The notes under the pieces are model-generated. The model was given only the letters and a program-made list of their open reading frames with translations, searched no databases and was not told the origin of the DNA. Shown here piece after piece: positions 1 through 64,000 of a DNA stretch of 64,000 nt. The stretch's first letter is position 1. The number at the start of each line of letters is the position of its first letter. Source of the DNA: Aneurinibacillus uraniidurans. Lineage in GTDB: Bacteria; Bacillota; Bacilli; Aneurinibacillales; Aneurinibacillaceae. The position numbers were made by a program, and so were the translations under genes. The stretch is taken from NCBI RefSeq assembly GCF_028471905.1, contig NZ_CP116902.1, forward strand, positions 1,276,501-1,340,500, read 5' to 3'.

Positions 1-365
1 ATCGCCCAAAAGTCGTACATACAAATAAAATGAAAAAGAAGTCCGGTGATCTGGTTATCGAGCTGGAGCGGACACGTGATATTTTAGCTGAACTTGGTGC
101 GCGTAAGACGCATCAATTCCTCGTTGGATTTGCTGCCGAAACGGAAAATGTTGAAGAAAATGCGCGCGGTAAAATGGAGCGTAAACGGGCCGATATGATT
201 GTGGCGAATAATGTAGCCGAAGAAGGGGCTGGATTCGGTGTCGATACGAACATAGTGACGATCTACACGCGTGACGGAGAGGCACAACAGCTCCCACAGA
301 TGAGCAAAGCTGATATTGCAGACTGTATTCTTGATGAAGTAGTAGCCCGGAAGAAGGAGGCGTAA
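1..365 (+). CDS. coaBC: CoaBC C-terminal part (phosphopantothenoylcysteine decarboxylase/synthetase), 5' end outside window
   Basis: The open frame runs from base 3 without a start, so the gene begins before the window. About 120 residues are visible. They contain the K-M-K-K-K segment typical of the CoaB synthetase domain, followed by a Rossmann-type tail ending near the stop. CoaBC joins cysteine to 4'-phosphopantothenate and then decarboxylates the product, two steps of coenzyme A synthesis. The stop codon TAA (363-365) shares its last base with the ATG of priA, so the two genes are translationally coupled. The coaBC-priA-def-fmt order is the usual one in Bacillales. Confidence 0.9.
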   Translation, partial: RPKVVHTNKMKKKSGDLVIELERTRDILAELGARKTHQFLVGFAAETENVEENARGKMERKRADMIVANNVAEEGAGFGVDTNIVTIYTRDGEAQQLPQMSKADIADCILDEVVARKKEA

Positions 366-2797
366 TGATGTACGCCCGCGTGATTGTCGATGTGCCGGTC
401 GTAGATACAGACCGCCCGTTCGACTATGCCGTTCCAGCGGCTCTTCTGCCATTTGTGCAAGTAGGCAGCCGTGTTTCTGTTCCGTTCGGCCCACGCAAGC
501 TACAAGGTTTTGTTATTGAACTTGTGGAGCAAACAGAAGTCGAGCGGGTAAAACCATTGCTTGACGTAATGGATATCGAGCCGCCATTAACAGAAGAAAT
601 GGTCGAGCTGGCTCAGAAGATGAGTGCACGTTATATGTGTACGCAATATGCAGCGCTTCAATCGATGATTCCGGCTGCGCTCCGTTCTAGCTATGAGAAG
701 CAAGTATCGCTTACAGTATCAGGGATGGAATTCGAGTCGGTGTTAATGGATGAGCAAGCCTTTTATCAATATATAAAAAATCGTCAGCCCATTGCGTGGG
801 ATGTATTGAGTAAGCAGTTTCCAATGGCTGCTTCCTGGCTTACAGATGGCATAAAAGCAGGTCGCATTATGGTGGAGCAAATCGTGGGTGACCGCGTGAC
901 GAAAAAGACGGTCACTGTAATCGAACCGGCTGTTTCAGTTGAGCAGCTTACAGCCGCTCAGGCAGAGTTGCCGAAATCGGCAGCTCGGCAAAAGGAAGTG
1001 CTGTCACATTTTATCCATCATTATGCAGCGATTGATCAACCCCAGCTGTTGGCGCTGTTGCGCGTATCGAACCAGACGGTGAAGGCGCTTGTAGACAAAG
1101 GGCTTTTGCGCCGGGAAGAAGTGGAGAACTATCGAGATCCGTTCGCTGGACGCACATTTTCTCCGGTTGAAAAACATTCGTTTACCAAACAACAGCAGAC
1201 TGTGATTGACGGAATTAGCGTAGGTATGAATCCGCCTCAATATTATCCCTGCCTGATTCACGGGGTTACGGGAAGCGGCAAGACGGAAGTGTATCTTGAA
1301 ATCATGGAGCGAACGATTGAGCAGGGGCGGGAGGCGATATTGCTTGTTCCAGAAATTTCGCTGACACCGCAGATGGTGAACCGTTTTAAAGGGCGATTCG
1401 GAGATCAGGTAGCCGTGATGCACAGCCGTCTTTCGCAGGGTGAGCGGTATGACGAATGGCGCAAAATTCGGCGTGGTCAGGTGAAAGTAGCGATTGGAGC
1501 ACGTTCCGCGATTTTTGCTCCGTTCCGCAATCTAGGATTAATCATTCTGGATGAAGAGCATGAAGGGTCGTATAAACAGGAAGAAACGCCGCGTTATCAT
1601 GCGCGGACGATCGCGCAGTATCGTGGGTTGTATCATCAGGCGGTCGTATTATTCGGCAGTGCAACTCCGTCGATGGAGTCATATCATGAAGCACAGCGGG
1701 GGCGAATTCATCTGTTTACGATGGACGAGCGAGTGAATAACCGACCGATGCCTGTAGTTAATATTGTCGATATGCGGGATGAGCTGCGGGAAGGCAATCG
1801 AACGATGTTTAGCAAGGTGCTTATGGAGGCGATTGAGGACAGACTGGCAAAACAGGAGCAGATGGTAATGTTCCTGAATCGGCGCGGTTTTTCCACGTTC
1901 GTGATGTGCCGTTCGTGCGGGTATGTGGCGGGCTGTCCGCATTGTGATATCTCGCTTACGTATCATCGGAGTAATCGGACGCTGCGCTGCCATTACTGCG
2001 GTTATACAGAGGGTGAGCCTACGCTTTGTCCGGAATGTGGCAGCGAGCATATTCGTTTTTTTGGTACGGGGACGCAAAAGGTAGAAGAAGAATTATCCCG
2101 CCATTTTCCCGGTATTCGAGTCATTCGGATGGATGTAGATACGACCGGACGCAAAGGTGCGCATGAGAAGCTGCTGCAAGATTTTCGTGAAGGTAAAGGT
2201 GATGTATTGCTCGGTACACAGATGATTGCCAAAGGGCTTGATTTCCCGAATGTCACGCTTGTCGGTGTGCTAGCGGCGGATAGTACGCTTAATTTGCCGG
2301 ATTTTCGGGCGGCAGAGCGAACGTTTCAGTTGATTACACAGGTAGGCGGACGTGCCGGACGGCATGAGAAGCAAGGGGAAGTCATTTTGCAGACGTACAA
2401 TACCGAGCATTATAGTATTCAGCTCGCGAGTCAGCATGATTACCGCACGTTTTTTGTCGAAGAGATCAAGCAGCGTTATGAAAAGAATTATCCGCCGTAT
2501 TGTCGGTTGATTTTGTTTACTTTCACACATGAGAACGTGCCGCTTATTATGAAGAAGGCGGAGCAGTTCGCAGGTCAGCTCCGACAGGTGATCCCGCCCG
2601 GTGCCTTTCTTTTAGGGCCTGTCGCTTCTCCGATCGCCCGCATAAAAGATAGATATCGATTTCAATGCATGGTAAAATATAAAAACGATCCGCGTGTATT
2701 GCCCGGAATTTACCGTTTGGTGCGGGCATTTGATGACGAGCGGAAAAAAACAGGCATTATGCTGACGGTCGATGTAGATCCACAGCTGATGATGTAA
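365..2797 (+). CDS. priA: Primosomal protein N', replication restart helicase PriA
   Basis: This 810-residue protein has the full PriA layout. An N-terminal 3' DNA-end binding domain comes first. The helicase core follows, with Walker A G-x-T-G-S-G-K-T near residues 300-307 and a D-E-E-H box near 395. A cysteine-rich zinc module lies around residues 510-560, with paired C-x-x-C motifs. A helicase motif with GTQMIAKGLDF comes after it. PriA reloads the replisome at stalled forks. The start ATG overlaps the coaBC stop and has GAAGGAGG a few bases upstream inside coaBC. A second ATG follows directly at 368. Length is normal for Bacillales. Confidence 0.96.
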   Translation: MMYARVIVDVPVVDTDRPFDYAVPAALLPFVQVGSRVSVPFGPRKLQGFVIELVEQTEVERVKPLLDVMDIEPPLTEEMVELAQKMSARYMCTQYAALQSMIPAALRSSYEKQVSLTVSGMEFESVLMDEQAFYQYIKNRQPIAWDVLSKQFPMAASWLTDGIKAGRIMVEQIVGDRVTKKTVTVIEPAVSVEQLTAAQAELPKSAARQKEVLSHFIHHYAAIDQPQLLALLRVSNQTVKALVDKGLLRREEVENYRDPFAGRTFSPVEKHSFTKQQQTVIDGISVGMNPPQYYPCLIHGVTGSGKTEVYLEIMERTIEQGREAILLVPEISLTPQMVNRFKGRFGDQVAVMHSRLSQGERYDEWRKIRRGQVKVAIGARSAIFAPFRNLGLIILDEEHEGSYKQEETPRYHARTIAQYRGLYHQAVVLFGSATPSMESYHEAQRGRIHLFTMDERVNNRPMPVVNIVDMRDELREGNRTMFSKVLMEAIEDRLAKQEQMVMFLNRRGFSTFVMCRSCGYVAGCPHCDISLTYHRSNRTLRCHYCGYTEGEPTLCPECGSEHIRFFGTGTQKVEEELSRHFPGIRVIRMDVDTTGRKGAHEKLLQDFREGKGDVLLGTQMIAKGLDFPNVTLVGVLAADSTLNLPDFRAAERTFQLITQVGGRAGRHEKQGEVILQTYNTEHYSIQLASQHDYRTFFVEEIKQRYEKNYPPYCRLILFTFTHENVPLIMKKAEQFAGQLRQVIPPGAFLLGPVASPIARIKDRYRFQCMVKYKNDPRVLPGIYRLVRAFDDERKKTGIMLTVDVDPQLMM

Positions 2798-2812
2798 CGG
2801 AGGAAAGAAATA

Positions 2813-3271
2813 ATGAGCATCCGCATGATTGTAAAGCATCCAAACCCGGTTCTTCGGGAAAAATGTAAAGAAGTTACAAAAATTAATTCCAATCTTCATA
2901 AATTGCTTGATGATATGGCAGATACAATGTATGAGGCAGAAGGCGTTGGGTTAGCAGCTCCGCAAGTAGGCATTACGAAGCGTGTTGTCGTCATTGACGT
3001 GGGAGATGGCATCATTGAGATGATCAACCCGGAAATTTTGGAGATGAAGGGCGAGCAGTTCGGACCAGAAGGCTGCCTTAGCATCCCGGGACTGCTTGGC
3101 GATGTGCGTCGTGGCCAGTGGGTGAAGGCTAAAGCACTTGACCGTGATGGCAACGAGTTCATTATTGAAGGGGAAGAACTGTTAGCCCGTGCGATTCAGC
3201 ACGAGATCGATCATTTGAATGGCGTATTATTTATCGACCTGGCGGAGAAAACATATTCAGGGCGCGAATAA
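2813..3271 (+). CDS. def: Peptide deformylase
   Basis: A 152-residue metalloenzyme that removes the formyl group from the N-terminal methionine of new proteins. All three family motifs are present: G-V-G-L-A-A-P-Q-V-G at residues 44-53, E-G-C-L-S at 86-90 (the metal-binding cysteine is C88) and H-E-I-D-H at 130-134 (two metal-binding histidines and the catalytic glutamate). The short length and absence of large insertions fit a type 1 deformylase. It follows priA by 15 bases with a GGAGGAAAG ribosome binding site. It precedes fmt, which adds the formyl group that this enzyme removes. Confidence 0.96.
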   Translation: MSIRMIVKHPNPVLREKCKEVTKINSNLHKLLDDMADTMYEAEGVGLAAPQVGITKRVVVIDVGDGIIEMINPEILEMKGEQFGPEGCLSIPGLLGDVRRGQWVKAKALDRDGNEFIIEGEELLARAIQHEIDHLNGVLFIDLAEKTYSGRE

Positions 3272-3287
3272 ATAAGAGAAGAGTGCA

Positions 3288-3330
3288 GGAGAGGAAGAGA
3301 GAAACGAAACATTTCCCTCTCCCTCTTTTG
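3288..3330 (+). terminator. Possible weak hairpin/terminator between def and fmt
   Basis: GGAGAGG (3288-3294) can pair with CCTCTCC (3316-3322) across a 21-base purine-rich loop, and a run rich in T (CTCTTTTGTTTTG) follows. The long loop and interrupted T run make this at best a partial terminator or attenuator before fmt. Confidence 0.3.
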
Positions 3331-3359
3331 TTTTGTATACATAAAGGAGTGACATAGCT

Positions 3360-4310
3360 GTGCGAATTGTATTTATGGGAACACCGGATTTTGCTGTACC
3401 TTGCTTGCAGAAGCTTGTACAGAACGGGTATGAAGTGGTGGCAGTTGTGACACAACCGGACCGCCCGAAAGGTCGTAAGAAACAGCTTGCTGCTCCGCCT
3501 GTGAAGGAAGCAGCCATTGAGCTTGAATTGCCGGTGTTACAGCCGGAAAAACTAAAAGTATCAGGTGTCGCAGACATTCTGGCATACGAGCCTGATTTAA
3601 TTGTAACGGCTGCTTTCGGACAGATTTTGCCGAAAGAGCTGCTTGATTATCCGAAACACGGTTGTATTAATGTACATGCCTCCTTGCTGCCGAATTATCG
3701 GGGAGGTGCGCCGATTCATAAGTCTATTATCGATGGACAGCCAGAAACCGGCGTGACGATTATGTACATGGTTGAGAAACTGGATGCAGGCGACATGTTA
3801 TCACAAGTGCGTGTACCGATTACAGACGAGGATAACGTTGGTACGATGCACGACAAGCTGAGTGCGGCTGGTTCTGACTTGCTGCTCGATACGATTCCTA
3901 AGCTACTTGGTGGGGAAATTACACCAGAGCCGCAGGATGAGTCGAACGTAACATTTGCTTGGAATATTACACGTGAAGATGAGAAACTGAACTGGTCCAA
4001 GTCGGCCCGTGAGTTGTTCAATCAGGTGCGTGGCCTGAATCCGTGGCCGGTTGCTTATACTACAGTAAATGGCCAGGTGATGAAAGTATGGAACAGTCAG
4101 GTGCTTACCGAAAGTGGTGCAGAGCAGACACAAGGTACTGTGTTGTCCGTATCAGCAGTTGGCATCGACGTGCAGACCGGCGGGGGTGTACTTCGTTTAA
4201 CTGAAATACAACCTGCTGGTAAAAAAGCGATGAAAGTATCCGACTATGTACGTGGCAGTGCGGTGGTCGAAGTCGGAATGACATTTGGAATGGAGAACAC
4301 ACATGAGTAA
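3360..4310 (+). CDS. fmt: Methionyl-tRNA formyltransferase
   Basis: This 316-residue enzyme transfers a formyl group from 10-formyltetrahydrofolate to initiator Met-tRNA. The N-terminal Rossmann domain opens with [13 protein letters not shown]. The catalytic core is visible as N-V-H-A-S-L-L-P-x-Y-R-G-G-A-P-I around residues 102-118. The C-terminal OB-like domain begins near residue 205 (NPWPVAYT). The start is GTG at 3360, with AAAGGAG about 10 bases upstream. The stop overlaps the rsmB start in the sequence ATGAGTAA, so the two are coupled. Paired with def upstream, it completes the formylation cycle. Confidence 0.96.
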
Positions 4311-5703
4311 GCGCAAACTTCCTGCTCTTCGCAGTGCTCGCGAACTTGCTGTGCGCGTGTTAACGGATGTCGAACAAAGGCAGGCATACAGCAATCTTGA
4401 ACTAAAGCATGCGCTAGCCGAAGCTGCATTCGCTCCACGCGATGTGGCACTTGCGACGGAACTTGTGTATGGGACGCTTGGTCGCCTTTATACACTGGAT
4501 TGGATGCTTGGTCGATTCGTGTCCAAGCCGCTGCATAAGCTGGACGGATGGGTGCGCAATCTACTGCGGATGAGCTTCTATCAGCTTTCGTATTTGGATC
4601 GTATTCCAGATCGTGCGGTTGTACATGAAGCAGTGGAGATTGCGAAGCACTTTGGACATGCAGGCATTGCCGGAATGGTAAACGGTGTGCTGCGCAGCCG
4701 CCTGCGTGAGCCGGGAAAAGTAGAGATTCCGGCCGATCTGCCGCCAGTAGAACGAATTTCCCTTCAGTATTCACATCCGAAGTGGATGGTACGGGAATGG
4801 ATCAAACAATACGGAGAAGCAGAAACAGAAGCGATGTGTGCAGCGAACAATGAGCCGCCGGCCCTAAGCCTGCGAGCGAACGCACTTCGTACCACACGCG
4901 ATGAGCTGATCGCCCAGATTGGTAAACAGACACCGGACGCAGAACTGACTCCGTCTGAGGTTGCACCAGAAGGCGTAGTGGCTCATGAACTTGGTAACAT
5001 TGCTGAGCTTCCCGCGTATGCAAGCGGGTCCTGCACTGTGCAGGATGAAAGTTCGATGCTTGTCGCTCGTGCTGTGGCACCTGCATCCGGCATGCAGGTG
5101 CTTGATATGTGTGCGGCTCCTGGTGGTAAGACAACGCATATCGCTGAGTTAATGGAGAACAGAGGCGAAATTACTGCCCTGGATATACATGATCATAAAA
5201 TTAAGCTAATCGAAGCGAACGCTTTTCGTCTTGGCATCTCGATTATTAAAGGCCAGGCAGGTGACGCACGTGATGCGGCGAAGCTGCTGGCCGGGCAGAC
5301 ATTTGACCGTATTTTAGTAGATGCACCGTGCACCGGGCTCGGTGTCATTCGTCGCAAGCCAGATATTAAGTGGCAAAAAAAGCCGGGAGATGCAGAAGCA
5401 ATCAGCAGCATTCAGTATGAGATTTTGCAGACAGCGGCCGAACTCGCGGGCCCTGACACGAAAATCGTATACAGCACATGCACGGTTGAGCCAGAAGAGA
5501 ATGAACACGTACTTCGCCGCTTCTTGGCCGATCACCCAGAGTGGGAGCTGGATGAAACATTAGCCGATGATATGCCAGAGGCAGTGCGTCATAAATATCC
5601 GACGCTTGTCGAAGGATATATGCAGATGCTCCCTCATCATTTTCACACCGATGGCTTTTTTATTTCGCGTCTGCGGAAGATAAATGCACGGAAGGAAGCA
5701 TAA
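4303..5703 (+). CDS. rsmB: 16S rRNA (cytosine-967-C5)-methyltransferase RsmB
   Basis: A 466-residue protein with an N-terminal NusB-like RNA-binding domain (about residues 10-140) and a C-terminal SAM-dependent methyltransferase domain. Visible motifs are [10 protein letters not shown] for SAM binding near 267, the D-A-P-C-T-G-L-G motif IV cysteine near 341 and the catalytic Y-S-T-C-T motif near 389. It methylates C5 of a cytosine in 16S rRNA. I chose ATG 4303 over the in-frame ATG 4285 because TGGAG precedes it and it overlaps the fmt stop in the usual way. The protein ends in a lysine/arginine-rich tail inside a terminator stem. Confidence 0.94.
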
Positions 5704-5726
5704 TTCTATGCTTCCTTTTTCTTTTC
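5692..5726 (+). terminator. Rho-independent terminator after rsmB
   Basis: AAGGAAGCATA (5692-5702) pairs perfectly with TATGCTTCCTT (5707-5717) over a 4-base loop, and a T-rich run follows. The stem contains the rsmB stop codon (5701-5703), so the gene end and the terminator overlap. Confidence 0.85.
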
Positions 5727-5775
5727 TTAAATTATTTATGATACAATATGATTTGAACTTTTGAAGGAAGAATTG

Positions 5776-6834
5776 GTGATACGTAATATGAAACCTTTAT
5801 TGTATAGCCTTACCCTCCCGATGCTTAAAGAGTGGATGGAGAAAAACGGCGAGAAAGCATTCCGTGCCGGACAAGTATTTGACTGGCTGTATGTAAAACG
5901 TGTGGACTCATTCGATGAGATGAGCAATCTGTCAAAAGGATTGCGTGAGAAGCTTGCTGCTTCCTTCTCCATGGATGTATTAAAAGAAATTACACATCAA
6001 GAGTCAGCAGATGGTACGATTAAGTTTTTGTTCTCTCTGCATGACGGACATGCGATTGAAACGGTCATTATGCGGCATGAGTACGGCAACAGTGTCTGCG
6101 TGACAACGCAGGTAGGCTGCCGGATTGGCTGTACATTTTGTGCTTCAACGCTTGGTGGCTTAAAGCGTAATCTGGAAGCAGGCGAGATTGTCATGCAGGT
6201 GCTTGCCGCACAGAAAGCACTGGATGCCGAGCAGCAGCGCGCTAGCCACGTCGTTGTCATGGGTATTGGTGAGCCGTTTGAGAACTATGACGCATTGCTT
6301 GCCTTCCTGCGCATTATTAATGAAGAAAAAGGGCTGAACATTGGACAGCGCCACATTACAGTGTCGACAAGCGGAATTGTGCCAAACATTTACCGCTTTG
6401 CAGATGAAAAGCTCCAGATTAACCTGGCGATCTCGCTGCATGCCCCGAATACGGAAATTCGTACTCGACTGATGCCAGTTAATCGCCGTTATCCAATGGA
6501 TGAATTGATGGATGCCTGCCGCTATTACATCAATACGACCGGACGTCGCCTGACATTTGAATACGGCTTGTTCGGCAGTGTCAATGACCGACCTGAGCAT
6601 GCGGAAGAACTGGCGGCTCTCCTTAAGGGCATGATGTGCCATGTGAATCTGATTCCGGTTAATTATGTGCCAGAACGCAATTACGTGCGCACTTCGCGCA
6701 ATGATATTTTTAATTTTAAGCGGATTCTTGACGCAAAAGGCATCAATGTGACAATCCGCCGGGAACACGGCAGTGATATTGCTGCGGCGTGCGGCCAGCT
6801 GCGAGCGCAGCACGCGAAGCAGACACAGGGGTGA
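5776..6834 (+). CDS. rlmN: Dual-specificity RNA methyltransferase RlmN (23S rRNA A2503, tRNA A37)
   Basis: A radical SAM enzyme that methylates C2 of adenosine in 23S rRNA and some tRNAs. The 4Fe-4S motif C-R-I-G-C-T-F-C lies near residue 115. G-I-G-E-P-F-x-N-Y follows, then R-R-L-T-F-E-Y. A cysteine near the C-terminus (A-A-A-C-G-Q-L) matches the methyl-carrying cysteine of the family. The start is uncertain: TTG 5761, GTG 5776 and ATG 5788 are in frame. GAAGGAAG at 5763-5770 has correct spacing only for GTG 5776, giving 352 residues. The gene follows a terminator and leads the prpC-prkC-rsgA-rpe cluster with only six bases to prpC. Confidence 0.94.
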
Positions 6835-6840
6835 TGAATA

Positions 6841-7584
6841 ATGCAGTCAGCCATACAGACGCATATTGGTTGTGTACGGCAGACAAATGAAGATTCTGGC
6901 CGCATTCAGAACTATGATGACGGTTGGACGCTTGCGATTGTAGCAGATGGAATGGGCGGTCATCAGGCGGGAGATGTGGCGAGTCAGATGGCTGTGGAGA
7001 GCATCTGTGAGCATATGCAGTTCATGCATAGTGAGATGACACCGGATGAGCGGCAGCGCACGTTGAATGAGGCGATTCAAGCGGCCAATCAAAAAATCCT
7101 CGCGTATGCTGCAGAGCATCCAGAATGTCGAGGGATGGGCACAACGATTGTAGCGGCGTTGATGAATTCGCAGCTTGGTGTGCTTGCCCATATTGGGGAC
7201 AGTCGGATTTATCGGTATAGCGGCGGTGTGCTGCAGCAAATTACGAGCGACCATACACTGGTAAATGAATTGCTTCGTAATCATCAAATTACACAGGCTG
7301 AGGCGGCTAATCACCCGCGCCGCAATATTTTGACGCGAGCACTTGGGACCGATCAGACGGTTAAGGCTGACTTCAGCATCTTGCACTGGGATGAGGAAGA
7401 CATGCTTTTGCTCTGCTCGGACGGGCTTTCTGGCAAGGTGAGCGGTGAGATCATTGCCGATATATTAGAAGGAGGCTCCCTCAAGCAAATGGCAGAGACA
7501 TTAATTGCCCACGCGCTCGAAGCAGGAGGGGAAGACAACATTACAGTCATCCTGTTGCGTAATCAGACAGAGGGTGTGGAATGA
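6841..7584 (+). CDS. prpC: PP2C-family protein serine/threonine phosphatase (Stp/PrpC)
   Basis: This 247-residue metal-dependent phosphatase has the PP2C motifs. An early R-Q-x-N-E-D acidic site comes first. V-A-D-G-M-G-G-H follows at about residues 33-40. G-D-S-R-I-Y-R lies near 119, C-S-D-G-L-S near 198 and E-D-N-I-T-V near the end. It should dephosphorylate targets of the adjacent kinase PrkC. It begins six bases after rlmN, and its TGA stop lies just upstream of the prkC ribosome binding site. Phosphatase followed directly by PASTA kinase is the conserved Firmicutes arrangement. Confidence 0.95.
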   Translation: MQSAIQTHIGCVRQTNEDSGRIQNYDDGWTLAIVADGMGGHQAGDVASQMAVESICEHMQFMHSEMTPDERQRTLNEAIQAANQKILAYAAEHPECRGMGTTIVAALMNSQLGVLAHIGDSRIYRYSGGVLQQITSDHTLVNELLRNHQITQAEAANHPRRNILTRALGTDQTVKADFSILHWDEEDMLLLCSDGLSGKVSGEIIADILEGGSLKQMAETLIAHALEAGGEDNITVILLRNQTEGVE

Positions 7585-7601
7585 AAGGAGGGAGCGTACA
7601 A

Positions 7602-9605
7602 ATGGAAGGACAAAAAATCGGCGGTCGCTATGATATAGAGAAGAAAATAGGCGAAGGCGGAATGGCGGTTGTATACCGCGCCCGTGATACATTGCTGAAC
7701 CGGACAGTAGCACTTAAAGTGCTGCGCTCCCAGTTTGGTAATGACGATGATTTTATTGCCCGTTTCCACCGGGAGGCACAGGCAGCAGCCAGCCTTTCTC
7801 ATCCGCATGTTGTGAATATTTATGACATCGGTCAGGAAGGTGATATGTATTATATCGTCATGGAGTATGTAGAAGGCATGACGCTAAAGCAGTACATTAA
7901 CGAACACGCGCCGCTTGATGTCAAGCAAGCGGTGAATATTGCGATTCAAATTTGTGATGCGCTTGATCATGCGCACCAGAATGAGCTCATTCACCGTGAT
8001 ATTAAGCCGCATAATATTTTAATTAACCGATATGGGCGAATTAAAGTAACAGATTTCGGGATTGCTCGTGCTGTATCATCGGTTACGATCACACATACGG
8101 GCTCGGTACTTGGCTCGGTGCATTACTTCTCACCGGAACAGGCGAAAGGGATTATGGCAGGAGCGAAGTCTGATCTGTATTCATTAGGCGTTGTATTGTA
8201 CGAGATGCTGACCGGCAAATTGCCATTCTCAGGCGATTCTCCGATTAGCGTGGCGCTAAAGCATCTGCAGGAGCCGTATGTGCCGCCGCGTAAGCTGCGT
8301 CCGGACTTGCCGCAGAGCGTAGAGAATATCATCATTCGCTCGCTGGCAAAAGACCCGATGTACCGGTTTGAATCGGCGAACGAGATGCTTGAAGAATTAC
8401 GGACATGTCTTTTGCCGGAACGGCGCAATGAGCCGGTGTATTTACTGCCGGAGAAGTATGCGGTAGAAGAGGATCCTGAGATTACTCGAATTATTCCGGC
8501 TATCAAGCCGGAGATGATGCGCAAGAAATCATGGGATGAACCGGAAGAGGCACGTCCTGTCAAAGAATGGCGCCGGACTTCTTCCTCTACGGAATCAGCT
8601 GCGGTAAAACAAAATACCGTACATGAATTGGAAGAAGAAGAGGAAGAATCTACAGGACGCTCCTGGAAGCGGGTGCTTGCCTGGGGATTCGGGATTGTGC
8701 TGTTCCTCACGCTTGCAGCTGCTGGAAGCTTCTACGGATTTACGTTGCTGAACGTTCCAGATGTGACAACACCAGCGGTTGAGAAGCTATCGCTTCAAGA
8801 GGCACGTCAGAAGCTTGAGGCAGTAGGCTTAAAGCCGGTCATTCAGCAGCAATTTGATCCAACTGTGGAAGCAGACCATGTCATTAAACAGACGCCGTCT
8901 GCTAATATGTCGGTGAAGAAAGACTCGGAAGTTCAGTTGATCGTAAGCCAGGGAAAATCAAAGGCAGGTCTGCCGAATTTTGTTGGCAAAAATATTGATG
9001 ATCTAACTGATCAGCTGCGCGGCTACAAGAATGTGCGGACGGAAGAAGAAACAAGTGATAGTCAGCCAGCCGGTACCGTACTGAGCCAGACACCGGAAGC
9101 AGGTGCCCAGGTGGTTGCAGATGAAACGGAGATTGTTCTTACGGTTAGCAAAGGGGGAGGCAAAATCGTTATGCCAAACCTGGTTGGGCTAACAGAAGAA
9201 GAGATGAAGGCGAAGATGAACCGATTGGGTCTGAGAATCCAGCTGGAGACAAAAAGCAGCTATCGACCGCAGGGTGAGGTTGTTGAGCAATCATACCGGG
9301 CTGATACGGAGTTGAAAAAAGGAACGTGGGTGCGTGTAACCGTAAGCTCAGGTCTGCCGGATGAAGCACGTCGGGCTCGCATACCAGTAGATGTGTACTT
9401 GAATGCAGGTGAGACTTCAACGGTCGAGATTCGTGTAACGGATGCATCCGGTAAAAACAGGACGGCAGAGAAGACGCAAATCAGCCAAAGTGTGAAGTTT
9501 ACAGTTCCAATTGTCGTCACGCCATCACAAGACGCGGTCATTCAAGTGTTCCGCGACGGTGAACAGATTGACGAGAAGCATGTCGGATATAATGATGCAC
9601 AGTAG
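7602..9605 (+). CDS. prkC: PASTA-domain Ser/Thr protein kinase PrkC (Stk)
   Basis: A 667-residue membrane kinase. The cytoplasmic kinase domain (about 10-270) shows G-E-G-G-M-A-V-V-Y, H-R-D-I-K-P-H-N and D-F-G-I-A. A charged linker ends in a run of glutamates before a single transmembrane segment near residues 358-380. Three extracellular PASTA repeats follow (each with a P-x-x-x-G-L/V or P-N-F/L-V-G start) and then a beta-rich tail. In B. subtilis the orthologue senses muropeptides and promotes spore germination. ATG 7602 was preferred over ATG 7581 because AAAGGAGGG lies at the right spacing. The Glu-rich juxtamembrane stretch looks like ordinary linker variation. Confidence 0.95.
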   Translation: MEGQKIGGRYDIEKKIGEGGMAVVYRARDTLLNRTVALKVLRSQFGNDDDFIARFHREAQAAASLSHPHVVNIYDIGQEGDMYYIVMEYVEGMTLKQYINEHAPLDVKQAVNIAIQICDALDHAHQNELIHRDIKPHNILINRYGRIKVTDFGIARAVSSVTITHTGSVLGSVHYFSPEQAKGIMAGAKSDLYSLGVVLYEMLTGKLPFSGDSPISVALKHLQEPYVPPRKLRPDLPQSVENIIIRSLAKDPMYRFESANEMLEELRTCLLPERRNEPVYLLPEKYAVEEDPEITRIIPAIKPEMMRKKSWDEPEEARPVKEWRRTSSSTESAAVKQNTVHELEEEEEESTGRSWKRVLAWGFGIVLFLTLAAAGSFYGFTLLNVPDVTTPAVEKLSLQEARQKLEAVGLKPVIQQQFDPTVEADHVIKQTPSANMSVKKDSEVQLIVSQGKSKAGLPNFVGKNIDDLTDQLRGYKNVRTEEETSDSQPAGTVLSQTPEAGAQVVADETEIVLTVSKGGGKIVMPNLVGLTEEEMKAKMNRLGLRIQLETKSSYRPQGEVVEQSYRADTELKKGTWVRVTVSSGLPDEARRARIPVDVYLNAGETSTVEIRVTDASGKNRTAEKTQISQSVKFTVPIVVTPSQDAVIQVFRDGEQIDEKHVGYNDAQ

Positions 9606-9620
9606 CACAGGGGGGATTTC

Positions 9621-10499
9621 ATGCCGCAGGGCCGTATCGTAAAAGCGCTCGCCGGCTATTATTACGTGCAGGATGGCGATGCCTACTGGCAATGCCGAGC
9701 ACGTGGCGTATTCCGCAAGCGGGGGATAACCCCGCTTGTCGGAGATGAAGTGATGTATGAAGTAAGCGGGTCAGAAGGAACGGTTACAGAGATTTTGCCG
9801 CGCACAAGCGAGTTAGTTCGTCCGCCGATTGCTAATATTGATCAGGCGATTCTTGTTTTCTCACTGGCAGAGCCTGCGTTTAATCCGCAGCTTCTCGATA
9901 AATTTCTTGTTCATACAGAAGCAGCCGGGGTAGAGGCGGTCATATGTCTAACTAAGGCGGACTTATTAGACGATGGCGATAAGCTTGCAGAGATTCGTCG
10001 TCGCTGTGAGCAGATGGGCTATCCGGTCGTGGTGACAAGCTCTAAAGGGCAGAGCGGGCTTGCAGAGATTCGCGCTCATCTGGCTGGTAAGCTCTCTGTA
10101 TTTGCCGGACAGTCCGGTGTCGGTAAGTCATCGCTGCTGAATGCTTTGTTTAGTGAACTTCAGCTTGAAACGGCTCCAATTAGCCATAAGCTTGGCCGGG
10201 GGAAGCATACTACACGCCACGTGGAGCTCATTTACTTGCCAGAAGGCGGCTGGGTTGCAGATACACCGGGCTTTAGCTCGCTTGATTTTCATTCGGTGGG
10301 AGATATAACCGAGCTTGGGTTGTATTTCAGAGAAATGCGAGAGAGGCTCGGGGAATGCAAATTCCGCGGCTGCCTGCATGTGAACGAGCCGAACTGCGCA
10401 GTGCGGCAGGCGGTGGACGTCGGAGAAATCCAGGCGTCCCGTTATGAGCATTACTTGCAATTTTTGCAAGAAATTAAAGAGAGAAAGCCGAGGTATTAG
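9621..10499 (+). CDS. rsgA: Ribosome small-subunit-dependent GTPase RsgA
   Basis: A 292-residue circularly permuted GTPase that matures the 30S subunit. An N-terminal OB fold comes first. The G4-like T-K-A-D motif (about 112) precedes the P-loop G-Q-S-G-V-G-K-S near 160-168, and D-T-P-G-F follows near 213. This order is diagnostic of the permutation. A C-terminal zinc knuckle (C-K-F-x-x-C-x-H-x-x-E-P-x-C) lies near 245-260. The gene starts 15 bases after prkC behind GGGGGA and ends four bases before rpe. This prkC-rsgA-rpe linkage is also seen in B. subtilis, but the thiN gene that follows there is absent here. Confidence 0.95.
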   Translation: MPQGRIVKALAGYYYVQDGDAYWQCRARGVFRKRGITPLVGDEVMYEVSGSEGTVTEILPRTSELVRPPIANIDQAILVFSLAEPAFNPQLLDKFLVHTEAAGVEAVICLTKADLLDDGDKLAEIRRRCEQMGYPVVVTSSKGQSGLAEIRAHLAGKLSVFAGQSGVGKSSLLNALFSELQLETAPISHKLGRGKHTTRHVELIYLPEGGWVADTPGFSSLDFHSVGDITELGLYFREMRERLGECKFRGCLHVNEPNCAVRQAVDVGEIQASRYEHYLQFLQEIKERKPRY

Positions 10500-10503
10500 C
10501 ATC

Positions 10504-11172
10504 ATGGTAAAAATCGCGCCTTCGATTTTATCGGCAGACTTTTCCCGCCTGGGAGCGGAGATTCAGGAAGTCGAGCAGGGCGGAGCGGAATGGCTGCATG
10601 TCGATGTGATGGACGGTCATTTCGTGCCAAACATTACGATTGGACCGCTTGTTGTGCAAGCGATTCGTCCGCATACGAAACTGTTTATGGATGTACATTT
10701 GATGATCGAAAATGCTGATCTGTACATTCCGCAGTTTGCCAAAAGTGGAGCCGAGATGATTACGGTGCATCAGGAAGCATGCACGCACCTGCATCGCACG
10801 ATCCATCTTATTAAAGAGCAGGGAGTAAAAGCGGGTGTATCGCTGAATCCTGCTACGCCAGTATCAACGCTTGAGCATGTACTTGGTGATATTGATATGG
10901 TATTGCTTATGTCGGTGAACCCGGGCTTTGGTGGACAGAAGTTCATTCCAGAAGTCGTAAAGAAAGTCGGTCAGCTCAAAGCGATGCTCATTGAGCGCGG
11001 GCTGGAGAATCAAGTAGAAATCCAAATTGATGGTGGCATCAATGCCGAAACAGCGCCGCTTGTGGTGGCCGCGGGGGCAACGTGCCTCGTAGCAGGGAAT
11101 GCGGTATTTGGCAAACCGGATAGAGGGCAGGCGATTGCTGCCATTCGCGATGCGGCGAATAAGGTGCTGTAG
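10504..11172 (+). CDS. rpe: Ribulose-phosphate 3-epimerase
   Basis: A 222-residue TIM-barrel enzyme of the pentose phosphate pathway that interconverts ribulose-5-phosphate and xylulose-5-phosphate. The family signatures are intact: K-I-A-P-S-I-L-S-A-D at the start, H-V-D-V-M-D-G-H-F-V-P-N near residues 32-43, M-S-V-N-P-G-F-G-G-Q near 139 and V-D-G-G-I-N-type I-D-G-G-I-N near 174. The ATG at 10504 is four bases after the rsgA stop. An upstream in-frame ATG at 10444 lies inside rsgA and is not used. It is the last gene of the rlmN-rpe cluster and is followed by a terminator. Confidence 0.95.
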   Translation: MVKIAPSILSADFSRLGAEIQEVEQGGAEWLHVDVMDGHFVPNITIGPLVVQAIRPHTKLFMDVHLMIENADLYIPQFAKSGAEMITVHQEACTHLHRTIHLIKEQGVKAGVSLNPATPVSTLEHVLGDIDMVLLMSVNPGFGGQKFIPEVVKKVGQLKAMLIERGLENQVEIQIDGGINAETAPLVVAAGATCLVAGNAVFGKPDRGQAIAAIRDAANKVL

Positions 11173-11187
11173 GCGAGCATAGGATAA

Positions 11188-11222
11188 GGGGAGAAGTGAG
11201 TAGACGCTTCTCCTCTTTTTTA
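11188..11222 (+). terminator. Rho-independent terminator after rpe
   Basis: GGGGAGAAG (11188-11196) pairs with CTTCTCCTC (11207-11215), allowing one G-T pair, over a 10-base loop. Seven T residues follow. Confidence 0.85.
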
Positions 11223-11265
11223 TACGTTGGCTGTCCGTTTCGTAAAAATAGGTACTTGTTTTTGT

Positions 11266-11294
11266 TCATATTTTACCTTCAACTCTCATATGGT
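11266..11294 (+). promoter_or_regulatory. Sigma-E type (mother-cell) promoter of spoVM
   Basis: TCATATT (11266-11272) matches the sigma-E -35 consensus K-M-A-T-A-T-T. A 14-base spacer separates it from CATATGGT (11287-11294), close to the CATACAnT -10 element. It lies about 60 bases upstream of spoVM, which is known to be sigma-E dependent in B. subtilis. Confidence 0.65.
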
Positions 11295-11356
11295 AAATCG
11301 AGTGAGGCGTACAGGTAGAAATGCCTGCGGATGGAATAAAAGAGGGAGGGTTCATC

Positions 11357-11431
11357 ATGCGGTTTTATACCATTAAGCTGCCGAAATTTCTGGGGGGACT
11401 CATTCGTATACTTCTTGGCGGAAAAAAGTGA
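11357..11431 (+). CDS. spoVM: Stage V sporulation protein M, SpoVM (24 residues)
   Basis: A 24-codon gene encoding M-R-F-Y-T-I-K-L-P-K-F-L-G-G-L, then I-R-I-L-L-G-G-K-K. This is unmistakably SpoVM, whose N-terminal F-Y-T-I-K-L-P-K-F-L-G-G is nearly invariant; P9 marks the break before the amphipathic helix. SpoVM lies on the convex forespore surface, anchors SpoIVA coat assembly and inhibits FtsH. GGGAGGG stands at the correct spacing. A sigma-E type promoter lies upstream and a bidirectional terminator directly downstream, so the gene is monocistronic. Its position between rpe and rpmB is as in B. subtilis, minus thiN. Confidence 0.95.
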   Translation: MRFYTIKLPKFLGGLIRILLGGKK

Positions 11432-11440
11432 GCATGGCAT

Positions 11441-11471
11441 AAAAAAAAGCACCACAGTGGGTGCTTTTTTT
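11441..11471. terminator. Bidirectional terminator between spoVM and rpmB
   Basis: AAAAAAAAGCACC (11441-11453) is the inverted repeat of GGTGCTTTTTTT (11460-11471). The A run on one side and T run on the other allow it to end both spoVM (plus strand) and rpmB (minus strand). Confidence 0.9.
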
Positions 11472-11479
11472 ACGTGCGA

Positions 11480-11668
11480 CTACACACGAGTAACTAAGCC
11501 GGATTTCAGAGCTTTTGTGCTCACGTACACACGCTTCGGTTTTCCGTCAACCAGGATGCGTACTTTTTGTACGTTAACGCCCCAAGAGCGTTTATTTGCA
11601 CGGTTCGAGTGACTGCGTTTGTTACCAGTCTTAGCTCGTTTACCTGTTACATAACATACACGTGCCAT
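11480..11668 (-). CDS. rpmB: 50S ribosomal protein L28
   Basis: A 62-residue basic ribosomal protein of the large subunit. It begins [10 protein letters not shown] and contains N-R-A-N-K-R-S-W and [12 protein letters not shown], typical L28 sequence. ATG at 11668 (minus strand) is preceded by GGAGGTGG, so the longer in-frame reading upstream is not used. It is the only minus-strand gene between rpe and recG, is monocistronic and converges on spoVM. Only the first of the usual metal-binding cysteines is present, suggesting the zinc-independent L28 form; that reading is inference. Confidence 0.95.
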
Positions 11669-11727
11669 TACAATTCCACCTCCCTGAGATGCAGTCAAGC
11701 AAAGTGACTCTCATTACATACTCAAGT

Positions 11728-11756
11728 ATGATAGCATACGCATTTTACAAAAGCAA
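11728..11756 (-). promoter_or_regulatory. Sigma-A type promoter of rpmB
   Basis: On the minus strand TTGCTT (11756-11751), a 17-base spacer and TATCAT (11733-11728) form a reasonable sigma-A promoter about 60 bases before the rpmB ATG. A consensus TTGACA at 11768-11763 lies slightly further upstream, with TAAAAT at 15 bases spacing, as an alternative. Confidence 0.5.
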
Positions 11757-11780
11757 GATGTCTGTCAAGAATTTACCCTT

Positions 11781-11820
11781 TACAACGATTCTTTCAAAAA
11801 AAGTATCGTTGTAGTAAAAT
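11781..11820 (+). promoter_or_regulatory. Perfect 9-bp inverted repeat overlapping the probable promoter of the asp23-like/fakA operon
   Basis: TACAACGAT (11781-11789) and ATCGTTGTA (11805-11813) are perfect inverted repeats separated by 15 bases. The right arm ends one base before a TAAAAT -10-like element (11815-11820), whose weak -35 (TTTCAA, 11792-11797) lies in the spacer. The arrangement suggests an operator over the promoter, but no regulator is recognised. Confidence 0.45.
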
Positions 11821-11879
11821 GAGGACAATACAAGCATCTACTAGAGAGCGCAGCGAATGAAAATGAGGAGGCTTAAAGC

Positions 11880-12245
11880 ATGAGTGTTCAGATCAGCACA
11901 GAGCTCGGAAAAATTGAAATTGACAGTCAAGTTGTCGAGACGATGGCGGGTGCTGTGGCAATGGAATGTTACGGTCTTGTTGGCATGTCTTCACGCCGGA
12001 CGATGAAAGACGGAATCGCTGAGATTTTGGGTCGTGAGAACTTGTCACGCGGCGTCGAAGTGCGGCAGGAAGAGGGGCGTACGATCATTAACATGTATAT
12101 TATCGTTAGCTACGGCACGAAAATCTCCGAGGTGGCACACAGTGTGCAAGGCCGTGTAACGTATGCGCTGGAGCAAAACCTTGGATTGCAAGTAGATGAT
12201 GTGAATATTTATGTGCAAGGTGTCCGTGGAGAAATGAACTCCTAA
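11880..12245 (+). CDS. Asp23/Gls24 family envelope stress response protein (YloU-like)
   Basis: A 121-residue Asp23/Gls24 family protein. It opens S-V-Q-I-S-T-E-L-G-K-I-E-I and contains the family core A-M-E-C-Y-G-L-V-G-M and I-V-S-Y-G-T-K-I. In Staphylococcus the founding member is membrane-associated and linked to cell-wall stress, but the biochemical role is unknown. The start ATG has GAGGAGG upstream. It stands first in an operon with fakA and a degV-type gene, an arrangement (yloU-yloV) conserved across Bacillales. This suggests, but does not prove, a link to fatty acid or membrane metabolism. The promoter region carries a perfect inverted repeat. Confidence 0.9.
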   Translation: MSVQISTELGKIEIDSQVVETMAGAVAMECYGLVGMSSRRTMKDGIAEILGRENLSRGVEVRQEEGRTIINMYIIVSYGTKISEVAHSVQGRVTYALEQNLGLQVDDVNIYVQGVRGEMNS

Positions 12246-12267
12246 GGGTATGAGGGAGGAACAATAC

Positions 12268-14013
12268 GTGAAAAGCAGTACGCTGACGGGACAGGTTCTT
12301 CGTCATATGTATAAAGTGGGTGCAGCGCGTTTGACGCAGCATGCACAGCAAGTTGATGCATTAAATGTATTTCCGGTGCCAGATGGTGATACCGGAACGA
12401 ATATGAATTTGACGTTTACGTCGGGAGTAGCAGAACTTGAGAAATCAGCCGAACAGACAGCCGAGAAAGTCGCGTCTGTATTTTCACGCGGCCTTCTTAT
12501 GGGGGCACGCGGCAACTCCGGTGTAATCTTATCTCAGTTGTTCCGAGGTTTCGCGAAGGGGCTGACAGGTCTTGGGGAGGCGGATGCTCGTCAGGTAGCG
12601 GATGCGTTCCAGCAAGGCGTCGATATGGCATACAAAGCCGTCATGAAGCCAGTGGAAGGGACGATTTTAACCGTAGCTCGCGAAGCGGCAGCAGCGGCAC
12701 GTAAGGCAGCGCGTGGCACGGTAGAGGAAGTAATTGAGGCGCTTGTAGTTGCGGCACAGCGTGCGCTTGACCATACACCGAATCAGCTTCCGGTACTCAA
12801 AGAAGTGGGCGTTGTTGATTCCGGTGGACAGGGGCTTGTTTACATATACGAGGGCTTTTTACAGGCACTGAACGAAGATGTATCATTCGAGAAGCGAGTC
12901 GTGGACAGCAAGCCGCAAGCTCCAACGGCTGCTATATTTGGTGAGGCACATGAAGAGATGCACCATGTCATCAATCCAGCAGATATCGTATATGGATACT
13001 GTACCGAATTTATGGTACACCTGCGTGAAACGAATGGGTTCAGAATGGAAGCATTCCGGGAGCGTATTAGTCAGTATGGCGATTCATTGCTTGTTGTAGC
13101 TGATGATGACTTGATCAAGGTTCACATTCATGCGGAAGAGCCGGGAGATGTGCTTTCTTTCGCACATAAGTATGGCACACTGGATCGCATCAAAATCGAA
13201 AACATGCGTCTTCAGCATGAGGCCGTTTTGCGCCGTCAGGAAGCGAAGCAGCAGACTGTGTCTCCTGTACCGGCTGTGCCGATAGAAGCTGCATCCGCTG
13301 TTGTAGAAGATGTAGTACCACCGCTTGATTTTGTAGTAGAGCCACAAAAAGCAAGCGAACGATACGGCATGATTGCGGTTGCGAGCGGAGCGGGTATTAC
13401 AGAAATTTTCCGTAGTCTAGGTGTTGGTACGATTATTGAGGGTGGTCAGACAATGAACCCGAGTACCGAACAATTCGTACAGGCGATTGAGGCGAGCGGT
13501 GCATCGAATGTAATCATTCTGCCGAATAATAAAAATATTATCATGGCAGCGAAACAAGCAGCTGAACTTGTCGATATTCCAGTTGCGGTCATTCCGGCCG
13601 TTAGCGTTCCGCAAGGCATGTCAGCGATGCTAGCATTTGCACCAGAGGCTGAACTTGTCCACAATGAAGCAAGTATGACGGAAGCGGTAGGTCTTGTTAA
13701 GACCGGTCTTGTCACATATGCGGTGCGTGATACGAAGCTGAATGAGATTGAGATCAAAGAAGGCGACTTCATCGGCATTCAGGACGGTGAGATCGTGGCG
13801 GCCGGATCAGATATGTATACAGTAGCGACAGACCTGGTGGCCTGCATGGTCGAAAAGGACGATGAATTGATTACGGTTCTATATGGAGCTGATTCGACAG
13901 AAGCGAAGCTCGATGAATGGGAGAAACGCATTCGTGAGACGTACAGCTCATATGAAGTAGAAGTACATGAAGGTGGACAGCCACTGTATGCCTTTATTAT
14001 TGCCGTTGAATAA
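12268..14013 (+). CDS. fakA: Fatty acid kinase catalytic subunit FakA (DAK2 domain, YloV)
   Basis: A 581-residue protein with an N-terminal DhaL/DAK2 ATP-binding domain (about 1-200). The Mg-ATP loop V-F-P-V-P-D-G-D-T-G-T-N is at about 32-44, and G-A-R-G-N-S-G-V-I-L-S-Q follows. A middle domain and a C-terminal DegV-related fold (to 581) come after. FakA phosphorylates fatty acids carried by FakB (DegV) proteins, producing acyl phosphate for PlsX/PlsY. GTG 12268 was chosen because GGGAGGA sits nine bases upstream; ATG 12250 lacks a site. A DegV gene follows 24 bases later, and plsX is 11 kb downstream. Confidence 0.9.
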   Translation: MKSSTLTGQVLRHMYKVGAARLTQHAQQVDALNVFPVPDGDTGTNMNLTFTSGVAELEKSAEQTAEKVASVFSRGLLMGARGNSGVILSQLFRGFAKGLTGLGEADARQVADAFQQGVDMAYKAVMKPVEGTILTVAREAAAAARKAARGTVEEVIEALVVAAQRALDHTPNQLPVLKEVGVVDSGGQGLVYIYEGFLQALNEDVSFEKRVVDSKPQAPTAAIFGEAHEEMHHVINPADIVYGYCTEFMVHLRETNGFRMEAFRERISQYGDSLLVVADDDLIKVHIHAEEPGDVLSFAHKYGTLDRIKIENMRLQHEAVLRRQEAKQQTVSPVPAVPIEAASAVVEDVVPPLDFVVEPQKASERYGMIAVASGAGITEIFRSLGVGTIIEGGQTMNPSTEQFVQAIEASGASNVIILPNNKNIIMAAKQAAELVDIPVAVIPAVSVPQGMSAMLAFAPEAELVHNEASMTEAVGLVKTGLVTYAVRDTKLNEIEIKEGDFIGIQDGEIVAAGSDMYTVATDLVACMVEKDDELITVLYGADSTEAKLDEWEKRIRETYSSYEVEVHEGGQPLYAFIIAVE

Positions 14014-14037
14014 AGCGTGGGAAGGGGGCATGTGAGG

Positions 14038-14898
14038 ATGAATCTATATATTGTAACCGACAGCACGGCAGACATCCCCAAGCCACTTATGCAAGAACTA
14101 AACATTCCGATTGTGCCGCTTAAGGTGCATGTGGAAGGACAGACATACTTAGATGGCGTTACGCTATCTTCCAATGAGTTTTATGAGAAATTACAATCAT
14201 CAGAGCAACTGCCGCGCACATCACAGCCGGCACCGCTTGACTTTGTGAATGTATACGAAGAGATTGCAGCGCGTGATCCAGAAGCAGAAATTATCTCGAT
14301 TCACTTGTCTAGTGCATTAAGCGGCACCTACCAGACAGCAATGCTTGCTGCGGGCATGGTGGAAGAGAAGGTCAAGGTACATGTCGTGGATAGTCGCTCG
14401 GCTTCGTATGCACTTGGTGCGATTGTGGTCGCTGCAGCACGTCTCGTACGCAACGGGGGTACGCTTGAAGAATGTCTTACGCTTGTTCGTACGCTCATTT
14501 CGGAGCACCGGGTGTATTTTGTGATGGATACGCTCATGTATTTGCAGAAAGGCGGCCGAATTGGCAAGGCAGCATCTATCGTTGGTTCCCTACTGAATAT
14601 TAAGCCGATTCTTATGTTTGATGAGAGTGGCGAAGTAGCGGTTGTAGAAAAGGTACGCGGTAAGAAAAAAGCGGTCGCACGTATTCTGGAGCTGGCAAAA
14701 GAATATGCGAATGAGCGCCCGGTAACAGCAGCCGCAGTTTATACGACAGACCGTGATGAGGCTGCGGTGCTTAAAGGACAGGTTGAGCAGGAGCTTACTG
14801 TAACAGGCGAGGCGGTGTTGGCTCAGCTTGGGCCGGTTATCGGCACGTATGGCGGTCCGGGTCTATTAGCCATTACGCTCTATCCAGAGACTTCATAA
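14038..14898 (+). CDS. DegV family fatty-acid-binding protein (probable FakB partner of FakA)
   Basis: A 286-residue DegV protein. Family features are I-V-T-D-S-T-A-D-I at the start, the R-T-S-Q-P-A-P motif near residue 63, S-I-H-L-S-S-A-L-S-G-T-Y-Q near 91-103, and G-P-V-I-G-T-Y-G-G-P-G near the C-terminus. These line the pocket that holds one fatty acid in DegV structures. Its position directly behind fakA supports a FakB role, presenting the fatty acid to the kinase. In B. subtilis the corresponding position holds sdaAB-sdaAA, so the local order differs. ATG 14038 fits the GAAGGGGG site; GTG 14032 and 14017 are alternatives. Confidence 0.88.
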   Translation: MNLYIVTDSTADIPKPLMQELNIPIVPLKVHVEGQTYLDGVTLSSNEFYEKLQSSEQLPRTSQPAPLDFVNVYEEIAARDPEAEIISIHLSSALSGTYQTAMLAAGMVEEKVKVHVVDSRSASYALGAIVVAAARLVRNGGTLEECLTLVRTLISEHRVYFVMDTLMYLQKGGRIGKAASIVGSLLNIKPILMFDESGEVAVVEKVRGKKKAVARILELAKEYANERPVTAAAVYTTDRDEAAVLKGQVEQELTVTGEAVLAQLGPVIGTYGGPGLLAITLYPETS

Positions 14899-14922
14899 TC
14901 ATACAGGTAGACATGAGTAAGG

Positions 14923-14961
14923 GGACGGGATGATACGCCAGAACGGCGTGGGATCCTGTCC
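14923..14961 (+). terminator. Long hairpin after the fakA-degV operon
   Basis: GGACGGGAT (14923-14931) pairs with ATCCTGTCC (14953-14961), with an inner ACGCC/GGCGT stem. The T-rich run (TTCTTCC) is weak, so termination may be partial. It is the only candidate operon end before recG. Confidence 0.55.
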
Positions 14962-15050
14962 TTCTTCCATTTGCTGGCATAATATTTGCGCGAAACTATA
15001 TAGGGAGGACGGGCGGGAGATCAACAGGACGCGCTCTGAATAAAAGTTAG

Positions 15051-17135
15051 ATGTCCCGCTGGATTAAAGATGTGAGTAATTCAATTATGATGCAGCCTGT
15101 AACAGCTGTTAAAGGAATCGGGGCGGAACGAGCGATTGAACTTGCGGCACTCCAGATTGAAACCGTACAGGATTTGCTGGAGCATTTTCCGTACCGCTAT
15201 GAGGATTATCGGGTACGTGATCTAAGCGAAGTCCAGGATGGAGAGAAAATTACGATTATCGGTACGGTGTATGGCGAGCCGGTCGTTCGCTTCTACGGAG
15301 CTAAGAAATCACGCATTACCGTTAAAGTCGTAGTGGATAACATTGTTGTTACGGCAATCTGGTTTAACCGGGGATTTTTAAAAAGCCAGCTTCGTGCCGG
15401 ACGCGAAATTATGCTGTCTGGCAAGTTTGAACGGGCTCGCCTGCAAATTATGGTGAGCGAGCAGCATTTTCTTGATACCGAGCGGGTAAAGGTACAGGAA
15501 GGTACGATTCAGCCGGTCTATTCGATAACGGGAGGGATGCAAGTCAAGCAGATGCGCCGTTTTATCATAGCAGCGCTTGAACAGTTTGGTGATTCGATCG
15601 ACGAGATTTTGCCGGAGGATCTCGTGCGTAAGTATAAACTGGCCTCCCGTCGCGATGCGATTCGTAACATTCATTTTCCAGAGAGTGTGCAGGCGGGCAA
15701 GCAGGGGCGGCGCCGACTTGCATTTGAAGAGTTACTGCTGTTTCAATTGCGACTACAGGCGTATCATGCGATCAACCGACAAGCACGTGATGGAGTGGCC
15801 CAGCATGTTCCGCTTGAGAAGGTACACACTTTTATTCACAGCCTGCCATTTCCGTTAACGAATGCGCAGAAGCGAGTCATCAAAGAGATTCTTGATGACA
15901 TGCAGGCACCTTATAGCATGAACCGACTGCTGCAAGGTGACGTTGGTTCTGGAAAAACCGTTGTCGCTGCGATTGCGCTTTTGGCTACGATAGAGGCGGG
16001 GTATCAGGGAGCGCTTATGGTGCCAACTGAGATTCTTGCTGAGCAGCATTACGAGACGCTATCTGAGCTTTTGGCACCGCATGGAATTGAAGTGGCGCTG
16101 TTATCTGGAAGTGCTACCGTACGAAAACGACGCGATATTCTGGGAGGGCTGCAATCGGGTTTAATTCAGGTCATCGTTGGTACGCACGCACTCATTCAGG
16201 AGGACGTATATTTTGCAAAGCTTGGGCTTGTGATTACAGACGAGCAGCACCGGTTCGGGGTGGAGCAACGCCGTATTTTGCGAGAGAAGGGGCTGAATCC
16301 AGATGTGCTGTTTATGACAGCGACGCCAATTCCGCGTACACTGGCCATTACAGCATTCGGTGATATGGATGTATCCACAATTGATGAGCTTCCCGCGGGA
16401 CGTAAACCGATTGAGACGTACTGGGTACGCCATGATATGCTTGACCGCATTCTTGCATTTGTACGCAAAGAACTTGATCGGGGACGGCAGGCGTATGTGA
16501 TCTCGCCGCTCATTGAAGAGTCTGAGAAGCTTGATTTGCAGAATGCGATTGATGTACACGCACAGTTAAGTCAATATTTTGCGGGCACGTACCGGGTTGG
16601 TCTTATGCATGGACGACTTGTGCCGCGGGAGAAAGACGAGGTTATGCAGCAGTTTAGCCGCAATGAGGTACAGGTGCTTGTCTCAACAACCGTTGTTGAG
16701 GTTGGGGTGAATGTACCGAATGCGTCGGTCATGGTGATTTATGATGCGGAGCGATTCGGCTTGGCTCAGCTTCATCAGCTGCGCGGACGTGTGGGTCGGG
16801 GGGCTGAGCAATCGTATTGTATTCTGATTGCAGACCCGAAATCTGAGACTGGCAAAGAGCGGATGCGGATTATGACGGAGACGAATGATGGGTTTGAAGT
16901 GGCGCAGCGCGATCTGGAGCTGCGTGGTCCAGGGGATTTCTTCGGGACGAAGCAGAGCGGATTGCCGGAGTTCAAGGTGGCGGATGTCGTACAGGACTAT
17001 CGAATGCTTGAGGTGGCACGTCAGGAGGCGGCTGATATGGTGCGAGGAGAAGCGTTCTGGAGCAGCCCGCAGTATCGAGCACTGCGGGCATACTTGAAGC
17101 AGGATGAGTACTTTCTTACGAAAATAAAAGATTAA
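15051..17135 (+). CDS. recG: ATP-dependent DNA helicase RecG
   Basis: A branch-migration helicase of 694 residues. The N-terminal wedge/OB domain shows F-P-Y-R-Y-E-D-Y near residue 45. Walker A G-D-V-G-S-G-K-T lies near 298, then D-E-Q-H near 397 and T-A-T-P-I-P-R-T near 423. The C-terminal helicase motifs (S-T-T-V-V-E-V-G-V-N-V-P; Q-L-R-G-R-V-G-R-G) and the TRG segment follow. RecG remodels stalled forks and recombination intermediates. The start is uncertain: ATG 15051 lacks a good ribosome binding site, and ATG 15087 (M-M-Q-P-V) would give 682 residues, nearer the usual length. Its stop overlaps the stop of the convergent mgtC gene. Confidence 0.95.
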   Translation: MSRWIKDVSNSIMMQPVTAVKGIGAERAIELAALQIETVQDLLEHFPYRYEDYRVRDLSEVQDGEKITIIGTVYGEPVVRFYGAKKSRITVKVVVDNIVVTAIWFNRGFLKSQLRAGREIMLSGKFERARLQIMVSEQHFLDTERVKVQEGTIQPVYSITGGMQVKQMRRFIIAALEQFGDSIDEILPEDLVRKYKLASRRDAIRNIHFPESVQAGKQGRRRLAFEELLLFQLRLQAYHAINRQARDGVAQHVPLEKVHTFIHSLPFPLTNAQKRVIKEILDDMQAPYSMNRLLQGDVGSGKTVVAAIALLATIEAGYQGALMVPTEILAEQHYETLSELLAPHGIEVALLSGSATVRKRRDILGGLQSGLIQVIVGTHALIQEDVYFAKLGLVITDEQHRFGVEQRRILREKGLNPDVLFMTATPIPRTLAITAFGDMDVSTIDELPAGRKPIETYWVRHDMLDRILAFVRKELDRGRQAYVISPLIEESEKLDLQNAIDVHAQLSQYFAGTYRVGLMHGRLVPREKDEVMQQFSRNEVQVLVSTTVVEVGVNVPNASVMVIYDAERFGLAQLHQLRGRVGRGAEQSYCILIADPKSETGKERMRIMTETNDGFEVAQRDLELRGPGDFFGTKQSGLPEFKVADVVQDYRMLEVARQEAADMVRGEAFWSSPQYRALRAYLKQDEYFLTKIKD

Positions 17136-17647
17136 TCGTCCTCGCTTTCTTTTAGCGATTTTTTCTGACCAAAAAGCCTGATTTGACGATTTTCTAGAAA
17201 GTGGCCGATACTGATAACACCATACATAACCAGCATGGTATAGGTGGTCATCAAATAGTAGCCGGCTCCGATGCTAATGCCAATTGCACCGGCAAAGAAC
17301 ACCATGGAGGCAGAAGTGAGGCCTTTGACAGAACCGCTCTTTTGAATGATCAGTCCTGCGCCGAGAAAGCCTAACCCGCTTACAATTTGCGCGGCTAGGC
17401 GCAGCGGATCCATCATCGTGCGGCCAGGAATGGAGTAACGATCTACAGTATGGATAGACACCAGGGTAAGAAGTGTCGCAGCGACTGTTACAAATGTATA
17501 GGTTTTGATGCCAGCCGGTTTAGAATGAACGGTGCGTTCAAGACCAATAACGAACCCGAACAGGGCACTCATTGACAGGCGGATATACATCTCTATATCT
17601 TCATAGTGTTCAATGGAATGCCAGATGTATAGCCAGAAATCTTTCAT
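17132..17647 (-). CDS. MgtC/SapB family membrane protein
   Basis: A 171-residue protein with four to five hydrophobic segments. It carries the MgtC family motifs G-L-E-R (about residue 36, in F-V-I-G-L-E-R) and the G-L-G-F-L-G-A-G-L-I-I segment near 92-101. MgtC proteins are linked to growth at low magnesium and to control of ATP synthase in some pathogens; the substrate is unsettled. Here a hydrophilic K/E/D tail replaces the larger C-terminal domain of enterobacterial MgtC. The gene is convergent with recG; their stop codons share the bases TTA/TAA. A structured minus-strand RNA with a terminator lies about 75 bases upstream. Confidence 0.88.
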   Translation of the reverse strand: MKDFWLYIWHSIEHYEDIEMYIRLSMSALFGFVIGLERTVHSKPAGIKTYTFVTVAATLLTLVSIHTVDRYSIPGRTMMDPLRLAAQIVSGLGFLGAGLIIQKSGSVKGLTSASMVFFAGAIGISIGAGYYLMTTYTMLVMYGVISIGHFLENRQIRLFGQKKSLKESEDD

Positions 17648-17719
17648 AAGTTAGGTCACCTCTCTCTATGCGTGCTATTGATTTTACCATATTCGACACG
17701 AAAGAAGAGATGCCGAAAA

Positions 17720-17871
17720 AATAAAAAAACCGTCCGGTTATAGGCCGGACGGGCATGCTAAACGCTGCGCGTTCAGCTTGCATAATGGGAGAGGAGAAAC
17801 CGGAGGAAGAGCTTATGGGGAAACGTAAGTCTTCTCCGCGGTTGTCGGCAGTACGGACATGCCGTACCGCT
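17720..17871 (-). ncRNA. csfG: CsfG-like sporulation small RNA (ylbH/rsmD intergenic RNA)
   Basis: Minus-strand RNA of about 150 bases. Read 5' to 3' it has a G-T-A-C-G-G/C-C-G-T-A-C hairpin, then a GAAGA...TCTTC hairpin with C-rich loop. A pyrimidine-rich single-stranded stretch (CTCTTCCTCC, TTTCTCCTCTCCC) follows, with anti-ribosome-binding-site character. Next come a 9-bp GCTGAACGC/GCGTTTAGC hairpin and a strong terminator (CCGTCCGG/CCGGACGG plus T7, 17752-17723). CsfG of B. subtilis is a forespore RNA in the ylbG-ylbH interval, and ylbH is rsmD, the next gene here. A sigma-F type promoter lies exactly upstream. Alternative: a leader controlling mgtC. Confidence 0.65.
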
Positions 17872-17876
17872 ACTAG

Positions 17877-17906
17877 TATTGTGGACGCAAATGGTGCATC
17901 CTATAC
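17877..17906 (-). promoter_or_regulatory. Sigma-F type (forespore) promoter for the CsfG-like RNA
   Basis: On the minus strand GTATA (17906-17902) fits the sigma-F -35 G-Y-W-T-A. After 15 bases, GTCCACAATA (17886-17877) fits the -10 G-g-n-n-A-n-A-n-T-r. This places the start near 17870, just before the first hairpin. The AATACTA nearby also resembles a sigma-G -10. Confidence 0.5.
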
Positions 17907-17932
17907 ATGAAAGCATAGAAAAATATCAAGCA

Positions 17933-17961
17933 TTTACCATAATTTTTGTTTATGTTATACT
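17933..17961 (+). promoter_or_regulatory. Sigma-A type promoter of rsmD-coaD
   Basis: TTTACC (17933-17938), 17-base spacer and TATACT (17956-17961) lie about 30 bases before the rsmD ATG. This promoter sits downstream of the structured region, so that structure is not part of the rsmD message. Confidence 0.65.
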
Positions 17962-17992
17962 AACGGCGTTTACTATAGTACGGAGGGAAATT

Positions 17993-18547
17993 ATGCGCGT
18001 AGTTTCTGGCTCGAAGAAGGGCCATCCACTGCAGGCTGTATCGGGCAAGGGAACCCGTCCGACAGTTGATAAAGTGAAAGAGTCGATTTTTAATATGATT
18101 GGTCCGTATTTTGATGGGGGGCTTGCCCTTGATTTATATGCGGGCACAGGCGGTCTTGGAATTGAAGCGCTCAGCCGCGGCGTGGAGAGATGTATTTTTA
18201 TAGATGCGAATCGCAAAGCTGTAAGCGTTGTCTATAAAAATCTTGATGCTACCGGACTTCGGGATCAGGCAGAGGTATACTGTAACGATGCGAACCGGGC
18301 GCTGAATGCACTTGCCAAACGCGAGCTTGTTTTTGATCTTGTGTTTCTTGATCCACCTTATGCGGAGCAGAAGATTGAGAGTCAGCTGGGGATTATGAAT
18401 GACCATGGTCTTCTGGCATCAGGGGCACTCATTGTGGCTGAGCATGATGCCAAAGATAAGATGTGTGAGCAGATCGCAGATATTGTGAAGATACGCGAGA
18501 CGACATATGGACAAACGGTTATTACGATTTACCGCAAGGAAATATAG
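17993..18547 (+). CDS. rsmD: 16S rRNA (guanine-966-N2)-methyltransferase RsmD (YlbH)
   Basis: A 184-residue SAM-dependent methyltransferase. It has the typical start M-R-V-V-S-G-S-K-K-G, the SAM loop L-D-L-Y-A-G-T-G-G-L-G near residues 43-53 and the catalytic D-P-P-Y near 121. It methylates N2 of G966 in 16S rRNA. The ATG at 17993 is preceded by CGGAGGG; the frame is open upstream to 17879 but has no supporting site there. It is co-transcribed with coaD, 23 bases downstream, as in most Firmicutes. Confidence 0.95.
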   Translation: MRVVSGSKKGHPLQAVSGKGTRPTVDKVKESIFNMIGPYFDGGLALDLYAGTGGLGIEALSRGVERCIFIDANRKAVSVVYKNLDATGLRDQAEVYCNDANRALNALAKRELVFDLVFLDPPYAEQKIESQLGIMNDHGLLASGALIVAEHDAKDKMCEQIADIVKIRETTYGQTVITIYRKEI

Positions 18548-18555
18548 ATATGTAA

Positions 18556-19064
<509 letters not shown>

Positions 19065-19079
<15 letters not shown>

Positions 19080-20303
19080 GCGCATGCGCAGCCAGTGATA
19101 GATCTGCCAGAGCAGTGCAGTAAGGGTGAGTAAGGCAGCGCATACTAGGAGGGAGAAGGTATAATAAGAGGGTTGATTCCATAGCGATAACGGTTCTAGC
19201 CCAAGGCTGGTTGCCCAGGTTGGGACGGCAGAAGCTGGTTGCAATCGTCCGTATAAAAATGATCCTGCCGTATACGTGAAGAGAAAGGCGGTTACAGCAT
19301 GCAGGGCGCGAGCGAAGAGGAAAGGTCCATACCGCATATCGGTTTGAGCAAGCATGCTGGCTACTTGTGCGTGAACAGACAATCCGCCCCAGGCCAGAAT
19401 CGCACTCGTACTGGCCAGAACAAATGCGGGCGTGTAGGAGGCGAATAGATCACTTGCCTGCTTCGCACCGAGCGTGACTTCAAACAGGCCGTACACAAAA
19501 GCCTGTGCGCCTTCCGCAGGAGCACCAAACAGCCCGAGTATCTCCCCGAGTGCTGCTGATAGCAGGGCAATGAGATTCAGTTTCATAAGCAATGTCAGAA
19601 GTACGGAGAAAAACAAAATAAATCCGCCGACCATTAGCTGGGTCTGAAGCGAACTTGCCACCGCATCCCCCATTAGTTTGCCAAGGGCGCGTCCATCTTC
19701 AAGTCGGGCACGGTGCATCGCAAGAAAGGCGCGGATTAGCAGGGAGCGATTACTTGTTTGTGTATACGGCGTGCGTGGTGCGTGAGGGGCGTAACGCGAC
19801 ATGACAAGCCCTACCGCGATGGCAGTTATGTAGTGAGCGGCCATGAGGACCAGGCCGACTTTGACGCTGTGAAAAAAACCAACAGCCACGGCACCAGTAA
19901 TAAAGACAGGGTCTGCTGTCGTAGTATAAGAAACGAGGCGTTCACCTTCGGCACGGGAGACGAGATTCTTGGCGCGAAGCTGCGTGGTTAACTTAGCGCT
20001 GATTGGATACCCGGAAGCGAATCCCATCGTCCAGACGAATGAGCCAGAGCCGGGGATGTTAAAAACTGGTCTCATAAGCGGCTCGAGCAGTACACCCATA
20101 AAGTGGGCGAGGCCTAAGCCAAGCAAGATTTCAGACGTAATAAAGAACGGAAGCAGTGCCGGAAATACAACATCCCACCAGATTTTTAGGCCGCGTAATG
20201 CTGCAAGAAACGCCGCTTCCGGGAATGATAACAGGCTGGCTGCGATAACAAAGCAGAATATGGCAAGCAGCAGAGTAGTTACATACGGTTTGAACGAATG
20301 CAT
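19065..20303 (-). CDS. ylbJ: Sporulation integral membrane protein YlbJ
   Basis: A 412-residue polytopic protein with about eight hydrophobic segments and the nucleoside-recognition (Gate) domain character of YlbJ. The conserved W-x-V-V-F-P-A-L-L-P-F-F segment is near residue 45, and G-F-A-S-G-Y-P-I-S-A-K-L-T near 95. In B. subtilis ylbJ is sigma-E dependent and required for heat-resistant spores. I chose ATG 20303 because AAGGAGA is only one or two bases from ATG 20309. It is divergent from the patatin gene and convergent with coaD. Transport substrate is unknown. Confidence 0.9.
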
Positions 20304-20339
20304 AGACATATCTCCTTACCGAAATTTAAGCTTATCCTA

Positions 20340-20367
20340 TATGTACGGACGTGCCCGGCAAAATAGA
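20340..20367 (-). promoter_or_regulatory. Candidate sigma-E type promoter of ylbJ
   Basis: On the minus strand TCTATTT (20367-20361), 13 bases, then CGTACATA (20347-20340), resembling the CATACAnT -10 element. The match to the -35 is poor. It is proposed mainly because ylbJ is sigma-E controlled in B. subtilis. Confidence 0.3.
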
Positions 20368-20400
20368 CCCGTTTGTCGGAGATGAAGCGGGGTGGAAACA

Positions 20401-21201
20401 ATGGAAAAGCGGGAAGAAAGGATGCCAGGTATCGGGTTAGCGCTTGGCGCGGGAGGGGCGCGTGGATTTGCTCATATTGGGGTGTTGGAAGTGCTGGAAG
20501 AGCATGGGGTCGTACCAGCTTATCTGGCGGGAAGCAGTATGGGGAGTCTCGTAGCTGCCCTGTATGCGAGTGGATTGACGACAGGGATGATGGAGAAGCT
20601 AGCTCTTAATCTCAAGCGAAAGCACTGGATCGATTTATGTGTACCTGGAATGGGCTTTGTTACGGGAGAGAAGCTGCGCCAGGTGGTGAAGCTGTTGACA
20701 CGAGAGAGACGGATTGAAGAAATGGCACGTCCGCTGGCTATCGTTGCAACAGACCTCGGAACTGGTGAGCGGGTGATTTTTACGAAAGGGCCAGCGTATG
20801 AAGCGGTGCGGGCAAGCGTATCGATCCCAGGTATTTTTGTTCCATATCGACTGGATGGGCGTCTGTTAGTGGACGGTGCAGTCGTGGACCGGGTACCCAT
20901 TGAAGTAGTGCGTGATATGGGGGCGGACCTGACAATAGGTGTGGATGTGGCACTTGCCCCATCCGATGCGCCAGTCAAATCACTGTTTGACGTGATCTTT
21001 CAATCAGTGGACATTATGGAACGTGAAATTTTTCGCCATCGTACGGTGTATGCTGATATTATGGTTCGTCCAGATGTGGGACGCTTTAGCTCGACGGCTT
21101 TTACGAATATCGAAGAGATTGTAGAAGAGGGACGCCAGGCGACACGAAAGATGATTCCGCATATTCACGATAAAATAGCAGAATGGAGGAAGGATAGATG
21201 A
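20401..21201 (+). CDS. Patatin-like phospholipase family protein (YlbK/RssA-like)
   Basis: A 266-residue patatin-fold hydrolase. The oxyanion loop G-A-G-G-A-R-G is near residues 17-23, the nucleophile elbow G-S-S-M-G-S near 47-52 (serine of G-x-S-x-G) and the catalytic aspartate in V-D-G-A near 160. No signal peptide is visible, so it should act in the cytosol or at the inner membrane face; the lipid substrate is unknown. ATG 20401 is favoured by GCGGGG spacing over GTG 20392. Its stop overlaps the ATG of the PDZ-Lon gene (ATGA), and the pair matches ylbK-ylbL of B. subtilis. Confidence 0.9.
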   Translation: MEKREERMPGIGLALGAGGARGFAHIGVLEVLEEHGVVPAYLAGSSMGSLVAALYASGLTTGMMEKLALNLKRKHWIDLCVPGMGFVTGEKLRQVVKLLTRERRIEEMARPLAIVATDLGTGERVIFTKGPAYEAVRASVSIPGIFVPYRLDGRLLVDGAVVDRVPIEVVRDMGADLTIGVDVALAPSDAPVKSLFDVIFQSVDIMEREIFRHRTVYADIMVRPDVGRFSSTAFTNIEEIVEEGRQATRKMIPHIHDKIAEWRKDR

Positions 21202-22286
21202 ACGGTCGCAGACGTTTTATAAAAAGCAGGTGGGGCGCATTCGGGATCGGAGCGCTGATCGTTGTGATTTTATTTGGCATCGCGCTTAGTCCGACATCGT
21301 ATTATATCATCCGTCCCGGCTCGGCGATTGAGCTTCAGCCTATCGTAACGGTAGAGGGTGGAGCGAAGCATGAAAAAGGGACATTGATGCTGACAACGGT
21401 GCGCATGGGACCGGCCAATGTGCTTGGATATATAGTAGGCAAGCTTGATCCATACACAGAATTAAGAAAGGAAGAAACCGTAAAAAGTCCGTACGAGACG
21501 GACGAGCAGTACAATGAGCGTGAATTGCTTGATATGAAAAATTCGCAGCAAAACGCCATGATGGTAGCGTTTCGCAAAGCAGGCTTGCCGGTTACGGTAA
21601 CAGAAGAGGGGGCGCTAGTCGTCTTTTTTGTGCCGAATATGCCAGCTAAGCAGTATTTGCAGATCGGGGATGTAATTACGAAGGTAGGAAATGTATCGGT
21701 ACGAAATTCGAAGCAGCTGCTCGATGTCCTGCATCAATATAAGGCGGGTGATACAGCTCGGCTAACGCTTATGCGTGACGGGAAGGAAATAACGGCTTCT
21801 GTACCGCTTAAACCGCTTCCGGTAGCGGCAGGAGAGAAACCGCGTGCCGGAATCGGCATTGCTTATCCAGACCCGGACGGCCCGATGACAGCGCGGGATG
21901 TGCAGGTGCCAAAGAAAGTGGAGATTCAGTCAGAAAACATCGGGGGCCCGTCTGCAGGGCTGATGTTTACACTGGAGATTTTAAGTCAGCTCACACCGGG
22001 CGATTTGACGAAAGGTTATCGTATCGCCGGTACCGGTACGATACGTCAGGATGGAACCGTGGGACCGATCGGCGGCGCGTATCATAAAGTGCGGGCGGCT
22101 GAGAAGATGAATGCAGACATTTTCTTCGCCCCAAATAACGATGTAATGCCAGGCTCAAAAATGCGTTCCAATTATGTAGAAGCGAAAGAAGAAGCCGAGA
22201 AGCTTGGCATGAAAGTCAAAGTCGTACCGGTGCGGACAGTTGATGATGCGCTGAACTACTTGAAGAGTATTCCTCCTAAAGCATAA
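21198..22286 (+). CDS. PDZ domain-containing Lon-type (S16) membrane protease, YlbL/SepM family
   Basis: A 362-residue protein with one N-terminal transmembrane segment (about residues 12-34). A PDZ domain follows (about 150-220, beginning G-A-L-V-V-F-F-V), then a Lon proteolytic domain. The catalytic serine is in G-G-P-S-A-G-L-M-F near 254 and the lysine in G-G-A-Y-H-K-V near 299, giving the Ser-Lys dyad. In B. subtilis YlbL degrades the cell-division inhibitor YneA after DNA damage. It follows the patatin gene with a 4-base overlap and converges on tmcAL, overlapping its 3' end by 11 bases. Confidence 0.92.
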   Translation: MNGRRRFIKSRWGAFGIGALIVVILFGIALSPTSYYIIRPGSAIELQPIVTVEGGAKHEKGTLMLTTVRMGPANVLGYIVGKLDPYTELRKEETVKSPYETDEQYNERELLDMKNSQQNAMMVAFRKAGLPVTVTEEGALVVFFVPNMPAKQYLQIGDVITKVGNVSVRNSKQLLDVLHQYKAGDTARLTLMRDGKEITASVPLKPLPVAAGEKPRAGIGIAYPDPDGPMTARDVQVPKKVEIQSENIGGPSAGLMFTLEILSQLTPGDLTKGYRIAGTGTIRQDGTVGPIGGAYHKVRAAEKMNADIFFAPNNDVMPGSKMRSNYVEAKEEAEKLGMKVKVVPVRTVDDALNYLKSIPPKA

Positions 22287-23493
22287 TCGGTGTCTGCCAG
22301 TATTCTCGCTGCATCTCACGCAGGCGCAATTCCAGCGGATATGCCAGTGCATAAACGGCGGCGGCTCGTACATCGAGCGCAAGCAAAGAGTGCTTACTCT
22401 TAGGCACGCGTGTCAGCACTGGAACGCGTGCCGTTTTTTTCATTTGACGCAATAGCTCGCGTCCGGTATCGGAGAAGCCAAGCACACGGATGTAGGCAGG
22501 GCCTGCTATTGTCGCCTGCTTCATTTGATCGTGTGTGATATGAAGCATACTATACAGGAGTAACCGCTGCAGGCGTGTCCAGGTATATCGTTTCGTTTTG
22601 ATCGATTCCATTAATTCATGAAACGCAGCGGCCTGTGGCAGGGCTGTAAGCAGTCGATGTTCCAGCCCTTCTGTCATCTCATGTATGAGAGCCAACTGCT
22701 CTGGTGTCTGAGTGAGCAGCGTATGCTGCACATGAGGGAAAAAGTCGTCCCATGTAACTGGAAATCTTCCTGCATTCTGCTCGTCTGTAAGCACCGCCAG
22801 TGTGGAAGGCGGTACGTAAGGTGCGATAGTTAGAAGATTTCCTGATTCAAGCAGGTGCTTACGCAGGGCAGTAGCGCTGGCGATGCGTGTATCCGTCATC
22901 TCTGTGTCATGGTAGCCGGCTTTCTGTCGTGTGATGGTGGCGGGCATAATTGAGCTTTTCAGGCGGCGGAGTGCCAGACAGTAGTTCAATCCAAGAATGT
23001 TGTTTGGCTCGCTGGTATCTTTCTGGGCGTCTGCATCGCCAAGGAGCTGTGCCGCTGCACGACCGTAGGCAGCCGGGTAGCTGACACCTCTTGCTAGTTC
23101 TGTAGCAAGGGCTGTGCGAAATGCATCTGGTTCGTCTGTCAAAAGAGAAGCGAGCGTTTGAATACGCTCAATGTGTCCGCTTTCTGAACCGAAGCATAGG
23201 GTGTCGACAATGCCTGTCGCGTCAAGGGTGGCTACCGCTCCGAATGCGAACTGCTCTGCGTTTTGGGCCGCATATGCAAACGGGAGCTCCAGTACCAGAT
23301 CGGCCCCCATTCGAAGTGCCATCTCGGTACGAGCCCATTTGCTTGCAATCGCCGGCTCACCTCGCTGCAAGAAGTATCCGCTCATGACAGCAACAGCTGC
23401 GTCTGCTGCCGTTTGTTTTTTTGCTTCTGTAAAGTGGTATACATGTCCATTATGAAGGGGATTGTATTCTACAACGAGTCCGACAGTTCGCAC
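22276..23493 (-). CDS. tmcAL: tRNA(Met) cytidine acetate ligase TmcAL (YlbM)
   Basis: A 405-residue nucleotidyltransferase-fold enzyme. The N-terminus V-E-Y-N-P-L-H-N-G-H carries the H-x-G-H-type ATP site. M-S-G-Y-F-L-Q-R-G-E-P-A and L-V-L-E-L-P-F-A-Y-A follow. In B. subtilis it uses ATP and acetate to form N4-acetylcytidine at the wobble position of elongator tRNA-Met. The start is GTG 23493 with AAAAGGA about 11 bases upstream. The 3' end overlaps that of the ylbL-type gene on the opposite strand by 11 bases. It is divergent from ylbN. Confidence 0.92.
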   Translation of the reverse strand: MRTVGLVVEYNPLHNGHVYHFTEAKKQTAADAAVAVMSGYFLQRGEPAIASKWARTEMALRMGADLVLELPFAYAAQNAEQFAFGAVATLDATGIVDTLCFGSESGHIERIQTLASLLTDEPDAFRTALATELARGVSYPAAYGRAAAQLLGDADAQKDTSEPNNILGLNYCLALRRLKSSIMPATITRQKAGYHDTEMTDTRIASATALRKHLLESGNLLTIAPYVPPSTLAVLTDEQNAGRFPVTWDDFFPHVQHTLLTQTPEQLALIHEMTEGLEHRLLTALPQAAAFHELMESIKTKRYTWTRLQRLLLYSMLHITHDQMKQATIAGPAYIRVLGFSDTGRELLRQMKKTARVPVLTRVPKSKHSLLALDVRAAAVYALAYPLELRLREMQREYWQTPIML

Positions 23494-23545
23494 CGAAGCT
23501 CACGTCCTTTTCCAATTGATTTCTCCTAATTTTAGCATGTTATCC

Positions 23546-23575
23546 TTGACATGGCACCTAGTAAACCGATATAAT
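23546..23575 (+). promoter_or_regulatory. Sigma-A promoter of ylbN-rpmF
   Basis: TTGACA (23546-23551), an 18-base spacer and TATAAT (23570-23575): both hexamers match consensus exactly. It lies about 30 bases before the ylbN ATG. Confidence 0.85.
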
Positions 23576-23605
23576 CATTCTTGTTGCTTGAAATGAGGTC
23601 ACTAA

Positions 23606-24127
23606 ATGATGAAACTTCAAAAAAATGCACTGACACAGCTTCATGGCAGACATTTGCCGCTTGATGAGACGGTTGAACTGAATCTAACCCGCCGTCATCT
23701 TCAGCTTGTTGAAGCAAAACCGGCTCACTTTATCGGGGAAGCATTTGCAGCAACTGGTCTCTTCATTGTAGAGGGCCGGTTGACAGGTGAACTTACGATG
23801 GAATGTGCCCGTTGTTTAAAACATTTTCCATACTCCTATGATGTAGGGGTCAAAGAAACGTTCATGGACGAGAAAGCGATTGAGTTTGAAGTCGATGACG
23901 AAATGGAGCTTCACCCAATCGAAGGCGAAGAGATCGAGGTAACCCCTTATCTCGAGGGCGCAGTTCTGCTCGATTTGCCGCATACACTTATTTGTAGTGA
24001 AGACTGCAAGGGACTATGCCCGGAGTGTGGGGCGAATCGGAATGACAAAGAATGCGGTTGCGTTGTGGAACGCATCGACCCTCGTTTGGCGATTCTGGGT
24101 GAACTTTTTGGGAAGCAGGACAAATAA
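23606..24127 (+). CDS. YceD family protein (DUF177, YlbN)
   Basis: A 173-residue DUF177 protein. The C-A-R-C-L motif near residue 71 and a cysteine-rich C-terminus (C-S-E-D-C-K-G-L-C-P-E-C-G, then N-x-x-x-C-G-C) suggest a bound metal. In other bacteria YceD is linked to 23S rRNA accumulation, and the gene is almost always directly upstream of rpmF, as here. A second ATG follows immediately at 23609. Transcription starts from a consensus sigma-A promoter. The 103-base gap to rpmF contains a possible second promoter. Confidence 0.9.
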   Translation: MMKLQKNALTQLHGRHLPLDETVELNLTRRHLQLVEAKPAHFIGEAFAATGLFIVEGRLTGELTMECARCLKHFPYSYDVGVKETFMDEKAIEFEVDDEMELHPIEGEEIEVTPYLEGAVLLDLPHTLICSEDCKGLCPECGANRNDKECGCVVERIDPRLAILGELFGKQDK

Positions 24128-24130
24128 AGC

Positions 24131-24159
24131 TTTTCAAGCTCTGCAAAATCAGGTATGAT
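24131..24159 (+). promoter_or_regulatory. Possible internal promoter for rpmF
   Basis: TTTTCA (24131-24136), 17 bases, then TATGAT (24154-24159). Both hexamers deviate from consensus; it lies about 70 bases before rpmF and may let L32 be made independently of ylbN. Confidence 0.35.
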
Positions 24160-24230
24160 GATTGTTGTTTTGGTGGACATCCCATCAAATTGGCGATCTT
24201 TATTGTAATCCGGTGAAGGGGGTGGGATAA

Positions 24231-24407
24231 ATGGCAGTACCTCAAAGACGTACATCAAAAACTCGCAAAAACAAGCGTCGGACTCACTTCAAACTTGAAG
24301 TGCCAGGCATGGTAAAATGCCCTGAGTGTGGCGAGATGAAACTGGCTCACCGTGTATGCAAAAGCTGCGGCACATACAAAGGCAACCAGGTTGCAAACAA
24401 TGCGTAA
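24231..24407 (+). CDS. rpmF: 50S ribosomal protein L32
   Basis: A 58-residue ribosomal protein. The start [13 protein letters not shown] and the basic stretch K-N-K-R-R-T-H are classic L32. Two C-x-x-C pairs (C-P-E-C near residues 30-33 and C-K-S-C near 43-46) indicate the zinc-binding form. A GGGGGTGGG site precedes the ATG. It is followed by a strong terminator that separates it from fapR. The ylbN-rpmF linkage is conserved; in many bacteria rpmF is followed by plsX-fab genes, as here. Confidence 0.96.
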
Positions 24408-24416
24408 TGCATCATA

Positions 24417-24452
24417 AGAGGCAGGGTGATTTCGGTCATCCTGTCTCTTTTT
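24417..24452 (+). terminator. Rho-independent terminator after rpmF
   Basis: A 13-bp stem pairs AGAGGCAGGGTGA (24417-24429) with TCATCCTGTCTCT (24436-24448), including two G-T pairs, over a TTTCGG loop. Five T residues follow. Confidence 0.9.
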
Positions 24453-24538
24453 GTCTTGTTTTGACTAGTTTTCTGGACATGAAGGAAATGGGATTTTTAG
24501 CACGAACATGTAGCACACACACATTTTTAAATTTGTAG

Positions 24539-24567
24539 TTGTTATTTTCTATTTCGTTCTATATACT
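24539..24567 (+). promoter_or_regulatory. Sigma-A promoter of the fapR-plsX-fab operon
   Basis: TTGTTA (24539-24544), a 17-base spacer and TATACT (24562-24567). The FapR-like operator begins five bases downstream, at the expected transcription start. Confidence 0.7.
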
Positions 24568-24571
24568 GCTA

Positions 24572-24588
24572 TTAGTAGCTGGTCATAA
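24572..24588 (+). promoter_or_regulatory. Probable FapR operator
   Basis: TTAGTAGCTGGTCATAA agrees at 13 of 17 positions with the B. subtilis FapR site as I recall it (TTAGTACCTGATACTAA) and keeps its dyad outline. It overlaps the expected transcription start of fapR, the same position as in B. subtilis, so FapR would repress its own operon until malonyl-CoA binds. Confidence 0.65.
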
Positions 24589-24626
24589 GTACGGCAATAT
24601 GCGCTAGCAGTATGGGTGGTGAAACG

Positions 24627-25220
24627 ATGGCTCGACTTAGTAAGAAGAGCCGCCAGGAAGCGCTTCACATGCTTCTTGCAGAAAGCCCGTTTTATACGGA
24701 TGAAGAACTGGCTGAACATTTCAGAGTAAGTATTCAGACGATCCGACTTGATCGACTTGAACTTGGCATTCCGGAAGTACGGGAACGTATTAAGAATGTC
24801 GCCAGGCAAAATCATGAAGAAATAAAGTCACTTCCGCTTGAGGAGGTAGTTGGAGAACTGGTTGATCTACAGTTAGACCAGTCAGCTATTTCTCTTCTTG
24901 ATATTACAGAGGAACATATTTTTTCGCGCACACATGTTGCTCGTGGGCATCATATTTTCGCCCAGGCGAATTCACTTGCTGTAGCAGTTATCGATGCAGA
25001 TGTTGTACTTACCGCCGCGGCTCGTATTCGATACGTGCGGCCAGTGCGGCTCGGAGAGCGTCTTGTAGCGAAAGCAGTCGTTCGGGAGACACAGGGAGAG
25101 CAAAGCAAGGTCAGAGTCGAGACGCACGTGCAGGATGAACTCGTATTTAGCGGGACATTCCGCGTGTATCGGATGCCGGATTTTGATGCGCATGCCAGTG
25201 ACAAACAGGAGGACATATGA
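24627..25220 (+). CDS. fapR: Transcription factor FapR, malonyl-CoA-responsive repressor of lipid synthesis
   Basis: A 197-residue regulator. An N-terminal helix-turn-helix (about 10-55, with V-S-I-Q-T-I-R-L-D-R-L-E-L as recognition helix) is joined by a linker helix to a hot-dog fold domain. That domain contains H-I-F-A-Q-A-N-S-L-A-V-A and R-V-x-x-V-R-L-G-E-R-L-V. Binding of malonyl-CoA to the hot-dog domain releases DNA. ATG 24627 is preferred to ATG 24612. The gene leads the operon with plsX (ATGA overlap). A probable FapR site over its own start indicates autoregulation. Confidence 0.94.
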   Translation: MARLSKKSRQEALHMLLAESPFYTDEELAEHFRVSIQTIRLDRLELGIPEVRERIKNVARQNHEEIKSLPLEEVVGELVDLQLDQSAISLLDITEEHIFSRTHVARGHHIFAQANSLAVAVIDADVVLTAAARIRYVRPVRLGERLVAKAVVRETQGEQSKVRVETHVQDELVFSGTFRVYRMPDFDAHASDKQEDI

Positions 25221-26221
25221 TTATTGCAATAGATGCGATGGGCGGGGATCTTGCTCCGAACTCGAACGTAGAAGGGGCGATTGCGGCGGCGCGTGAAATG
25301 TCGGAAGCGCGTCTTGTGCTTGTTGGAGATGAAGCGAGGTTACGTCCATTGCTTGTAGGCGCACCGCAAAATATTGAAATCCGTCATGCAGGAGAAGTAA
25401 TTGCGACCGAAGAGGAGCCGGTAAAGGCGGTTCGACGCAAACGGGATTCATCTCTTGTAGTAGGGGTTACAATGGTCAAAAATGGAGAAGCAGATGCGAT
25501 TATTTCAGCAGGGAATACAGGAGCGTTAATGACAGCCGGACTGCTCATTACCGGACGCATTCCCGGGATTGATCGCCCGGCACTCAGTCCAATCATTCCG
25601 TCAGTTGACGGAGCAGGTGTGATGATTTTAGATGCGGGAGCCAATATGGATGCGCATCCGGAACATCTGCTGCAGTACGCTGTGATGGGAAGCATTTATG
25701 CGGAGAAAGTCATGGGAGTACCACGACCGCGCATTGGGCTTTTGAATGTAGGAACGGAAGAGAAGAAAGGGAACGAGCTGACGAAGACGGCGTACGGCTT
25801 GCTCACGAACAGTTCCCTGAATTTTGTCGGAAACGTCGAAGGTCGTGACATCATGGAGCATGTGTGTGATGTTGTGGTGTGCGATGGATTTTCGGGCAAT
25901 ATTTTGATTAAAACAATGGAGGGCATGGCGAAAACGTTAATGGGCGCATTGAAAGAAGAGTTTATGCGCAGTTTAACGAGCCAGCTCGGGGCTATGATGC
26001 TTCGCTCGGGATTCAAACGGATAAAAACACAAATGGACTATACGGAGCATGGCGGGGCTTTGCTTATGGGTGTTCAGGGCACCTGCATTAAAGCACATGG
26101 CTCCTCGAATGCACGTGCGATTCAGCGGACGATTGAGCAGGCATGCAAATTTATCGCGCAAGATGTAAACGGGCTGATCGCCCATGAAATCCAAAAAGAA
26201 AGCGGGGATCTACATGCATAG
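25217..26221 (+). CDS. plsX: Phosphate acyltransferase PlsX
   Basis: A 334-residue enzyme that converts acyl-ACP and phosphate to acyl phosphate, the donor used by PlsY for lysophosphatidic acid. Recognisable segments are I-A-I-D-A-M-G-G-D-L-A-P at the start, I-S-A-G-N-T-G-A-L-M near 95-104, and V-V-C-D-G-F-S-G-N-I-L-I-K near 222. It overlaps fapR by four bases and fabH by eight. FakA/FakB, encoded 12 kb upstream, make the same acyl phosphate from exogenous fatty acids, so both supply routes are in this window. Confidence 0.95.
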   Translation: MIIAIDAMGGDLAPNSNVEGAIAAAREMSEARLVLVGDEARLRPLLVGAPQNIEIRHAGEVIATEEEPVKAVRRKRDSSLVVGVTMVKNGEADAIISAGNTGALMTAGLLITGRIPGIDRPALSPIIPSVDGAGVMILDAGANMDAHPEHLLQYAVMGSIYAEKVMGVPRPRIGLLNVGTEEKKGNELTKTAYGLLTNSSLNFVGNVEGRDIMEHVCDVVVCDGFSGNILIKTMEGMAKTLMGALKEEFMRSLTSQLGAMMLRSGFKRIKTQMDYTEHGGALLMGVQGTCIKAHGSSNARAIQRTIEQACKFIAQDVNGLIAHEIQKESGDLHA

Positions 26222-27233
26222 TACACAGCATGCAGTGGGAATTCTTTCGACCGGCCGTTATTTGCCGGACAAGGTAATTACAAACGCAGATTTGGAAAAA
26301 ATGGTAGATACTTCGGATGAGTGGATTGTAACACGTACCGGTATTCGTGAGCGTCGGATGGCAGCGGAAGGACAGACGACATCTGATCTGGCGGTCAAAG
26401 CGGCACAACAGGCACTTGATAAAGCCGGGATTGCTGCCGAACAGCTTGATCTGATTATTATTGCGACTGCTACACCGGATATGTTTTTCCCATCGACTGC
26501 TTGCCTCGTCCAAGAGCGAATCGGTGCGAAAAAAGCGGCAGCGTTCGATCTCTCTGCTGCGTGCTCGGGATTTTTATACGGCACCTCGGTTGCTGCTCAA
26601 TTTATTAAGAATGGCATGTATCGATATGCGCTCGTCATCGGCGTCGAGACGCTTTCGAAAATTGTGGACTGGACGAATCGCAATACATGTGTATTATTCG
26701 GAGATGGAGCAGGTGCTGTTGTGCTCGGTCCGGTAGAAGATGGCATGGGCTTCCTGTCATTTGAACTGGGTGCCGACGGAAGTGGTGCAGAACTGTTAAA
26801 GCTTGAGGCGGGCGGTTCTCGTAAGCCCGTTTCGACAGTCGAGCCAGGTAGCCCTGACAATTATGTGCATATGGCAGGCAGCGAAGTGTTTAAGTTTGCC
26901 GTGCGTGCGATGAATACAGCATCAGACAATGCGGTAGCTAAAGCCGGGATTACGAAAGAACAGGTAGATTTCCTCGTTCCGCATCAGGCTAACCTGCGCA
27001 TTATTGATTCAGCAGTAAAACGTCTGGGACTTCCGGATGATAAAGTTGTGATTAATCTCGATAAATATGGCAATATGTCTTCTGCTTCCATTCCGGTGGC
27101 GCTTGATGAAGCAGTAAGTGAAGGACGCATCAAAGAAGGCGACACACTTGTACTTGTCGGCTTTGGTGGTGGACTCACCTGGGGCGCATCAGTGATGAAA
27201 TGGAGCACGACTGAGAAAAAAGAGGTGCAATAA
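26214..27233 (+). CDS. fabH: 3-oxoacyl-[ACP] synthase III (FabH)
   Basis: A 339-residue condensing enzyme that starts fatty acid synthesis by joining an acyl-CoA primer to malonyl-ACP. The catalytic triad is visible: cysteine in A-A-C-S-G-F near residue 117, histidine in V-P-H-Q-A-N near 259 and asparagine in Y-G-N-M-S-S near 289. ATG 26214 overlaps the plsX stop; the in-frame ATG 26184 lies within plsX. Bacillales FabH enzymes usually prefer branched primers, which is inference here. fabD starts on the base after its stop. Confidence 0.95.
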   Translation: MHSTQHAVGILSTGRYLPDKVITNADLEKMVDTSDEWIVTRTGIRERRMAAEGQTTSDLAVKAAQQALDKAGIAAEQLDLIIIATATPDMFFPSTACLVQERIGAKKAAAFDLSAACSGFLYGTSVAAQFIKNGMYRYALVIGVETLSKIVDWTNRNTCVLFGDGAGAVVLGPVEDGMGFLSFELGADGSGAELLKLEAGGSRKPVSTVEPGSPDNYVHMAGSEVFKFAVRAMNTASDNAVAKAGITKEQVDFLVPHQANLRIIDSAVKRLGLPDDKVVINLDKYGNMSSASIPVALDEAVSEGRIKEGDTLVLVGFGGGLTWGASVMKWSTTEKKEVQ

Positions 27234-28181
27234 ATGGGCAAAACCGCGTTTTTATTCCCTGGACAGGGATCACAGTATGTCGGCATGGGAGCCGATTTGT
27301 ACGCAACGGAAGCAGCAGCTACGGCAGTATTCGATGCCGCAGATGAGGCACTTGGCTTTTCACTTTCTGGGTTATGCTTTAATGGACCGGAAGACGAGTT
27401 GCGCTTAACAGCGAATACGCAGCCAGCGATTTTGACAGCAAGCATCGCGATACTCCGCGTATTGAATGAGAAGGCAAACATTCGTCCTGATTTTACAGCT
27501 GGACACAGCTTAGGGGAATATTCGGCACTTGTTGCAGCGGATGCGCTTGCGTTTGCAGACGCTGTACAAATCGTCCGAGCACGTGGGCAGTACATGGAAG
27601 AAGCTGTACCGGCAGGACAGGGTGCGATGGCAGCCATTATGGGCATGGAGCGCGATGCACTTGATGCTGTATGCCAGGAAGTAACGGCAGCGGGATATGC
27701 GGTGCAGCTAGCGAATTTGAACTCACCAGGGCAGATCGTTATCTCCGGTAGTGCAGAAGGGGTAGCGCGTGCAAGCGAAGCAGCCAAGGCGGCTGGCGCG
27801 AAACGGGCGATTCCGCTTAACGTAAGTGGGCCGTTTCATTCCATGTTGATGAAACCAGCGGCACAGAAGCTTGCTGATAAACTTGCCGATTATACAGTAA
27901 ACGATGCATACATTCCGGTTGTGGCGAACGTATCCGCACAGTCTGTGCAGGAAGCAGATCACATTCGTCAGGCACTTATCGAGCAGGTAGCATCTCCGGT
28001 ACTGTGGGAAGATACAGTGCGCTATTTGCTTGAACAGGGCGTGGATCGTTTCATTGAGATCGGACCAGGCACAGTATTGACTGGACTTGTGAAAAAAGTA
28101 GACCGAAGTGTACAAACGTTATCCATTCAGGATGCGGCAACACTTGAAAAAGCACTTGCCGTGCTCACGGAACAGGAATAG
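27234..28181 (+). CDS. fabD: Malonyl-CoA-[ACP] transacylase
   Basis: A 315-residue transferase that loads malonyl groups onto acyl carrier protein. F-P-G-Q-G-S-Q near residue 8 forms the oxyanion region. The catalytic serine is in G-H-S-L-G-E-Y near 93. The catalytic histidine is in G-P-F-H-S near 204. The ATG immediately follows the fabH TAA, with the ribosome binding site (GAGGTG) inside fabH. It is followed by fabG after 13 bases. Confidence 0.96.
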
Positions 28182-28194
28182 GGGGAGAACGAGA

Positions 28195-28935
28195 ATGCTG
28201 AATGGTAAAGTAGCACTTGTTACAGGCGGTTCACGCGGTATTGGCCGTGCGATTGCCCTTGCGCTTGCAGAAGCAGGAGCAGATGTAGCGATCAATTATG
28301 CAGGCAATGAAACAGCAGCGCGTGAAACAGCCGATGCTGTAACAGCACTTGGACGCAAGGCGATTATCATCAAAGCGGATGTCGCAAATGCTACTGAGGT
28401 AGATGCGATGGTGAAGCAGACGATTGATGAACTCGGTGGTATGGACATTCTTGTCAACAATGCGGGGATTACACGAGACAATCTGCTGATGCGTATGAAA
28501 GAAGAAGAGTTCGACGATGTAATTGCAACAAATCTGAAAGGCGTATTTAACTGCATTAAGGCCGTAACTCGCCCAATGATGAAAGCTCGTAGTGGACGCA
28601 TTATCAATATTTCATCTGTTGTTGGTGTTATGGGTAATCCAGGTCAGGCGAATTACGTTGCAGCTAAAGCGGGCGTAATCGGTATGACTAAATCAGTTGC
28701 ACGTGAACTGGCAAGTCGTGGCATTACAGTGAATGCAGTAGCGCCTGGATTTATCGATACAGATATGACAGCGGTATTAGGCGATGATGCGAAACAAGCG
28801 CTTCTGACACAAATCCCGCTGGCTCGTCTTGGCAAGCCAGAAGATATCGCGCATGTCGTCAAATTTATCGCTTCAGACGAAGCTTCCTACATGACGGGCC
28901 AAGTATTCCATGTTGATGGTGGCATGTACATGTAA
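28195..28935 (+). CDS. fabG: 3-oxoacyl-[ACP] reductase FabG
   Basis: A 246-residue short-chain dehydrogenase that reduces 3-oxoacyl-ACP with NADPH. The cofactor loop T-G-G-S-R-G-I-G is near residues 11-18. N-N-A-G follows near 88. The catalytic serine (I-S-S-V-V-G) and Y-V-A-A-K dyad lie near 138-156. The P-G-F-I-x-T-D-M segment is near 183. ATG 28195 follows GGGGGAG; the frame is open upstream within fabD but unused. It lies between fabD and acpP as in B. subtilis. Confidence 0.96.
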
Positions 28936-28984
28936 GGCATCGTATAATAGACGAATGAGCATTCAGTGAGAGGAGGTGAAGCAA

Positions 28985-29218
28985 ATGGCAGACACATTAG
29001 AACGCGTAAAGAAAATCATCGTAGATCGCCTCGGTGTTGACGAATCTGAAATCAAAGAAGAAGCTTCGTTCAAAGATGATCTTGGTGCAGATTCTCTCGA
29101 CGTTGTAGAACTCGTTATGGAACTTGAAGACGAATTTGATCTTGAGATTTCTGACGAAGACGCAGAGAAAATCGCAACTGTGGGTGATGTAATCAAATAC
29201 ATACAGTCCCACAAGTAA
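28985..29218 (+). CDS. acpP: Acyl carrier protein
   Basis: A 77-residue acidic helical protein. The phosphopantetheine attachment serine is in L-G-A-D-S-L-D near residue 37, followed by [13 protein letters not shown] strong AGAGGAGGTG site drives it, consistent with its abundance. Its prosthetic group comes from coenzyme A, to which CoaBC and CoaD in this window contribute. It is 49 bases after fabG and 85 before fabF, with a hairpin in the latter gap. Confidence 0.97.
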
Positions 29219-29242
29219 TGTGAACGTAACTATTTTTAGGAA

Positions 29243-29276
29243 AAAGTCCCGTATGTTTTATGCGGGACTTTCTCCA
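29243..29276 (+). terminator. Hairpin between acpP and fabF (partial terminator or processing site)
   Basis: AAAGTCCCGTAT (29243-29254) pairs with ATGCGGGACTTT (29260-29271) with one G-T pair. Only a weak T-rich tail follows, so it may reduce read-through into fabF or stabilise the acpP message. Confidence 0.6.
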
Positions 29277-29303
29277 CATCTAGCTATATTTTCGAGGTGA
29301 ACT

Positions 29304-30545
29304 ATGGAAAATCGCGTAGTAGTAACAGGTGTTGGTGCAGTTACACCAGTCGGCAATGACGCCAAAACATTCTGGGAGTCTCTTTTGGCAGGTAAATCGG
29401 GCGTGGGCCTGATTACAGCATTCGATACGACAGAATACCCGGCAAAAATTGCAGCCGAAGTGAAAGATTTTAACCCGGAAGAGTATATTGAACGCAAAGA
29501 TGTGAAGCGTACAGACCGATTTGTACAATTTGCAGTAGCGGCAGCTAAAATGGCTGTTGCAGATGCGGGTCTTGATATCAGCGAAGAAAATGCAGAGCGT
29601 GTTGGCGTCTACATTGGTTCCGGTATCGGTGGCCTTGGCACGATGGAAGATCAGATTAAGACGCTGATGGAGAAAGGCCCACGTCGTATTAGTCCGTTCT
29701 TCGTTCCGATGATGATTGCCAATATGGCATCAGGTCAGGCGTCGATTGCCCTCGGTGCTAAAGGACCGAACAGTGCGGCGATTACCGCTTGTGCAAGTGC
29801 GACGCATTCGATTGGCGACGCGTTCAAAATTATTCAGCGTGGTCAAGCTGATGCGATGATTACTGGCGGTGCAGAAGCATCTATTCGCCCAGTAGCCGTA
29901 GCTGGATTTAGCAATGCGAAAGCATTATCTACACGCAATGATGAGCCTACGCGTGCAAGTCGACCATTTGATCTGGACCGTGATGGCTTCGTTATGGGAG
30001 AAGGTTCTGGTGTTATCGTTTTGGAATCGCTTGAACATGCGAAGAAACGTGGTGCAACAATTTTGGCAGAAGTCGTTGGGTATGGCATGAGCGCGGATGC
30101 GTATCATGTGACACAACCGGCTCCGGGTGGAGAAGGTGCAGCGCGGGCGATGAATATGGCCATTGCGGATGCAAACTTGAAGCCAGAAGAAATTAGCTAT
30201 ATTAATGCACATGGAACATCTACAGAATACAACGACAAGTTTGAAACGATGGCAATTAAAAAGTCGCTTGGCGATCATGCGTACAAAGTAGCGATCAGCT
30301 CTACGAAGTCGATGACTGGCCATTTGCTTGGTGCAGCGGGTGGAATCGAGGCAGTTGTTTCTGTGCTCGCATTGCGTGACCAGATCGTGCCGCCGACGAT
30401 TAACTATGAAACACCGGATCCAGAATGCGACCTTGATTATGTACCGAATGAAGCGAGAAAAATGGATGTAAACGTAGTAATGTCCAACTCACTCGGTTTT
30501 GGTGGTCATAATGCAACCCTCGTTTTCAAAAAGTTTGTCGAGTAA
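29304..30545 (+). CDS. fabF: 3-oxoacyl-[ACP] synthase II (FabF)
   Basis: A 413-residue elongating condensing enzyme. The catalytic cysteine is in T-A-C-A-S-A-T-H near residue 164, with histidines in N-A-H-G-T-S-T near 304 and G-H-L-L-G-A-A near 341. It extends acyl chains with malonyl-ACP and is the target of cerulenin in its family. In B. subtilis fabF pairs with fabHA elsewhere on the chromosome; here it directly follows acpP, so initiation and elongation enzymes share one cluster. rnc starts six bases after its stop. Confidence 0.96.
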
Positions 30546-30551
30546 AGTACG

Positions 30552-31259
30552 GTGGTGAGAGCGGTGGACTTTGCAAGTTTCCAAAATGAAATTGGTGTCC
30601 AATTCAAAAATGAAAAACTGCTCCGGCAAGCTTTTACCCATTCCTCGTACGTAAACGAGCACCGGGGCAAGCCGTTTCAAGATAATGAGCGGCTTGAATT
30701 TCTCGGCGATGCGGTGTTAGAGTTGACGATTTCGCAGTTTTTGTACCATAACTTTCCGAAAATGTCGGAAGGTGAACTAACCAAGTTACGGGCTGCTGTC
30801 GTATGTGAGCCGTCGCTAGTCATGTTTGCGAATCAGCTGCGCTTTGGCGATCTGATTTTGCTCGGCAAGGGTGAAGAACTAACAGGCGGACGACTCCGCC
30901 CGGCTCTTCTTGCAGATGTGTTCGAAGCGTTTATCGGTGCGCTGTATCTCGATCAAGGTATGGACGCTGTCTCCCGCTTTCTAGAAACATACGTCTATCC
31001 GCGGATTAACCGTGGGGAATTTATGCGTGTAACGGACTATAAAAGCCAGCTGCAGGAATTCGTACAACGGTATGGTCTCGGCGAGATTCAATACTGTATC
31101 GTTCAGGAACGAGGCCCGGCGCATAGTCGTGAATTCGTCTCCGAGGTGACGCTGAATGGCAGTGTGCTCGGCCAAGGAAAAGGGCGATCGAAGAAGGAAG
31201 CAGAACAGCATGCCGCGTCTATGGCGATGAAAGAGCTGGCTGTGAGAAGACAGGCGTGA
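30552..31259 (+). CDS. rnc: Ribonuclease III
   Basis: A 235-residue double-strand-specific RNase. The endonuclease signature [14 protein letters not shown] is near residues 43-56. The second metal site lies in [11 protein letters not shown] near 118-128. A dsRNA-binding domain follows from about 160 (D-Y-K-S-Q-L-Q-E) to the end. It processes rRNA precursors and, in Firmicutes, the scRNA of SRP. The start is a GTG, either 30552, 30555 or 30564; no choice is clear. The stop overlaps the GTG start of the radical SAM gene. Confidence 0.95.
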
Positions 31260-32314
31260 AGCGTCATGTTAACATCGCACTGTTCGTTCCGCATCAGGGC
31301 TGTCCGAAAGACTGTGTATTTTGTAATCAGGCACGCATTACCGGACAGAAGCGGGAACGTCAGCTGACAGAAGAAGACGTACGGCAGTCGATTGAAACAC
31401 AGCTTGCTACCGTTCGAGCTGACCAGACCGCAGAGATTGCATTTTTTGGCGGCAGCTTTACTGGTTTGCCGCGTGGGTACCAGACGATGCTGCTCAGTAT
31501 CGCCCATGAATTTGTCACAGCGGGCAGAGTGTCCGGTATTCGCTTGTCTACGCGTCCGGATTATATTGCGCCGCATATTATGGATTTCCTGTTAGCGTAT
31601 GGTGTCACAACGATTGAACTTGGCTGCCAGTCGCTTGACGATGAAGTGCTAGCTAAAGCCAAACGTGGGCATACGGCCGCTCATGTCGAGCGTGCAGTTG
31701 CAACCATTCGACAGTATCCATCTGTGCAGCTCGGCTTACAGCTTCTACCGGGACTTCCGGGAGATACGCGTGCGATTAGTGTGCGTACAGCACAGGCAGC
31801 GGCTCGGCTTCGTCCAGATTTTATGCGAATTTATCCGGCTCTCGTTATTGCTGGTACAGAGCTTGAGGGTATGTATCGCAGTGGAGAGTATGTGCCGCTG
31901 ACTGTAGACGAAGCCGTACAGTGGACAGCTGAAGTGTGGCTTCCGCTGTTAAAAGCAGGTATTCCGGTCATTCGGATGGGACTTCACTCCTCGGATGATT
32001 TGCGCCAGGCAGGAACTGTGCTTGCCGGTCCTCTCCATCCTTCGTTTCGCCAGCTTGTTGAAACGGAGTTATTCAGCCGCTTGTTGAAACGAATGATGGA
32101 GGCGATTGTTCCGGACGCACGAGGTCCCCTGAATGTCCGAATTCATCCGGCAGATGAGACAGCGATACGCGGCCCAAAAGGAGCAGTATGGCGGGCATTT
32201 GCGCAGCAGATGCCGTATGAGTCGAAGCTCGTATTTGATCAATACCATCCTCGCTATACGGTGAGCTGGGAAAGTTCGTCTGCAGCTGGTACATTATCGT
32301 TCACAGATTTGTAG
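31256..32314 (+). CDS. Radical SAM protein, Elp3-like without acetyltransferase domain
   Basis: A 352-residue radical SAM protein. The 4Fe-4S motif C-P-K-D-C-V-F-C is at about residues 16-23. F-F-G-G-S-F-T-G follows near 63-70, and the [10 protein letters not shown] segment near 121-130 is shared with Elp3 and HemN-like enzymes. No GNAT acetyltransferase domain follows, so it is not a full Elp3; the substrate is unknown. GTG 31256 overlaps the rnc stop, and a strong terminator follows. Placement between rnc and smc suggests an RNA-related role, but that is inference. Confidence 0.75.
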
Positions 32315-32333
32315 GCTGGCTGTGCAAGTTTTT

Positions 32334-32372
32334 ACGTCCTGTTCGGCTAAAAAAGCTGACAGGGCGTTTTTT
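32334..32372 (+). terminator. Rho-independent terminator before smc
   Basis: ACGTCCTGTTCGGCT (32334-32348) pairs with AGCTGACAGGGCGT (32354-32367) with one bulge and two G-T pairs, loop AAAAA. Six T residues follow. It ends the fapR-to-radical-SAM transcript. Confidence 0.9.
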
Positions 32373-32432
32373 CTTATGAAATAACATGATAAAGTGAAAG
32401 AAGCTTTGAATTTTTGGCAGGGGAGGCTAGAA

Positions 32433-35400
32433 ATGTTTCTAAAGCGCCTCGAAATCACAGGGTTTAAATCGTTTGCTGACCGGACAGAATTGGAGTTCGT
32501 GCCGGGCGTTACAGCTGTCGTAGGACCGAATGGCAGCGGGAAAAGTAATATTTCAGATGCGATTCGCTGGGTGTTAGGCGAGCAGAGCGCAAAATCACTG
32601 CGCGGTTCTAAGATGGAAGATATTATTTTTTCGGGTAGTGATGGCCGCAAGCCGGTGAATTATTGTGAAGTATCGCTCACGCTCGATAATGCAGACCAGA
32701 AGCTAAAAATGGATTTTTCCGAAGTTACAGTTACCCGGCGCGTGTATCGTTCGGGAGATAGTGAATATTCCATTAATCGTCAGAGTTGTCGCCTGCGTGA
32801 TATTGTTGAGCTATTTATGGATACAGGTGTCGGGAAGGAAGCGTATTCCGTCATCGGTCAGGGACGAATCGAAGAGATTTTGAGCACACGTTCGGAAGAC
32901 AGACGTATGCTGTTTGAAGAAGCTGCTGGGATTGTAAAATACAAAGCCCGCAAGAAGGAAGCGGTTAAAAAGCTGGACGAAACGGAACAAAATCTTGTGC
33001 GCGTCCAAGATATTATGGGTGAGATCGCGGAGCAGATCGAACCGCTCGCTGCACAGGCAGATAAGGCGCGAGAGTATATGCAGCTGAAAGAAGAGCTTGC
33101 GCGCCACGAGATCGGCTTATATGTCAAGCAGTTTGATGTGCTGCATGAAGAGTGGAAAGTATGTAAGCAGACCATAGACGAGCTGACGAACGAGCAGGTA
33201 GAATGTGCGGCAGAGATTAACCACATGGATGCGAAAGTGGCCAATTTAAAGGCGTATGTATCTGAGCAGGACAACGTGCTTGAGGAGCTGCAGCAGCGAC
33301 TGCTCACTGTAACGGAAGAAGCAGAGAAAGCAGAGGGGCTGCGCGAGGTGCTTCGGGAGCGTCTCCGTAATTTTAGTCGTAACAAGCAGGATGCACGTGG
33401 GAAAGCAGTTGGACTGAGTGAGAAGCAGGAAGCACTTCGAGGGGAACTTGCACATATCGATGAGCAGGTGAATACGACTGCGATCCGGCTTGCTGAGTTG
33501 GAGAAAGAGCTGTCTGCGGAGCAGAGACGGTACGCGAATTTTACGACGTTTACGGATAAAGATATTGAACGATTGAAAGCGGATTATTTTGAAATTCTTA
33601 ACCAGATGGCAGCTTTGCGCAATGAAGTGCGCCACCATGAACAGATTATTGAGACGAGCGGGCACAAAGCAGAGCGTCTTGCCCAAAACAATGAACAATT
33701 GATTGGGCAGAAAGACAGTATTGCGGCCCGCCGTGCAGAACTAGAACAGGAGCTTTCAGGAGTTCGTGTACAGCTTTCGAATAGTATTGCTGCTTTTCAA
33801 GATGAAGCCGCGATCCGCAAGAAGTATGCGAATGAGCGCACAAAAGGGCTTGAGGAACTGCGTCAGGGCGAGCATAAGTTTAACGGATTGCTGTCGCGAC
33901 GTGATGTGCTGCGCGATATGCAGGCGGAGTTTTCCGGCTTTATGCAGGGTGTTAAGGAGATCTTAAAAGCACGCGAACGTGGATTGGAAGGCATAGAGGG
34001 TGCGGTTGCCGAGTTAATATCGGTTGAGAAGCAATATGAGCTTGCATTGGAGACGGCACTCGGTGGTGCGATGCAGCACGTGGTTGTTGCGAATGAGGCA
34101 GTTGGCCGTCAGGCAATCAATCTGCTCAAAAGCAGACGAGCCGGACGGGCGACATTTTTACCGCTTGATGTTATTAAACCACGCACGCTTCCAGACTCAG
34201 AGCGGTCCCGTGTGCTTTCGCTTCCAGGTGTTATCGGTGTTGCTGCTGAGCTTGTCCATGCGGCGGATCGCTATTCTTCGATTGTGTACAACTTGCTGGG
34301 CAGCGTCATTGTGACGGAGACATTGGAGCAGGCGAATGCAGCGGCCCGCCAGCTTGGCTATCGCTATCGCATTGTTACGCTGGAAGGGGATGTCGTGAAT
34401 CCAGGCGGTTCGATGAGTGGCGGCTCGGTGCAGCAAAAGTCAAATCACTTGCTTGGTCGCCAGCGAGAGCTTGAGCAGCTTGAAGCAGCGATTGCTCGTC
34501 AGAAACAAGAGAATGACGAGCTGTACGCACGACTGCAGGTACTGGCGGAAGAAGAAGCAGCCATTGCCACGCGGGAAGAAGAGAGACGGGTGAACGGTGA
34601 GAAACTTCGCGCACAGGAGCAGGAACTGAACGGGCTCTTGCGAGAACTGGATGCAGCGGAGAAGAACATCGCCGAACGGTGGGAATTCTTCCGTCATGAT
34701 CAGTCGATACTTGAGGGAGAGCAAGAACAGGCTAGACGCCGGATTGCGATGATTGAGGAAGAGTTAGAAGAGCTTGTGATTGCCGAACAGGAGAAACAGC
34801 AGGAGATCGAGCTGGCAGAAGCGAGTCGCAGGGAGAAAGAAACGAGTAAGGAAGTGCTCAGTGCCCGCATTACGGAGCTAAAAGTGGAAGTGGCGACAAG
34901 GCGGGAGCAGCATGAAGCACGCCTTGCAGAACAGCGTCGCTTGAATCAGGAACTGGAAATGATCTCGCAAGATCTCGAAGCGACGACAAAGGCGCTATTA
35001 ATGCTTGATTCTGATGCTGCAACAAGCGATGAAGAAGAAGAGAAGCTTGATGCAAATATTCGCAGTTTGCGCAGCCAGAAAGAGCAGTATACCGTGCACA
35101 TTCAAGAGCAGCGTGCGAAGCGGCAGGATGTATATGCGAAGCTTGCCCGGCATGAGGCAGATACGAAAGAACACCGCCGCCGCTTAAAAGAGGTGGAAGA
35201 CCGTCTGCACCGCCATGAGGTACAAAGTGAACGTATGGATGTTGAACTCGATACACTGTTAAATAAGCTGCGCGAAGAGTATGAACTAAGCTATGAGATG
35301 GCGAAGGCAAAGTTTCCGCTTCCGGATAATTTAGAGGAGACTGTCACGATCGTCAAACAAACTCGTCAGCGAATAACCGCGCTTGGCACCGTGAATCTTG

Positions 35401-35990
35401 GTTCGATCGAAGAATATGAGCGGCTGCACGAACGTCAGGAATTTCTCATGACCCAGCATCGTGACCTGAGTGAGGCAAAAGAAACGCTTTATCAAGTAAT
35501 TGGGGATATCGAGGGTGAGATGTCACGTCGCTTCAAGGAATCGTTTGAAGCGATTCGCGAGCAGTTCCAGACGGTATTTACGCAACTGTTTGGAGGCGGG
35601 CGAGCTGATCTGCAGCTGTCTAATCCGGCTAATCTGCTTGAGACAGGCATCGAGATTGTCGCGCAGCCACCAGGTAAGAAGCTGCAATATTTAGCTCTGC
35701 TGTCCGGTGGGGAGAAGGCGTTGACGGCGATTGCGCTTCTGTTCTCGATTTTGCGTGTCAAACCAGTGCCGTTTTGCGTACTTGACGAGGTTGAAGCCGC
35801 ACTTGATGAGGCGAATGTTAAGCGTTTTTCCGAGTACTTACGCGAATTTTGTGCCAATACGCAGTTCATCGTTGTGACCCACCGTAAGGGTACAATGGAA
35901 GGGGCTGACGTGCTTTATGGGGTAACCATGCAAGAATCTGGCGTTTCTAAACTAGTTTCTGTACGCTTAGAAGAAGAGGCCGCTACATAG
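32433..35990 (+). CDS. smc: Chromosome segregation protein SMC
   Basis: A 1185-residue SMC ATPase that, with ScpA and ScpB, compacts and separates sister chromosomes. The N-terminal Walker A G-P-N-G-S-G-K-S is at about 31-38. Long heptad-rich coiled coils flank a hinge at about 500-670 (with G-x-x-x-x-G-G-S-M-S-G-G just after). The C-terminal signature L-S-G-G-E-K-A-L-T-A and Walker B V-L-D-E-V-E-A-A-L-D complete the head domain. ATG 32433 follows AGGGGAGG; the frame is open from 32394. ftsY follows, a linkage conserved in Bacillales. Confidence 0.97.
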   Translation: MFLKRLEITGFKSFADRTELEFVPGVTAVVGPNGSGKSNISDAIRWVLGEQSAKSLRGSKMEDIIFSGSDGRKPVNYCEVSLTLDNADQKLKMDFSEVTVTRRVYRSGDSEYSINRQSCRLRDIVELFMDTGVGKEAYSVIGQGRIEEILSTRSEDRRMLFEEAAGIVKYKARKKEAVKKLDETEQNLVRVQDIMGEIAEQIEPLAAQADKAREYMQLKEELARHEIGLYVKQFDVLHEEWKVCKQTIDELTNEQVECAAEINHMDAKVANLKAYVSEQDNVLEELQQRLLTVTEEAEKAEGLREVLRERLRNFSRNKQDARGKAVGLSEKQEALRGELAHIDEQVNTTAIRLAELEKELSAEQRRYANFTTFTDKDIERLKADYFEILNQMAALRNEVRHHEQIIETSGHKAERLAQNNEQLIGQKDSIAARRAELEQELSGVRVQLSNSIAAFQDEAAIRKKYANERTKGLEELRQGEHKFNGLLSRRDVLRDMQAEFSGFMQGVKEILKARERGLEGIEGAVAELISVEKQYELALETALGGAMQHVVVANEAVGRQAINLLKSRRAGRATFLPLDVIKPRTLPDSERSRVLSLPGVIGVAAELVHAADRYSSIVYNLLGSVIVTETLEQANAAARQLGYRYRIVTLEGDVVNPGGSMSGGSVQQKSNHLLGRQRELEQLEAAIARQKQENDELYARLQVLAEEEAAIATREEERRVNGEKLRAQEQELNGLLRELDAAEKNIAERWEFFRHDQSILEGEQEQARRRIAMIEEELEELVIAEQEKQQEIELAEASRREKETSKEVLSARITELKVEVATRREQHEARLAEQRRLNQELEMISQDLEATTKALLMLDSDAATSDEEEEKLDANIRSLRSQKEQYTVHIQEQRAKRQDVYAKLARHEADTKEHRRRLKEVEDRLHRHEVQSERMDVELDTLLNKLREEYELSYEMAKAKFPLPDNLEETVTIVKQTRQRITALGTVNLGSIEEYERLHERQEFLMTQHRDLSEAKETLYQVIGDIEGEMSRRFKESFEAIREQFQTVFTQLFGGGRADLQLSNPANLLETGIEIVAQPPGKKLQYLALLSGGEKALTAIALLFSILRVKPVPFCVLDEVEAALDEANVKRFSEYLREFCANTQFIVVTHRKGTMEGADVLYGVTMQESGVSKLVSVRLEEEAAT

Positions 35991-36020
35991 ACTTACTTTG
36001 TATAGAAAGGATACGTACCT

Positions 36021-37013
36021 ATGAGTTTCTTTAAGAAATTGAAAGAAAAAATCTCCGGTCAGGCCGAGACGATTACAAATAAGTTTAAAGAAGGCCTGAC
36101 GAAAACACGAAGTGCATTTGAGAAAGTCGAAGATCTTGTACGTCGCTATAAGCGGATTGATGATGAGTTTTATGAGGAGTTAGAAGAAATTCTCATCGGA
36201 GCCGATGTCGGCGTGACAACGGTGATGGAGCTTGTTGACGACTTGCGCTCCGAAGCACGCAAGCAAAAAATCGAAAATGCACATGACTTGCAGCCGCTCC
36301 TGTCCGAAAAATTGGTCGGCCTGTTGAAAAATAAAGACGAAAATTTGTCGCTTAACATTGAAGAGGGCCGGATGAATGTCATTTTGTTTGTCGGAGTTAA
36401 CGGTGTAGGGAAAACGACAACAATCGGTAAAATGGCGCACATGTTTAAAAGCCAGGGGAAAAACGTAGTCATGGCAGCGGGTGATACATTCCGTGCGGGT
36501 GCGATTGAGCAGTTAGAAGTATGGGGCGAGCGTGTTGGTGTTGAAGTTGTCAAGCAGCAGCAAGGATCAGACCCGGCGGCGGTCATTTATGACGGCATCC
36601 AGGCGGCTCGTACGAAAAAAGCAGACGTGTTACTGTGCGATACGGCAGGCCGTCTCCAGAATAAAGTCAATCTCATGGAAGAACTTTCAAAAATCAAGCG
36701 GGTAATCTCGCGGGAGATTCCAGGTGCACCGCATGAAACGCTGCTTGTGCTGGATGCGACTACGGGTCAGAACGCACTCAGTCAGGCCAAAGCGTTTAGC
36801 GAATCAGCGGAACTGTCCGGTCTTGTGCTTACAAAGCTTGACGGTACAGCAAAAGGCGGGATTGTTATTGCGATTCGTAACGAGTTGAATGTGCCAGTGA
36901 AATATGTAGGTCTCGGTGAAAAAATGGACGATTTACAGCCGTTTGATCCGGAGCAGTTCGTACACGCATTATTTGCGGGCGCAATTGAGAACGAAGAAAA
37001 TAACGAGGAGTAA
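36021..37013 (+). CDS. ftsY: Signal recognition particle receptor FtsY
   Basis: A 330-residue SRP GTPase that docks ribosome-SRP complexes at the membrane. The N domain (about 1-100, starting M-S-F-F-K-K-L-K) is followed by the G domain. This has G-V-N-G-V-G-K-T-T at 124-132, D-T-A-G-R near 208 and T-K-L-D-G-T-A-K-G-G near 272. The acidic A domain of E. coli FtsY is missing, as is usual in Firmicutes. Its partner ffh is two genes downstream and the two G domains should form the targeting heterodimer. Confidence 0.96.
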   Translation: MSFFKKLKEKISGQAETITNKFKEGLTKTRSAFEKVEDLVRRYKRIDDEFYEELEEILIGADVGVTTVMELVDDLRSEARKQKIENAHDLQPLLSEKLVGLLKNKDENLSLNIEEGRMNVILFVGVNGVGKTTTIGKMAHMFKSQGKNVVMAAGDTFRAGAIEQLEVWGERVGVEVVKQQQGSDPAAVIYDGIQAARTKKADVLLCDTAGRLQNKVNLMEELSKIKRVISREIPGAPHETLLVLDATTGQNALSQAKAFSESAELSGLVLTKLDGTAKGGIVIAIRNELNVPVKYVGLGEKMDDLQPFDPEQFVHALFAGAIENEENNEE

Positions 37014-37024
37014 AGATAAAATAC

Positions 37025-37053
37025 TTGACACTTTTTCTCGTGTTCGGTATGAT
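37025..37053 (+). promoter_or_regulatory. Sigma-A promoter of ylxM-ffh
   Basis: TTGACA (37025-37030), 17 bases, TATGAT (37048-37053). The -35 is consensus and the spacing ideal. It lies 60 bases before ylxM. Confidence 0.8.
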
Positions 37054-37112
37054 TAGTTCCTGTAAAGGATTCAAGCTTTACACTGAACGTCTGGACACGG
37101 GAGATGAATCCG

Positions 37113-37457
37113 ATGCTTGAAGAAACGACACGCATTCATCTGATGTACGACATGTACGGCCCGCTGTTGAAAGAGAGGCAGCGACAGTATTTTGAACTGT
37201 ACTACCGGGACGATTTATCGCTCGGTGAGATTGCCGAACTGCAAAACATTAGCCGTCAGGCGGTGTTTGAACAGGTTAAGCGGGTAGCGAAGATGCTCGA
37301 GGAGTATGAAAGCAAGCTCGGGTTGCTTGGCCGCTATGAGAAGCGGCAGACGCTTCTTACGGAATTGAAAGAAGAATTGTGTCAGGCAGGCAGTGGCGAT
37401 TCTCGTGCCTGTGAGATTACTCGCAAGCTTCTGGCATTAGAAATGGAGATAGATTAG
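37113..37457 (+). CDS. ylxM: YlxM-type helix-turn-helix protein, putative SRP-associated regulator
   Basis: A 114-residue UPF0122 protein that precedes ffh across Firmicutes. It has a sigma-70 region-4-like helix-turn-helix: Y-F-E-L-Y-Y-R-D-D-L-S-L-G-E-I-A, then I-S-R-Q-A-V-F-E-Q-V-K-R near residues 45-56, followed by a charged helical tail. In streptococci YlxM binds Ffh/4.5S RNA and modulates SRP GTPase activity. ATG 37113 fits the GGGAG spacing; ATG 37104 is too close. It has its own promoter and is followed by ffh after 10 bases. Confidence 0.9.
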   Translation: MLEETTRIHLMYDMYGPLLKERQRQYFELYYRDDLSLGEIAELQNISRQAVFEQVKRVAKMLEEYESKLGLLGRYEKRQTLLTELKEELCQAGSGDSRACEITRKLLALEMEID

Positions 37458-37467
37458 GAGGCGGATT

Positions 37468-38817
37468 ATGGCGTTTGAAAGTTTAGCCAGCCGACTGCAA
37501 TCAACATTTGACAAACTTCGCGGCAAAGGTAAGGTAAGCGAAGAAGATGTAACGAAAGCAATGCGCGAGGTGCGCCTAGCCCTCCTCGAAGCAGACGTTA
37601 ACTTTAAAGTCGTCAAAGATTTTGTAAACCGGGTCAAAGAGCGTGCCATCGGGCAGGATGTATTGAAAAGCTTGACACCAGGCCAGCATGTCATTAAAGT
37701 CGTCAACGATGAGTTGACGGAACTGATGGGCGGCGGCCAGAGCAAGCTCGCGGTATCCAATCGTCCACCGACAATCGTAATGATGGTCGGGCTGCAAGGG
37801 GCAGGTAAGACAACGACGACTGGTAAGCTCGCCAACTATTTGCGCGGCAAACAGAACCGTAAGCCGCTTCTTGTCGCATGTGACATATACCGTCCAGCTG
37901 CGATTAAGCAACTTCAAGTGCTCGGCAATCAATTGGATATTCCGGTGTTTGAGATGGGTAACCAGACAAGCCCGGTCGAGATCGCGCGGGCAGCGATTGA
38001 ACATGCGAAAGAACAGCATCTTGATTATGTGCTGATTGATACCGCAGGTCGCCTGCACATTGATGAAGCGCTCATGGGTGAGCTGCAAGAGATTAAAGAG
38101 GTCACGAAGCCGAACGAGATCTTGCTTGTCGTCGATGCGATGACGGGTCAGGATGCCGTGAACGTAGCAGAGAGCTTCAATAATCAGCTCGAGTTGACCG
38201 GCGTTGTCCTCACTAAGCTTGATGGGGATACAAAAGGCGGGGCTGCGCTTTCCGTTAAAGCTGTAACCGGCACACCGATTAAATTTGCCGGGATGGGCGA
38301 GAAGATGGACGCGCTTGAGCCATTCCATCCAGAGCGGATGGCAAGCCGAATTCTTGGCATGGGTGATGTGCTCACGCTCATCGAAAAAGCGCAAGGAGAC
38401 GTGGACGCTGAGAAAGCGAAGGAATTAGAACGGAAAATGCGTAACGCGGAATTTACGTTCGAAGACTTCCTGGATCAGATGGCACAGGTGCGCAAGATGG
38501 GACCGCTTGATGAACTGCTTAACATGATGCCAGGCATGAACAAAATGAAAGGTCTGAAAGATGTCAAAATTGACGATGGGGCGATTGGCCGCGTCGAAGC
38601 GATCATTCGCTCGATGACAATTGCCGAGAAGCAGCAGCCAGAGATTATTAACTCCAGCCGTCGCAAGCGCATCGCCAAGGGCAGCGGTACGACCATTCAG
38701 GAAGTCAATCGGCTGATCAAGCAGTTTGACGACATGCGGAAGATGATGAAGCAGTTCACGAAAATGACCGACAAAGCCAAGAAAAAAGGCGGGTTCAAAT
38801 TCCCGTTTATGGGATAA
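37468..38817 (+). CDS. ffh: Signal recognition particle protein Ffh (SRP54)
   Basis: A 449-residue SRP GTPase. The N domain comes first. The G domain has G-L-Q-G-A-G-K-T-T near 107-115, D-T-A-G-R near 190 and T-K-L-D-G-D near 248. The methionine-rich M domain (about 325-440, with M-M-P-G-M-N-K-M) binds 4.5S RNA and signal sequences. It delivers nascent membrane and secreted proteins to FtsY. AGGAGG lies before the ATG. The 4.5S/scRNA gene itself is not in this window. Confidence 0.97.
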   Translation: MAFESLASRLQSTFDKLRGKGKVSEEDVTKAMREVRLALLEADVNFKVVKDFVNRVKERAIGQDVLKSLTPGQHVIKVVNDELTELMGGGQSKLAVSNRPPTIVMMVGLQGAGKTTTTGKLANYLRGKQNRKPLLVACDIYRPAAIKQLQVLGNQLDIPVFEMGNQTSPVEIARAAIEHAKEQHLDYVLIDTAGRLHIDEALMGELQEIKEVTKPNEILLVVDAMTGQDAVNVAESFNNQLELTGVVLTKLDGDTKGGAALSVKAVTGTPIKFAGMGEKMDALEPFHPERMASRILGMGDVLTLIEKAQGDVDAEKAKELERKMRNAEFTFEDFLDQMAQVRKMGPLDELLNMMPGMNKMKGLKDVKIDDGAIGRVEAIIRSMTIAEKQQPEIINSSRRKRIAKGSGTTIQEVNRLIKQFDDMRKMMKQFTKMTDKAKKKGGFKFPFMG

Positions 38818-38835
38818 CAAATGCTAAATGAAGTC

Positions 38836-38864
38836 TTTTCATTAAGGGATGACTTTGTTATAAT
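38836..38864 (+). promoter_or_regulatory. Sigma-A promoter of rpsP operon
   Basis: TTTTCA (38836-38841), a 17-base spacer and a consensus TATAAT (38859-38864), about 40 bases before rpsP. Confidence 0.65.
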
Positions 38865-38905
38865 AATTAATTAGTGTGTAAACACAATCATGGAGGGAAT
38901 AACAA

Positions 38906-39178
38906 ATGGCAGTAAAAATTCGCTTAAAACGTATGGGTCAAAAGAAAGCTCCGTTCTACCGTGTAGTAGTAGCAGATTCCCGCGCACCGCGCGATGGTCG
39001 TTTCATTGAAGAAATCGGCACATACAATCCAGTAGCACAACCAGCTATCGTTGAAATCAACGAAGAGAAAGCAATGCAGTGGCTTTCTACAGGCGCACAA
39101 CCGACTGATACAGTTCGCAGCCTGTTCCGTAAACAAGGTCTTCTTCAGAAGTTCCACGAAGCAAAACGCCAGAAGTAA
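38906..39178 (+). CDS. rpsP: 30S ribosomal protein S16
   Basis: A 90-residue small-subunit protein. The start [19 protein letters not shown] and [15 protein letters not shown] are nearly invariant in S16. GGAGGG precedes the ATG. It leads rpsP-khpA-ylqD-rimM-trmD, the standard order for maturation and modification factors of the ribosome, followed by rplS. Confidence 0.97.
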
Positions 39179-39207
39179 TGGCATAAACAGGCGGGAGGAT
39201 AAACAGT

Positions 39208-39435
39208 GTGAAATCATTACTTGAAGTGATTGCTAAAGCTCTTGTCGACCATCCCGATTCTGTTGTGATTGAAGAAGTGGCGCAGGGGCGCAACAAGACG
39301 TATCGCCTGTCTGTTCATTCTGATGACATGGGCAAGGTGATTGGCAAACAAGGTCGAATTGCGCGTGCACTGCGTACGGTTGTTGGTGCGAAAGCTCTTA
39401 AAGAGAATGAACGCGTCACAATTGAAATAAGATAA
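39208..39435 (+). CDS. khpA: KH domain RNA-binding protein KhpA (YlqC)
   Basis: A 75-residue single KH domain protein. The R-L-S-V-H-S-D-D-M-G-K-V-I-G-K-Q-G-R-I-A region near residues 33-52 contains the G-K-Q-G RNA-binding loop. In streptococci KhpA pairs with KhpB (Jag/EloR) to bind many RNAs and influence cell elongation and division. GTG 39208 follows GGGAGGA. It lies between rpsP and ylqD, its usual place. Confidence 0.94.
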   Translation: MKSLLEVIAKALVDHPDSVVIEEVAQGRNKTYRLSVHSDDMGKVIGKQGRIARALRTVVGAKALKENERVTIEIR

Positions 39436-39515
39436 CAACGAACAGATAAGTCGGGAGCGGAAACGTTCCCGGCTTTTCTTCCATTTAGCACCTGACTTCT
39501 GGCAGGAGGATGAGC

Positions 39516-39938
39516 ATGCTAACAATTAAGCGAGAGATTAAAGTGCTGATGGTACTTACTGAAGCAGCACGACAAAAGTTGAACGCGGAGCTGTACAGTT
39601 TGCAGAAAAGGTACGAGTTAGAGCTCGAACAGCTTGATTTTCAAGCCAAAAAGTTATTATACGAGGCCCAGCGTAAAGGCCGCGATGCGATTGCCATCGT
39701 AGAGCGCCGTCTTAGCCAGGAAAAAACCGCGCGGGAAGAGAAGCTTGCAGAGATTGCGGTTCGACTTGAACATATCGCATCACTTGCCGATGGAAGTGAG
39801 ATTCCGTACACAACCGTACAGAGCGATGTAGAGATTCGGGTGGGGGATTGCTTTGATGAGCTGATGAATGGAGCGGAGATTGTGCTTGTAGATGGCATTG
39901 TAGCTGAAATTCGCAAAGGAGGAAAACGTGGTGAGTGA
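39516..39938 (+). CDS. YlqD family protein
   Basis: A 140-residue protein of unknown function found between khpA and rimM in Bacillales. The first half is a charged helix, probably coiled coil (about residues 20-90, rich in E, K, R, Q). The second half is beta-like and ends V-A-E-I-R-K-G-G. ATG 39516 is at proper distance from AGGAGG (39504-39509), while ATG 39510 touches it. Its 3' end overlaps the rimM start region by 11 bases, and the rimM ribosome binding site AAAGGAGG lies inside its last codons. Confidence 0.85.
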   Translation: MLTIKREIKVLMVLTEAARQKLNAELYSLQKRYELELEQLDFQAKKLLYEAQRKGRDAIAIVERRLSQEKTAREEKLAEIAVRLEHIASLADGSEIPYTTVQSDVEIRVGDCFDELMNGAEIVLVDGIVAEIRKGGKRGE

Positions 39939-40446
39939 GTTTTATACAGTAGGTAAGCTAGTGAATACCCAGGGAATTCGTGGGGAAGTACGCATTATCT
40001 CAGAAACAGATTTTCCAGAGGAGCGGTACAGAAAAGGACAGGTATTATACTTGTTTCATCCGTCGCTTCCGACCCCGAAGCCATTGACGGTTGCTTCCGC
40101 GCGTCCTCACAAAAATTTCTATATTCTTTCGTTTGAAGGAATTACATCGATCAATGAGGTCGAGAAGTTTAAAGGTGGAGTGCTCAAAGTACGTGCGGAA
40201 GACCGGGGCGAACTTGACGAAGGAGAATTTTATTTCCAGGATATTATCGGGTGCGAAGTGTTTACGGAAGAAGGCGAACGCCTTGGGAAAATTAAAGAGA
40301 TTTTGCAGCCAGGTGCGAACGATGTATGGGTTGTAAAGCCAGATAAAGGACGCGACATTTTACTCCCTTATATTGATGATGTCGTGCGTGAGATCAACAT
40401 TGCAGAGAAACGGATCACCGTCTACCTTCTGCCGGGGTTGGTCTAG
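39928..40446 (+). CDS. rimM: Ribosome maturation factor RimM
   Basis: A 172-residue protein with an N-terminal beta-barrel (V-G-K-L-V-N-T-Q-G-I-R-G-E-V-R near residues 8-22) and a C-terminal PRC-barrel domain (Y-F-Q-D-I-I-G-C-E-V near 102; L-L-P-Y-I-D-D-V-V-R-E-I-N near 147). It binds S19 and helps assemble the 30S head. Tandem GTG codons at 39928 and 39931 both fit AAAGGAGG. It overlaps ylqD and is followed by trmD after nine bases. Confidence 0.95.
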   Translation: MVSEFYTVGKLVNTQGIRGEVRIISETDFPEERYRKGQVLYLFHPSLPTPKPLTVASARPHKNFYILSFEGITSINEVEKFKGGVLKVRAEDRGELDEGEFYFQDIIGCEVFTEEGERLGKIKEILQPGANDVWVVKPDKGRDILLPYIDDVVREINIAEKRITVYLLPGLV

Positions 40447-40455
40447 GAGGAGTCT

Positions 40456-41211
40456 ATGCAAATCGATGTGTTAACATTGTTTCCGGAGATGTTTTCAGGT
40501 GTGCTTGGGACAAGTATTGTTGGCAAAGCCCAGCAAAAAGGGCTTGTTTCCTTTCGCCTGGTGAATTTTCGGGAGTTTTCAGGGAATAAGCATGGGCAGG
40601 TAGATGATATGCCATATGGCGGCGGAGGCGGTATGGTATTGAAAGCGGAGCCGATCTTCCAGGCAGTGGAATCGCTGGTCGAGCCGTCAGCAGGAGAAAC
40701 AAAAGAACCAGCCAAGCGTCCGCGTGTTATTCTCATGTGTCCACAGGGTCAGCGCTACAACCAGAAGCTTGCTGAGGAGCTAGCCGAAGAGGAGCACCTC
40801 ATTTTTATTTGTGGTCATTATGAAGGGTATGACGAGCGCATTCGCGAGCATCTGGTTACCGATGAGATTTCCATTGGGGATTATGTGCTGACGGGTGGAG
40901 AGCTTGCTTCGATGGTCATCATTGATAGTGTTGTGCGCCTGCAGCCGGGAGCGCTGGGCAATGCCCAGTCTGCGATATCGGATTCATATAGTACGGGGCT
41001 TTTGGAGCATCCGCATTATACACGCCCGGCTGAATTCCGAGGCTGGACAGTGCCCGATATTTTGCTATCCGGTCACCATGAAAACATCGAGAAGTGGCGT
41101 CTTGAGGAAGCGGTGCGTCGGACACTTGAACGCCGCCCGGATTTGCTAGAAGCGGACGGCATTAGTGAAGAAATAAAAAAAATTGCCAAACGGTTGAAAG
41201 AGCAGTTGTAA
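40456..41211 (+). CDS. trmD: tRNA (guanine-37-N1)-methyltransferase TrmD
   Basis: A 251-residue SPOUT-fold enzyme that makes m1G37 next to the anticodon and prevents frameshifting. The start [11 protein letters not shown], the D-D[10 protein letters not shown] segment near 49-60, G-H-Y-E-G-Y-D-E-R near 117-125 and [11 protein letters not shown] near 138-148 (the trefoil knot) are all present. Its TAA stop overlaps the -35 element of the rplS promoter. Confidence 0.97.
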
Positions 41212-41234
41212 CGGGACAGCGGTTATGATATTAT
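41206..41234 (+). promoter_or_regulatory. Sigma-A promoter of rplS
   Basis: TTGTAA (41206-41211), 17 bases, TATTAT (41229-41234). The -35 overlaps the trmD stop. It would give a leader of about 115 bases before rplS. Confidence 0.6.
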
Positions 41235-41244
41235 ACTTTTTGTG

Positions 41245-41345
41245 GGCTTACGCAGCCCTGTGAATAAGATGGTCCTCTTCCTATTTTGAGGTTGCGGCTG
41301 ACATAAGACCGTGGACTTCTCATACGGAATGAACATCTGTTGGAA
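41245..41345 (+). promoter_or_regulatory. L19-type ribosomal protein leader
   Basis: The roughly 100-base leader contains local hairpins, such as GGGCTTACGCAGCCC-like pairing at 41243-41257, and paired segments ending near CATACGG just before the rplS ribosome binding site. Placement and size match the L19 leader known upstream of rplS in low-GC Firmicutes, through which L19 is thought to limit its own expression. I recognise it by context and structure, not covariance. Confidence 0.55.
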
Positions 41346-41358
41346 GGAGTTGAACAGA

Positions 41359-41706
41359 ATGCAACAGATTCTTCGTGAAATTACTCAAGCGAGCCTTAAA
41401 ACTGACGTTCCTAGCTTCCGCCCGGGCGATACAGTACGTGTTCACCTGAAAGTAGTCGAGGGTCAGCGCGAACGTATCCAGGTGTTTGAAGGTGTCGTGA
41501 TCAGACGTCGTGGAGGCGGTATCAGCGAAACATTCACCGTTCGTAAGATTTCTTACGGCGTAGGTGTTGAGCGTACACTTCCGCTGAACTCCCCGAAAAT
41601 CGAAAAAATCGAACTTGTCCGTTACGGTAAAGTTCGCCGTGCGAAGCTTTACTACCTCCGCGATCGCGTGGGTAAAGCAGCGCGTATTAAAGAAATTCGT
41701 CGCTAA
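41359..41706 (+). CDS. rplS: 50S ribosomal protein L19
   Basis: A 115-residue large-subunit protein at the 30S-50S interface. [13 protein letters not shown], the [10 protein letters not shown] segment and the C-terminal R-A-K-L-Y-Y-L-R are standard L19. ATG 41359 follows GGAAGGAG; an open frame upstream to 41311 is the leader. A strong terminator follows directly. Confidence 0.97.
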
Positions 41707-41710
41707 TGCG

Positions 41711-41744
41711 AAAAGGAGCTTGGATACAAGCTCCTTTTTTGCAG
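41711..41744 (+). terminator. Rho-independent terminator after rplS
   Basis: AAAAGGAGCTTG (41711-41722) and CAAGCTCCTTTT (41727-41738) form a perfect 12-bp stem with a GATA loop, ending in six T residues. Confidence 0.93.
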
Positions 41745-41776
41745 TGTAGCTATAATAAAAAGCGAGGAGAATGTTT

Positions 41777-42334
41777 ATGACAGGACAGGCTTCGCAAAAC
41801 GGAGAAAAGAAAAATGAAGCGTGGGAATGGATGAAGGCTCTTGGAATAGCCATCATTCTTGCGCTAATTATTCGCTCGTTTTTACTCGCTCCGTTTCTCG
41901 TTGATGGCTCGTCCATGATGCCGACTTTAGAGAACGGTGAGCGTCTGATTGTCAACAAACTCGTCTATCATCTACATGGGCCGCAACGCGGAGATATTGT
42001 CGTATTTCATGCCACCGCTACGAAAGATTATATTAAGCGGGTCATCGCAACGGAAGGCGAAACGGTCGAGATGAAAAATGACCAGCTATACATAAATGAC
42101 AAGCCGGTTGATGAACCGTATCTTGCTCAGTATAAACTACAGGCAAAGCAGCAAGGCTATAAGTTGACGGATGATTTTCCGAAACAAAAAATACCTGCGG
42201 GTCATGTTTTTGTAATGGGAGATAATCGCCAGAACAGCCAGGACAGTCGCATTATCGGTCCGGTTGCCGTAAAAGAAATGGTTGGCCGGTCCGAGGTCGT
42301 AATCTGGCCGTATAATAAAATTCGATTCCACTAA
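41777..42334 (+). CDS. lepB: Signal peptidase I
   Basis: A 185-residue membrane serine protease that removes signal peptides from exported proteins. One transmembrane segment spans about residues 19-41. The catalytic serine is S46 in G-S-S-M-M-P-T and the catalytic lysine K87 in Y-I-K-R-V. Box E, G-D-N-R-x-N-S-Q-D-S-R, is near 151. The short, single-span form is the Gram-positive type. ATG 41777 is spaced from GAGGAGA better than ATG 41771. It lies between rplS and rbgA, near ffh and ftsY. Confidence 0.95.
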   Translation: MTGQASQNGEKKNEAWEWMKALGIAIILALIIRSFLLAPFLVDGSSMMPTLENGERLIVNKLVYHLHGPQRGDIVVFHATATKDYIKRVIATEGETVEMKNDQLYINDKPVDEPYLAQYKLQAKQQGYKLTDDFPKQKIPAGHVFVMGDNRQNSQDSRIIGPVAVKEMVGRSEVVIWPYNKIRFH

Positions 42335-42356
42335 TGAGAAATGTAGGTGATGTCAT

Positions 42357-43256
42357 ATGACAATTCAATGGTTTCCGGGTCATATGGCCAAAGCGCGTCG
42401 TCAGGTAACAGAGAAACTTAAATTGATTGATGTTGTCATTGAGCTTTTAGATGCGCGTCTCCCGCTTTCAAGCCGCAATCCGATGATTGATGAGATTGTC
42501 TCAGGCAAGCCGCGTCTCATTTTACTCAATAAATCGGACTTGGCCGATGAAGCGGTAACGAAAGCGTGGGTACAGCACTTCTCCGAACAGGGTGTTCGAG
42601 CCCTTCCGCTTGATGCACTATCGGGACGCGGCGTGAATAAACTGCCGCAGGAGTGCCAGGCGCTTGTTGAAGAGATGATGGAGAAGCGCCGTGCGAAAGG
42701 AATGCAGGATCGGGCTATTCGAGCGATGATTCTTGGCATCCCGAATGTAGGGAAATCATCGCTGATGAACCGTCTGGCCGGGCGCAAAGTAGCGCAGACA
42801 GGAGATCGTCCGGCTGTGACGAAGGCGCAGCAGTGGGTGAAGGTTGGCAAAGTGCTTGAACTACTTGATACGCCAGGGATTCTTTGGCCGAAGTTTGAAG
42901 ATCCGCTTGTCGGACTACGTCTTGCAGCGAGCGGTGCGATCAAAGATGAGATTATTGATTTTCAGGAAGTTGCCTTGTTTGTCGTGGCGTATTTGCAGAT
43001 GCATTATCCGGGGGCACTTGCTTCACGCTACCAGCTTACGGACATTCCAGAGAATAAGATCGAGGTGCTGGATGCGATCGGACGGCGCCGAGGCTGCGTC
43101 GTAAGTGGTGGTCATATTGATTATGATAAAGTGTCGGAACTGATTCTACGCGAGCTGCGTAGCGGCAAGATTGGCACTGTATCTCTTGAACGTCCGCAGG
43201 ATCCATTTACCATTGAGATGGCACGTGTGAGCATGGATGATATTACGCCGTACTAA
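42357..43256 (+). CDS. rbgA: Ribosome biogenesis GTPase RbgA (YlqF)
   Basis: A 299-residue circularly permuted GTPase essential for late 50S assembly in B. subtilis. It begins W-F-P-G-H-M-A-K-A. The G4 motif N-K-S-D near residue 58 precedes the P-loop G-I-P-N-V-G-K-S-S near 125-133, then D-T-P-G near 171. A C-terminal RNA-binding domain follows. It sits before rnhB with a terminator between them, as in B. subtilis. Confidence 0.96.
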   Translation: MTIQWFPGHMAKARRQVTEKLKLIDVVIELLDARLPLSSRNPMIDEIVSGKPRLILLNKSDLADEAVTKAWVQHFSEQGVRALPLDALSGRGVNKLPQECQALVEEMMEKRRAKGMQDRAIRAMILGIPNVGKSSLMNRLAGRKVAQTGDRPAVTKAQQWVKVGKVLELLDTPGILWPKFEDPLVGLRLAASGAIKDEIIDFQEVALFVVAYLQMHYPGALASRYQLTDIPENKIEVLDAIGRRRGCVVSGGHIDYDKVSELILRELRSGKIGTVSLERPQDPFTIEMARVSMDDITPY

Positions 43257-43271
43257 CAGCATACCTTTCAT

Positions 43272-43301
43272 AAAAACGCGCGGCCTGGCTGCGCGTTTTT
43301 G
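43272..43301 (+). terminator. Rho-independent terminator after rbgA
   Basis: AAAAACGCGC (43272-43281) pairs with GCGCGTTTTT (43291-43300) over a 9-base loop; the T run is part of the 3' arm. The A run allows some function on the opposite strand. Confidence 0.85.
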
Positions 43302-43342
43302 TTATAAATGGGAGCAGAAGAGCAAGAGGGGGCTTATTAGAT

Positions 43343-44110
43343 ATGAAGGCAATGACGATAACAGAAGTAAAACAGTGGCTTGCGGAACGGAAAGAACTGA
43401 CGCCTGACGAACAGGCGCACATTCAAGCAGATAGTCGTTCCGGGGTGCAGAATGCGTATAAGCAGTGGCAGCGGGCCCGCACGCGCGAAAAAGCAGACTA
43501 CATGCGCTGGCAGGAGATGAGTGTCATGGAGCAGGAGCTATGGGCGCAAGGATACAAGTATATTGCAGGCGTTGATGAAGTTGGACGCGGCCCACTTGCT
43601 GGTCCTGTTGTGACAGCAGCTGTTATTTTACCTGCTGATTTTTATTTGCCAGGATTGAACGATTCGAAGAAAGTTCCGGCTGCTAGACGTGAGGTGATGT
43701 ACGAAGCCATCATGGAGGGTGCGCTTGCGGTGGCGGTTGCTGGCAATGATAGCAAGGTGATTGATGAGATTAACATTTATCAGGCGACACTTGCTGCCAT
43801 GCGTGAAGCTGTGCTGAACTTGTCGCCTGCACCTCAGATCACACTGAATGACGCCGTTATCATTCCAGGACTTGCAATTGAGCAGAAGAAAATCATCGGT
43901 GGAGACGGTAAAAGCATCTCGATTGCAGCTGCTTCGATTATTGCAAAAGTAGAGCGTGACCGAATGATGAAAGCGTACGACGAGCAATATCCGGGGTATG
44001 GATTTGCCGCTAATATGGGGTATGGAACAGCAGAACACTTGGCTGGTCTGCGCAAGCTTGGTCCATGTCCGATTCATCGGCTAAGCTTTGGTGGTGTATT
44101 ACCGGATTAA
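43343..44110 (+). CDS. rnhB: Ribonuclease HII
   Basis: A 255-residue enzyme that removes ribonucleotides and RNA primers from RNA-DNA hybrids. The active-site run G-V-D-E-V-G-R-G-P-L-A-G-P-V-V is near residues 77-91. D-S-K-K follows near 111, and S-I-A-A-A-S-I-I-A-K-V-x-R-D near 192. An N-terminal helical extension of about 70 residues is typical of Bacillales RNase HII. It is followed after 20 bases by a FliK-like gene. Confidence 0.95.
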   Translation: MKAMTITEVKQWLAERKELTPDEQAHIQADSRSGVQNAYKQWQRARTREKADYMRWQEMSVMEQELWAQGYKYIAGVDEVGRGPLAGPVVTAAVILPADFYLPGLNDSKKVPAARREVMYEAIMEGALAVAVAGNDSKVIDEINIYQATLAAMREAVLNLSPAPQITLNDAVIIPGLAIEQKKIIGGDGKSISIAAASIIAKVERDRMMKAYDEQYPGYGFAANMGYGTAEHLAGLRKLGPCPIHRLSFGGVLPD

Positions 44111-44130
44111 TATGTGAGGGGGAATAGGCT

Positions 44131-45594
44131 ATGATTCAAAACATGTTGATCGGACAGATGCTGGATCAGATTCAGCAGGTTCGGTCATCTGTAATCGAGC
44201 TGAAATCCGGACAGGTGTTTTCAGGTAAGGTGCTGAAGCTATTTCCGGACAATATGGCTACTGTTCAACTTGGTGGGCTTACCGTAACTGCTCGTTTGGA
44301 AACACCGCTTGAACTAGGCCAGCGAACGTGGTTGCAGGTACAGCCAGGTGGTCAGCCTGTTACACTCAAGGTGATCAATCAGCCAGGTCAGCCAAACGTA
44401 GCAGCTGACCCTGGTCTTGAAGGGCTGGCACGCGGTCTAGGGGCATCGGTAAACGAAGAAAACATGAAACTGTTAAAAACACTGGTTGATCAGAATGTGC
44501 CGCTGAAAGCAGATTCGCTACGTGCGTTTCAGCAGGTCATGCGTGAAGTCGGAAACAATCAAGAAACACTGGATGCAGCCATACTTGCGGTTAAAAAAGG
44601 ACTTCCGGTTACGAAAGAAACGGTACTATCCTTGCGCGCTTTTGTAGGCAATACAAGCATAGGCGGCTCGCTTACAAACCTCGCTGATTCACTAGAACAA
44701 GCAGCGCAGCAGCCGCGGGATTTTCCGCCATCGCTTCGGCAGGCAGTAGAGCAGACGCTTCCAGCGCTCCGCAGCGCCCGTACAGCATTAGAGCAGACGG
44801 CAGGGATGTTAGCCGGGAATCGTGAAGTAGCGGATACGGATGGACACACTGCAGGGCAGACGAGTCGTCCGCAGGCTGATGTTTCGGCAGCTAAAGCGGT
44901 TGTGACGGAATTATTTGATCGTCTAGGACTGCGTCATGAGCGCGAACTGGCTTCTTCCCAGCTTACTATGTCATCAGCTTCGTTGCGTGAAGAGAGTGAG
45001 CCGCAACAGGCGGTGTCGCAAAATGTGAAAGCAGCCCTGTTACAGTTGTTGCAGCATGAAGATGCGCACCTGCTTCCGCAGGGAATGCGTGAGCAGATGC
45101 AACAGGCAGTTCACCAGCTTACGGGTCAGCAGTTAATGACAGTAAATACGAATGAGTCAGCATTTGTTCAAGTATCGCTTCAACTCCCGATGCCAGGCAA
45201 TCCGGATGGAGAAAATGCGCTCGTTCAGGTGGAATCGCGCCGCAAAGGAAATGGAGAGCTTGATCCTGATAATTGTCGCCTGTTTTTCTATTTATCCATG
45301 CAAAATATGGGTGAGACGATGCTTGATGTTTCGGTTGTGAATCGGATTTTGTCGGTTCATTTGTACAACGATGAAGAAAAGACCGCGGAGATGGTGAGAA
45401 TGCTGCGTGGTCCGCTGGAAGTTCGTCTGGCTGAACAGGGCTACCGACTTTCTTCGATTCGTGTGTCACCGATACCAGATGAGGGGGCAGGTACATCGAG
45501 CTCGGAACCAACTGCTCCCCAGGGGAAAGCCAGACCGTTTGCATCTCCGTCATCGAGTTTGGCTAATTATAAAGGAGTGGATTTCCGCATATGA
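44131..45594 (+). CDS. YlqG-like protein with FliK-type C-terminal domain
   Basis: A 487-residue protein of unknown function. The N-terminal half is beta-rich near 35-85, then largely helical. The central region (about 185-310) is low-complexity and Q/A/S-rich. The C-terminal 120 residues resemble the flagellar hook-length control domain: F-F-Y-L-S-M-Q-N-M-G-E-T-M-L-D, then R-L-A-E-Q-G-Y near residue 435. B. subtilis has ylqG in the same place. The start codon overlap of the following FlhB-tail gene (four bases) implies they act together, possibly with the flagellar export gate; this is inference. Confidence 0.7.
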   Translation: MIQNMLIGQMLDQIQQVRSSVIELKSGQVFSGKVLKLFPDNMATVQLGGLTVTARLETPLELGQRTWLQVQPGGQPVTLKVINQPGQPNVAADPGLEGLARGLGASVNEENMKLLKTLVDQNVPLKADSLRAFQQVMREVGNNQETLDAAILAVKKGLPVTKETVLSLRAFVGNTSIGGSLTNLADSLEQAAQQPRDFPPSLRQAVEQTLPALRSARTALEQTAGMLAGNREVADTDGHTAGQTSRPQADVSAAKAVVTELFDRLGLRHERELASSQLTMSSASLREESEPQQAVSQNVKAALLQLLQHEDAHLLPQGMREQMQQAVHQLTGQQLMTVNTNESAFVQVSLQLPMPGNPDGENALVQVESRRKGNGELDPDNCRLFFYLSMQNMGETMLDVSVVNRILSVHLYNDEEKTAEMVRMLRGPLEVRLAEQGYRLSSIRVSPIPDEGAGTSSSEPTAPQGKARPFASPSSSLANYKGVDFRI

Positions 45595-45875
45595 AAGAGA
45601 AAGCGAAATATCCGCGTAAAAGTGCGGTTGCCCTTCGTTATAACTTGCAGGAAGCGGAAGCGCCGCGCGTGATTGCGAAAGGAAAAGGACTGGTTGCTGA
45701 TAAAATTATTGAGCAGGCAAAAGAGAATGGAATTCCTGTTCAGGAAGACCCGTCTCTTGTGCAAGTACTCGCGGGTCTTGAGTTAAATGAGCAGATTCCC
45801 GTTGAGTTGTACCAGGTCGTGGCGGAATTGCTGGCGTTTGTGTATCAAACAGATCGAAAGAGTCGTCCATCATGA
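45591..45875 (+). CDS. FlhB C-terminal-domain homologue (YlqH), EscU/YscU-like
   Basis: A 94-residue protein equal to the cytoplasmic tail of FlhB: A-V-A-L-R-Y-N near residue 12, A-P-R-V-I-A-K-G near 23-30, I-P-V-E-L-Y-Q-V-V-A-E-L-L-A-F-V-Y at 69-85. The autocleavage motif N-P-T-H is replaced by Y-P-R-K, so self-cleavage is not expected. There is no membrane part. Its ATG overlaps the FliK-like gene and its 3' end overlaps the YraN gene. Full FlhB should lie further downstream in the flagellar operon. Confidence 0.85.
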   Translation: MKEKAKYPRKSAVALRYNLQEAEAPRVIAKGKGLVADKIIEQAKENGIPVQEDPSLVQVLAGLELNEQIPVELYQVVAELLAFVYQTDRKSRPS

Positions 45876-46234
45876 GTGGGCAGTATAGCGGAAGGCAGCT
45901 TGGTCTGGAAGGAGAAGAAGCTGCCTGCCGCTACCTTGTATCATGTGGATATGAGGTTGTGGCACGTAATTTTCGCACGCGTACAGCTGAGATTGATCTT
46001 GTAATGTGCGATGGGGGTGAACTAGTATTTGTTGAGGTGAAAACCCGTCGTACGGCCCGCTTTGGGCATGGGAGTGAGGCGATTACCGTACATAAGCAGC
46101 GAAAAATACACGGTGCAGCGCTTGCCTACATGCAGCAGCACGGAGCAGGACAGAGATTTCGGTTTGATGCGGTCATCATTACGAAAAACCATAATGGAGC
46201 GATGGACATTGTTCATATACAGAATGCTTTTTAA
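45872..46234 (+). CDS. YraN family protein (UPF0102), endonuclease-like fold
   Basis: A 120-residue protein with the restriction-endonuclease-like core of UPF0102: G-x-x-G-E-x-x-A near residues 9-17, E-I-D-L-V near 38-42, F-V-E-V-K-T-R near 53-59. These give E, D and E-x-K metal-binding positions. Its substrate is not established. It overlaps the FlhB-tail gene by four bases and is followed by 190 bases of non-coding DNA with hairpins and a terminator. Confidence 0.9.
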   Translation: MSGQYSGRQLGLEGEEAACRYLVSCGYEVVARNFRTRTAEIDLVMCDGGELVFVEVKTRRTARFGHGSEAITVHKQRKIHGAALAYMQQHGAGQRFRFDAVIITKNHNGAMDIVHIQNAF

Positions 46235-46250
46235 AAAAGGGCAGTGAAAT

Positions 46251-46271
46251 AGGTGCGCCTACAAGGCACCT
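46251..46271 (+). other. Short hairpin in the yraN-comM gap
   Basis: AGGTGC (46251-46256) pairs with GCACCT (46266-46271). No T run follows. Together with the inverted repeat at 46290/46385 and the terminator at 46341 it makes this gap unusually structured. Confidence 0.35.
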
Positions 46272-46289
46272 GTCCACGAAAAAAGAAAG

Positions 46290-46394
46290 TATGGTGCATA
46301 TTTTACTAGTGTACTCGACGTGAAACACCTCCATCCCTATCCTGCCGACTTCGGCAGGTTTTTTTTCTGTCATATACACATCCAATGCACCATA
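46290..46394. repeat. Spaced 10-bp inverted repeat flanking a terminator, upstream of the ComM-like gene
   Basis: TATGGTGCAT (46290-46299) and ATGCACCATA (46385-46394) are perfect inverted copies 85 bases apart. The right copy ends one base before the -10 element (46396-46401) of the next gene. Confidence 0.45.
46341..46366 (+). terminator. Rho-independent terminator after the yraN-type gene
   Basis: CCTGCCG (46341-46347) pairs with CGGCAGG (46352-46358) over a 4-base loop, followed by eight T residues. Confidence 0.9.
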
Positions 46395-46401
46395 GTATAA
46401 T
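46373..46401 (+). promoter_or_regulatory. Sigma-A promoter of the ComM-like gene
   Basis: TATACA (46373-46378), 17 bases, TATAAT (46396-46401), 25 bases before the ATG at 46427. Confidence 0.6.
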
Positions 46402-46426
46402 TATGGTAAAAAAAGGAAGTGCGAAT

Positions 46427-47971
46427 ATGTTTGCACGTGTAAAAAGTGCAGTTGTATACGGAGTAGAAGGAAAATGCATCGAGGTTGAAGCAGACATTGC
46501 GAATGGGCTGCCGCATTTTGAGATTAGCGGGCTGGCTGCCTCTTCGGTACGAGAAGCGCGGGAGCGGGTAAAGGCTGCGATCAAAAACAGCGGATTTACT
46601 TTTCCGCTACAGAGAATTACAGTAAACCTTGCGCCTGCTGATATGCGGAAGGCAGGGTCTATGCTTGATTGTGCCATTGCGGTGGCGATCCTGCTTGCTA
46701 GTGGGCAGATTGAAGTTCGTAATCGGCTTGCGGACTGGCTGTTTGTTGGGGAGCTATCATTAGAGGGGCGATTGCGTTCTGTACCAGGTCTTTTGCCGAT
46801 ACTTCTTGGTGCACGTAGACAGAATGAACCGGGGGCTGTTGTGCCACTCGATACAGGAGAGGAAGTAGATCGGGTTCGTCTGCCGTTGTTACGGGCGAGC
46901 ACCTTGCAAGAATGTGCAGCCCTTTTTGCCTGTCCGGATGAACAGATAACAGAAATAAGTCAGCTAGTTGATGCGTGTACTGATCGGATAGAACCACGAA
47001 TTTCCTCGCTCTGTTTTTCAGATGTGAGAGGACAGCGTCATGTCAAACGGGCGATGGAAGTGGCAGCTGCTGGCCGGCATCATTTGTGTATGGTTGGTCC
47101 ACCAGGAACAGGGAAAACGATGATGGCACACCGATTCCCTACGATTCTTCCGCTACTTAGTGAAGAAGAGGAGCTGGAAGTAGATACAATATATAGTGCT
47201 TATGGCCTTCTAGAAGAGCGATTTAAGCAGCAAGGACAGCCTCCATTTCGTGCCCCTCATACATCGATTACGTTGACTGGAATGGTGGGAGGGGGAATGG
47301 GACCTAAACCAGGAGAGATGAGCCTAGCGCATCTTGGCGTGCTGTTTCTTGATGAATGGGCAGAGTTTTCTAGGCGGGTACTGGAATCAATGCGCCAGCC
47401 GCTTGAAGATGGAAGGATCGTATTGATTCGGGGGGATCGAAAGCTCACGCTACCTTCCCGTGTCGTTTTACTTTCGGCATTTAATCCCTGTAATTGCGGC
47501 CATTATCAATTTGAAGATCAAACGAACGTTTGTACATGTACAGAATCAGAAGTCAGACGTTATCGGCGCAAGTTGTCCGGCCCGCTACTTGATCGGATGG
47601 ACATGCATGTAGAAGTGCCAAGAGTAGAAACAGAGGAGCTGGATCACATTACAGAATCTTCTCTGGACATGCGTAAACGTGTAGAAGGGGCGCGTGCCCG
47701 TCAGCGAGCGCGTTATGAAAAAATGAATTGTATGTATAATGCGGATTTGTTCGGTACTGCCCTACGTACACATGTGCAGCTTTCTAAGGAAGGCAGCCGT
47801 TTTTTGGCTGCTATTTATCGAACAACCGGACTAAGTAATCGTTCCTATGATAAAATTCTTAAAATATCGCGCTCGATAGCCGATCTTGATGGATGCGAAG
47901 AAATACACGAAGCTCATATAGCGGAAGCCCTTCAATATCGAGTGCTTGATCGAGCCGATTGGAAACGATAA
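46427..47971 (+). CDS. YifB/ComM family Mg-chelatase-like AAA+ ATPase
   Basis: A 514-residue ring ATPase. An N-terminal Lon-protease-like fold (about 1-170, with G-L-P-x-F-x-I-S-G-L and I-T-V-N-L-A-P-A-D) lacks the protease serine. Walker A G-P-P-G-T-G-K-T is near 224-231, Walker B L-F-L-D-E near 306, and a cysteine-bearing insert N-P-C-N-C-G-H near 359. ComM in Gram-negative bacteria is a branch-migration helicase that extends heteroduplex in transformation; dprA, another transformation gene, is 2.7 kb downstream. ATG 46427 follows AAGGAAG. Confidence 0.9.
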   Translation: MFARVKSAVVYGVEGKCIEVEADIANGLPHFEISGLAASSVREARERVKAAIKNSGFTFPLQRITVNLAPADMRKAGSMLDCAIAVAILLASGQIEVRNRLADWLFVGELSLEGRLRSVPGLLPILLGARRQNEPGAVVPLDTGEEVDRVRLPLLRASTLQECAALFACPDEQITEISQLVDACTDRIEPRISSLCFSDVRGQRHVKRAMEVAAAGRHHLCMVGPPGTGKTMMAHRFPTILPLLSEEEELEVDTIYSAYGLLEERFKQQGQPPFRAPHTSITLTGMVGGGMGPKPGEMSLAHLGVLFLDEWAEFSRRVLESMRQPLEDGRIVLIRGDRKLTLPSRVVLLSAFNPCNCGHYQFEDQTNVCTCTESEVRRYRRKLSGPLLDRMDMHVEVPRVETEELDHITESSLDMRKRVEGARARQRARYEKMNCMYNADLFGTALRTHVQLSKEGSRFLAAIYRTTGLSNRSYDKILKISRSIADLDGCEEIHEAHIAEALQYRVLDRADWKR

Positions 47972-48008
47972 ATCGACAGTTCAAAAAAATTTTTTCGACA
48001 CAATTCGC

Positions 48009-48097
48009 TGTGGATAACAATATCAACAGAAAGAATGTAGATTTTATCGAATAATTTACATAGTTTACACAATTTATTCACAGAAGCATGTGGATAA
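48009..48097. promoter_or_regulatory. Cluster of three DnaA boxes upstream of sda
   Basis: TGTGGATAA at 48009-48017 and again at 48089-48097 are exact DnaA boxes (TTATCCACA) on the minus strand; TTATTCACA at 48074-48082 is a one-mismatch box on the plus strand. The last box ends seven bases before the sda -35 element. The DNA between is AT-rich, but no DnaA-trio/unwinding element or dnaA gene is present, so this is a regulatory cluster rather than an origin. Confidence 0.85.
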
Positions 48098-48104
48098 GCG
48101 TAAG

Positions 48105-48133
48105 TTGTTCGATTTCTTTTGAAATGCTACAAT
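48105..48133 (+). promoter_or_regulatory. Sigma-A promoter of sda
   Basis: TTGTTC (48105-48110), 17 bases, TACAAT (48128-48133), 35 bases before the sda ATG and immediately downstream of a perfect DnaA box. Confidence 0.75.
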
Positions 48134-48167
48134 ATGGGAAAAGAGTAATGAATAAGGAGGAGAAAAG

Positions 48168-48296
48168 ATGGAGCTTCTTTCAAACGAGGCATTGCTAGAA
48201 GCATACGGTAAGGCAATTGCTCTAGATTTAGGAACAGACTTCATTGCACTGCTCCAAGATGAAATTTCCCGACGTGATTTAAAATATGCTATGTAA
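48168..48296 (+). CDS. sda: Sporulation inhibitor Sda (histidine kinase inhibitor), 42 residues
   Basis: A 42-codon gene with a very strong AAGGAGGAG site. The product shows the Sda pattern: L-S-N-E-A-L-L-E-A-Y-G-K-A, then L-D-L-G-T-D-F-I-A-L-L, then a D-E-I-S-R-R-D-L tail. It compares with B. subtilis L-S-D-E-L-L-I-E-S-Y and D-F-I-E-L-I-x-x-E-I-x-R-R. Sda forms a helical hairpin that blocks KinA autophosphorylation, so cells delay sporulation when replication is active or damaged. DnaA drives its transcription; three DnaA boxes and a sigma-A promoter stand directly upstream. A terminator follows, so it is monocistronic. Confidence 0.92.
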   Translation: MELLSNEALLEAYGKAIALDLGTDFIALLQDEISRRDLKYAM

Positions 48297-48312
48297 AACA
48301 TACACAGAAGGT

Positions 48313-48340
48313 AGCAGCGCTCAAAGCGTTGCTTTTTTTA
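48313..48340 (+). terminator. Rho-independent terminator after sda
   Basis: AGCAGCGCT (48313-48321) pairs with AGCGTTGCT (48325-48333) with one G-T pair over a 3-base loop; seven T residues follow. Confidence 0.88.
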
Positions 48341-48379
48341 TTTTAAGATATTAAAAAATTCTACATATTTAGCAGGTGT

Positions 48380-48408
48380 TTGCCGAATTGTGACGAATAG
48401 TCTATACT
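48380..48408 (+). promoter_or_regulatory. Sigma-A promoter of sucCD
   Basis: TTGCCG (48380-48385), 17 bases, TATACT (48403-48408), giving a leader of about 75 bases. Confidence 0.65.
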
Positions 48409-48424
48409 GTATCCGCATAGCGAT

Positions 48425-48449
48425 TTGTCCAATGACAACTATGTGACAA
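48425..48449. promoter_or_regulatory. Inverted repeat in the sucCD leader, possible operator
   Basis: TTGTC-CAAT-GACAA (48425-48438) is a perfect 5-bp dyad, followed by a further GACAA at 48445-48449 in an 11-base phase. It lies 17 bases after the -10 element. No regulator can be named from the sequence. Confidence 0.35.
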
Positions 48450-48491
48450 GTTGAATGCGCTTATTTATGAGAAAGATTAGGAGGATGGAGA

Positions 48492-49652
48492 ATGAATATC
48501 CATGAGTATCAAGGCAAAGAGATACTTAAACAGTACGGTGTCGTTGTACCGAATGGCAAAGTAGCCTTCACCGTAGAAGAAGCAGTTGAAGCAGCCAAAA
48601 CATTAAATTCCAGCGTGTATGTAGTAAAAGCACAAATTCACGCAGGCGGTCGTGGAAAAGCAGGCGGCGTTAAAATCGCTAAAAACCTCGACGAAGTTCA
48701 AGCATACGCTAAGGAAATTCTCGGCAAAGTGCTGGTAACACACCAGACAGGCCCAGAAGGTAAAGAAGTAAAGCGCTTGCTTATTGAAGAAGGCTGCGAT
48801 ATTCAAAAAGAATACTACGTAGGTGTTGTAGTAGACCGTAACACAAACCGCGTAGTTATGATGGCTTCTGAAGAAGGCGGTACAGAAATCGAAGAAGTAG
48901 CCGAAAAAACTCCAGAAAAAATCTTTAAAGAAGTTGTAGACCCGGCTGTAGGCCTGCAAGTATTCCAGGCACGTAAGCTGGCTCTAGCGATTAATATTCC
49001 GAAAAACCTTGTAAATAAAGCAGTGAAATTTATGATGGCGCTTTATCAGGCATTTGTTGATAAAGATTGCTCAATCGCAGAAATTAACCCGCTTGTTGTA
49101 ACAGGCGACGGTAACGTAATGGCGCTTGATGCCAAACTGAATTTTGATTCCAATGCCTTGTACCGTCACCCAGATGTACAAGAATTGCGCGACCTGGACG
49201 AAGAAGATGAGAAAGAAATCGAAGCATCCAAATATGACCTGAACTACATCGCACTTGCGGGCAATATCGGCTGCATGGTTAACGGTGCAGGTCTTGCGAT
49301 GGCGACAATGGATATCATCAAGCATTACGGTGGCGACCCAGCGAACTTCCTCGATGTTGGCGGCGGCGCGACAACAGAGAAAGTTACAGCTGCATTCAAG
49401 CTGATCCTCTCTGATGAAAACGTAAAAGGTATCTTCGTTAACATTTTCGGTGGTATCATGCGTTGCGATGTTATCGCAGAAGGTGTTGTTGAAGCTGCGA
49501 AACAGGTAAGTCTGGATCGTCCACTCGTCGTTCGTCTCGAAGGTACAAATGTTGAGCTTGGTAAGAAGATTTTGAATCAATCCGGTCTTGATATCGTGGC
49601 AGCTGAGTCCATGGCAGACGGTGCGGAAAAAATCGTTAAACTGGTGCAATAA
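48492..49652 (+). CDS. sucC: Succinyl-CoA synthetase (ADP-forming) beta subunit
   Basis: A 386-residue ATP-grasp subunit of the TCA-cycle enzyme that makes ATP while converting succinyl-CoA to succinate. It begins [25 protein letters not shown] lies near residues 46-60, E-I-N-P-L near 196-200 and a G-G-G-A-T-T-E-K segment near 294. The position between a ComM-like gene/sda and dprA matches B. subtilis (sucC-sucD-dprA). It has its own promoter. Confidence 0.97.
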
Positions 49653-49679
49653 TAATCTGGGAAAGGTAGGGCTTAGGAA

Positions 49680-50588
49680 ATGAGTATTCTCATTAATAAA
49701 GATACAAAAATCATTACTCAAGGTATTACTGGGGCTACAGGCTTGTTCCATGCGAAAGGCTGCCGTGACTACTTCGGAACACAAATGGTTGGAGGTACGA
49801 CACCGGGTAAAGGTGGTACAGTAGTTGAAGGATTTCCGGTGTTTGACACTGTTCAAGAGGCAGTGAAAGAAACAGGCGCAAATGCATCTGTTATTTATGT
49901 GGCTCCAGCATTCGCAGCGGATGCAATCATGGAAGCGGTTGACGCAGAACTTGAACTTGTTGTATGTATCACAGAAGGTATTCCGGTACTCGACATGGTA
50001 AAAGTTAAGCGCTTTATGGAAGGTAGCAAAACTCGTCTGATTGGACCGAACTGCCCAGGTCTTATTACGCCAGGCGAATGTAAAATTGGTATCATGCCGG
50101 GCTATATTACTGCACCGGGTAAAGTTGGTATCGTATCTCGCTCTGGAACGCTTACATATGAAGCGGTTCACCAGTTGACGACAAATGGAATTGGCCAATC
50201 TACAGCGGTTGGTATCGGTGGAGACCCGGTTAACGGCACGAACTTTATCGACTGCCTGCAGCTGTTTAATGAAGATCCAGATACAGAAGCAGTTATCATG
50301 ATCGGTGAGATCGGTGGTACAGCGGAAGAAGAAGCGGCTGAATGGGTAAAAGCAAACATGAAGAAGCCAGTAGTAGGATTTATTGGCGGTCAGACTGCTC
50401 CTCCAGGAAAACGTATGGGACACGCTGGTGCGATCATTTCGGGTGGTAAAGGTACAGCAGCCGAGAAGATCAAAACAATGGAAGCATGCGGCATTCCGGT
50501 AGCGAAAACTCCGTCTGTAATGGGTGAAACAATGATCGAAGCGCTCAAACAACATGGCTTGCTTGAGATTTGCAAAACAGTAAAATAA
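49680..50588 (+). CDS. sucD: Succinyl-CoA synthetase alpha subunit
   Basis: A 302-residue subunit. The CoA-binding Rossmann start [10 protein letters not shown], the G-P-N-C-P-G segment near 123 and the phosphohistidine in G-H-A-G-A-I-I-S-G near 247 are visible. It pairs with SucC. The 27-base gap to sucC carries GGAAAGG-type spacing before the ATG, and a strong terminator follows. A long minus-strand open frame (49071-50555) across sucCD is only an antisense shadow. Confidence 0.97.
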
Positions 50589-50608
50589 GATTAAGAAGTT
50601 GTAACAGG

Positions 50609-50640
50609 AGAGGGCGTCATAGGCGTCCTCTTTTTTTTAA
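50609..50640 (+). terminator. Rho-independent terminator after sucD
   Basis: AGAGGGCGTC (50609-50618) pairs with GGCGTCCTCT (50622-50631) with two G-T pairs; eight T residues follow. Confidence 0.9.
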
Positions 50641-50702
50641 AATGAAGGAATTTCCAATTATTCCCTAGAAAAGATAAAAGAGAAACGACAGGGGGAATAA
50701 AG

Positions 50703-51803
50703 ATGGAAAACCTAACAGAAATGATGCTAGCATTATCGATGATTAAAGGAGTAGGAAGGGCTGTTGTACGTCGTGCTCGTCAATTGGCCGAGCCTGTTAA
50801 TTTTGCGTCCTATACGACAAAAGATATTTGCGACTTACTTGGTGTACGAGAAGCTGTGGCCGAACAAATTCGTTTGCAGTTCGATCTTTCTGCGGCGAGG
50901 AGAAAGAGGGAGGTCTGGAGTGAGAAAGGAATTACGGTGCTGGCATATGGAAGTGAATCGTATAGTGAGTGGCTGCAGGAGATTCCAGATGCGCCTGAAC
51001 TTTTGTATGTAGATGGCAACATTGAGTTGCTTAAGCAGCCTGCTTTTTCGCTTGTAGGAACGAGAACACCAACGCAGTATGGTCGGCAGCTAGCTCGTCA
51101 ATTTGGCCGGGAATTAGCCGAGAAGGGGCTTGTGGTCGTATCTGGTATGGCGCGTGGTATTGATGGCGAGGCACATACAGGGGCACTTGAGGCGAAGGGT
51201 GGGACCATTGCTGTACTTGGATGTGGTATCGATTGGGTGTACCCGACAGAAAATCGCCAGCTTGCGATAATGATTCGACAGCAAGGGCTTCTTCTCTCCG
51301 AATATCCGCCGGGAACACGCCCACAACGCGGATTTTTTCCAGAACGCAATCGGATTATAAGCGGACTTGCACACGGTATACTTGTGGTTGAAGCGGCAGC
51401 TCGCAGCGGCTCTCTTATTACAGCTGATCTCGCAATCGAACAAGGACGTGATGTATTTGCAGTTCCAGGGTCTATTCATTCGCCCAAAAGCGCGGGCTGC
51501 CATTGGCTCATTCAGCAAGGGGCTAAACTTGTTCAGCACGTTCATGATATCGTATTTGAATATCCTGAACTCGCATGGGATACACAGGTAGGAAATACAG
51601 AGGCTGCTGATACATCTGAATCACTCAGTAGTGAGGAAGCAGCGTTATTGCGCCTGATTCCATGGGAATCGGTGTCGTATGAACAGATTTTATGTCGAAC
51701 GGAGTTTTCTCCTTCCTATTTACACTTTCTTCTGTTATCGTTGCAAATGAAGAAACAGGTCATACAACTGCCTGGACAGGCGTATATTCGGGTAAAGCCA
51801 TAG
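50703..51803 (+). CDS. dprA: DNA processing protein DprA
   Basis: A 366-residue recombination mediator that protects incoming single-stranded DNA and loads RecA. The Rossmann core has S-L-V-G-T-R-x-P-T-x-Y-G near residue 118-129, V-S-G-M-A-R-G-I-D near 146-154, L-G-C-G-I-D near 173, and the S-E-Y-P-P-G and R-N-R-I-I-S-G motifs near 199-220. The C-terminal 60 residues form a winged-helix (DprA-C) domain. Its presence with a ComM-like ATPase nearby suggests competence is possible, but com operons are not in this window. Confidence 0.94.
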   Translation: MENLTEMMLALSMIKGVGRAVVRRARQLAEPVNFASYTTKDICDLLGVREAVAEQIRLQFDLSAARRKREVWSEKGITVLAYGSESYSEWLQEIPDAPELLYVDGNIELLKQPAFSLVGTRTPTQYGRQLARQFGRELAEKGLVVVSGMARGIDGEAHTGALEAKGGTIAVLGCGIDWVYPTENRQLAIMIRQQGLLLSEYPPGTRPQRGFFPERNRIISGLAHGILVVEAAARSGSLITADLAIEQGRDVFAVPGSIHSPKSAGCHWLIQQGAKLVQHVHDIVFEYPELAWDTQVGNTEAADTSESLSSEEAALLRLIPWESVSYEQILCRTEFSPSYLHFLLLSLQMKKQVIQLPGQAYIRVKP

Positions 51804-51879
51804 AAGAGGGTTTGACAAACTGAAGTTTTGTAATTAATAATAGGAGGAATTCTTTTCTTTATAAAAGGGGGAAACTTGC

Positions 51880-53961
51880 TTGGCAGATTCACTGGTAATA
51901 GTGGAGTCTCCCGCAAAGGCGAAGACAATTGGAAAATATTTGGGTAAAAAATATATTGTGAAAGCGTCAATGGGCCATGTACGAGATTTGCCAAAAAGCC
52001 AGATGGGTGTCGATGTAGCAAGTGGCTTCGAGCCAAAATACATTACCATCCGGGGTAAAGGTGACGTATTAAAGGAATTGCGAGATGCTGCTAAAAAAGT
52101 GAAACATGTCTATCTCGCAGCTGACCCCGATCGCGAAGGGGAAGCGATTGCCTGGCATTTGGCCCATAGTTTAAATATAGACCAGAGCGGTGAATGCCGC
52201 GTTGTGTTTAATGAAATTACGAAGCAGGCGGTGAAGGAGGCGTTTAAGCACCCGCGCAAGATCAACATGGATCTGGTTAATGCGCAGCAGACACGTCGTA
52301 TTTTAGACCGTCTGGTTGGCTACAATATCTCTCCACTTCTTTGGAAAAAAGTGAAAAAAGGCTTGAGTGCTGGCCGTGTTCAGTCCGTAACCGTAAAGCT
52401 AATCATCGACCGAGAAAAAGAAATCAATGCATTCATACCGGAGGAGTACTGGTCGGTAACCGCACATCTTACATCAGCAGGTGGAGCATTCGAAGCGAAG
52501 TTTTATAGCTACGGGCAGGAAAAAACGGAACTTACTTCAGAAGCGGATGTAAATAAGCTGCTTGATCATTTAAAAGATGGAACATTCCGGATTACAGATG
52601 TAAAGCGTAGAGAGCGCAAGCGCAATCCGGCAGCTCCTTTTACAACGAGTTCTCTGCAACAGGAGGCAGCCCGTAAGCTGAACTTTCGTGCCGCTAAAAC
52701 GATGATGGTAGCTCAGCAGCTATACGAAGGGATTGACCTTGGCAAGGATGGCACCGTCGGTTTGATTACATACATGCGTACCGACTCAACACGTATTTCT
52801 CAGACTGCACAGGAAGAAGCAAAAGCATATATTATTGATGCGTATGGACCGGAGTATTCGCTTACCGAACCACGCCAGTTTGGCAAGAAAGAAAAAGCGC
52901 AAGATGCGCATGAAGCGGTGCGCCCGACATTTGTTTCATACAGTCCATCCTCTTTAAAGGAATATTTATCCCGTGACCAGCTTAAACTATATCGTCTCAT
53001 CTGGGAGCGTTTTATCGCAAGTCAGATGGCGTCTGCGGTGCTTGATACGGTTACAGCGGATATTATGTCTGGAGACGCCGTATTCCGTGCTAGTGGCTCG
53101 CAGGTTAAGTTCCCTGGCTTTATGAAGGTATATGTAGAAGGAACAGATGATGTACAGGCAGAGGAGGATAAGATGCTACCGCCGCTTGAAGTGGGGCAGG
53201 GAGTGATTGCCGAGCAGATCGAGCCGAAGCAGCACTTCACACAGCCGCCGCCGCGTTATTCGGAGGCACGTCTTGTCAAAACGCTCGAGGAGCTTGGGAT
53301 TGGTCGTCCGAGTACGTATGCGCCAACACTTGATACGATCCAGAAGCGAGGGTATGTAGCGCTTCAGGAGCGTCGTTTTGTTCCGACTGAATTAGGTGAG
53401 ATCGTGCTTGGTCTCATGGAAGAATTCTTCCCAGAAATTTTGGATACGAAGTTTACCGCCAAGATGGAAGATGATCTTGACCATATTGAAGAAGGCAAAG
53501 AAGCATGGGTGCGCGTACTCGAAGAATTTTATGATCCGTTCGCAAAGCGTCTAGAAGTGGCTGAACAGCATATGCAGGAAGTCGAGATTAAGGATGAAGT
53601 ATCTGATGTCATCTGTGAAAAGTGCAATAGCCCAATGGTATATAAGATGGGGCGGTATGGCAAATTTCTCGCTTGCTCGGCTTTCCCGGACTGCCGAAAT
53701 ACGATGCCGATTGTAAAAGAAATTGGCGTTGCTTGTCCAAAATGTGAAACCGGACACATCGTAGAACGTAAAAGTAAAAAGAACCGGATGTTTTACGGTT
53801 GTAACCAGTATCCAGAATGTGATTTTGTATCCTGGGACAAACCGCTACCGCGTACATGCCCGAAATGTTCGGGGATGCTGGTAGAAAAGAAGGGAAAAGG
53901 CAAGAACAAAGGGCCTTCTGTTCAATGTGTAGCATGTGATTATGAAGAGGAAACGTTATAA
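51880..53961 (+). CDS. topA: DNA topoisomerase I
   Basis: A 693-residue type IA topoisomerase that relaxes negative supercoils. The Toprim domain starts [10 protein letters not shown] and has D-P-D-R-E-G-E near residues 84-90. The catalytic tyrosine is in Y-M-R-T-D-S near 298. The C-terminus carries three four-cysteine zinc ribbons (from about 571, 613 and 651). The start is TTG 51880 with AAAGGGGG about seven bases upstream; no ATG upstream is in frame. A second purine-rich site (TAGGAGG, 51841) in the leader is not near a start. Confidence 0.96.
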
Positions 53962-53982
53962 CGTAAGGAGCATACAGACAGC

Positions 53983-55290
53983 ATGGAAAAAGTAACCGTC
54001 ATCGGTGCAGGTCTTGCGGGCAGTGAAGCTGCCTGGCAGATTGCCGAGCAGGGCGTCGATGTAATTTTATATGAGATGCGCCCGGTAAAGCAGACACCGG
54101 CTCATCATACAGACAAATTTGCGGAGTTAGTATGCAGCAATTCATTGCGTGCCAATTCACTAACAAATGCGGTTGGGATTCTTAAGGAAGAGATGCGACG
54201 TTTCTCTTCCATCATTATGCGTTCAGCAGACAACTGTTCAGTTCCGGCAGGGGGAGCACTTGCGGTGGATCGCCACGAGTTTGCTGAAGCGGTCACAAAC
54301 AGTGTGCGTAATCATCCGCATATTGAAGTGAGGCACGAAGAGATTACCGAGATTCCCGATGGTATCGTAGTCATAGCGACTGGACCGCTTACATCCCCCG
54401 ATATGTCAGAGCAGTTACAGAAGCTAACCGGACAGGAGTACTTGTATTTCTACGATGCTGCTGCACCGATTCTGGACAAAGAAACGATCAACATGGAAAA
54501 AGTTTTTCTTGCTTCGCGCTATGATAAAGGAGAAGCAGCCTATTTGAACTGCCCGATGAATGAAGAAGAGTTCAATGCCTTTTATGAGGCGCTGATTACA
54601 GCAGAAGAAGTGCAGTTGAAAGAGTTTGAGAAGCAGGTTTTCTTTGAAGGTTGTATGCCGATCGAGGTAATGGCGAAGCGCGGTAGACAGACGATGCTGT
54701 TCGGTCCACTCAAGCCGGTTGGGCTCAGCGATCCGCGTACAGGTCAACAACCATATGCAGTTGTACAGCTGCGTCAGGACAATAGTGCCGGTACATTGTA
54801 TAACATTGTTGGATTTCAGACACATCTGAAGTGGCCGGAGCAGAAGCGGGTATTTAGTATGATTCCAGGGCTTGAGAATGCAGAAATCGTACGCTACGGT
54901 GTCATTCACCGCAATACGTTTATTAACTCACCACGCCTGTTGAAACCAACGTATCAGTATAAGGATCGGGAAACATTATTCTTCGCGGGACAGATGACCG
55001 GTGTAGAAGGGTATGTAGAATCAGCTGCATCAGGGATGGTAGCCGGGATAAACGCTGCTCGTTTGGCAAAAGGGCTAGAGCCTGTTGTCTTCCCACAGGA
55101 AACAGCAATGGGAAGTATGGCGCATTATATTACAACAGCGAATCCAGATAACTTCCAGCCGATGAATGCTAATTTCGGACTTTTTCCGCCGCTTGAGAAA
55201 AAAATTCGCAACAAAAAAGAACGGTATGAAAAAATGGCAGAACGAGCGCTGGATAAAATTCAGAATTGTACTGAGTTGATCTCCAATTAA
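53983..55290 (+). CDS. trmFO: Methylenetetrahydrofolate-tRNA-(uracil-54-C5)-methyltransferase TrmFO
   Basis: A 435-residue folate- and FAD-dependent enzyme that makes T54 in tRNA. The FAD-binding start [13 protein letters not shown] is at 6-18. The conserved C-S-N-S-L-R near 50 and G-Q-M-T-G-V-E-G-Y near 336 are intact. It follows topA by 21 bases with GTAAGGAG. The topA-trmFO-xerC-hslV-hslU-codY order is as in B. subtilis. Confidence 0.96.
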
Positions 55291-55291
55291 G

Positions 55292-55320
55292 TTGCGACAG
55301 CTACGTAGGTGTGTTATACT
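55292..55320 (+). promoter_or_regulatory. Sigma-A promoter of xerC-hslVU-codY
   Basis: TTGCGA (55292-55297), a 17-base spacer and TATACT (55315-55320), starting two bases after the trmFO stop. It yields a leader of about 110 bases containing a strong hairpin. Confidence 0.6.
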
Positions 55321-55380
55321 AACGACGATTAAAAACGAGGTTTTCCCTGTAAAGAGTGTATTTTCGGTAGGTTACTACAA

Positions 55381-55407
55381 GCAAGGCGTGTGTTTCACAC
55401 GCCTTGC
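55381..55407 (+). promoter_or_regulatory. Perfect 12-bp hairpin in the xerC leader
   Basis: GCAAGGCGTGTG (55381-55392) and CACACGCCTTGC (55396-55407) are perfect complements with a TTT loop. No T run follows on either strand, so it is not an ordinary terminator. It ends about 13 bases before the xerC ribosome binding site (GGTGAGGGGG). Confidence 0.6.
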
Positions 55408-55436
55408 TAATCGTTGCCCGGTGAGGGGGTACACGT

Positions 55437-56339
55437 ATGAAAGATGCGCAGCCAGATATGATGCGCTTGCTTTTTAAGCAATACCTGCAGATCGAGAAGA
55501 ATGCTTCACCTTTGACGATTACGAACTACGAGAAGGATATTCGCGACTTTACCGCCTTTTTGGAGCAGCATGCAGCTGTAGATTATGCTGCTGTTTCGTA
55601 TGCATGCGTACGCCAGTATTTATCTGAATTGCATGCACGGGCATATTCGCGTCGCTCGATTGCCCGCAGGCTGTCATGTTTGCGTAGTTTTTACAAATTT
55701 CTACTCCGAGAAGAATTAGTAGAGCACAATCCGTTTGCGATGGCAGCAACGCCTAGGCTTGAAAAGCGTCTCCCTACCTTTTTGTTTCCGAAGGAAGTGG
55801 AGCAACTATTGGCACTTCCAGATATAACGACACCATTTGGATTGCGGGATCGGTTAATTCTTGAGATTTTATATGGAAGTGGCATTCGTGTATCTGAACT
55901 GGTCGGAATGACTATATCGTCTGTTGATACAGGAGTAGGGACTGCACTTGTGCTTGGCAAGGGCGCAAAAGAGAGGTATGTACCACTTGGCCAACATGCG
56001 CTTCTGGCATACCTTGCATACATAGAAAAGGGAAGACCAGCTCTTGTGAAACAAAGTGCATCCCAGGCATTATTCTTGAATACAAGGGGGCAGGCAATGA
56101 GCGACCGTAGTGTGCGGCGGATGCTGACAGACTATGTGGAACAGGCCAGTGATGTGCTGAAAGTAAGTCCTCATACGTTCCGGCATACATTTGCGACACA
56201 TCTGCTGGAGAATGGGGCAGATTTGCGTAGTGTACAGGAAATGCTCGGTCATGCCAGCATTTCATCCACTCAGATTTATACGCATGTCACCCGTGAGCGA
56301 ATGCGTGCTGTCTACAATCAGGCACACCCACGGGCTTAA
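55437..56339 (+). CDS. xerC: Tyrosine recombinase XerC (CodV)
   Basis: A 300-residue site-specific recombinase that resolves chromosome dimers at dif with XerD. The N-terminal SAM-like DNA-binding domain ends near residue 95. Catalytic residues are visible: R in G-S-G-I-R-V-S-E near 150, H-T-F-R-H near 246-250, H in L-G-H-A-S near 272 and Y in Q-I-Y-T-H near 282. No integrase gene cluster or attachment site surrounds it, so this is the chromosomal Xer enzyme. hslV follows after 24 bases. Confidence 0.94.
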
Positions 56340-56363
56340 AAGTATGAAGCGGAGGGAATATGA

Positions 56364-56909
56364 ATGGATATGACTTTTCATGCGACAACGATTTTTGCGG
56401 TGCGGCATAATGGTAGTGGAGCAATGGCCGGTGATGGGCAAGTCACGTTTGGCAATAGCGTAGTGATGAAGCAAACGGCTAAGAAAGTTCGTCGGCTGCA
56501 CCATGGTCAGGTCATCGCAGGATTTGCTGGTTCGGTTTCAGATGCCATTACACTGTTTGAGAAGTTTGAAGCCAAGCTTGAAGAATATCACGGGAATTTG
56601 CAGCGTGCAGCCGTCGAGCTGGCTAAAGACTGGCGGCTTGATAAAGTGCTGCGCAAGCTCGAAGCGCTTATGATCGTGATGAACAGCGACCATATGCTGC
56701 TTATTTCCGGTAACGGCGAAATTATTGAGCCGGATGACGGGATTCTCGCGATTGGTTCAGGTGGGAATTATGCGCTGGCAGCAGGACGTGCGCTTAAGCA
56801 GCATGCAGAAGGGATGACGGCGCGGGAAATCGCGACGGCAGCTCTTACGGTAGCAGCGGATATTTGCGTGTACACGAATCATAATTTAGTTGTAGAAGAA
56901 ATCAACTAA
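56364..56909 (+). CDS. hslV: ATP-dependent protease peptidase subunit HslV (ClpQ/CodW)
   Basis: A 181-residue proteasome-like peptidase: T-T-I-F-A-V-R-H, then [15 protein letters not shown] near residue 51 and S-G-G-N-Y-A near 131. Six residues precede the T-T pair that aligns with Thr1 of E. coli HslV, as in Bacillus CodW, so the mature N-terminal nucleophile needs checking. ATG 56364 fits GGAGGG; ATG 56370 would place a threonine directly after Met. HslU follows 13 bases later. Confidence 0.95.
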
Positions 56910-56922
56910 AGGGGGCTTTGCT

Positions 56923-58320
56923 TTGAATAAGGCAGAACGTTTTACTCCGAAACAAATTGTTGAGCAGCTGGATCAGTTTATTGTCGGACAAAAACAGGCG
57001 AAGCGTTCTGTGGCGATCGCGCTGCGTAATCGTTATCGCCGCAGCCTGCTGCAAGAATCGATTCGTGATGAAATCGTCCCAAAAAATATTTTGATGATTG
57101 GACCGACTGGTGTCGGCAAAACTGAAATTGCTCGCAGGCTGGCTAAACTCACTGGAGCACCGTTTATCAAAGTAGAAGCTACTAAATTCACCGAGGTCGG
57201 CTATGTGGGGCGGGACGTGGAATCTATGGTCCGTGACCTAGTTGAAACTTCCATTCGGATTGTGAAAGCTGAGAAGATGGAGACTGTGAAGGACCGGGCG
57301 GAAACACTTGCGAATGAACGTCTTGTTCAGTTAATCGTACCAGGAAAAGCAGATAACAAGTCGTATAAAAATCCATTGGAGATGTTTTTCGGTGGACAGC
57401 AGTCTTCTACTTCTTCCCATACAGAGTTTGAAGATGCTTCAGTAGTTCAGCAGCGTAGACAGGTTGCGCATCAATTGGCAATGGGTCAGTTGGAAGACAC
57501 CATTGTAGAAATTGAGGTTGAAGATGCAGCTCCGTCAATGTTTGATATGTTTGCTGGTTCAGGTATGGACCAGATGGGAATGAACATGCAAGAGATGCTG
57601 GGCAATCTGCTTCCGAAGAAAATGAAAAAACGGAAACTCCCGGTTCGCGAAGCTCGTAAAGCTTTGACAACACAGGAAGCGCAAAAATTAATCGACATGG
57701 ATGATGTCATTCAAGAATCTGTTATGCGGGCAGAACAGAGTGGAATTATCTTTATCGATGAAATTGACAAAATCGCTGGAAAAGAATCAAATAGCGCACA
57801 AGTTTCGCGTGAAGGTGTACAGCGTGATATCTTGCCGATTGTGGAAGGGTCAACTGTAATGACGAAGTACGGTCCGGTTAAGACAGACTATGTGTTGTTC
57901 ATTGCAGCCGGGGCCTTCCATATGGCGAAGCCTTCTGATTTAATTCCGGAGTTACAGGGGCGCTTTCCGATTCGTGTAGAGTTAGATAGCTTGAAGGTCG
58001 AGGACTTTGTGCAAATTTTAACAGAACCAAAAAATGCCCTGACTAAGCAATATATAGCATTATTAGAAACTGAAGGAATAAAAGTGGAATTTTCTGACGA
58101 TGCTATTAAAGAGATTGCGAAACTAGCAGCTGACGTAAATCAGAATACCGATAACATCGGAGCAAGAAGGCTGCATACGATTCTTGAGAAGCTGCTAGAA
58201 GACCTTTCATTCGAAGCTTCGGATGTTACGCTTGAAAAAGTGGCGATTACGCCGCAATACGTACGAGAAAAGCTTGCAACAATTGTAGAAGATCGCGATC
58301 TGAGTCGCTATATTTTGTAA
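56923..58320 (+). CDS. hslU: ATP-dependent protease ATPase subunit HslU (ClpY/CodX)
   Basis: A 465-residue AAA+ unfoldase for HslV. Walker A G-P-T-G-V-G-K-T is near residues 61-68. The G-Y-V-G-R-D pore loop follows near 92. A large I-domain (about 110-245) is rich in M and Q. Walker B I-I-F-I-D-E-I-D is near 275, and the C-terminal end S-R-Y-I-L is the tail that inserts into HslV. The start is TTG 56923 with AAAGGGGG upstream. codY follows 23 bases later. Confidence 0.96.
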
Positions 58321-58343
58321 AATTTTAAGGAGGATTCACACTA

Positions 58344-59123
58344 ATGGACTTACTGTCAAAAATCCGTCGCATCAATGGTATGCTTCAAAAAACAGCAGGA
58401 CATCCGGTTAACTTTATGGAGATGGCGGAAGTGTTAAGCGAGATTATTGAGGCGAATACATTCGTATTAAGCCGCAAAGGTAAAATTCTTGGCCATGCGC
58501 TTGCGCAGGAAATCGACAATGAACGCATCCGTAAGATGCTAGAAGAACGCCGCTTTCCGGGAGATTACAGCACACAATTGCTTCGTGTGGATGAAACATC
58601 CGCCAACCTGGATATCGAAAGTCCATATACGGCTTTCCCTGTGGAAATGAAAGATTTATTCCGTAAAAGCCAGACGACGATTGTTCCGGTCATTGGTGGT
58701 GGAGATCGTCTTGGCACACTCGTATTAGCACGAGTCAATGGGCAGTTTGTTGATGACGAGTTAGCACTTGCAGAAGTAGGAGCTACGGTTGTTGGTATGG
58801 AAATCCTGCGTGAGCGAGCTGAAGAAATCGAACAAGAAGCACGCAGCAAGGCTGTTGTACAGATGGCTATCGGTTCTCTTTCGTATAGTGAACTAGAAGC
58901 GGTGGAACATATTTTTGAAGAATTGGATGCAAAAGAAGGTCTTCTCGTTGCGAGTAAGATCGCAGACCGGGTTGGTATTACGCGATCAGTGATTGTAAAC
59001 GCTCTGCGTAAATTGGAAAGTGCTGGTGTTATCGAATCCCGCTCTCTTGGGATGAAAGGCACCTATATTAAGATTTTGAATGAAAAGCTCCTCCCAGAGT
59101 TGGAGAAATTAAAGACTTCGTAA
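58344..59123 (+). CDS. codY: GTP- and branched-chain amino acid-sensing global repressor CodY
   Basis: A 259-residue regulator. The N-terminal GAF domain (about 1-155) binds isoleucine, leucine or valine. The C-terminal winged helix carries the nearly invariant [20 protein letters not shown] recognition region near residues 203-222. It represses nutrient-uptake and stationary-phase genes while GTP and branched-chain amino acids are high. GGAGG precedes the ATG. A terminator follows, separating it from the flagellar operon. Confidence 0.97.
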
Positions 59124-59146
59124 CAACTTAAGAAATTATGTTCGGT

Positions 59147-59184
59147 AACAAAGCCCTATCTTGAAGATGGGGCTTTGTTCATTT
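59147..59184 (+). terminator. Terminator after codY
   Basis: AACAAAGCCCTATC (59147-59160) pairs with GATGGGGCTTTGTT (59166-59179) with one G-T pair, loop TTGAA. The following T run is short and interrupted. Confidence 0.75.
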
Positions 59185-59205
59185 ACAACTATCTGGTAAT
59201 ATAAT
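59175..59205 (+). promoter_or_regulatory. Possible promoter of the flagellar operon
   Basis: A consensus TATAAT (59200-59205) lies 115 bases before flgB; the best -35 is TTGTTC (59175-59180) at a long 19-base spacing, overlapping the codY terminator. I found no convincing sigma-D site (TAAA-N15-GCCGATAT) in the gap. Confidence 0.4.
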
Positions 59206-59320
59206 AGGTGTTAACTTCATTTATACAAAAAAAGTGTAATTAAATCAAAAAATTACCTTTTATGGAATAATGCTAAAGTTTGGAAGTGCGTGAAAAAAGT
59301 TATAGGATGGAGGGGGATAT

Positions 59321-59728
59321 ATGCTTATTACACCAACGTTTTCTGCTTTAGAAAAAGCATTGGATGCAGCTTCAATGAGACAAAAGACCATAAATAACAA
59401 CATTGCTAACGTAAATACCCCGTATTATCAGGCGCAGAGTGTTACTTTTGAATCGGAGTTGCAAAAAGCGATGCAAAAGTCACCGACATCTTTTAGTGCA
59501 TATAGGACTGACTCGAAACATTTAGCTTTTGGACTGCCCAACATTAATGATGTACAGCCTCAACTCCAAGTAGATTCTTCAACAGGCCCTATGCAGAATT
59601 CAGCAAATAATGTAGATTTAGACTATGAAATGTCGAATCTTGCACGCAATCAGCTTTGGTATAATGCGTTAGCGCAGCAGGCAGGCGGGAATTTGGCTAA
59701 ACTTCGCATGGTTATTGGGGGTAAATAA
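59321..59728 (+). CDS. flgB: Flagellar basal body rod protein FlgB
   Basis: A 135-residue proximal rod protein. The rod-family motif N-I-A-N-V-N-T-P-Y-Y-Q-A lies near residues 28-39, and D-L-D-Y-E-M-S-N-L-A-R-N-Q near 99-111. It starts the large flagellar/chemotaxis operon, with GGAGGGGG before the ATG. flgC follows after two bases. In B. subtilis codY also directly precedes this operon. Confidence 0.96.
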   Translation: MLITPTFSALEKALDAASMRQKTINNNIANVNTPYYQAQSVTFESELQKAMQKSPTSFSAYRTDSKHLAFGLPNINDVQPQLQVDSSTGPMQNSANNVDLDYEMSNLARNQLWYNALAQQAGGNLAKLRMVIGGK

Positions 59729-59730
59729 AG

Positions 59731-60192
59731 ATGGCGTTATTTGGAGGGTTTGATATTAGTGCTTCAGCCCTGAGTGCAAATCGGGTGCGTATGGATGTAG
59801 TAGCAGGTAATATTGCCAATGCAAACACCACACGCGCTGAATTTGTAAACGGAGCTTGGCAGCCGTATCGGCGTAAAATGGTAGTAGTGGAGCCGATTAA
59901 TGGAGGTTTTGATAGCGTATTAAAAGCGGCAATGGATACAAATGGAGCCTCTTCTGCGGAAGGGGGAGTTCGCGTTACATCTGTAGTGGGAGATCAGACA
60001 CCGTTTAAGAAAGAATACAATCCATCTCATCCAGATGCAGATGCAAACGGGATGGTTTCATACCCGAATGTAGACATGTTGAAAGAAATGGTAGATCTTA
60101 TGGAAGCAACAAGGGCGTATGAGTCCAATGTGGCAGCGATTAATGCTTCTAAAGCAATGGCAACAAAAGCTCTTGAGATTGGAAAAGCATAA
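59731..60192 (+). CDS. flgC: Flagellar basal body rod protein FlgC
   Basis: A 153-residue rod protein with N-I-A-N-A-N-T-T-R near residues 28-36, Y-P-N-V-D near 111 and the C-terminal heptad M-V-D-L-M-E-A-T-R-A-Y-E-S-N-V-A-A. It assembles with FlgB above the MS ring. The gap to flgB is two bases, so translation is coupled. The GGTAAATAAAG region supplies a modest binding site. Confidence 0.96.
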   Translation: MALFGGFDISASALSANRVRMDVVAGNIANANTTRAEFVNGAWQPYRRKMVVVEPINGGFDSVLKAAMDTNGASSAEGGVRVTSVVGDQTPFKKEYNPSHPDADANGMVSYPNVDMLKEMVDLMEATRAYESNVAAINASKAMATKALEIGKA

Positions 60193-60218
60193 GATGTATT
60201 AAATAAGGAGAAATGGTT

Positions 60219-60518
60219 ATGATCGAAAAAATTTCCATGGGTTTACCTGCTGCGTCTGTGCAAGGGGTTACACAAACTCCTACACCGAATGAAGTAACAG
60301 AATCATTTGCTTCCTATTTGCGAGATGCCATAAATGATGTAAATGGCCTGCAAAAAACAGCAGATAAAATGAATGAAGGTCTTGCTACTGGACAGGTACA
60401 GGACTTTCACCAGGTAACGATTGCTTCGCAAAAAGCAAGCATAGCGCTTGAGATGACGATGCAAGTGCGTAACAAGGCAGTTGAAGCGTATCAAGAGATT
60501 ATGAGAATGCAAATTTAG
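60219..60518 (+). CDS. fliE: Flagellar hook-basal body complex protein FliE
   Basis: A 99-residue adaptor between the MS ring and rod. F-A-S-Y-L-R-D-A-I-N-D-V-N near residues 28-40 and the conserved C-terminus A-S-I-A-L-E-M-T-M-Q-V-R-N-K-A-V-E-A-Y-Q are typical. ATG 60219 fits AAGGAG (60205-60210); the in-frame ATG 60213 is too close. It lies between flgC and fliF, as usual. Confidence 0.95.
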   Translation: MIEKISMGLPAASVQGVTQTPTPNEVTESFASYLRDAINDVNGLQKTADKMNEGLATGQVQDFHQVTIASQKASIALEMTMQVRNKAVEAYQEIMRMQI

Positions 60519-60551
60519 TAATTATTTTTATGGTCATTGGCGGGGTGGAGG

Positions 60552-62174
60552 ATGAACGAAAGAATACAGCAAATGCAGGAGAAGATTGCAGTTTTTTTGA
60601 ACCGCTTTACACGAAAGCAAAAAGTAATTGCGGGGGCGATAGCCGCATTTCTTCTCATCTCAGCAGCGCTGGGCATTTATATTGCATCTCGACCGACGTA
60701 TGTTCCGCTTTTTGGTGGGAATCTAACGGAAAGTGATGTAGCCCAGATTAAACAAGAGTTGGATACGATGGGGTATGCCGGTAAGTATCAGTTGAATGGT
60801 ACGTCTGTACTGGTTCCTGAGAAAGACAAATATACCTTGGCTGCCGATCTGACAGCGAAGGGTGTACCGAAGGGTGAAGGCGTACGGCTGGATGTTTTCA
60901 GTCAGAATATCGGTATGGGTATGACAGACCGTCAGTTTAGTGTTGTAGAGCGCAATGCAATGCAGACGCAGCTTGCCGATTTGCTAAAGACGATAGACGG
61001 TGTAAAAGATGCTAGTGTCATCCTGACAATGCCTCAGGAAAGTGTATTTGTGCGTCCGAATGAAGACACACAAAAAGCCACGGCTACTATTCTCGTGACA
61101 GTAGAGCCTGGTAGAGAATTGACACAGCCGCAAATTGATGGGCTGTATAATCTTGTATCCAAAAGCGTACCGAATCTTCCAAAAGAAAACATTGTGATTA
61201 CGGATCAAAGCAGCAGGGTGCTTGAGGCAAGTAATGGGGAAGACTCACAATATGGACTTGATCAATACGATAAGCAGCGCAAAATCAAGAAGGATATCGA
61301 AAACGACATCCAGAGAAATGTACAAAATCTGCTTGGTGGCATTCTTGGACAGAACAAAGTCATTGTATATCCGTACGTAAAACTGAATTTTGACAAAACG
61401 CAGGCAGAAGAGAAACTCGTAGAACCGGTAGACAAAGACAATAATGAAGGTATTGTTATTAGCTCCGAGAAAATTCAGGACACATCCAGCGGGAAAGGCA
61501 CGCAAGCAAGCGGTACAACAGGGACCGGTCAATCACAAATTCCTGGATATCCGGGTGCAGGTAATTCTGGCGGTGCAGAAAATCAGCATGAGCACACAGA
61601 AGATCGTGTGAACCGTGAAGTGAACCGTATTACTAAAAATATCGTTAGCCAGCCGTACAAAATTGAGGATATTTCGATTAGTGTCGCAATAGACAAGCAA
61701 AAACCGGACCCTAATGAGACGGATAAGCAAAAGGCTGTGACGGACGCTGCCGCTAAGGATACTGCAACATCTACTTATGTTCAGAAGGTGGTCGCGAATG
61801 TTGTTCGGACTTCTTTAGCCGCTCAGGGTACAGTAGTTCCACAAAACCAGATTAATCAGCGTGTGAATGTCTATACACAAGCGTTCAATAATGATAGCCA
61901 ACCGGATGACAAATGGAAACAGTGGCTCATATACGGTGGTATCGGACTGGGTGTGTTAGCGGTGATTGTTGCCTTTATTCTCCTTCGTCGACGTGGTAAT
62001 CGATCTACAGAAGAATTTCAGGCGGCGCCAGCGCCAGGAGCATTTGAAGTTCCAGATCTTGAGTATGCGGATAATGCGGAAGAGGCACTTGTGCGCAAGC
62101 AGCTTGAGAAGTTGGCAGGTCAACGTCCAGAAGAGTTTGTTGGCTTGTTGCGATCCTGGTTAGCAGATGAATAA
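60552..62174 (+). CDS. fliF: Flagellar MS-ring protein FliF
   Basis: A 540-residue membrane ring protein. The first transmembrane helix is near residues 22-44 (A-G-A-I-A-A-F-L-L-I-S-A). Ring-building motif domains follow, with R-P-T-Y-V-P-L-F and V-V-E-R-N-A-M-Q-T-Q-L. A glycine/glutamine-rich linker lies near 310-350, and a second transmembrane helix near 460-480. The cytoplasmic tail that binds FliG ends the protein. ATG 60552 follows GGCGGGGTGG; TTG 60537 is an alternative. Confidence 0.95.
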   Translation: MNERIQQMQEKIAVFLNRFTRKQKVIAGAIAAFLLISAALGIYIASRPTYVPLFGGNLTESDVAQIKQELDTMGYAGKYQLNGTSVLVPEKDKYTLAADLTAKGVPKGEGVRLDVFSQNIGMGMTDRQFSVVERNAMQTQLADLLKTIDGVKDASVILTMPQESVFVRPNEDTQKATATILVTVEPGRELTQPQIDGLYNLVSKSVPNLPKENIVITDQSSRVLEASNGEDSQYGLDQYDKQRKIKKDIENDIQRNVQNLLGGILGQNKVIVYPYVKLNFDKTQAEEKLVEPVDKDNNEGIVISSEKIQDTSSGKGTQASGTTGTGQSQIPGYPGAGNSGGAENQHEHTEDRVNREVNRITKNIVSQPYKIEDISISVAIDKQKPDPNETDKQKAVTDAAAKDTATSTYVQKVVANVVRTSLAAQGTVVPQNQINQRVNVYTQAFNNDSQPDDKWKQWLIYGGIGLGVLAVIVAFILLRRRGNRSTEEFQAAPAPGAFEVPDLEYADNAEEALVRKQLEKLAGQRPEEFVGLLRSWLADE

Positions 62175-62189
62175 AAATGGGGGATGTAC

Positions 62190-63203
62190 ATGGCACGTTC
62201 GGCAAAGGAGCTAAGCGGGAGACAAAAAGCCGCAATTCTTTTGATCTCGCTTGGTCCGGAAGTCTCCGCGCAGGTGTTTAAACATCTGCGCGAAGAAGAA
62301 ATCGAGCAACTCACGCTTGAGATTGCCAATGTGAGAAAAGTTGATATTTCAGAGAAAGAATCCGTTCTAACAGAATTCCATCAGATTTGTGTCGCTCAGG
62401 AGTACATCTCGCAAGGTGGTATTAATTACGCAAAAGAAATTTTGGAGAAGGCGCTTGGGCAGCAAAAAGCATTTGATATTATCAACCGTCTGACCGCCCA
62501 TCTTCAAGTTCGCCCGTTTGACTTTGCGCGAAAAGCAGATCCGGGTCAGATCCTTAACTTCATTCAAAATGAGCATCCACAAACGATCGCTCTTGTGCTT
62601 TCCTATTTGGAGCCGGAACAGTCAGCCATCATTTTGTCCGCTCTTCCGCAGGAAAGTCAAGCGGAAGTAGCACGCCGGATTGCCTTAATGGAAAGTACTT
62701 CCCCGGATGTTATCAGCCAGGTAGAAAATGTGCTGGAACAGAAGCTATCCTCAACGGTTGTTCAGGATTATACACAGGCTGGTGGTATCGAAGCGGTTGT
62801 TAACATGCTAAATAATGTAGACCGCAGTACAGAGCGTATTATTCTCGATACGCTCGAAATCCAGGATCCGGAACTGGCCGAGGAAATCAAGAAGCGTATG
62901 TTTGTATTCGAGGATATTGTTGTACTCGACGACCGCTCGATTCAGCGCGTAATTCGCGAGGTAGAAAATGCCGATCTTATGCTTGCGCTTAAAGTGGCAA
63001 ATGAAGAAGTACGAACTGTTGTATTCCGCAATATGTCCAAACGTATGGTGGATACATTTAAAGACGAAATGGAATTCATGGGACCTGTACGTTTGCGCGA
63101 TGTAGAGGAAGCGCAAACCCGTATTGTTGGCGTTATTCGCCGTTTAGAGGAAGCAGGTGAAATCATCATCGCCCGCGGTGGAGGAGATGAGATCATTGTC
63201 TAG
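62190..63203 (+). CDS. fliG: Flagellar motor switch protein FliG
   Basis: A 337-residue rotor protein. It begins with G-R-Q-K-A-A-I-L-L-I-S-L-G near residues 10-22. The E-H-P-Q-T-I-A motif near 127-133 links to FliM. The C-terminal charged torque helix contains D-D-R-S-I-Q-R-V-I-R-E-V near 249-260. It couples stator ion flow to rotation. ATG 62190 fits GGGG spacing. The fliH ribosome binding site lies in its final codons, and fliH overlaps its 3' end. Confidence 0.96.
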   Translation: MARSAKELSGRQKAAILLISLGPEVSAQVFKHLREEEIEQLTLEIANVRKVDISEKESVLTEFHQICVAQEYISQGGINYAKEILEKALGQQKAFDIINRLTAHLQVRPFDFARKADPGQILNFIQNEHPQTIALVLSYLEPEQSAIILSALPQESQAEVARRIALMESTSPDVISQVENVLEQKLSSTVVQDYTQAGGIEAVVNMLNNVDRSTERIILDTLEIQDPELAEEIKKRMFVFEDIVVLDDRSIQRVIREVENADLMLALKVANEEVRTVVFRNMSKRMVDTFKDEMEFMGPVRLRDVEEAQTRIVGVIRRLEEAGEIIIARGGGDEIIV

Positions 63204-63999
63204 AATTATCAAATCTTCCTTTTATTCTACGGTAGAAGATAAGCGGATTATTGAAGCAACCGTTCTTCCTTTTTTCGATCCTAGTCTTTCAGAAGATATG
63301 GATTTGATAGAAGAGGAAGACGAAGTGGTTCGATTGAAGCAGGAACAGCTGCGGCAGGCGGAAGAAGAGGCCCAATTGATTCTTGAGGAAGCACGTCAGC
63401 AAGCTAGACAGATGATAGAGGAAGCGCAGAGTGAGATGGATGCCTGGTGGGAAGCTCGACGCCAGGAAGACGAAATTGTGCGCGAGCAAGCATCAGAAGA
63501 AGGATTCAATTTTGGTGTTGAACAGGGGCGTGAACAAGGGCGCCAGGAAGCGCTGGCAGAATACTCGCAGGCGCTGGCAGAAGCTCATTCGATTTTGGAA
63601 GAGGCACCTGTTTGGAAGAGAAGAAAGATTGGAGAAGCCGAGCCGTTTGTGTTAGAGCTTACACTTGAGATTGCTCGCAAGGTCATTAAAGAACAGTTTG
63701 AATATGACCAGGAGCATCTCCTTGCACTCATTCGTCGAGCACTCTCTCATACTCAGGAGTACAAAACCATTACGGTTGCTGTAAGTCCAGATTCGTATAC
63801 ATATGTACAGGAGAACCGGGCACGGCTTATCGATGTTCTTGATAGTCAGGTGGAATTGATGGTAGTGCCGGATGAATCTGTTATAGATGGGGGTTGTATC
63901 ATTCGAACATCACTTGGTAATGTTGATGCGCGGGTAGATACTCAGCTTGCGGAGATAAAAAAGGCACTGCTTGAGATTCAGGCAGAAGAAAGTGAGTAA
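63196..63999 (+). CDS. fliH: Flagellar assembly protein FliH
   Basis: A 267-residue regulator of the FliI export ATPase. It starts (M)-S-R-I-I-K-S-S, has a long charged helical region (about 45-130, rich in E, Q, R with the G-x-x-x-G-type run G-V-E-Q-G-R-E-Q-G-R) and a C-terminal V/F-type ATPase subunit-E-like domain. TTG 63196 is chosen because GGAGGA lies nine bases upstream; ATG 63187 touches that site. It overlaps the fliG stop by eight bases. The stop ends at 63999, so fliI should follow outside. Confidence 0.88.
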   Translation: MSRIIKSSFYSTVEDKRIIEATVLPFFDPSLSEDMDLIEEEDEVVRLKQEQLRQAEEEAQLILEEARQQARQMIEEAQSEMDAWWEARRQEDEIVREQASEEGFNFGVEQGREQGRQEALAEYSQALAEAHSILEEAPVWKRRKIGEAEPFVLELTLEIARKVIKEQFEYDQEHLLALIRRALSHTQEYKTITVAVSPDSYTYVQENRARLIDVLDSQVELMVVPDESVIDGGCIIRTSLGNVDARVDTQLAEIKKALLEIQAEESE

Positions 64000-64000
64000 G

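Follow-up and report, generated by a model that had tools for sequence, protein, structure and literature searches.

CsfG and similar small RNAs in Bacilli

In Bacillus subtilis, the small RNA CsfG is the reverse-strand transcript of the DNA known as the "ylbH" motif, and in Northern blotting only that strand was detected (PMC3574147). This RNA co-precipitates with Hfq, and its level drops modestly in an hfq mutant (PMC3574147). CsfG is controlled by sigma-F and sigma-G, is restricted to the forespore, and possesses C-rich regions like those of RoxS and FsrA (PMC9147052, PMC8216469, PMC4409812); for RoxS, which has comparable C-rich regions, binding to a ribosome-binding site has been described (PMC4409812). 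A CsfG transcript of B. licheniformis is tabulated in PMC3871023. As to function, the passages on CsfG in papers of 2021 and 2022 give it no identified target, and the introduction of PMC12456014 words it as a known mRNA regulator, citing the founding paper.

Organization of the mgtC-rsmD intergenic region

In the window, i.e. the whole stretch of 64,000 nucleotides analysed, a gap of 345 bases was located between an mgtC-like gene (17132–17647, minus strand; an open frame named after the first-pass annotation) and rsmD (ylbH; open frame, 17993–18547, plus strand), and the minus strand of this gap carried a promoter, four hairpins, and a T-run terminator. The transcript predicted from promoter and terminator, designated csfG, extended over nt 17722–17870 of the minus strand (about 149 nt), with a start point taken to lie near 17870, 7 bases past the -10 box; its RNA had a predicted fold with z = -6.1, and the opposite strand matched Rfam family RF00516 (ylbH leader). 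The rsmD gene is the divergent neighbour of csfG, and the mgtC-like gene begins 75 bases past the csfG terminator. A consensus scan placed a sigma-70-like promoter for rsmD at 17933–17961 on the plus strand, divergent from csfG and downstream of the structure, as the first-pass annotation had stated; including this site, the scan returned five consensus matches over 551 bases, against 0.9 expected. Positions 17295–19013 of the window shared 73% DNA identity with Aneurinibacillus danicus (L251).

The promoter, of the sigma-F/G type, was found by pattern match at 17877–17906 on the minus strand and consisted of GTATA (17906–17902), 15 bases, and GTCCACAATA (17886–17877). Since one match was observed in the window versus a mean of 0.17 in shuffled sequences, with at least one in 16 of 100 shuffles, the pattern alone is not rare, and what makes the promoter convincing is its conserved place in relatives. 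For this comparison, 91 Bacilli loci were used, namely the 30 best-scoring RF00516 matches, 60 spread over genera among the matches listed, and the window, a set drawn from the better-scoring matches, with weaker ones left out, and therefore favouring uniformity. The GTATA-N15-GTCCACAATA promoter proposed earlier held up, a promoter being present in the matching place in 88 of the 91 loci (window included), where the best sigma-F type site was situated 20 to 45 bases before the motif; the exceptions were L054, L069, and L070. A promoter score of at least 10 (maximum 11) was reached in 77 of the 91 loci; Markov sequences would be expected to give 1.25 such loci, and the opposite strand gave 1. 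The T-run terminator, which had likewise been predicted, was confirmed by a terminator scan and inspection of the sequence as an intrinsic terminator at 17723–17752 on the minus strand, with a hairpin (17752–17730) followed by seven T residues.

The rsmD gene was present in 90 of the 91 loci and was divergent and upstream of csfG in 85. Five loci had csfG inverted, pointing at rsmD, with the promoter kept (L010, L011, and L012 of family f15; L048 and L049 of family f7); these are natural inversions, occurring in two families. An mgtC gene followed csfG in seven of the 91 loci, all seven belonging to the window's own family. Because the orientation of rsmD varies in five loci and mgtC follows in only seven, the csfG unit looks autonomous, i.e. 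independent of both neighbours, as far as gene order can tell.

Assignment to the CsfG family

The covariance model RF00516 matched nt 17721–17841 of the plus strand at 84.8 bits against a cut-off of 50 (E = 2.6e-16 over 64 kb). It was the sole Rfam match above cut-off in the window and was present in a single copy in the window's own genome, which also encoded SpoIVA (E 4.1e-251), a sporulation marker rather than a spore test. The identity with CsfG and the ylbH motif, put forward in the first-pass annotation along with a covariance search and an alignment of the same gap from relatives as means of checking it, is thus supported by the covariance match, a sigma-F type promoter, a terminator, the adjacency of rsmD, and co-occurrence with a sporulation gene; in the comparison of relatives, the promoter stood in the matching place in all but three of the loci, and all 91 carried the C/U tail described below without a mismatch. 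The window element is a further member of the already known CsfG family, and it is very probably csfG, the gene of a trans-acting RNA. 

Three other assignments were rejected. Against Hrs13 (RF02631), whose cut-off is 52 bits, the csfG strand scored a weak 26.4, and the element is therefore not a member of that family; a minus-strand match to Hrs12 was below cut-off; and a coding RNA was discarded, the core consensus containing no ATG, GTG, or TTG.

Predicted fold and the C/U tail

The minus-strand RNA of nt 17871–17721 was predicted to fold with -60.9 kcal/mol (z = -6.1), and none of 200 shuffled sequences was as good. With z = -4.4, the plus strand outdid its shuffles too, so that the fold by itself cannot tell which strand is transcribed. 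Of the three hairpins claimed previously, their presence was upheld but not their number, as the predicted fold has four, the 5' hairpin, the core hairpin, a third one, and the terminator hairpin. The hairpin at the presumed 5' end, P1 (17847–17870, minus strand), was kept in relatives with its sequence free to vary: all 91 Bacilli transcripts were predicted to open, within their first 4 bases, a hairpin of 5 bp or more, whereas Markov controls did so in 41.7 of 91 cases on average. The core hairpin P2 (17798–17843, minus strand), bearing the loop UUUCCCC, was delineated from the fold, an alignment of 60 sequences, and pair counts. P2 was compatible with 96.1% of the pair cells in a selection of 30 core sequences, of which 27 were distinct. 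Two-sided pair changes numbered three, all in L030, a single lineage, whereas a control slid by one column had six, but with 51.5% pairing; covariation support for P2 is thus thin, as the compensatory cells come from L030 alone and the slid control has more of them. The third hairpin, P3 (17753–17781, minus strand; from the fold), was variable, being missing or fused with the terminator in some relatives.

Both the loop and the tail of csfG are C/U-rich and unpaired by the predicted fold. The tail UUUCUCCUCUCCC (17787–17799, minus strand), the proposed pairing element, was exact in all of the Bacilli loci compared. The pyrimidine-rich single strand reported earlier was therefore found in part: its sequence is present, and the last nine bases are predicted to be at least 82% unpaired, but the first four only 14% to 44%. 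Since the hairpins change or vanish among relatives while the strand stays, the C/U strand itself is likely to be the working part of CsfG, judging from these comparisons.

Distribution among Bacilli

RF00516 was detected in 230 of 398 Bacilli genomes, 193 of them above the Rfam cut-off, and SpoIVA in 269. Both were present in 229 genomes, RF00516 only in 1 (G324), SpoIVA only in 40, and neither in 128; the p-value of 6e-67 for this association overstates the case because the genomes are related. G324, the sole one of the 230 carriers without a SpoIVA match, is a genome that is 97% complete and may have lost sporulation or be missing sequence. More than one csfG-like match per genome was seen in G106, G164, G185, G452, G510, and G668, which may represent second copies or assembly doubles.

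A model designated R1, built for the csfG strand, was applied to 40 genomes in which RF00516 had found nothing (27 from family f4 and 13 others, with G287 left out). It recovered nine further diverged Bacilli members, from families f8, f12, and f48, below E = 0.005. The tail UUUCUCCUCUCCC was kept in all nine, including L095 and L096, in which the sequence of P2 was mostly rewritten; in L092 and L094 the CUUCCUCC block was missing. The promoter score was at least 10 in two of the nine and 8 or 9 in the others. Reading of the rsmD locus added two more csfG members, in G118 and G015, the latter with a changed tail.

Family f4 had no RF00516 match, and 26 of the 27 f4 genomes listed carried SpoIVA, in diverged form (E 6e-10 to 3e-169). 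R1 gave nothing below E = 0.05 in these 27 genomes, the best value being 0.052 in G374, away from its rsmD, and no diverged csfG was seen in the 450 bases upstream of rsmD in 20 genomes of the family. In G026, G060, and G374, SpoIVA was diverged with E of about 1e-162 to 1e-168, and no csfG was detected. Hence, one SpoIVA-bearing family seems to be without csfG; if its genomes sporulate, CsfG would be dispensable in some lineages. Our guess is that f4 corresponds to the Planococcaceae. A search of named genomes for a pattern of promoter, 55 to 85 free bases, and tail returned at least 119 stretches, mostly with Bacilli titles; no Lysinibacillus, Sporosarcina, or Ureibacillus was among the matches listed, which would agree with this guess.

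Distribution beyond Bacilli

Six matches to this pattern from non-Bacilli or unplaced genomes were inspected, from Moorella sp., Fermentithermobacillaceae, and four Firmicutes or Bacillota metagenome-assembled genomes. A divergent rsmD or coaD lay beside the RNA in five of them, and the short contig of the sixth carried neither gene. Across the phylum to which the Moorella genome belongs, a 23-base core with at most three mismatches was found in 145 of 299 genomes, 94 of them with none, versus 10 of 299 for the core pattern read backwards; the sample includes some Bacilli (L275-L280 are of Bacilli type), so that the 145 are not all outside Bacilli. With at most two mismatches, the core was present in 127 of 250 SpoIVA-bearing genomes versus 3 of the 49 others, and was thus missing at this threshold in 123 of 250, about half, of the SpoIVA-bearing ones. 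In the 55 rows with mismatches, 81 mismatches fell on the first 10 positions of the core and 22 on the last 13; fourteen of these 22 sat in eight scattered three-mismatch rows of a chance-like kind. Within the core, the UUUCUCCUCUCCC tail was therefore what varied least across the phylum sample.

From the first rows of the tables, 38 loci judged by eye to be of non-Bacilli type were examined (L269-L272, L274, and L281-L313; L273 was dropped as too short). The promoter score was at least 10 in 29 of them, where 0.76 would be expected and the opposite strand gave 1; in 30 loci rsmD or coaD was identified, divergent every time; and a run of five T residues occurred downstream in 26 of the 38. Among 19 diverged loci, comprising 13 of the 38 and 6 from Bacilli, none reached the RF00516 cut-off, and sub-cut-off matches were obtained in 10, the best with 41.8 bits. 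Thirty rsmD loci were also inspected from 40 SpoIVA-bearing genomes of the phylum sample without the core; five had a diverged tail (L314, L321, L329, L334, and L341), and no csfG was recognised in the remaining 25.

The shortest forms were those of L307-L311 (Bacillota), in which the tail was kept and only 45 to 48 bases separated it from a preceding promoter-like site, too few to accommodate P1 and the 5' half of P2. L310 alone of these has rsmD in its locus, and the other four were recognised by sequence alone. Several lineages have thus shed hairpins and kept the 13-base tail with much of the preceding strand, which narrows the target question; the tail offers a defined probe for pull-down, and L307-L311 represent natural minimal forms.

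Forms of csfG therefore appear to occur outside Bacilli, below the Rfam cut-off, to judge by core, promoter, and neighbouring genes. These comparisons suggest that the ylbH entry of Rfam 15 is built on the wrong strand and does not extend to members of clostridial type. The founding CsfG paper, by Marchais et al. in 2011, reportedly has "highly conserved in endospore formers" in its title, and the spread beyond Bacilli may for this reason already be in print; a literature search, in which this paper was known through those citing it, returned no report of CsfG outside Bacilli.

Possible mode of action and rival explanations

Promoter, hairpins, terminator, conservation, independence from neighbours, and co-occurrence with sporulation were read from sequence, and expression of csfG in the forespore is expected by analogy with the B. 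subtilis papers. In the mechanism proposed, forespore RNA polymerase with sigma-F, and later with sigma-G, would start near 17870 on the minus strand and stop at the T-run near 17723, yielding an RNA of about 149 nt with both ends capped, by the 5' hairpin and the terminator hairpin. The core hairpin would show UUUCCCC in its loop, with most of UUUCUCCUCUCCC unpaired behind it, and this C/U ribbon would pair in trans with G/A-rich ribosome-binding sites, and thereby lower their translation in the forespore, on the model of RoxS/RsaE and FsrA. Translation-start pairing is the first choice because RoxS, with its similar C-rich regions, binds such a site, and we consider it reasonably probable; many ribosome-binding sites, on the other hand, would not obviously demand 13 unchanged letters. 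The ability to pair with these sites, claimed in the first-pass annotation, accordingly stands as a proposal, the target search having given no conserved target. 

In that search, the tail complement (G-U allowed) occurred at 11 sites in the window's own genome, csfG and 10 others, and the pattern read backwards likewise at 11. Four of the 10 further sites lay directly before plausible start codons, yunB among them. The ribosome-binding site GGGAGAGGAGGGG of yunB (L258, C1:577380-577392) could form a 13-base duplex with the tail of csfG. However, no fixed tail complement was found in 30 yunB start regions (taken from 30 of 46 matching genomes, with script-selected starts), where the longest duplexes ranged from 5 to 14; a control with rsmD starts gave 4 to 11, a weak comparison as these came from other genomes. 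As the complement was not kept across species, yunB received no support as a conserved CsfG target, and none was found via the tail-complement sites of the own genome and the yunB starts.

A protein could read the ribbon instead. The C/U ribbon would then bind a conserved protein, Hfq or another forespore RNA-binding protein, which CsfG would store or sequester, the identity as csfG being shared with the pairing proposal. A nearly invariant run of 13 letters on a scaffold that is altered or lost is consistent with such a role, as are the co-precipitation of B. subtilis CsfG with Hfq and its fall in the hfq mutant, although the Hfq dependence reported there is only modest (PMC3574147). Because 13 fixed letters exceed the needs of generic Shine-Dalgarno pairing, a protein partner is a serious rival, even if we regard it as rather unlikely. 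Pairing with the ribosome itself appears highly improbable. According to this proposal, CsfG CUUCCUCCGGUUU pairs with 16S rRNA AAACCGGAGGAAG, the segment before GUGGGGAUGACG, and silences ribosomes; an exact 13-base complement exists in the rRNA of a Bacilli genome (16S was found in 10 of the 40 stretches compared), a complement of at least 13 was reached in only 13 of 2000 random cores of the same dinucleotide make-up, and in G497 and G459, two genomes of clostridial type, the complement would persist by way of a G-U pair. GGUUUCUCCUCUCCC, the best-conserved stretch of CsfG, nevertheless matches no more than 8 bases, and L092, L094, and L095 have lost the complementary segment. This segment is also broken in family f5 (CUUCGUCC in L044, L045, and L046) while the f5 16S is unchanged, and conversely the 16S differs in the f8 genome G114 while CsfG of other f8 genomes (L093, L097, and L098) keeps GGUUU. 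In L384, the 16S rRNA before GTGGGGATGACG exactly complements csfG CUUCCUCCGGUUU over 13 bases, and this csfG segment has been lost in several lineages.

The cis-acting readings concern the two neighbours. A leader of mgtC, with a terminator that is read through or switched, had been named as the alternative on account of the shared strand and of mgtC lying so close beyond the terminator; the RNA occurs without mgtC in 84 of the 91 loci, and in the window the terminator separates it from mgtC, so that this alternative was not borne out and is extremely improbable. A plus-strand leader of rsmD/ylbH is what Rfam proposes in typing RF00516 as a cis-regulatory leader, and the near-constant presence of rsmD beside the motif and the good fold of the plus strand agree with it. 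The promoter and terminator, however, are on the other strand, the promoter-like site for rsmD is beyond the structure, the five inverted loci keep the csfG promoter, and in B. subtilis the Northern blot detected the reverse strand only (PMC3574147); we give an rsmD leader practically no credence.

Returning to a trans-acting CsfG, a wider picture may be offered, tentatively and as one that may well prove wrong. CsfG would be an ancient RNA of Bacillota spore formers, rather than the Bacilli family to which the Rfam cut-off confines it, and would have as its most fixed part a ribbon of about 37 nt, (U)CCCCAURAGCUCUUCCUCCGGUUUCUCCUCUCCC, which, above all in its last 13 letters, would be read by one universal partner, either translation-start sites or a conserved protein, and would reset expression in the forespore, with hairpins rewritten or lost in several lineages.

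Comparison with known systems

The window element and CsfG of B. subtilis are alike in strand, in promoter type (sigma-F/G), in size, with 136 nt given for B. subtilis (PMC3574147) and about 149 nt predicted here, in the adjacency of rsmD (ylbH), and in possessing C/U-rich stretches. They differ in the downstream neighbour, which is mgtC in the window versus ylbG in the B. subtilis arrangement as described, where csfG is situated between ylbG and ylbH. RF00516 and csfG are the same DNA, but Rfam models the complementary strand and types it as a cis-regulatory leader. Bvs196, a forespore small RNA of B. velezensis, is described as being under forespore control by sigma-F and sigma-G, as is CsfG, but it differs in locus (hinT-ecsA) and length (294 nt), and is likened to CsfG by description and not by sequence (PMC9147052). 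The assignment of S547 conflicts between the accounts in two papers, being the B. subtilis homologue of Bvs196 in PMC9147052, where that homologue is also called S357, and CsfG in PMC8216469. RoxS/RsaE and FsrA, which answer to other signals (ResDE, Fur) and have known targets, are also likened to CsfG by description rather than sequence; what the accounts of these RNAs have in common with CsfG is C-rich unpaired regions and a proposed pairing with Shine-Dalgarno sequences (PMC4409812, PMC8216469).
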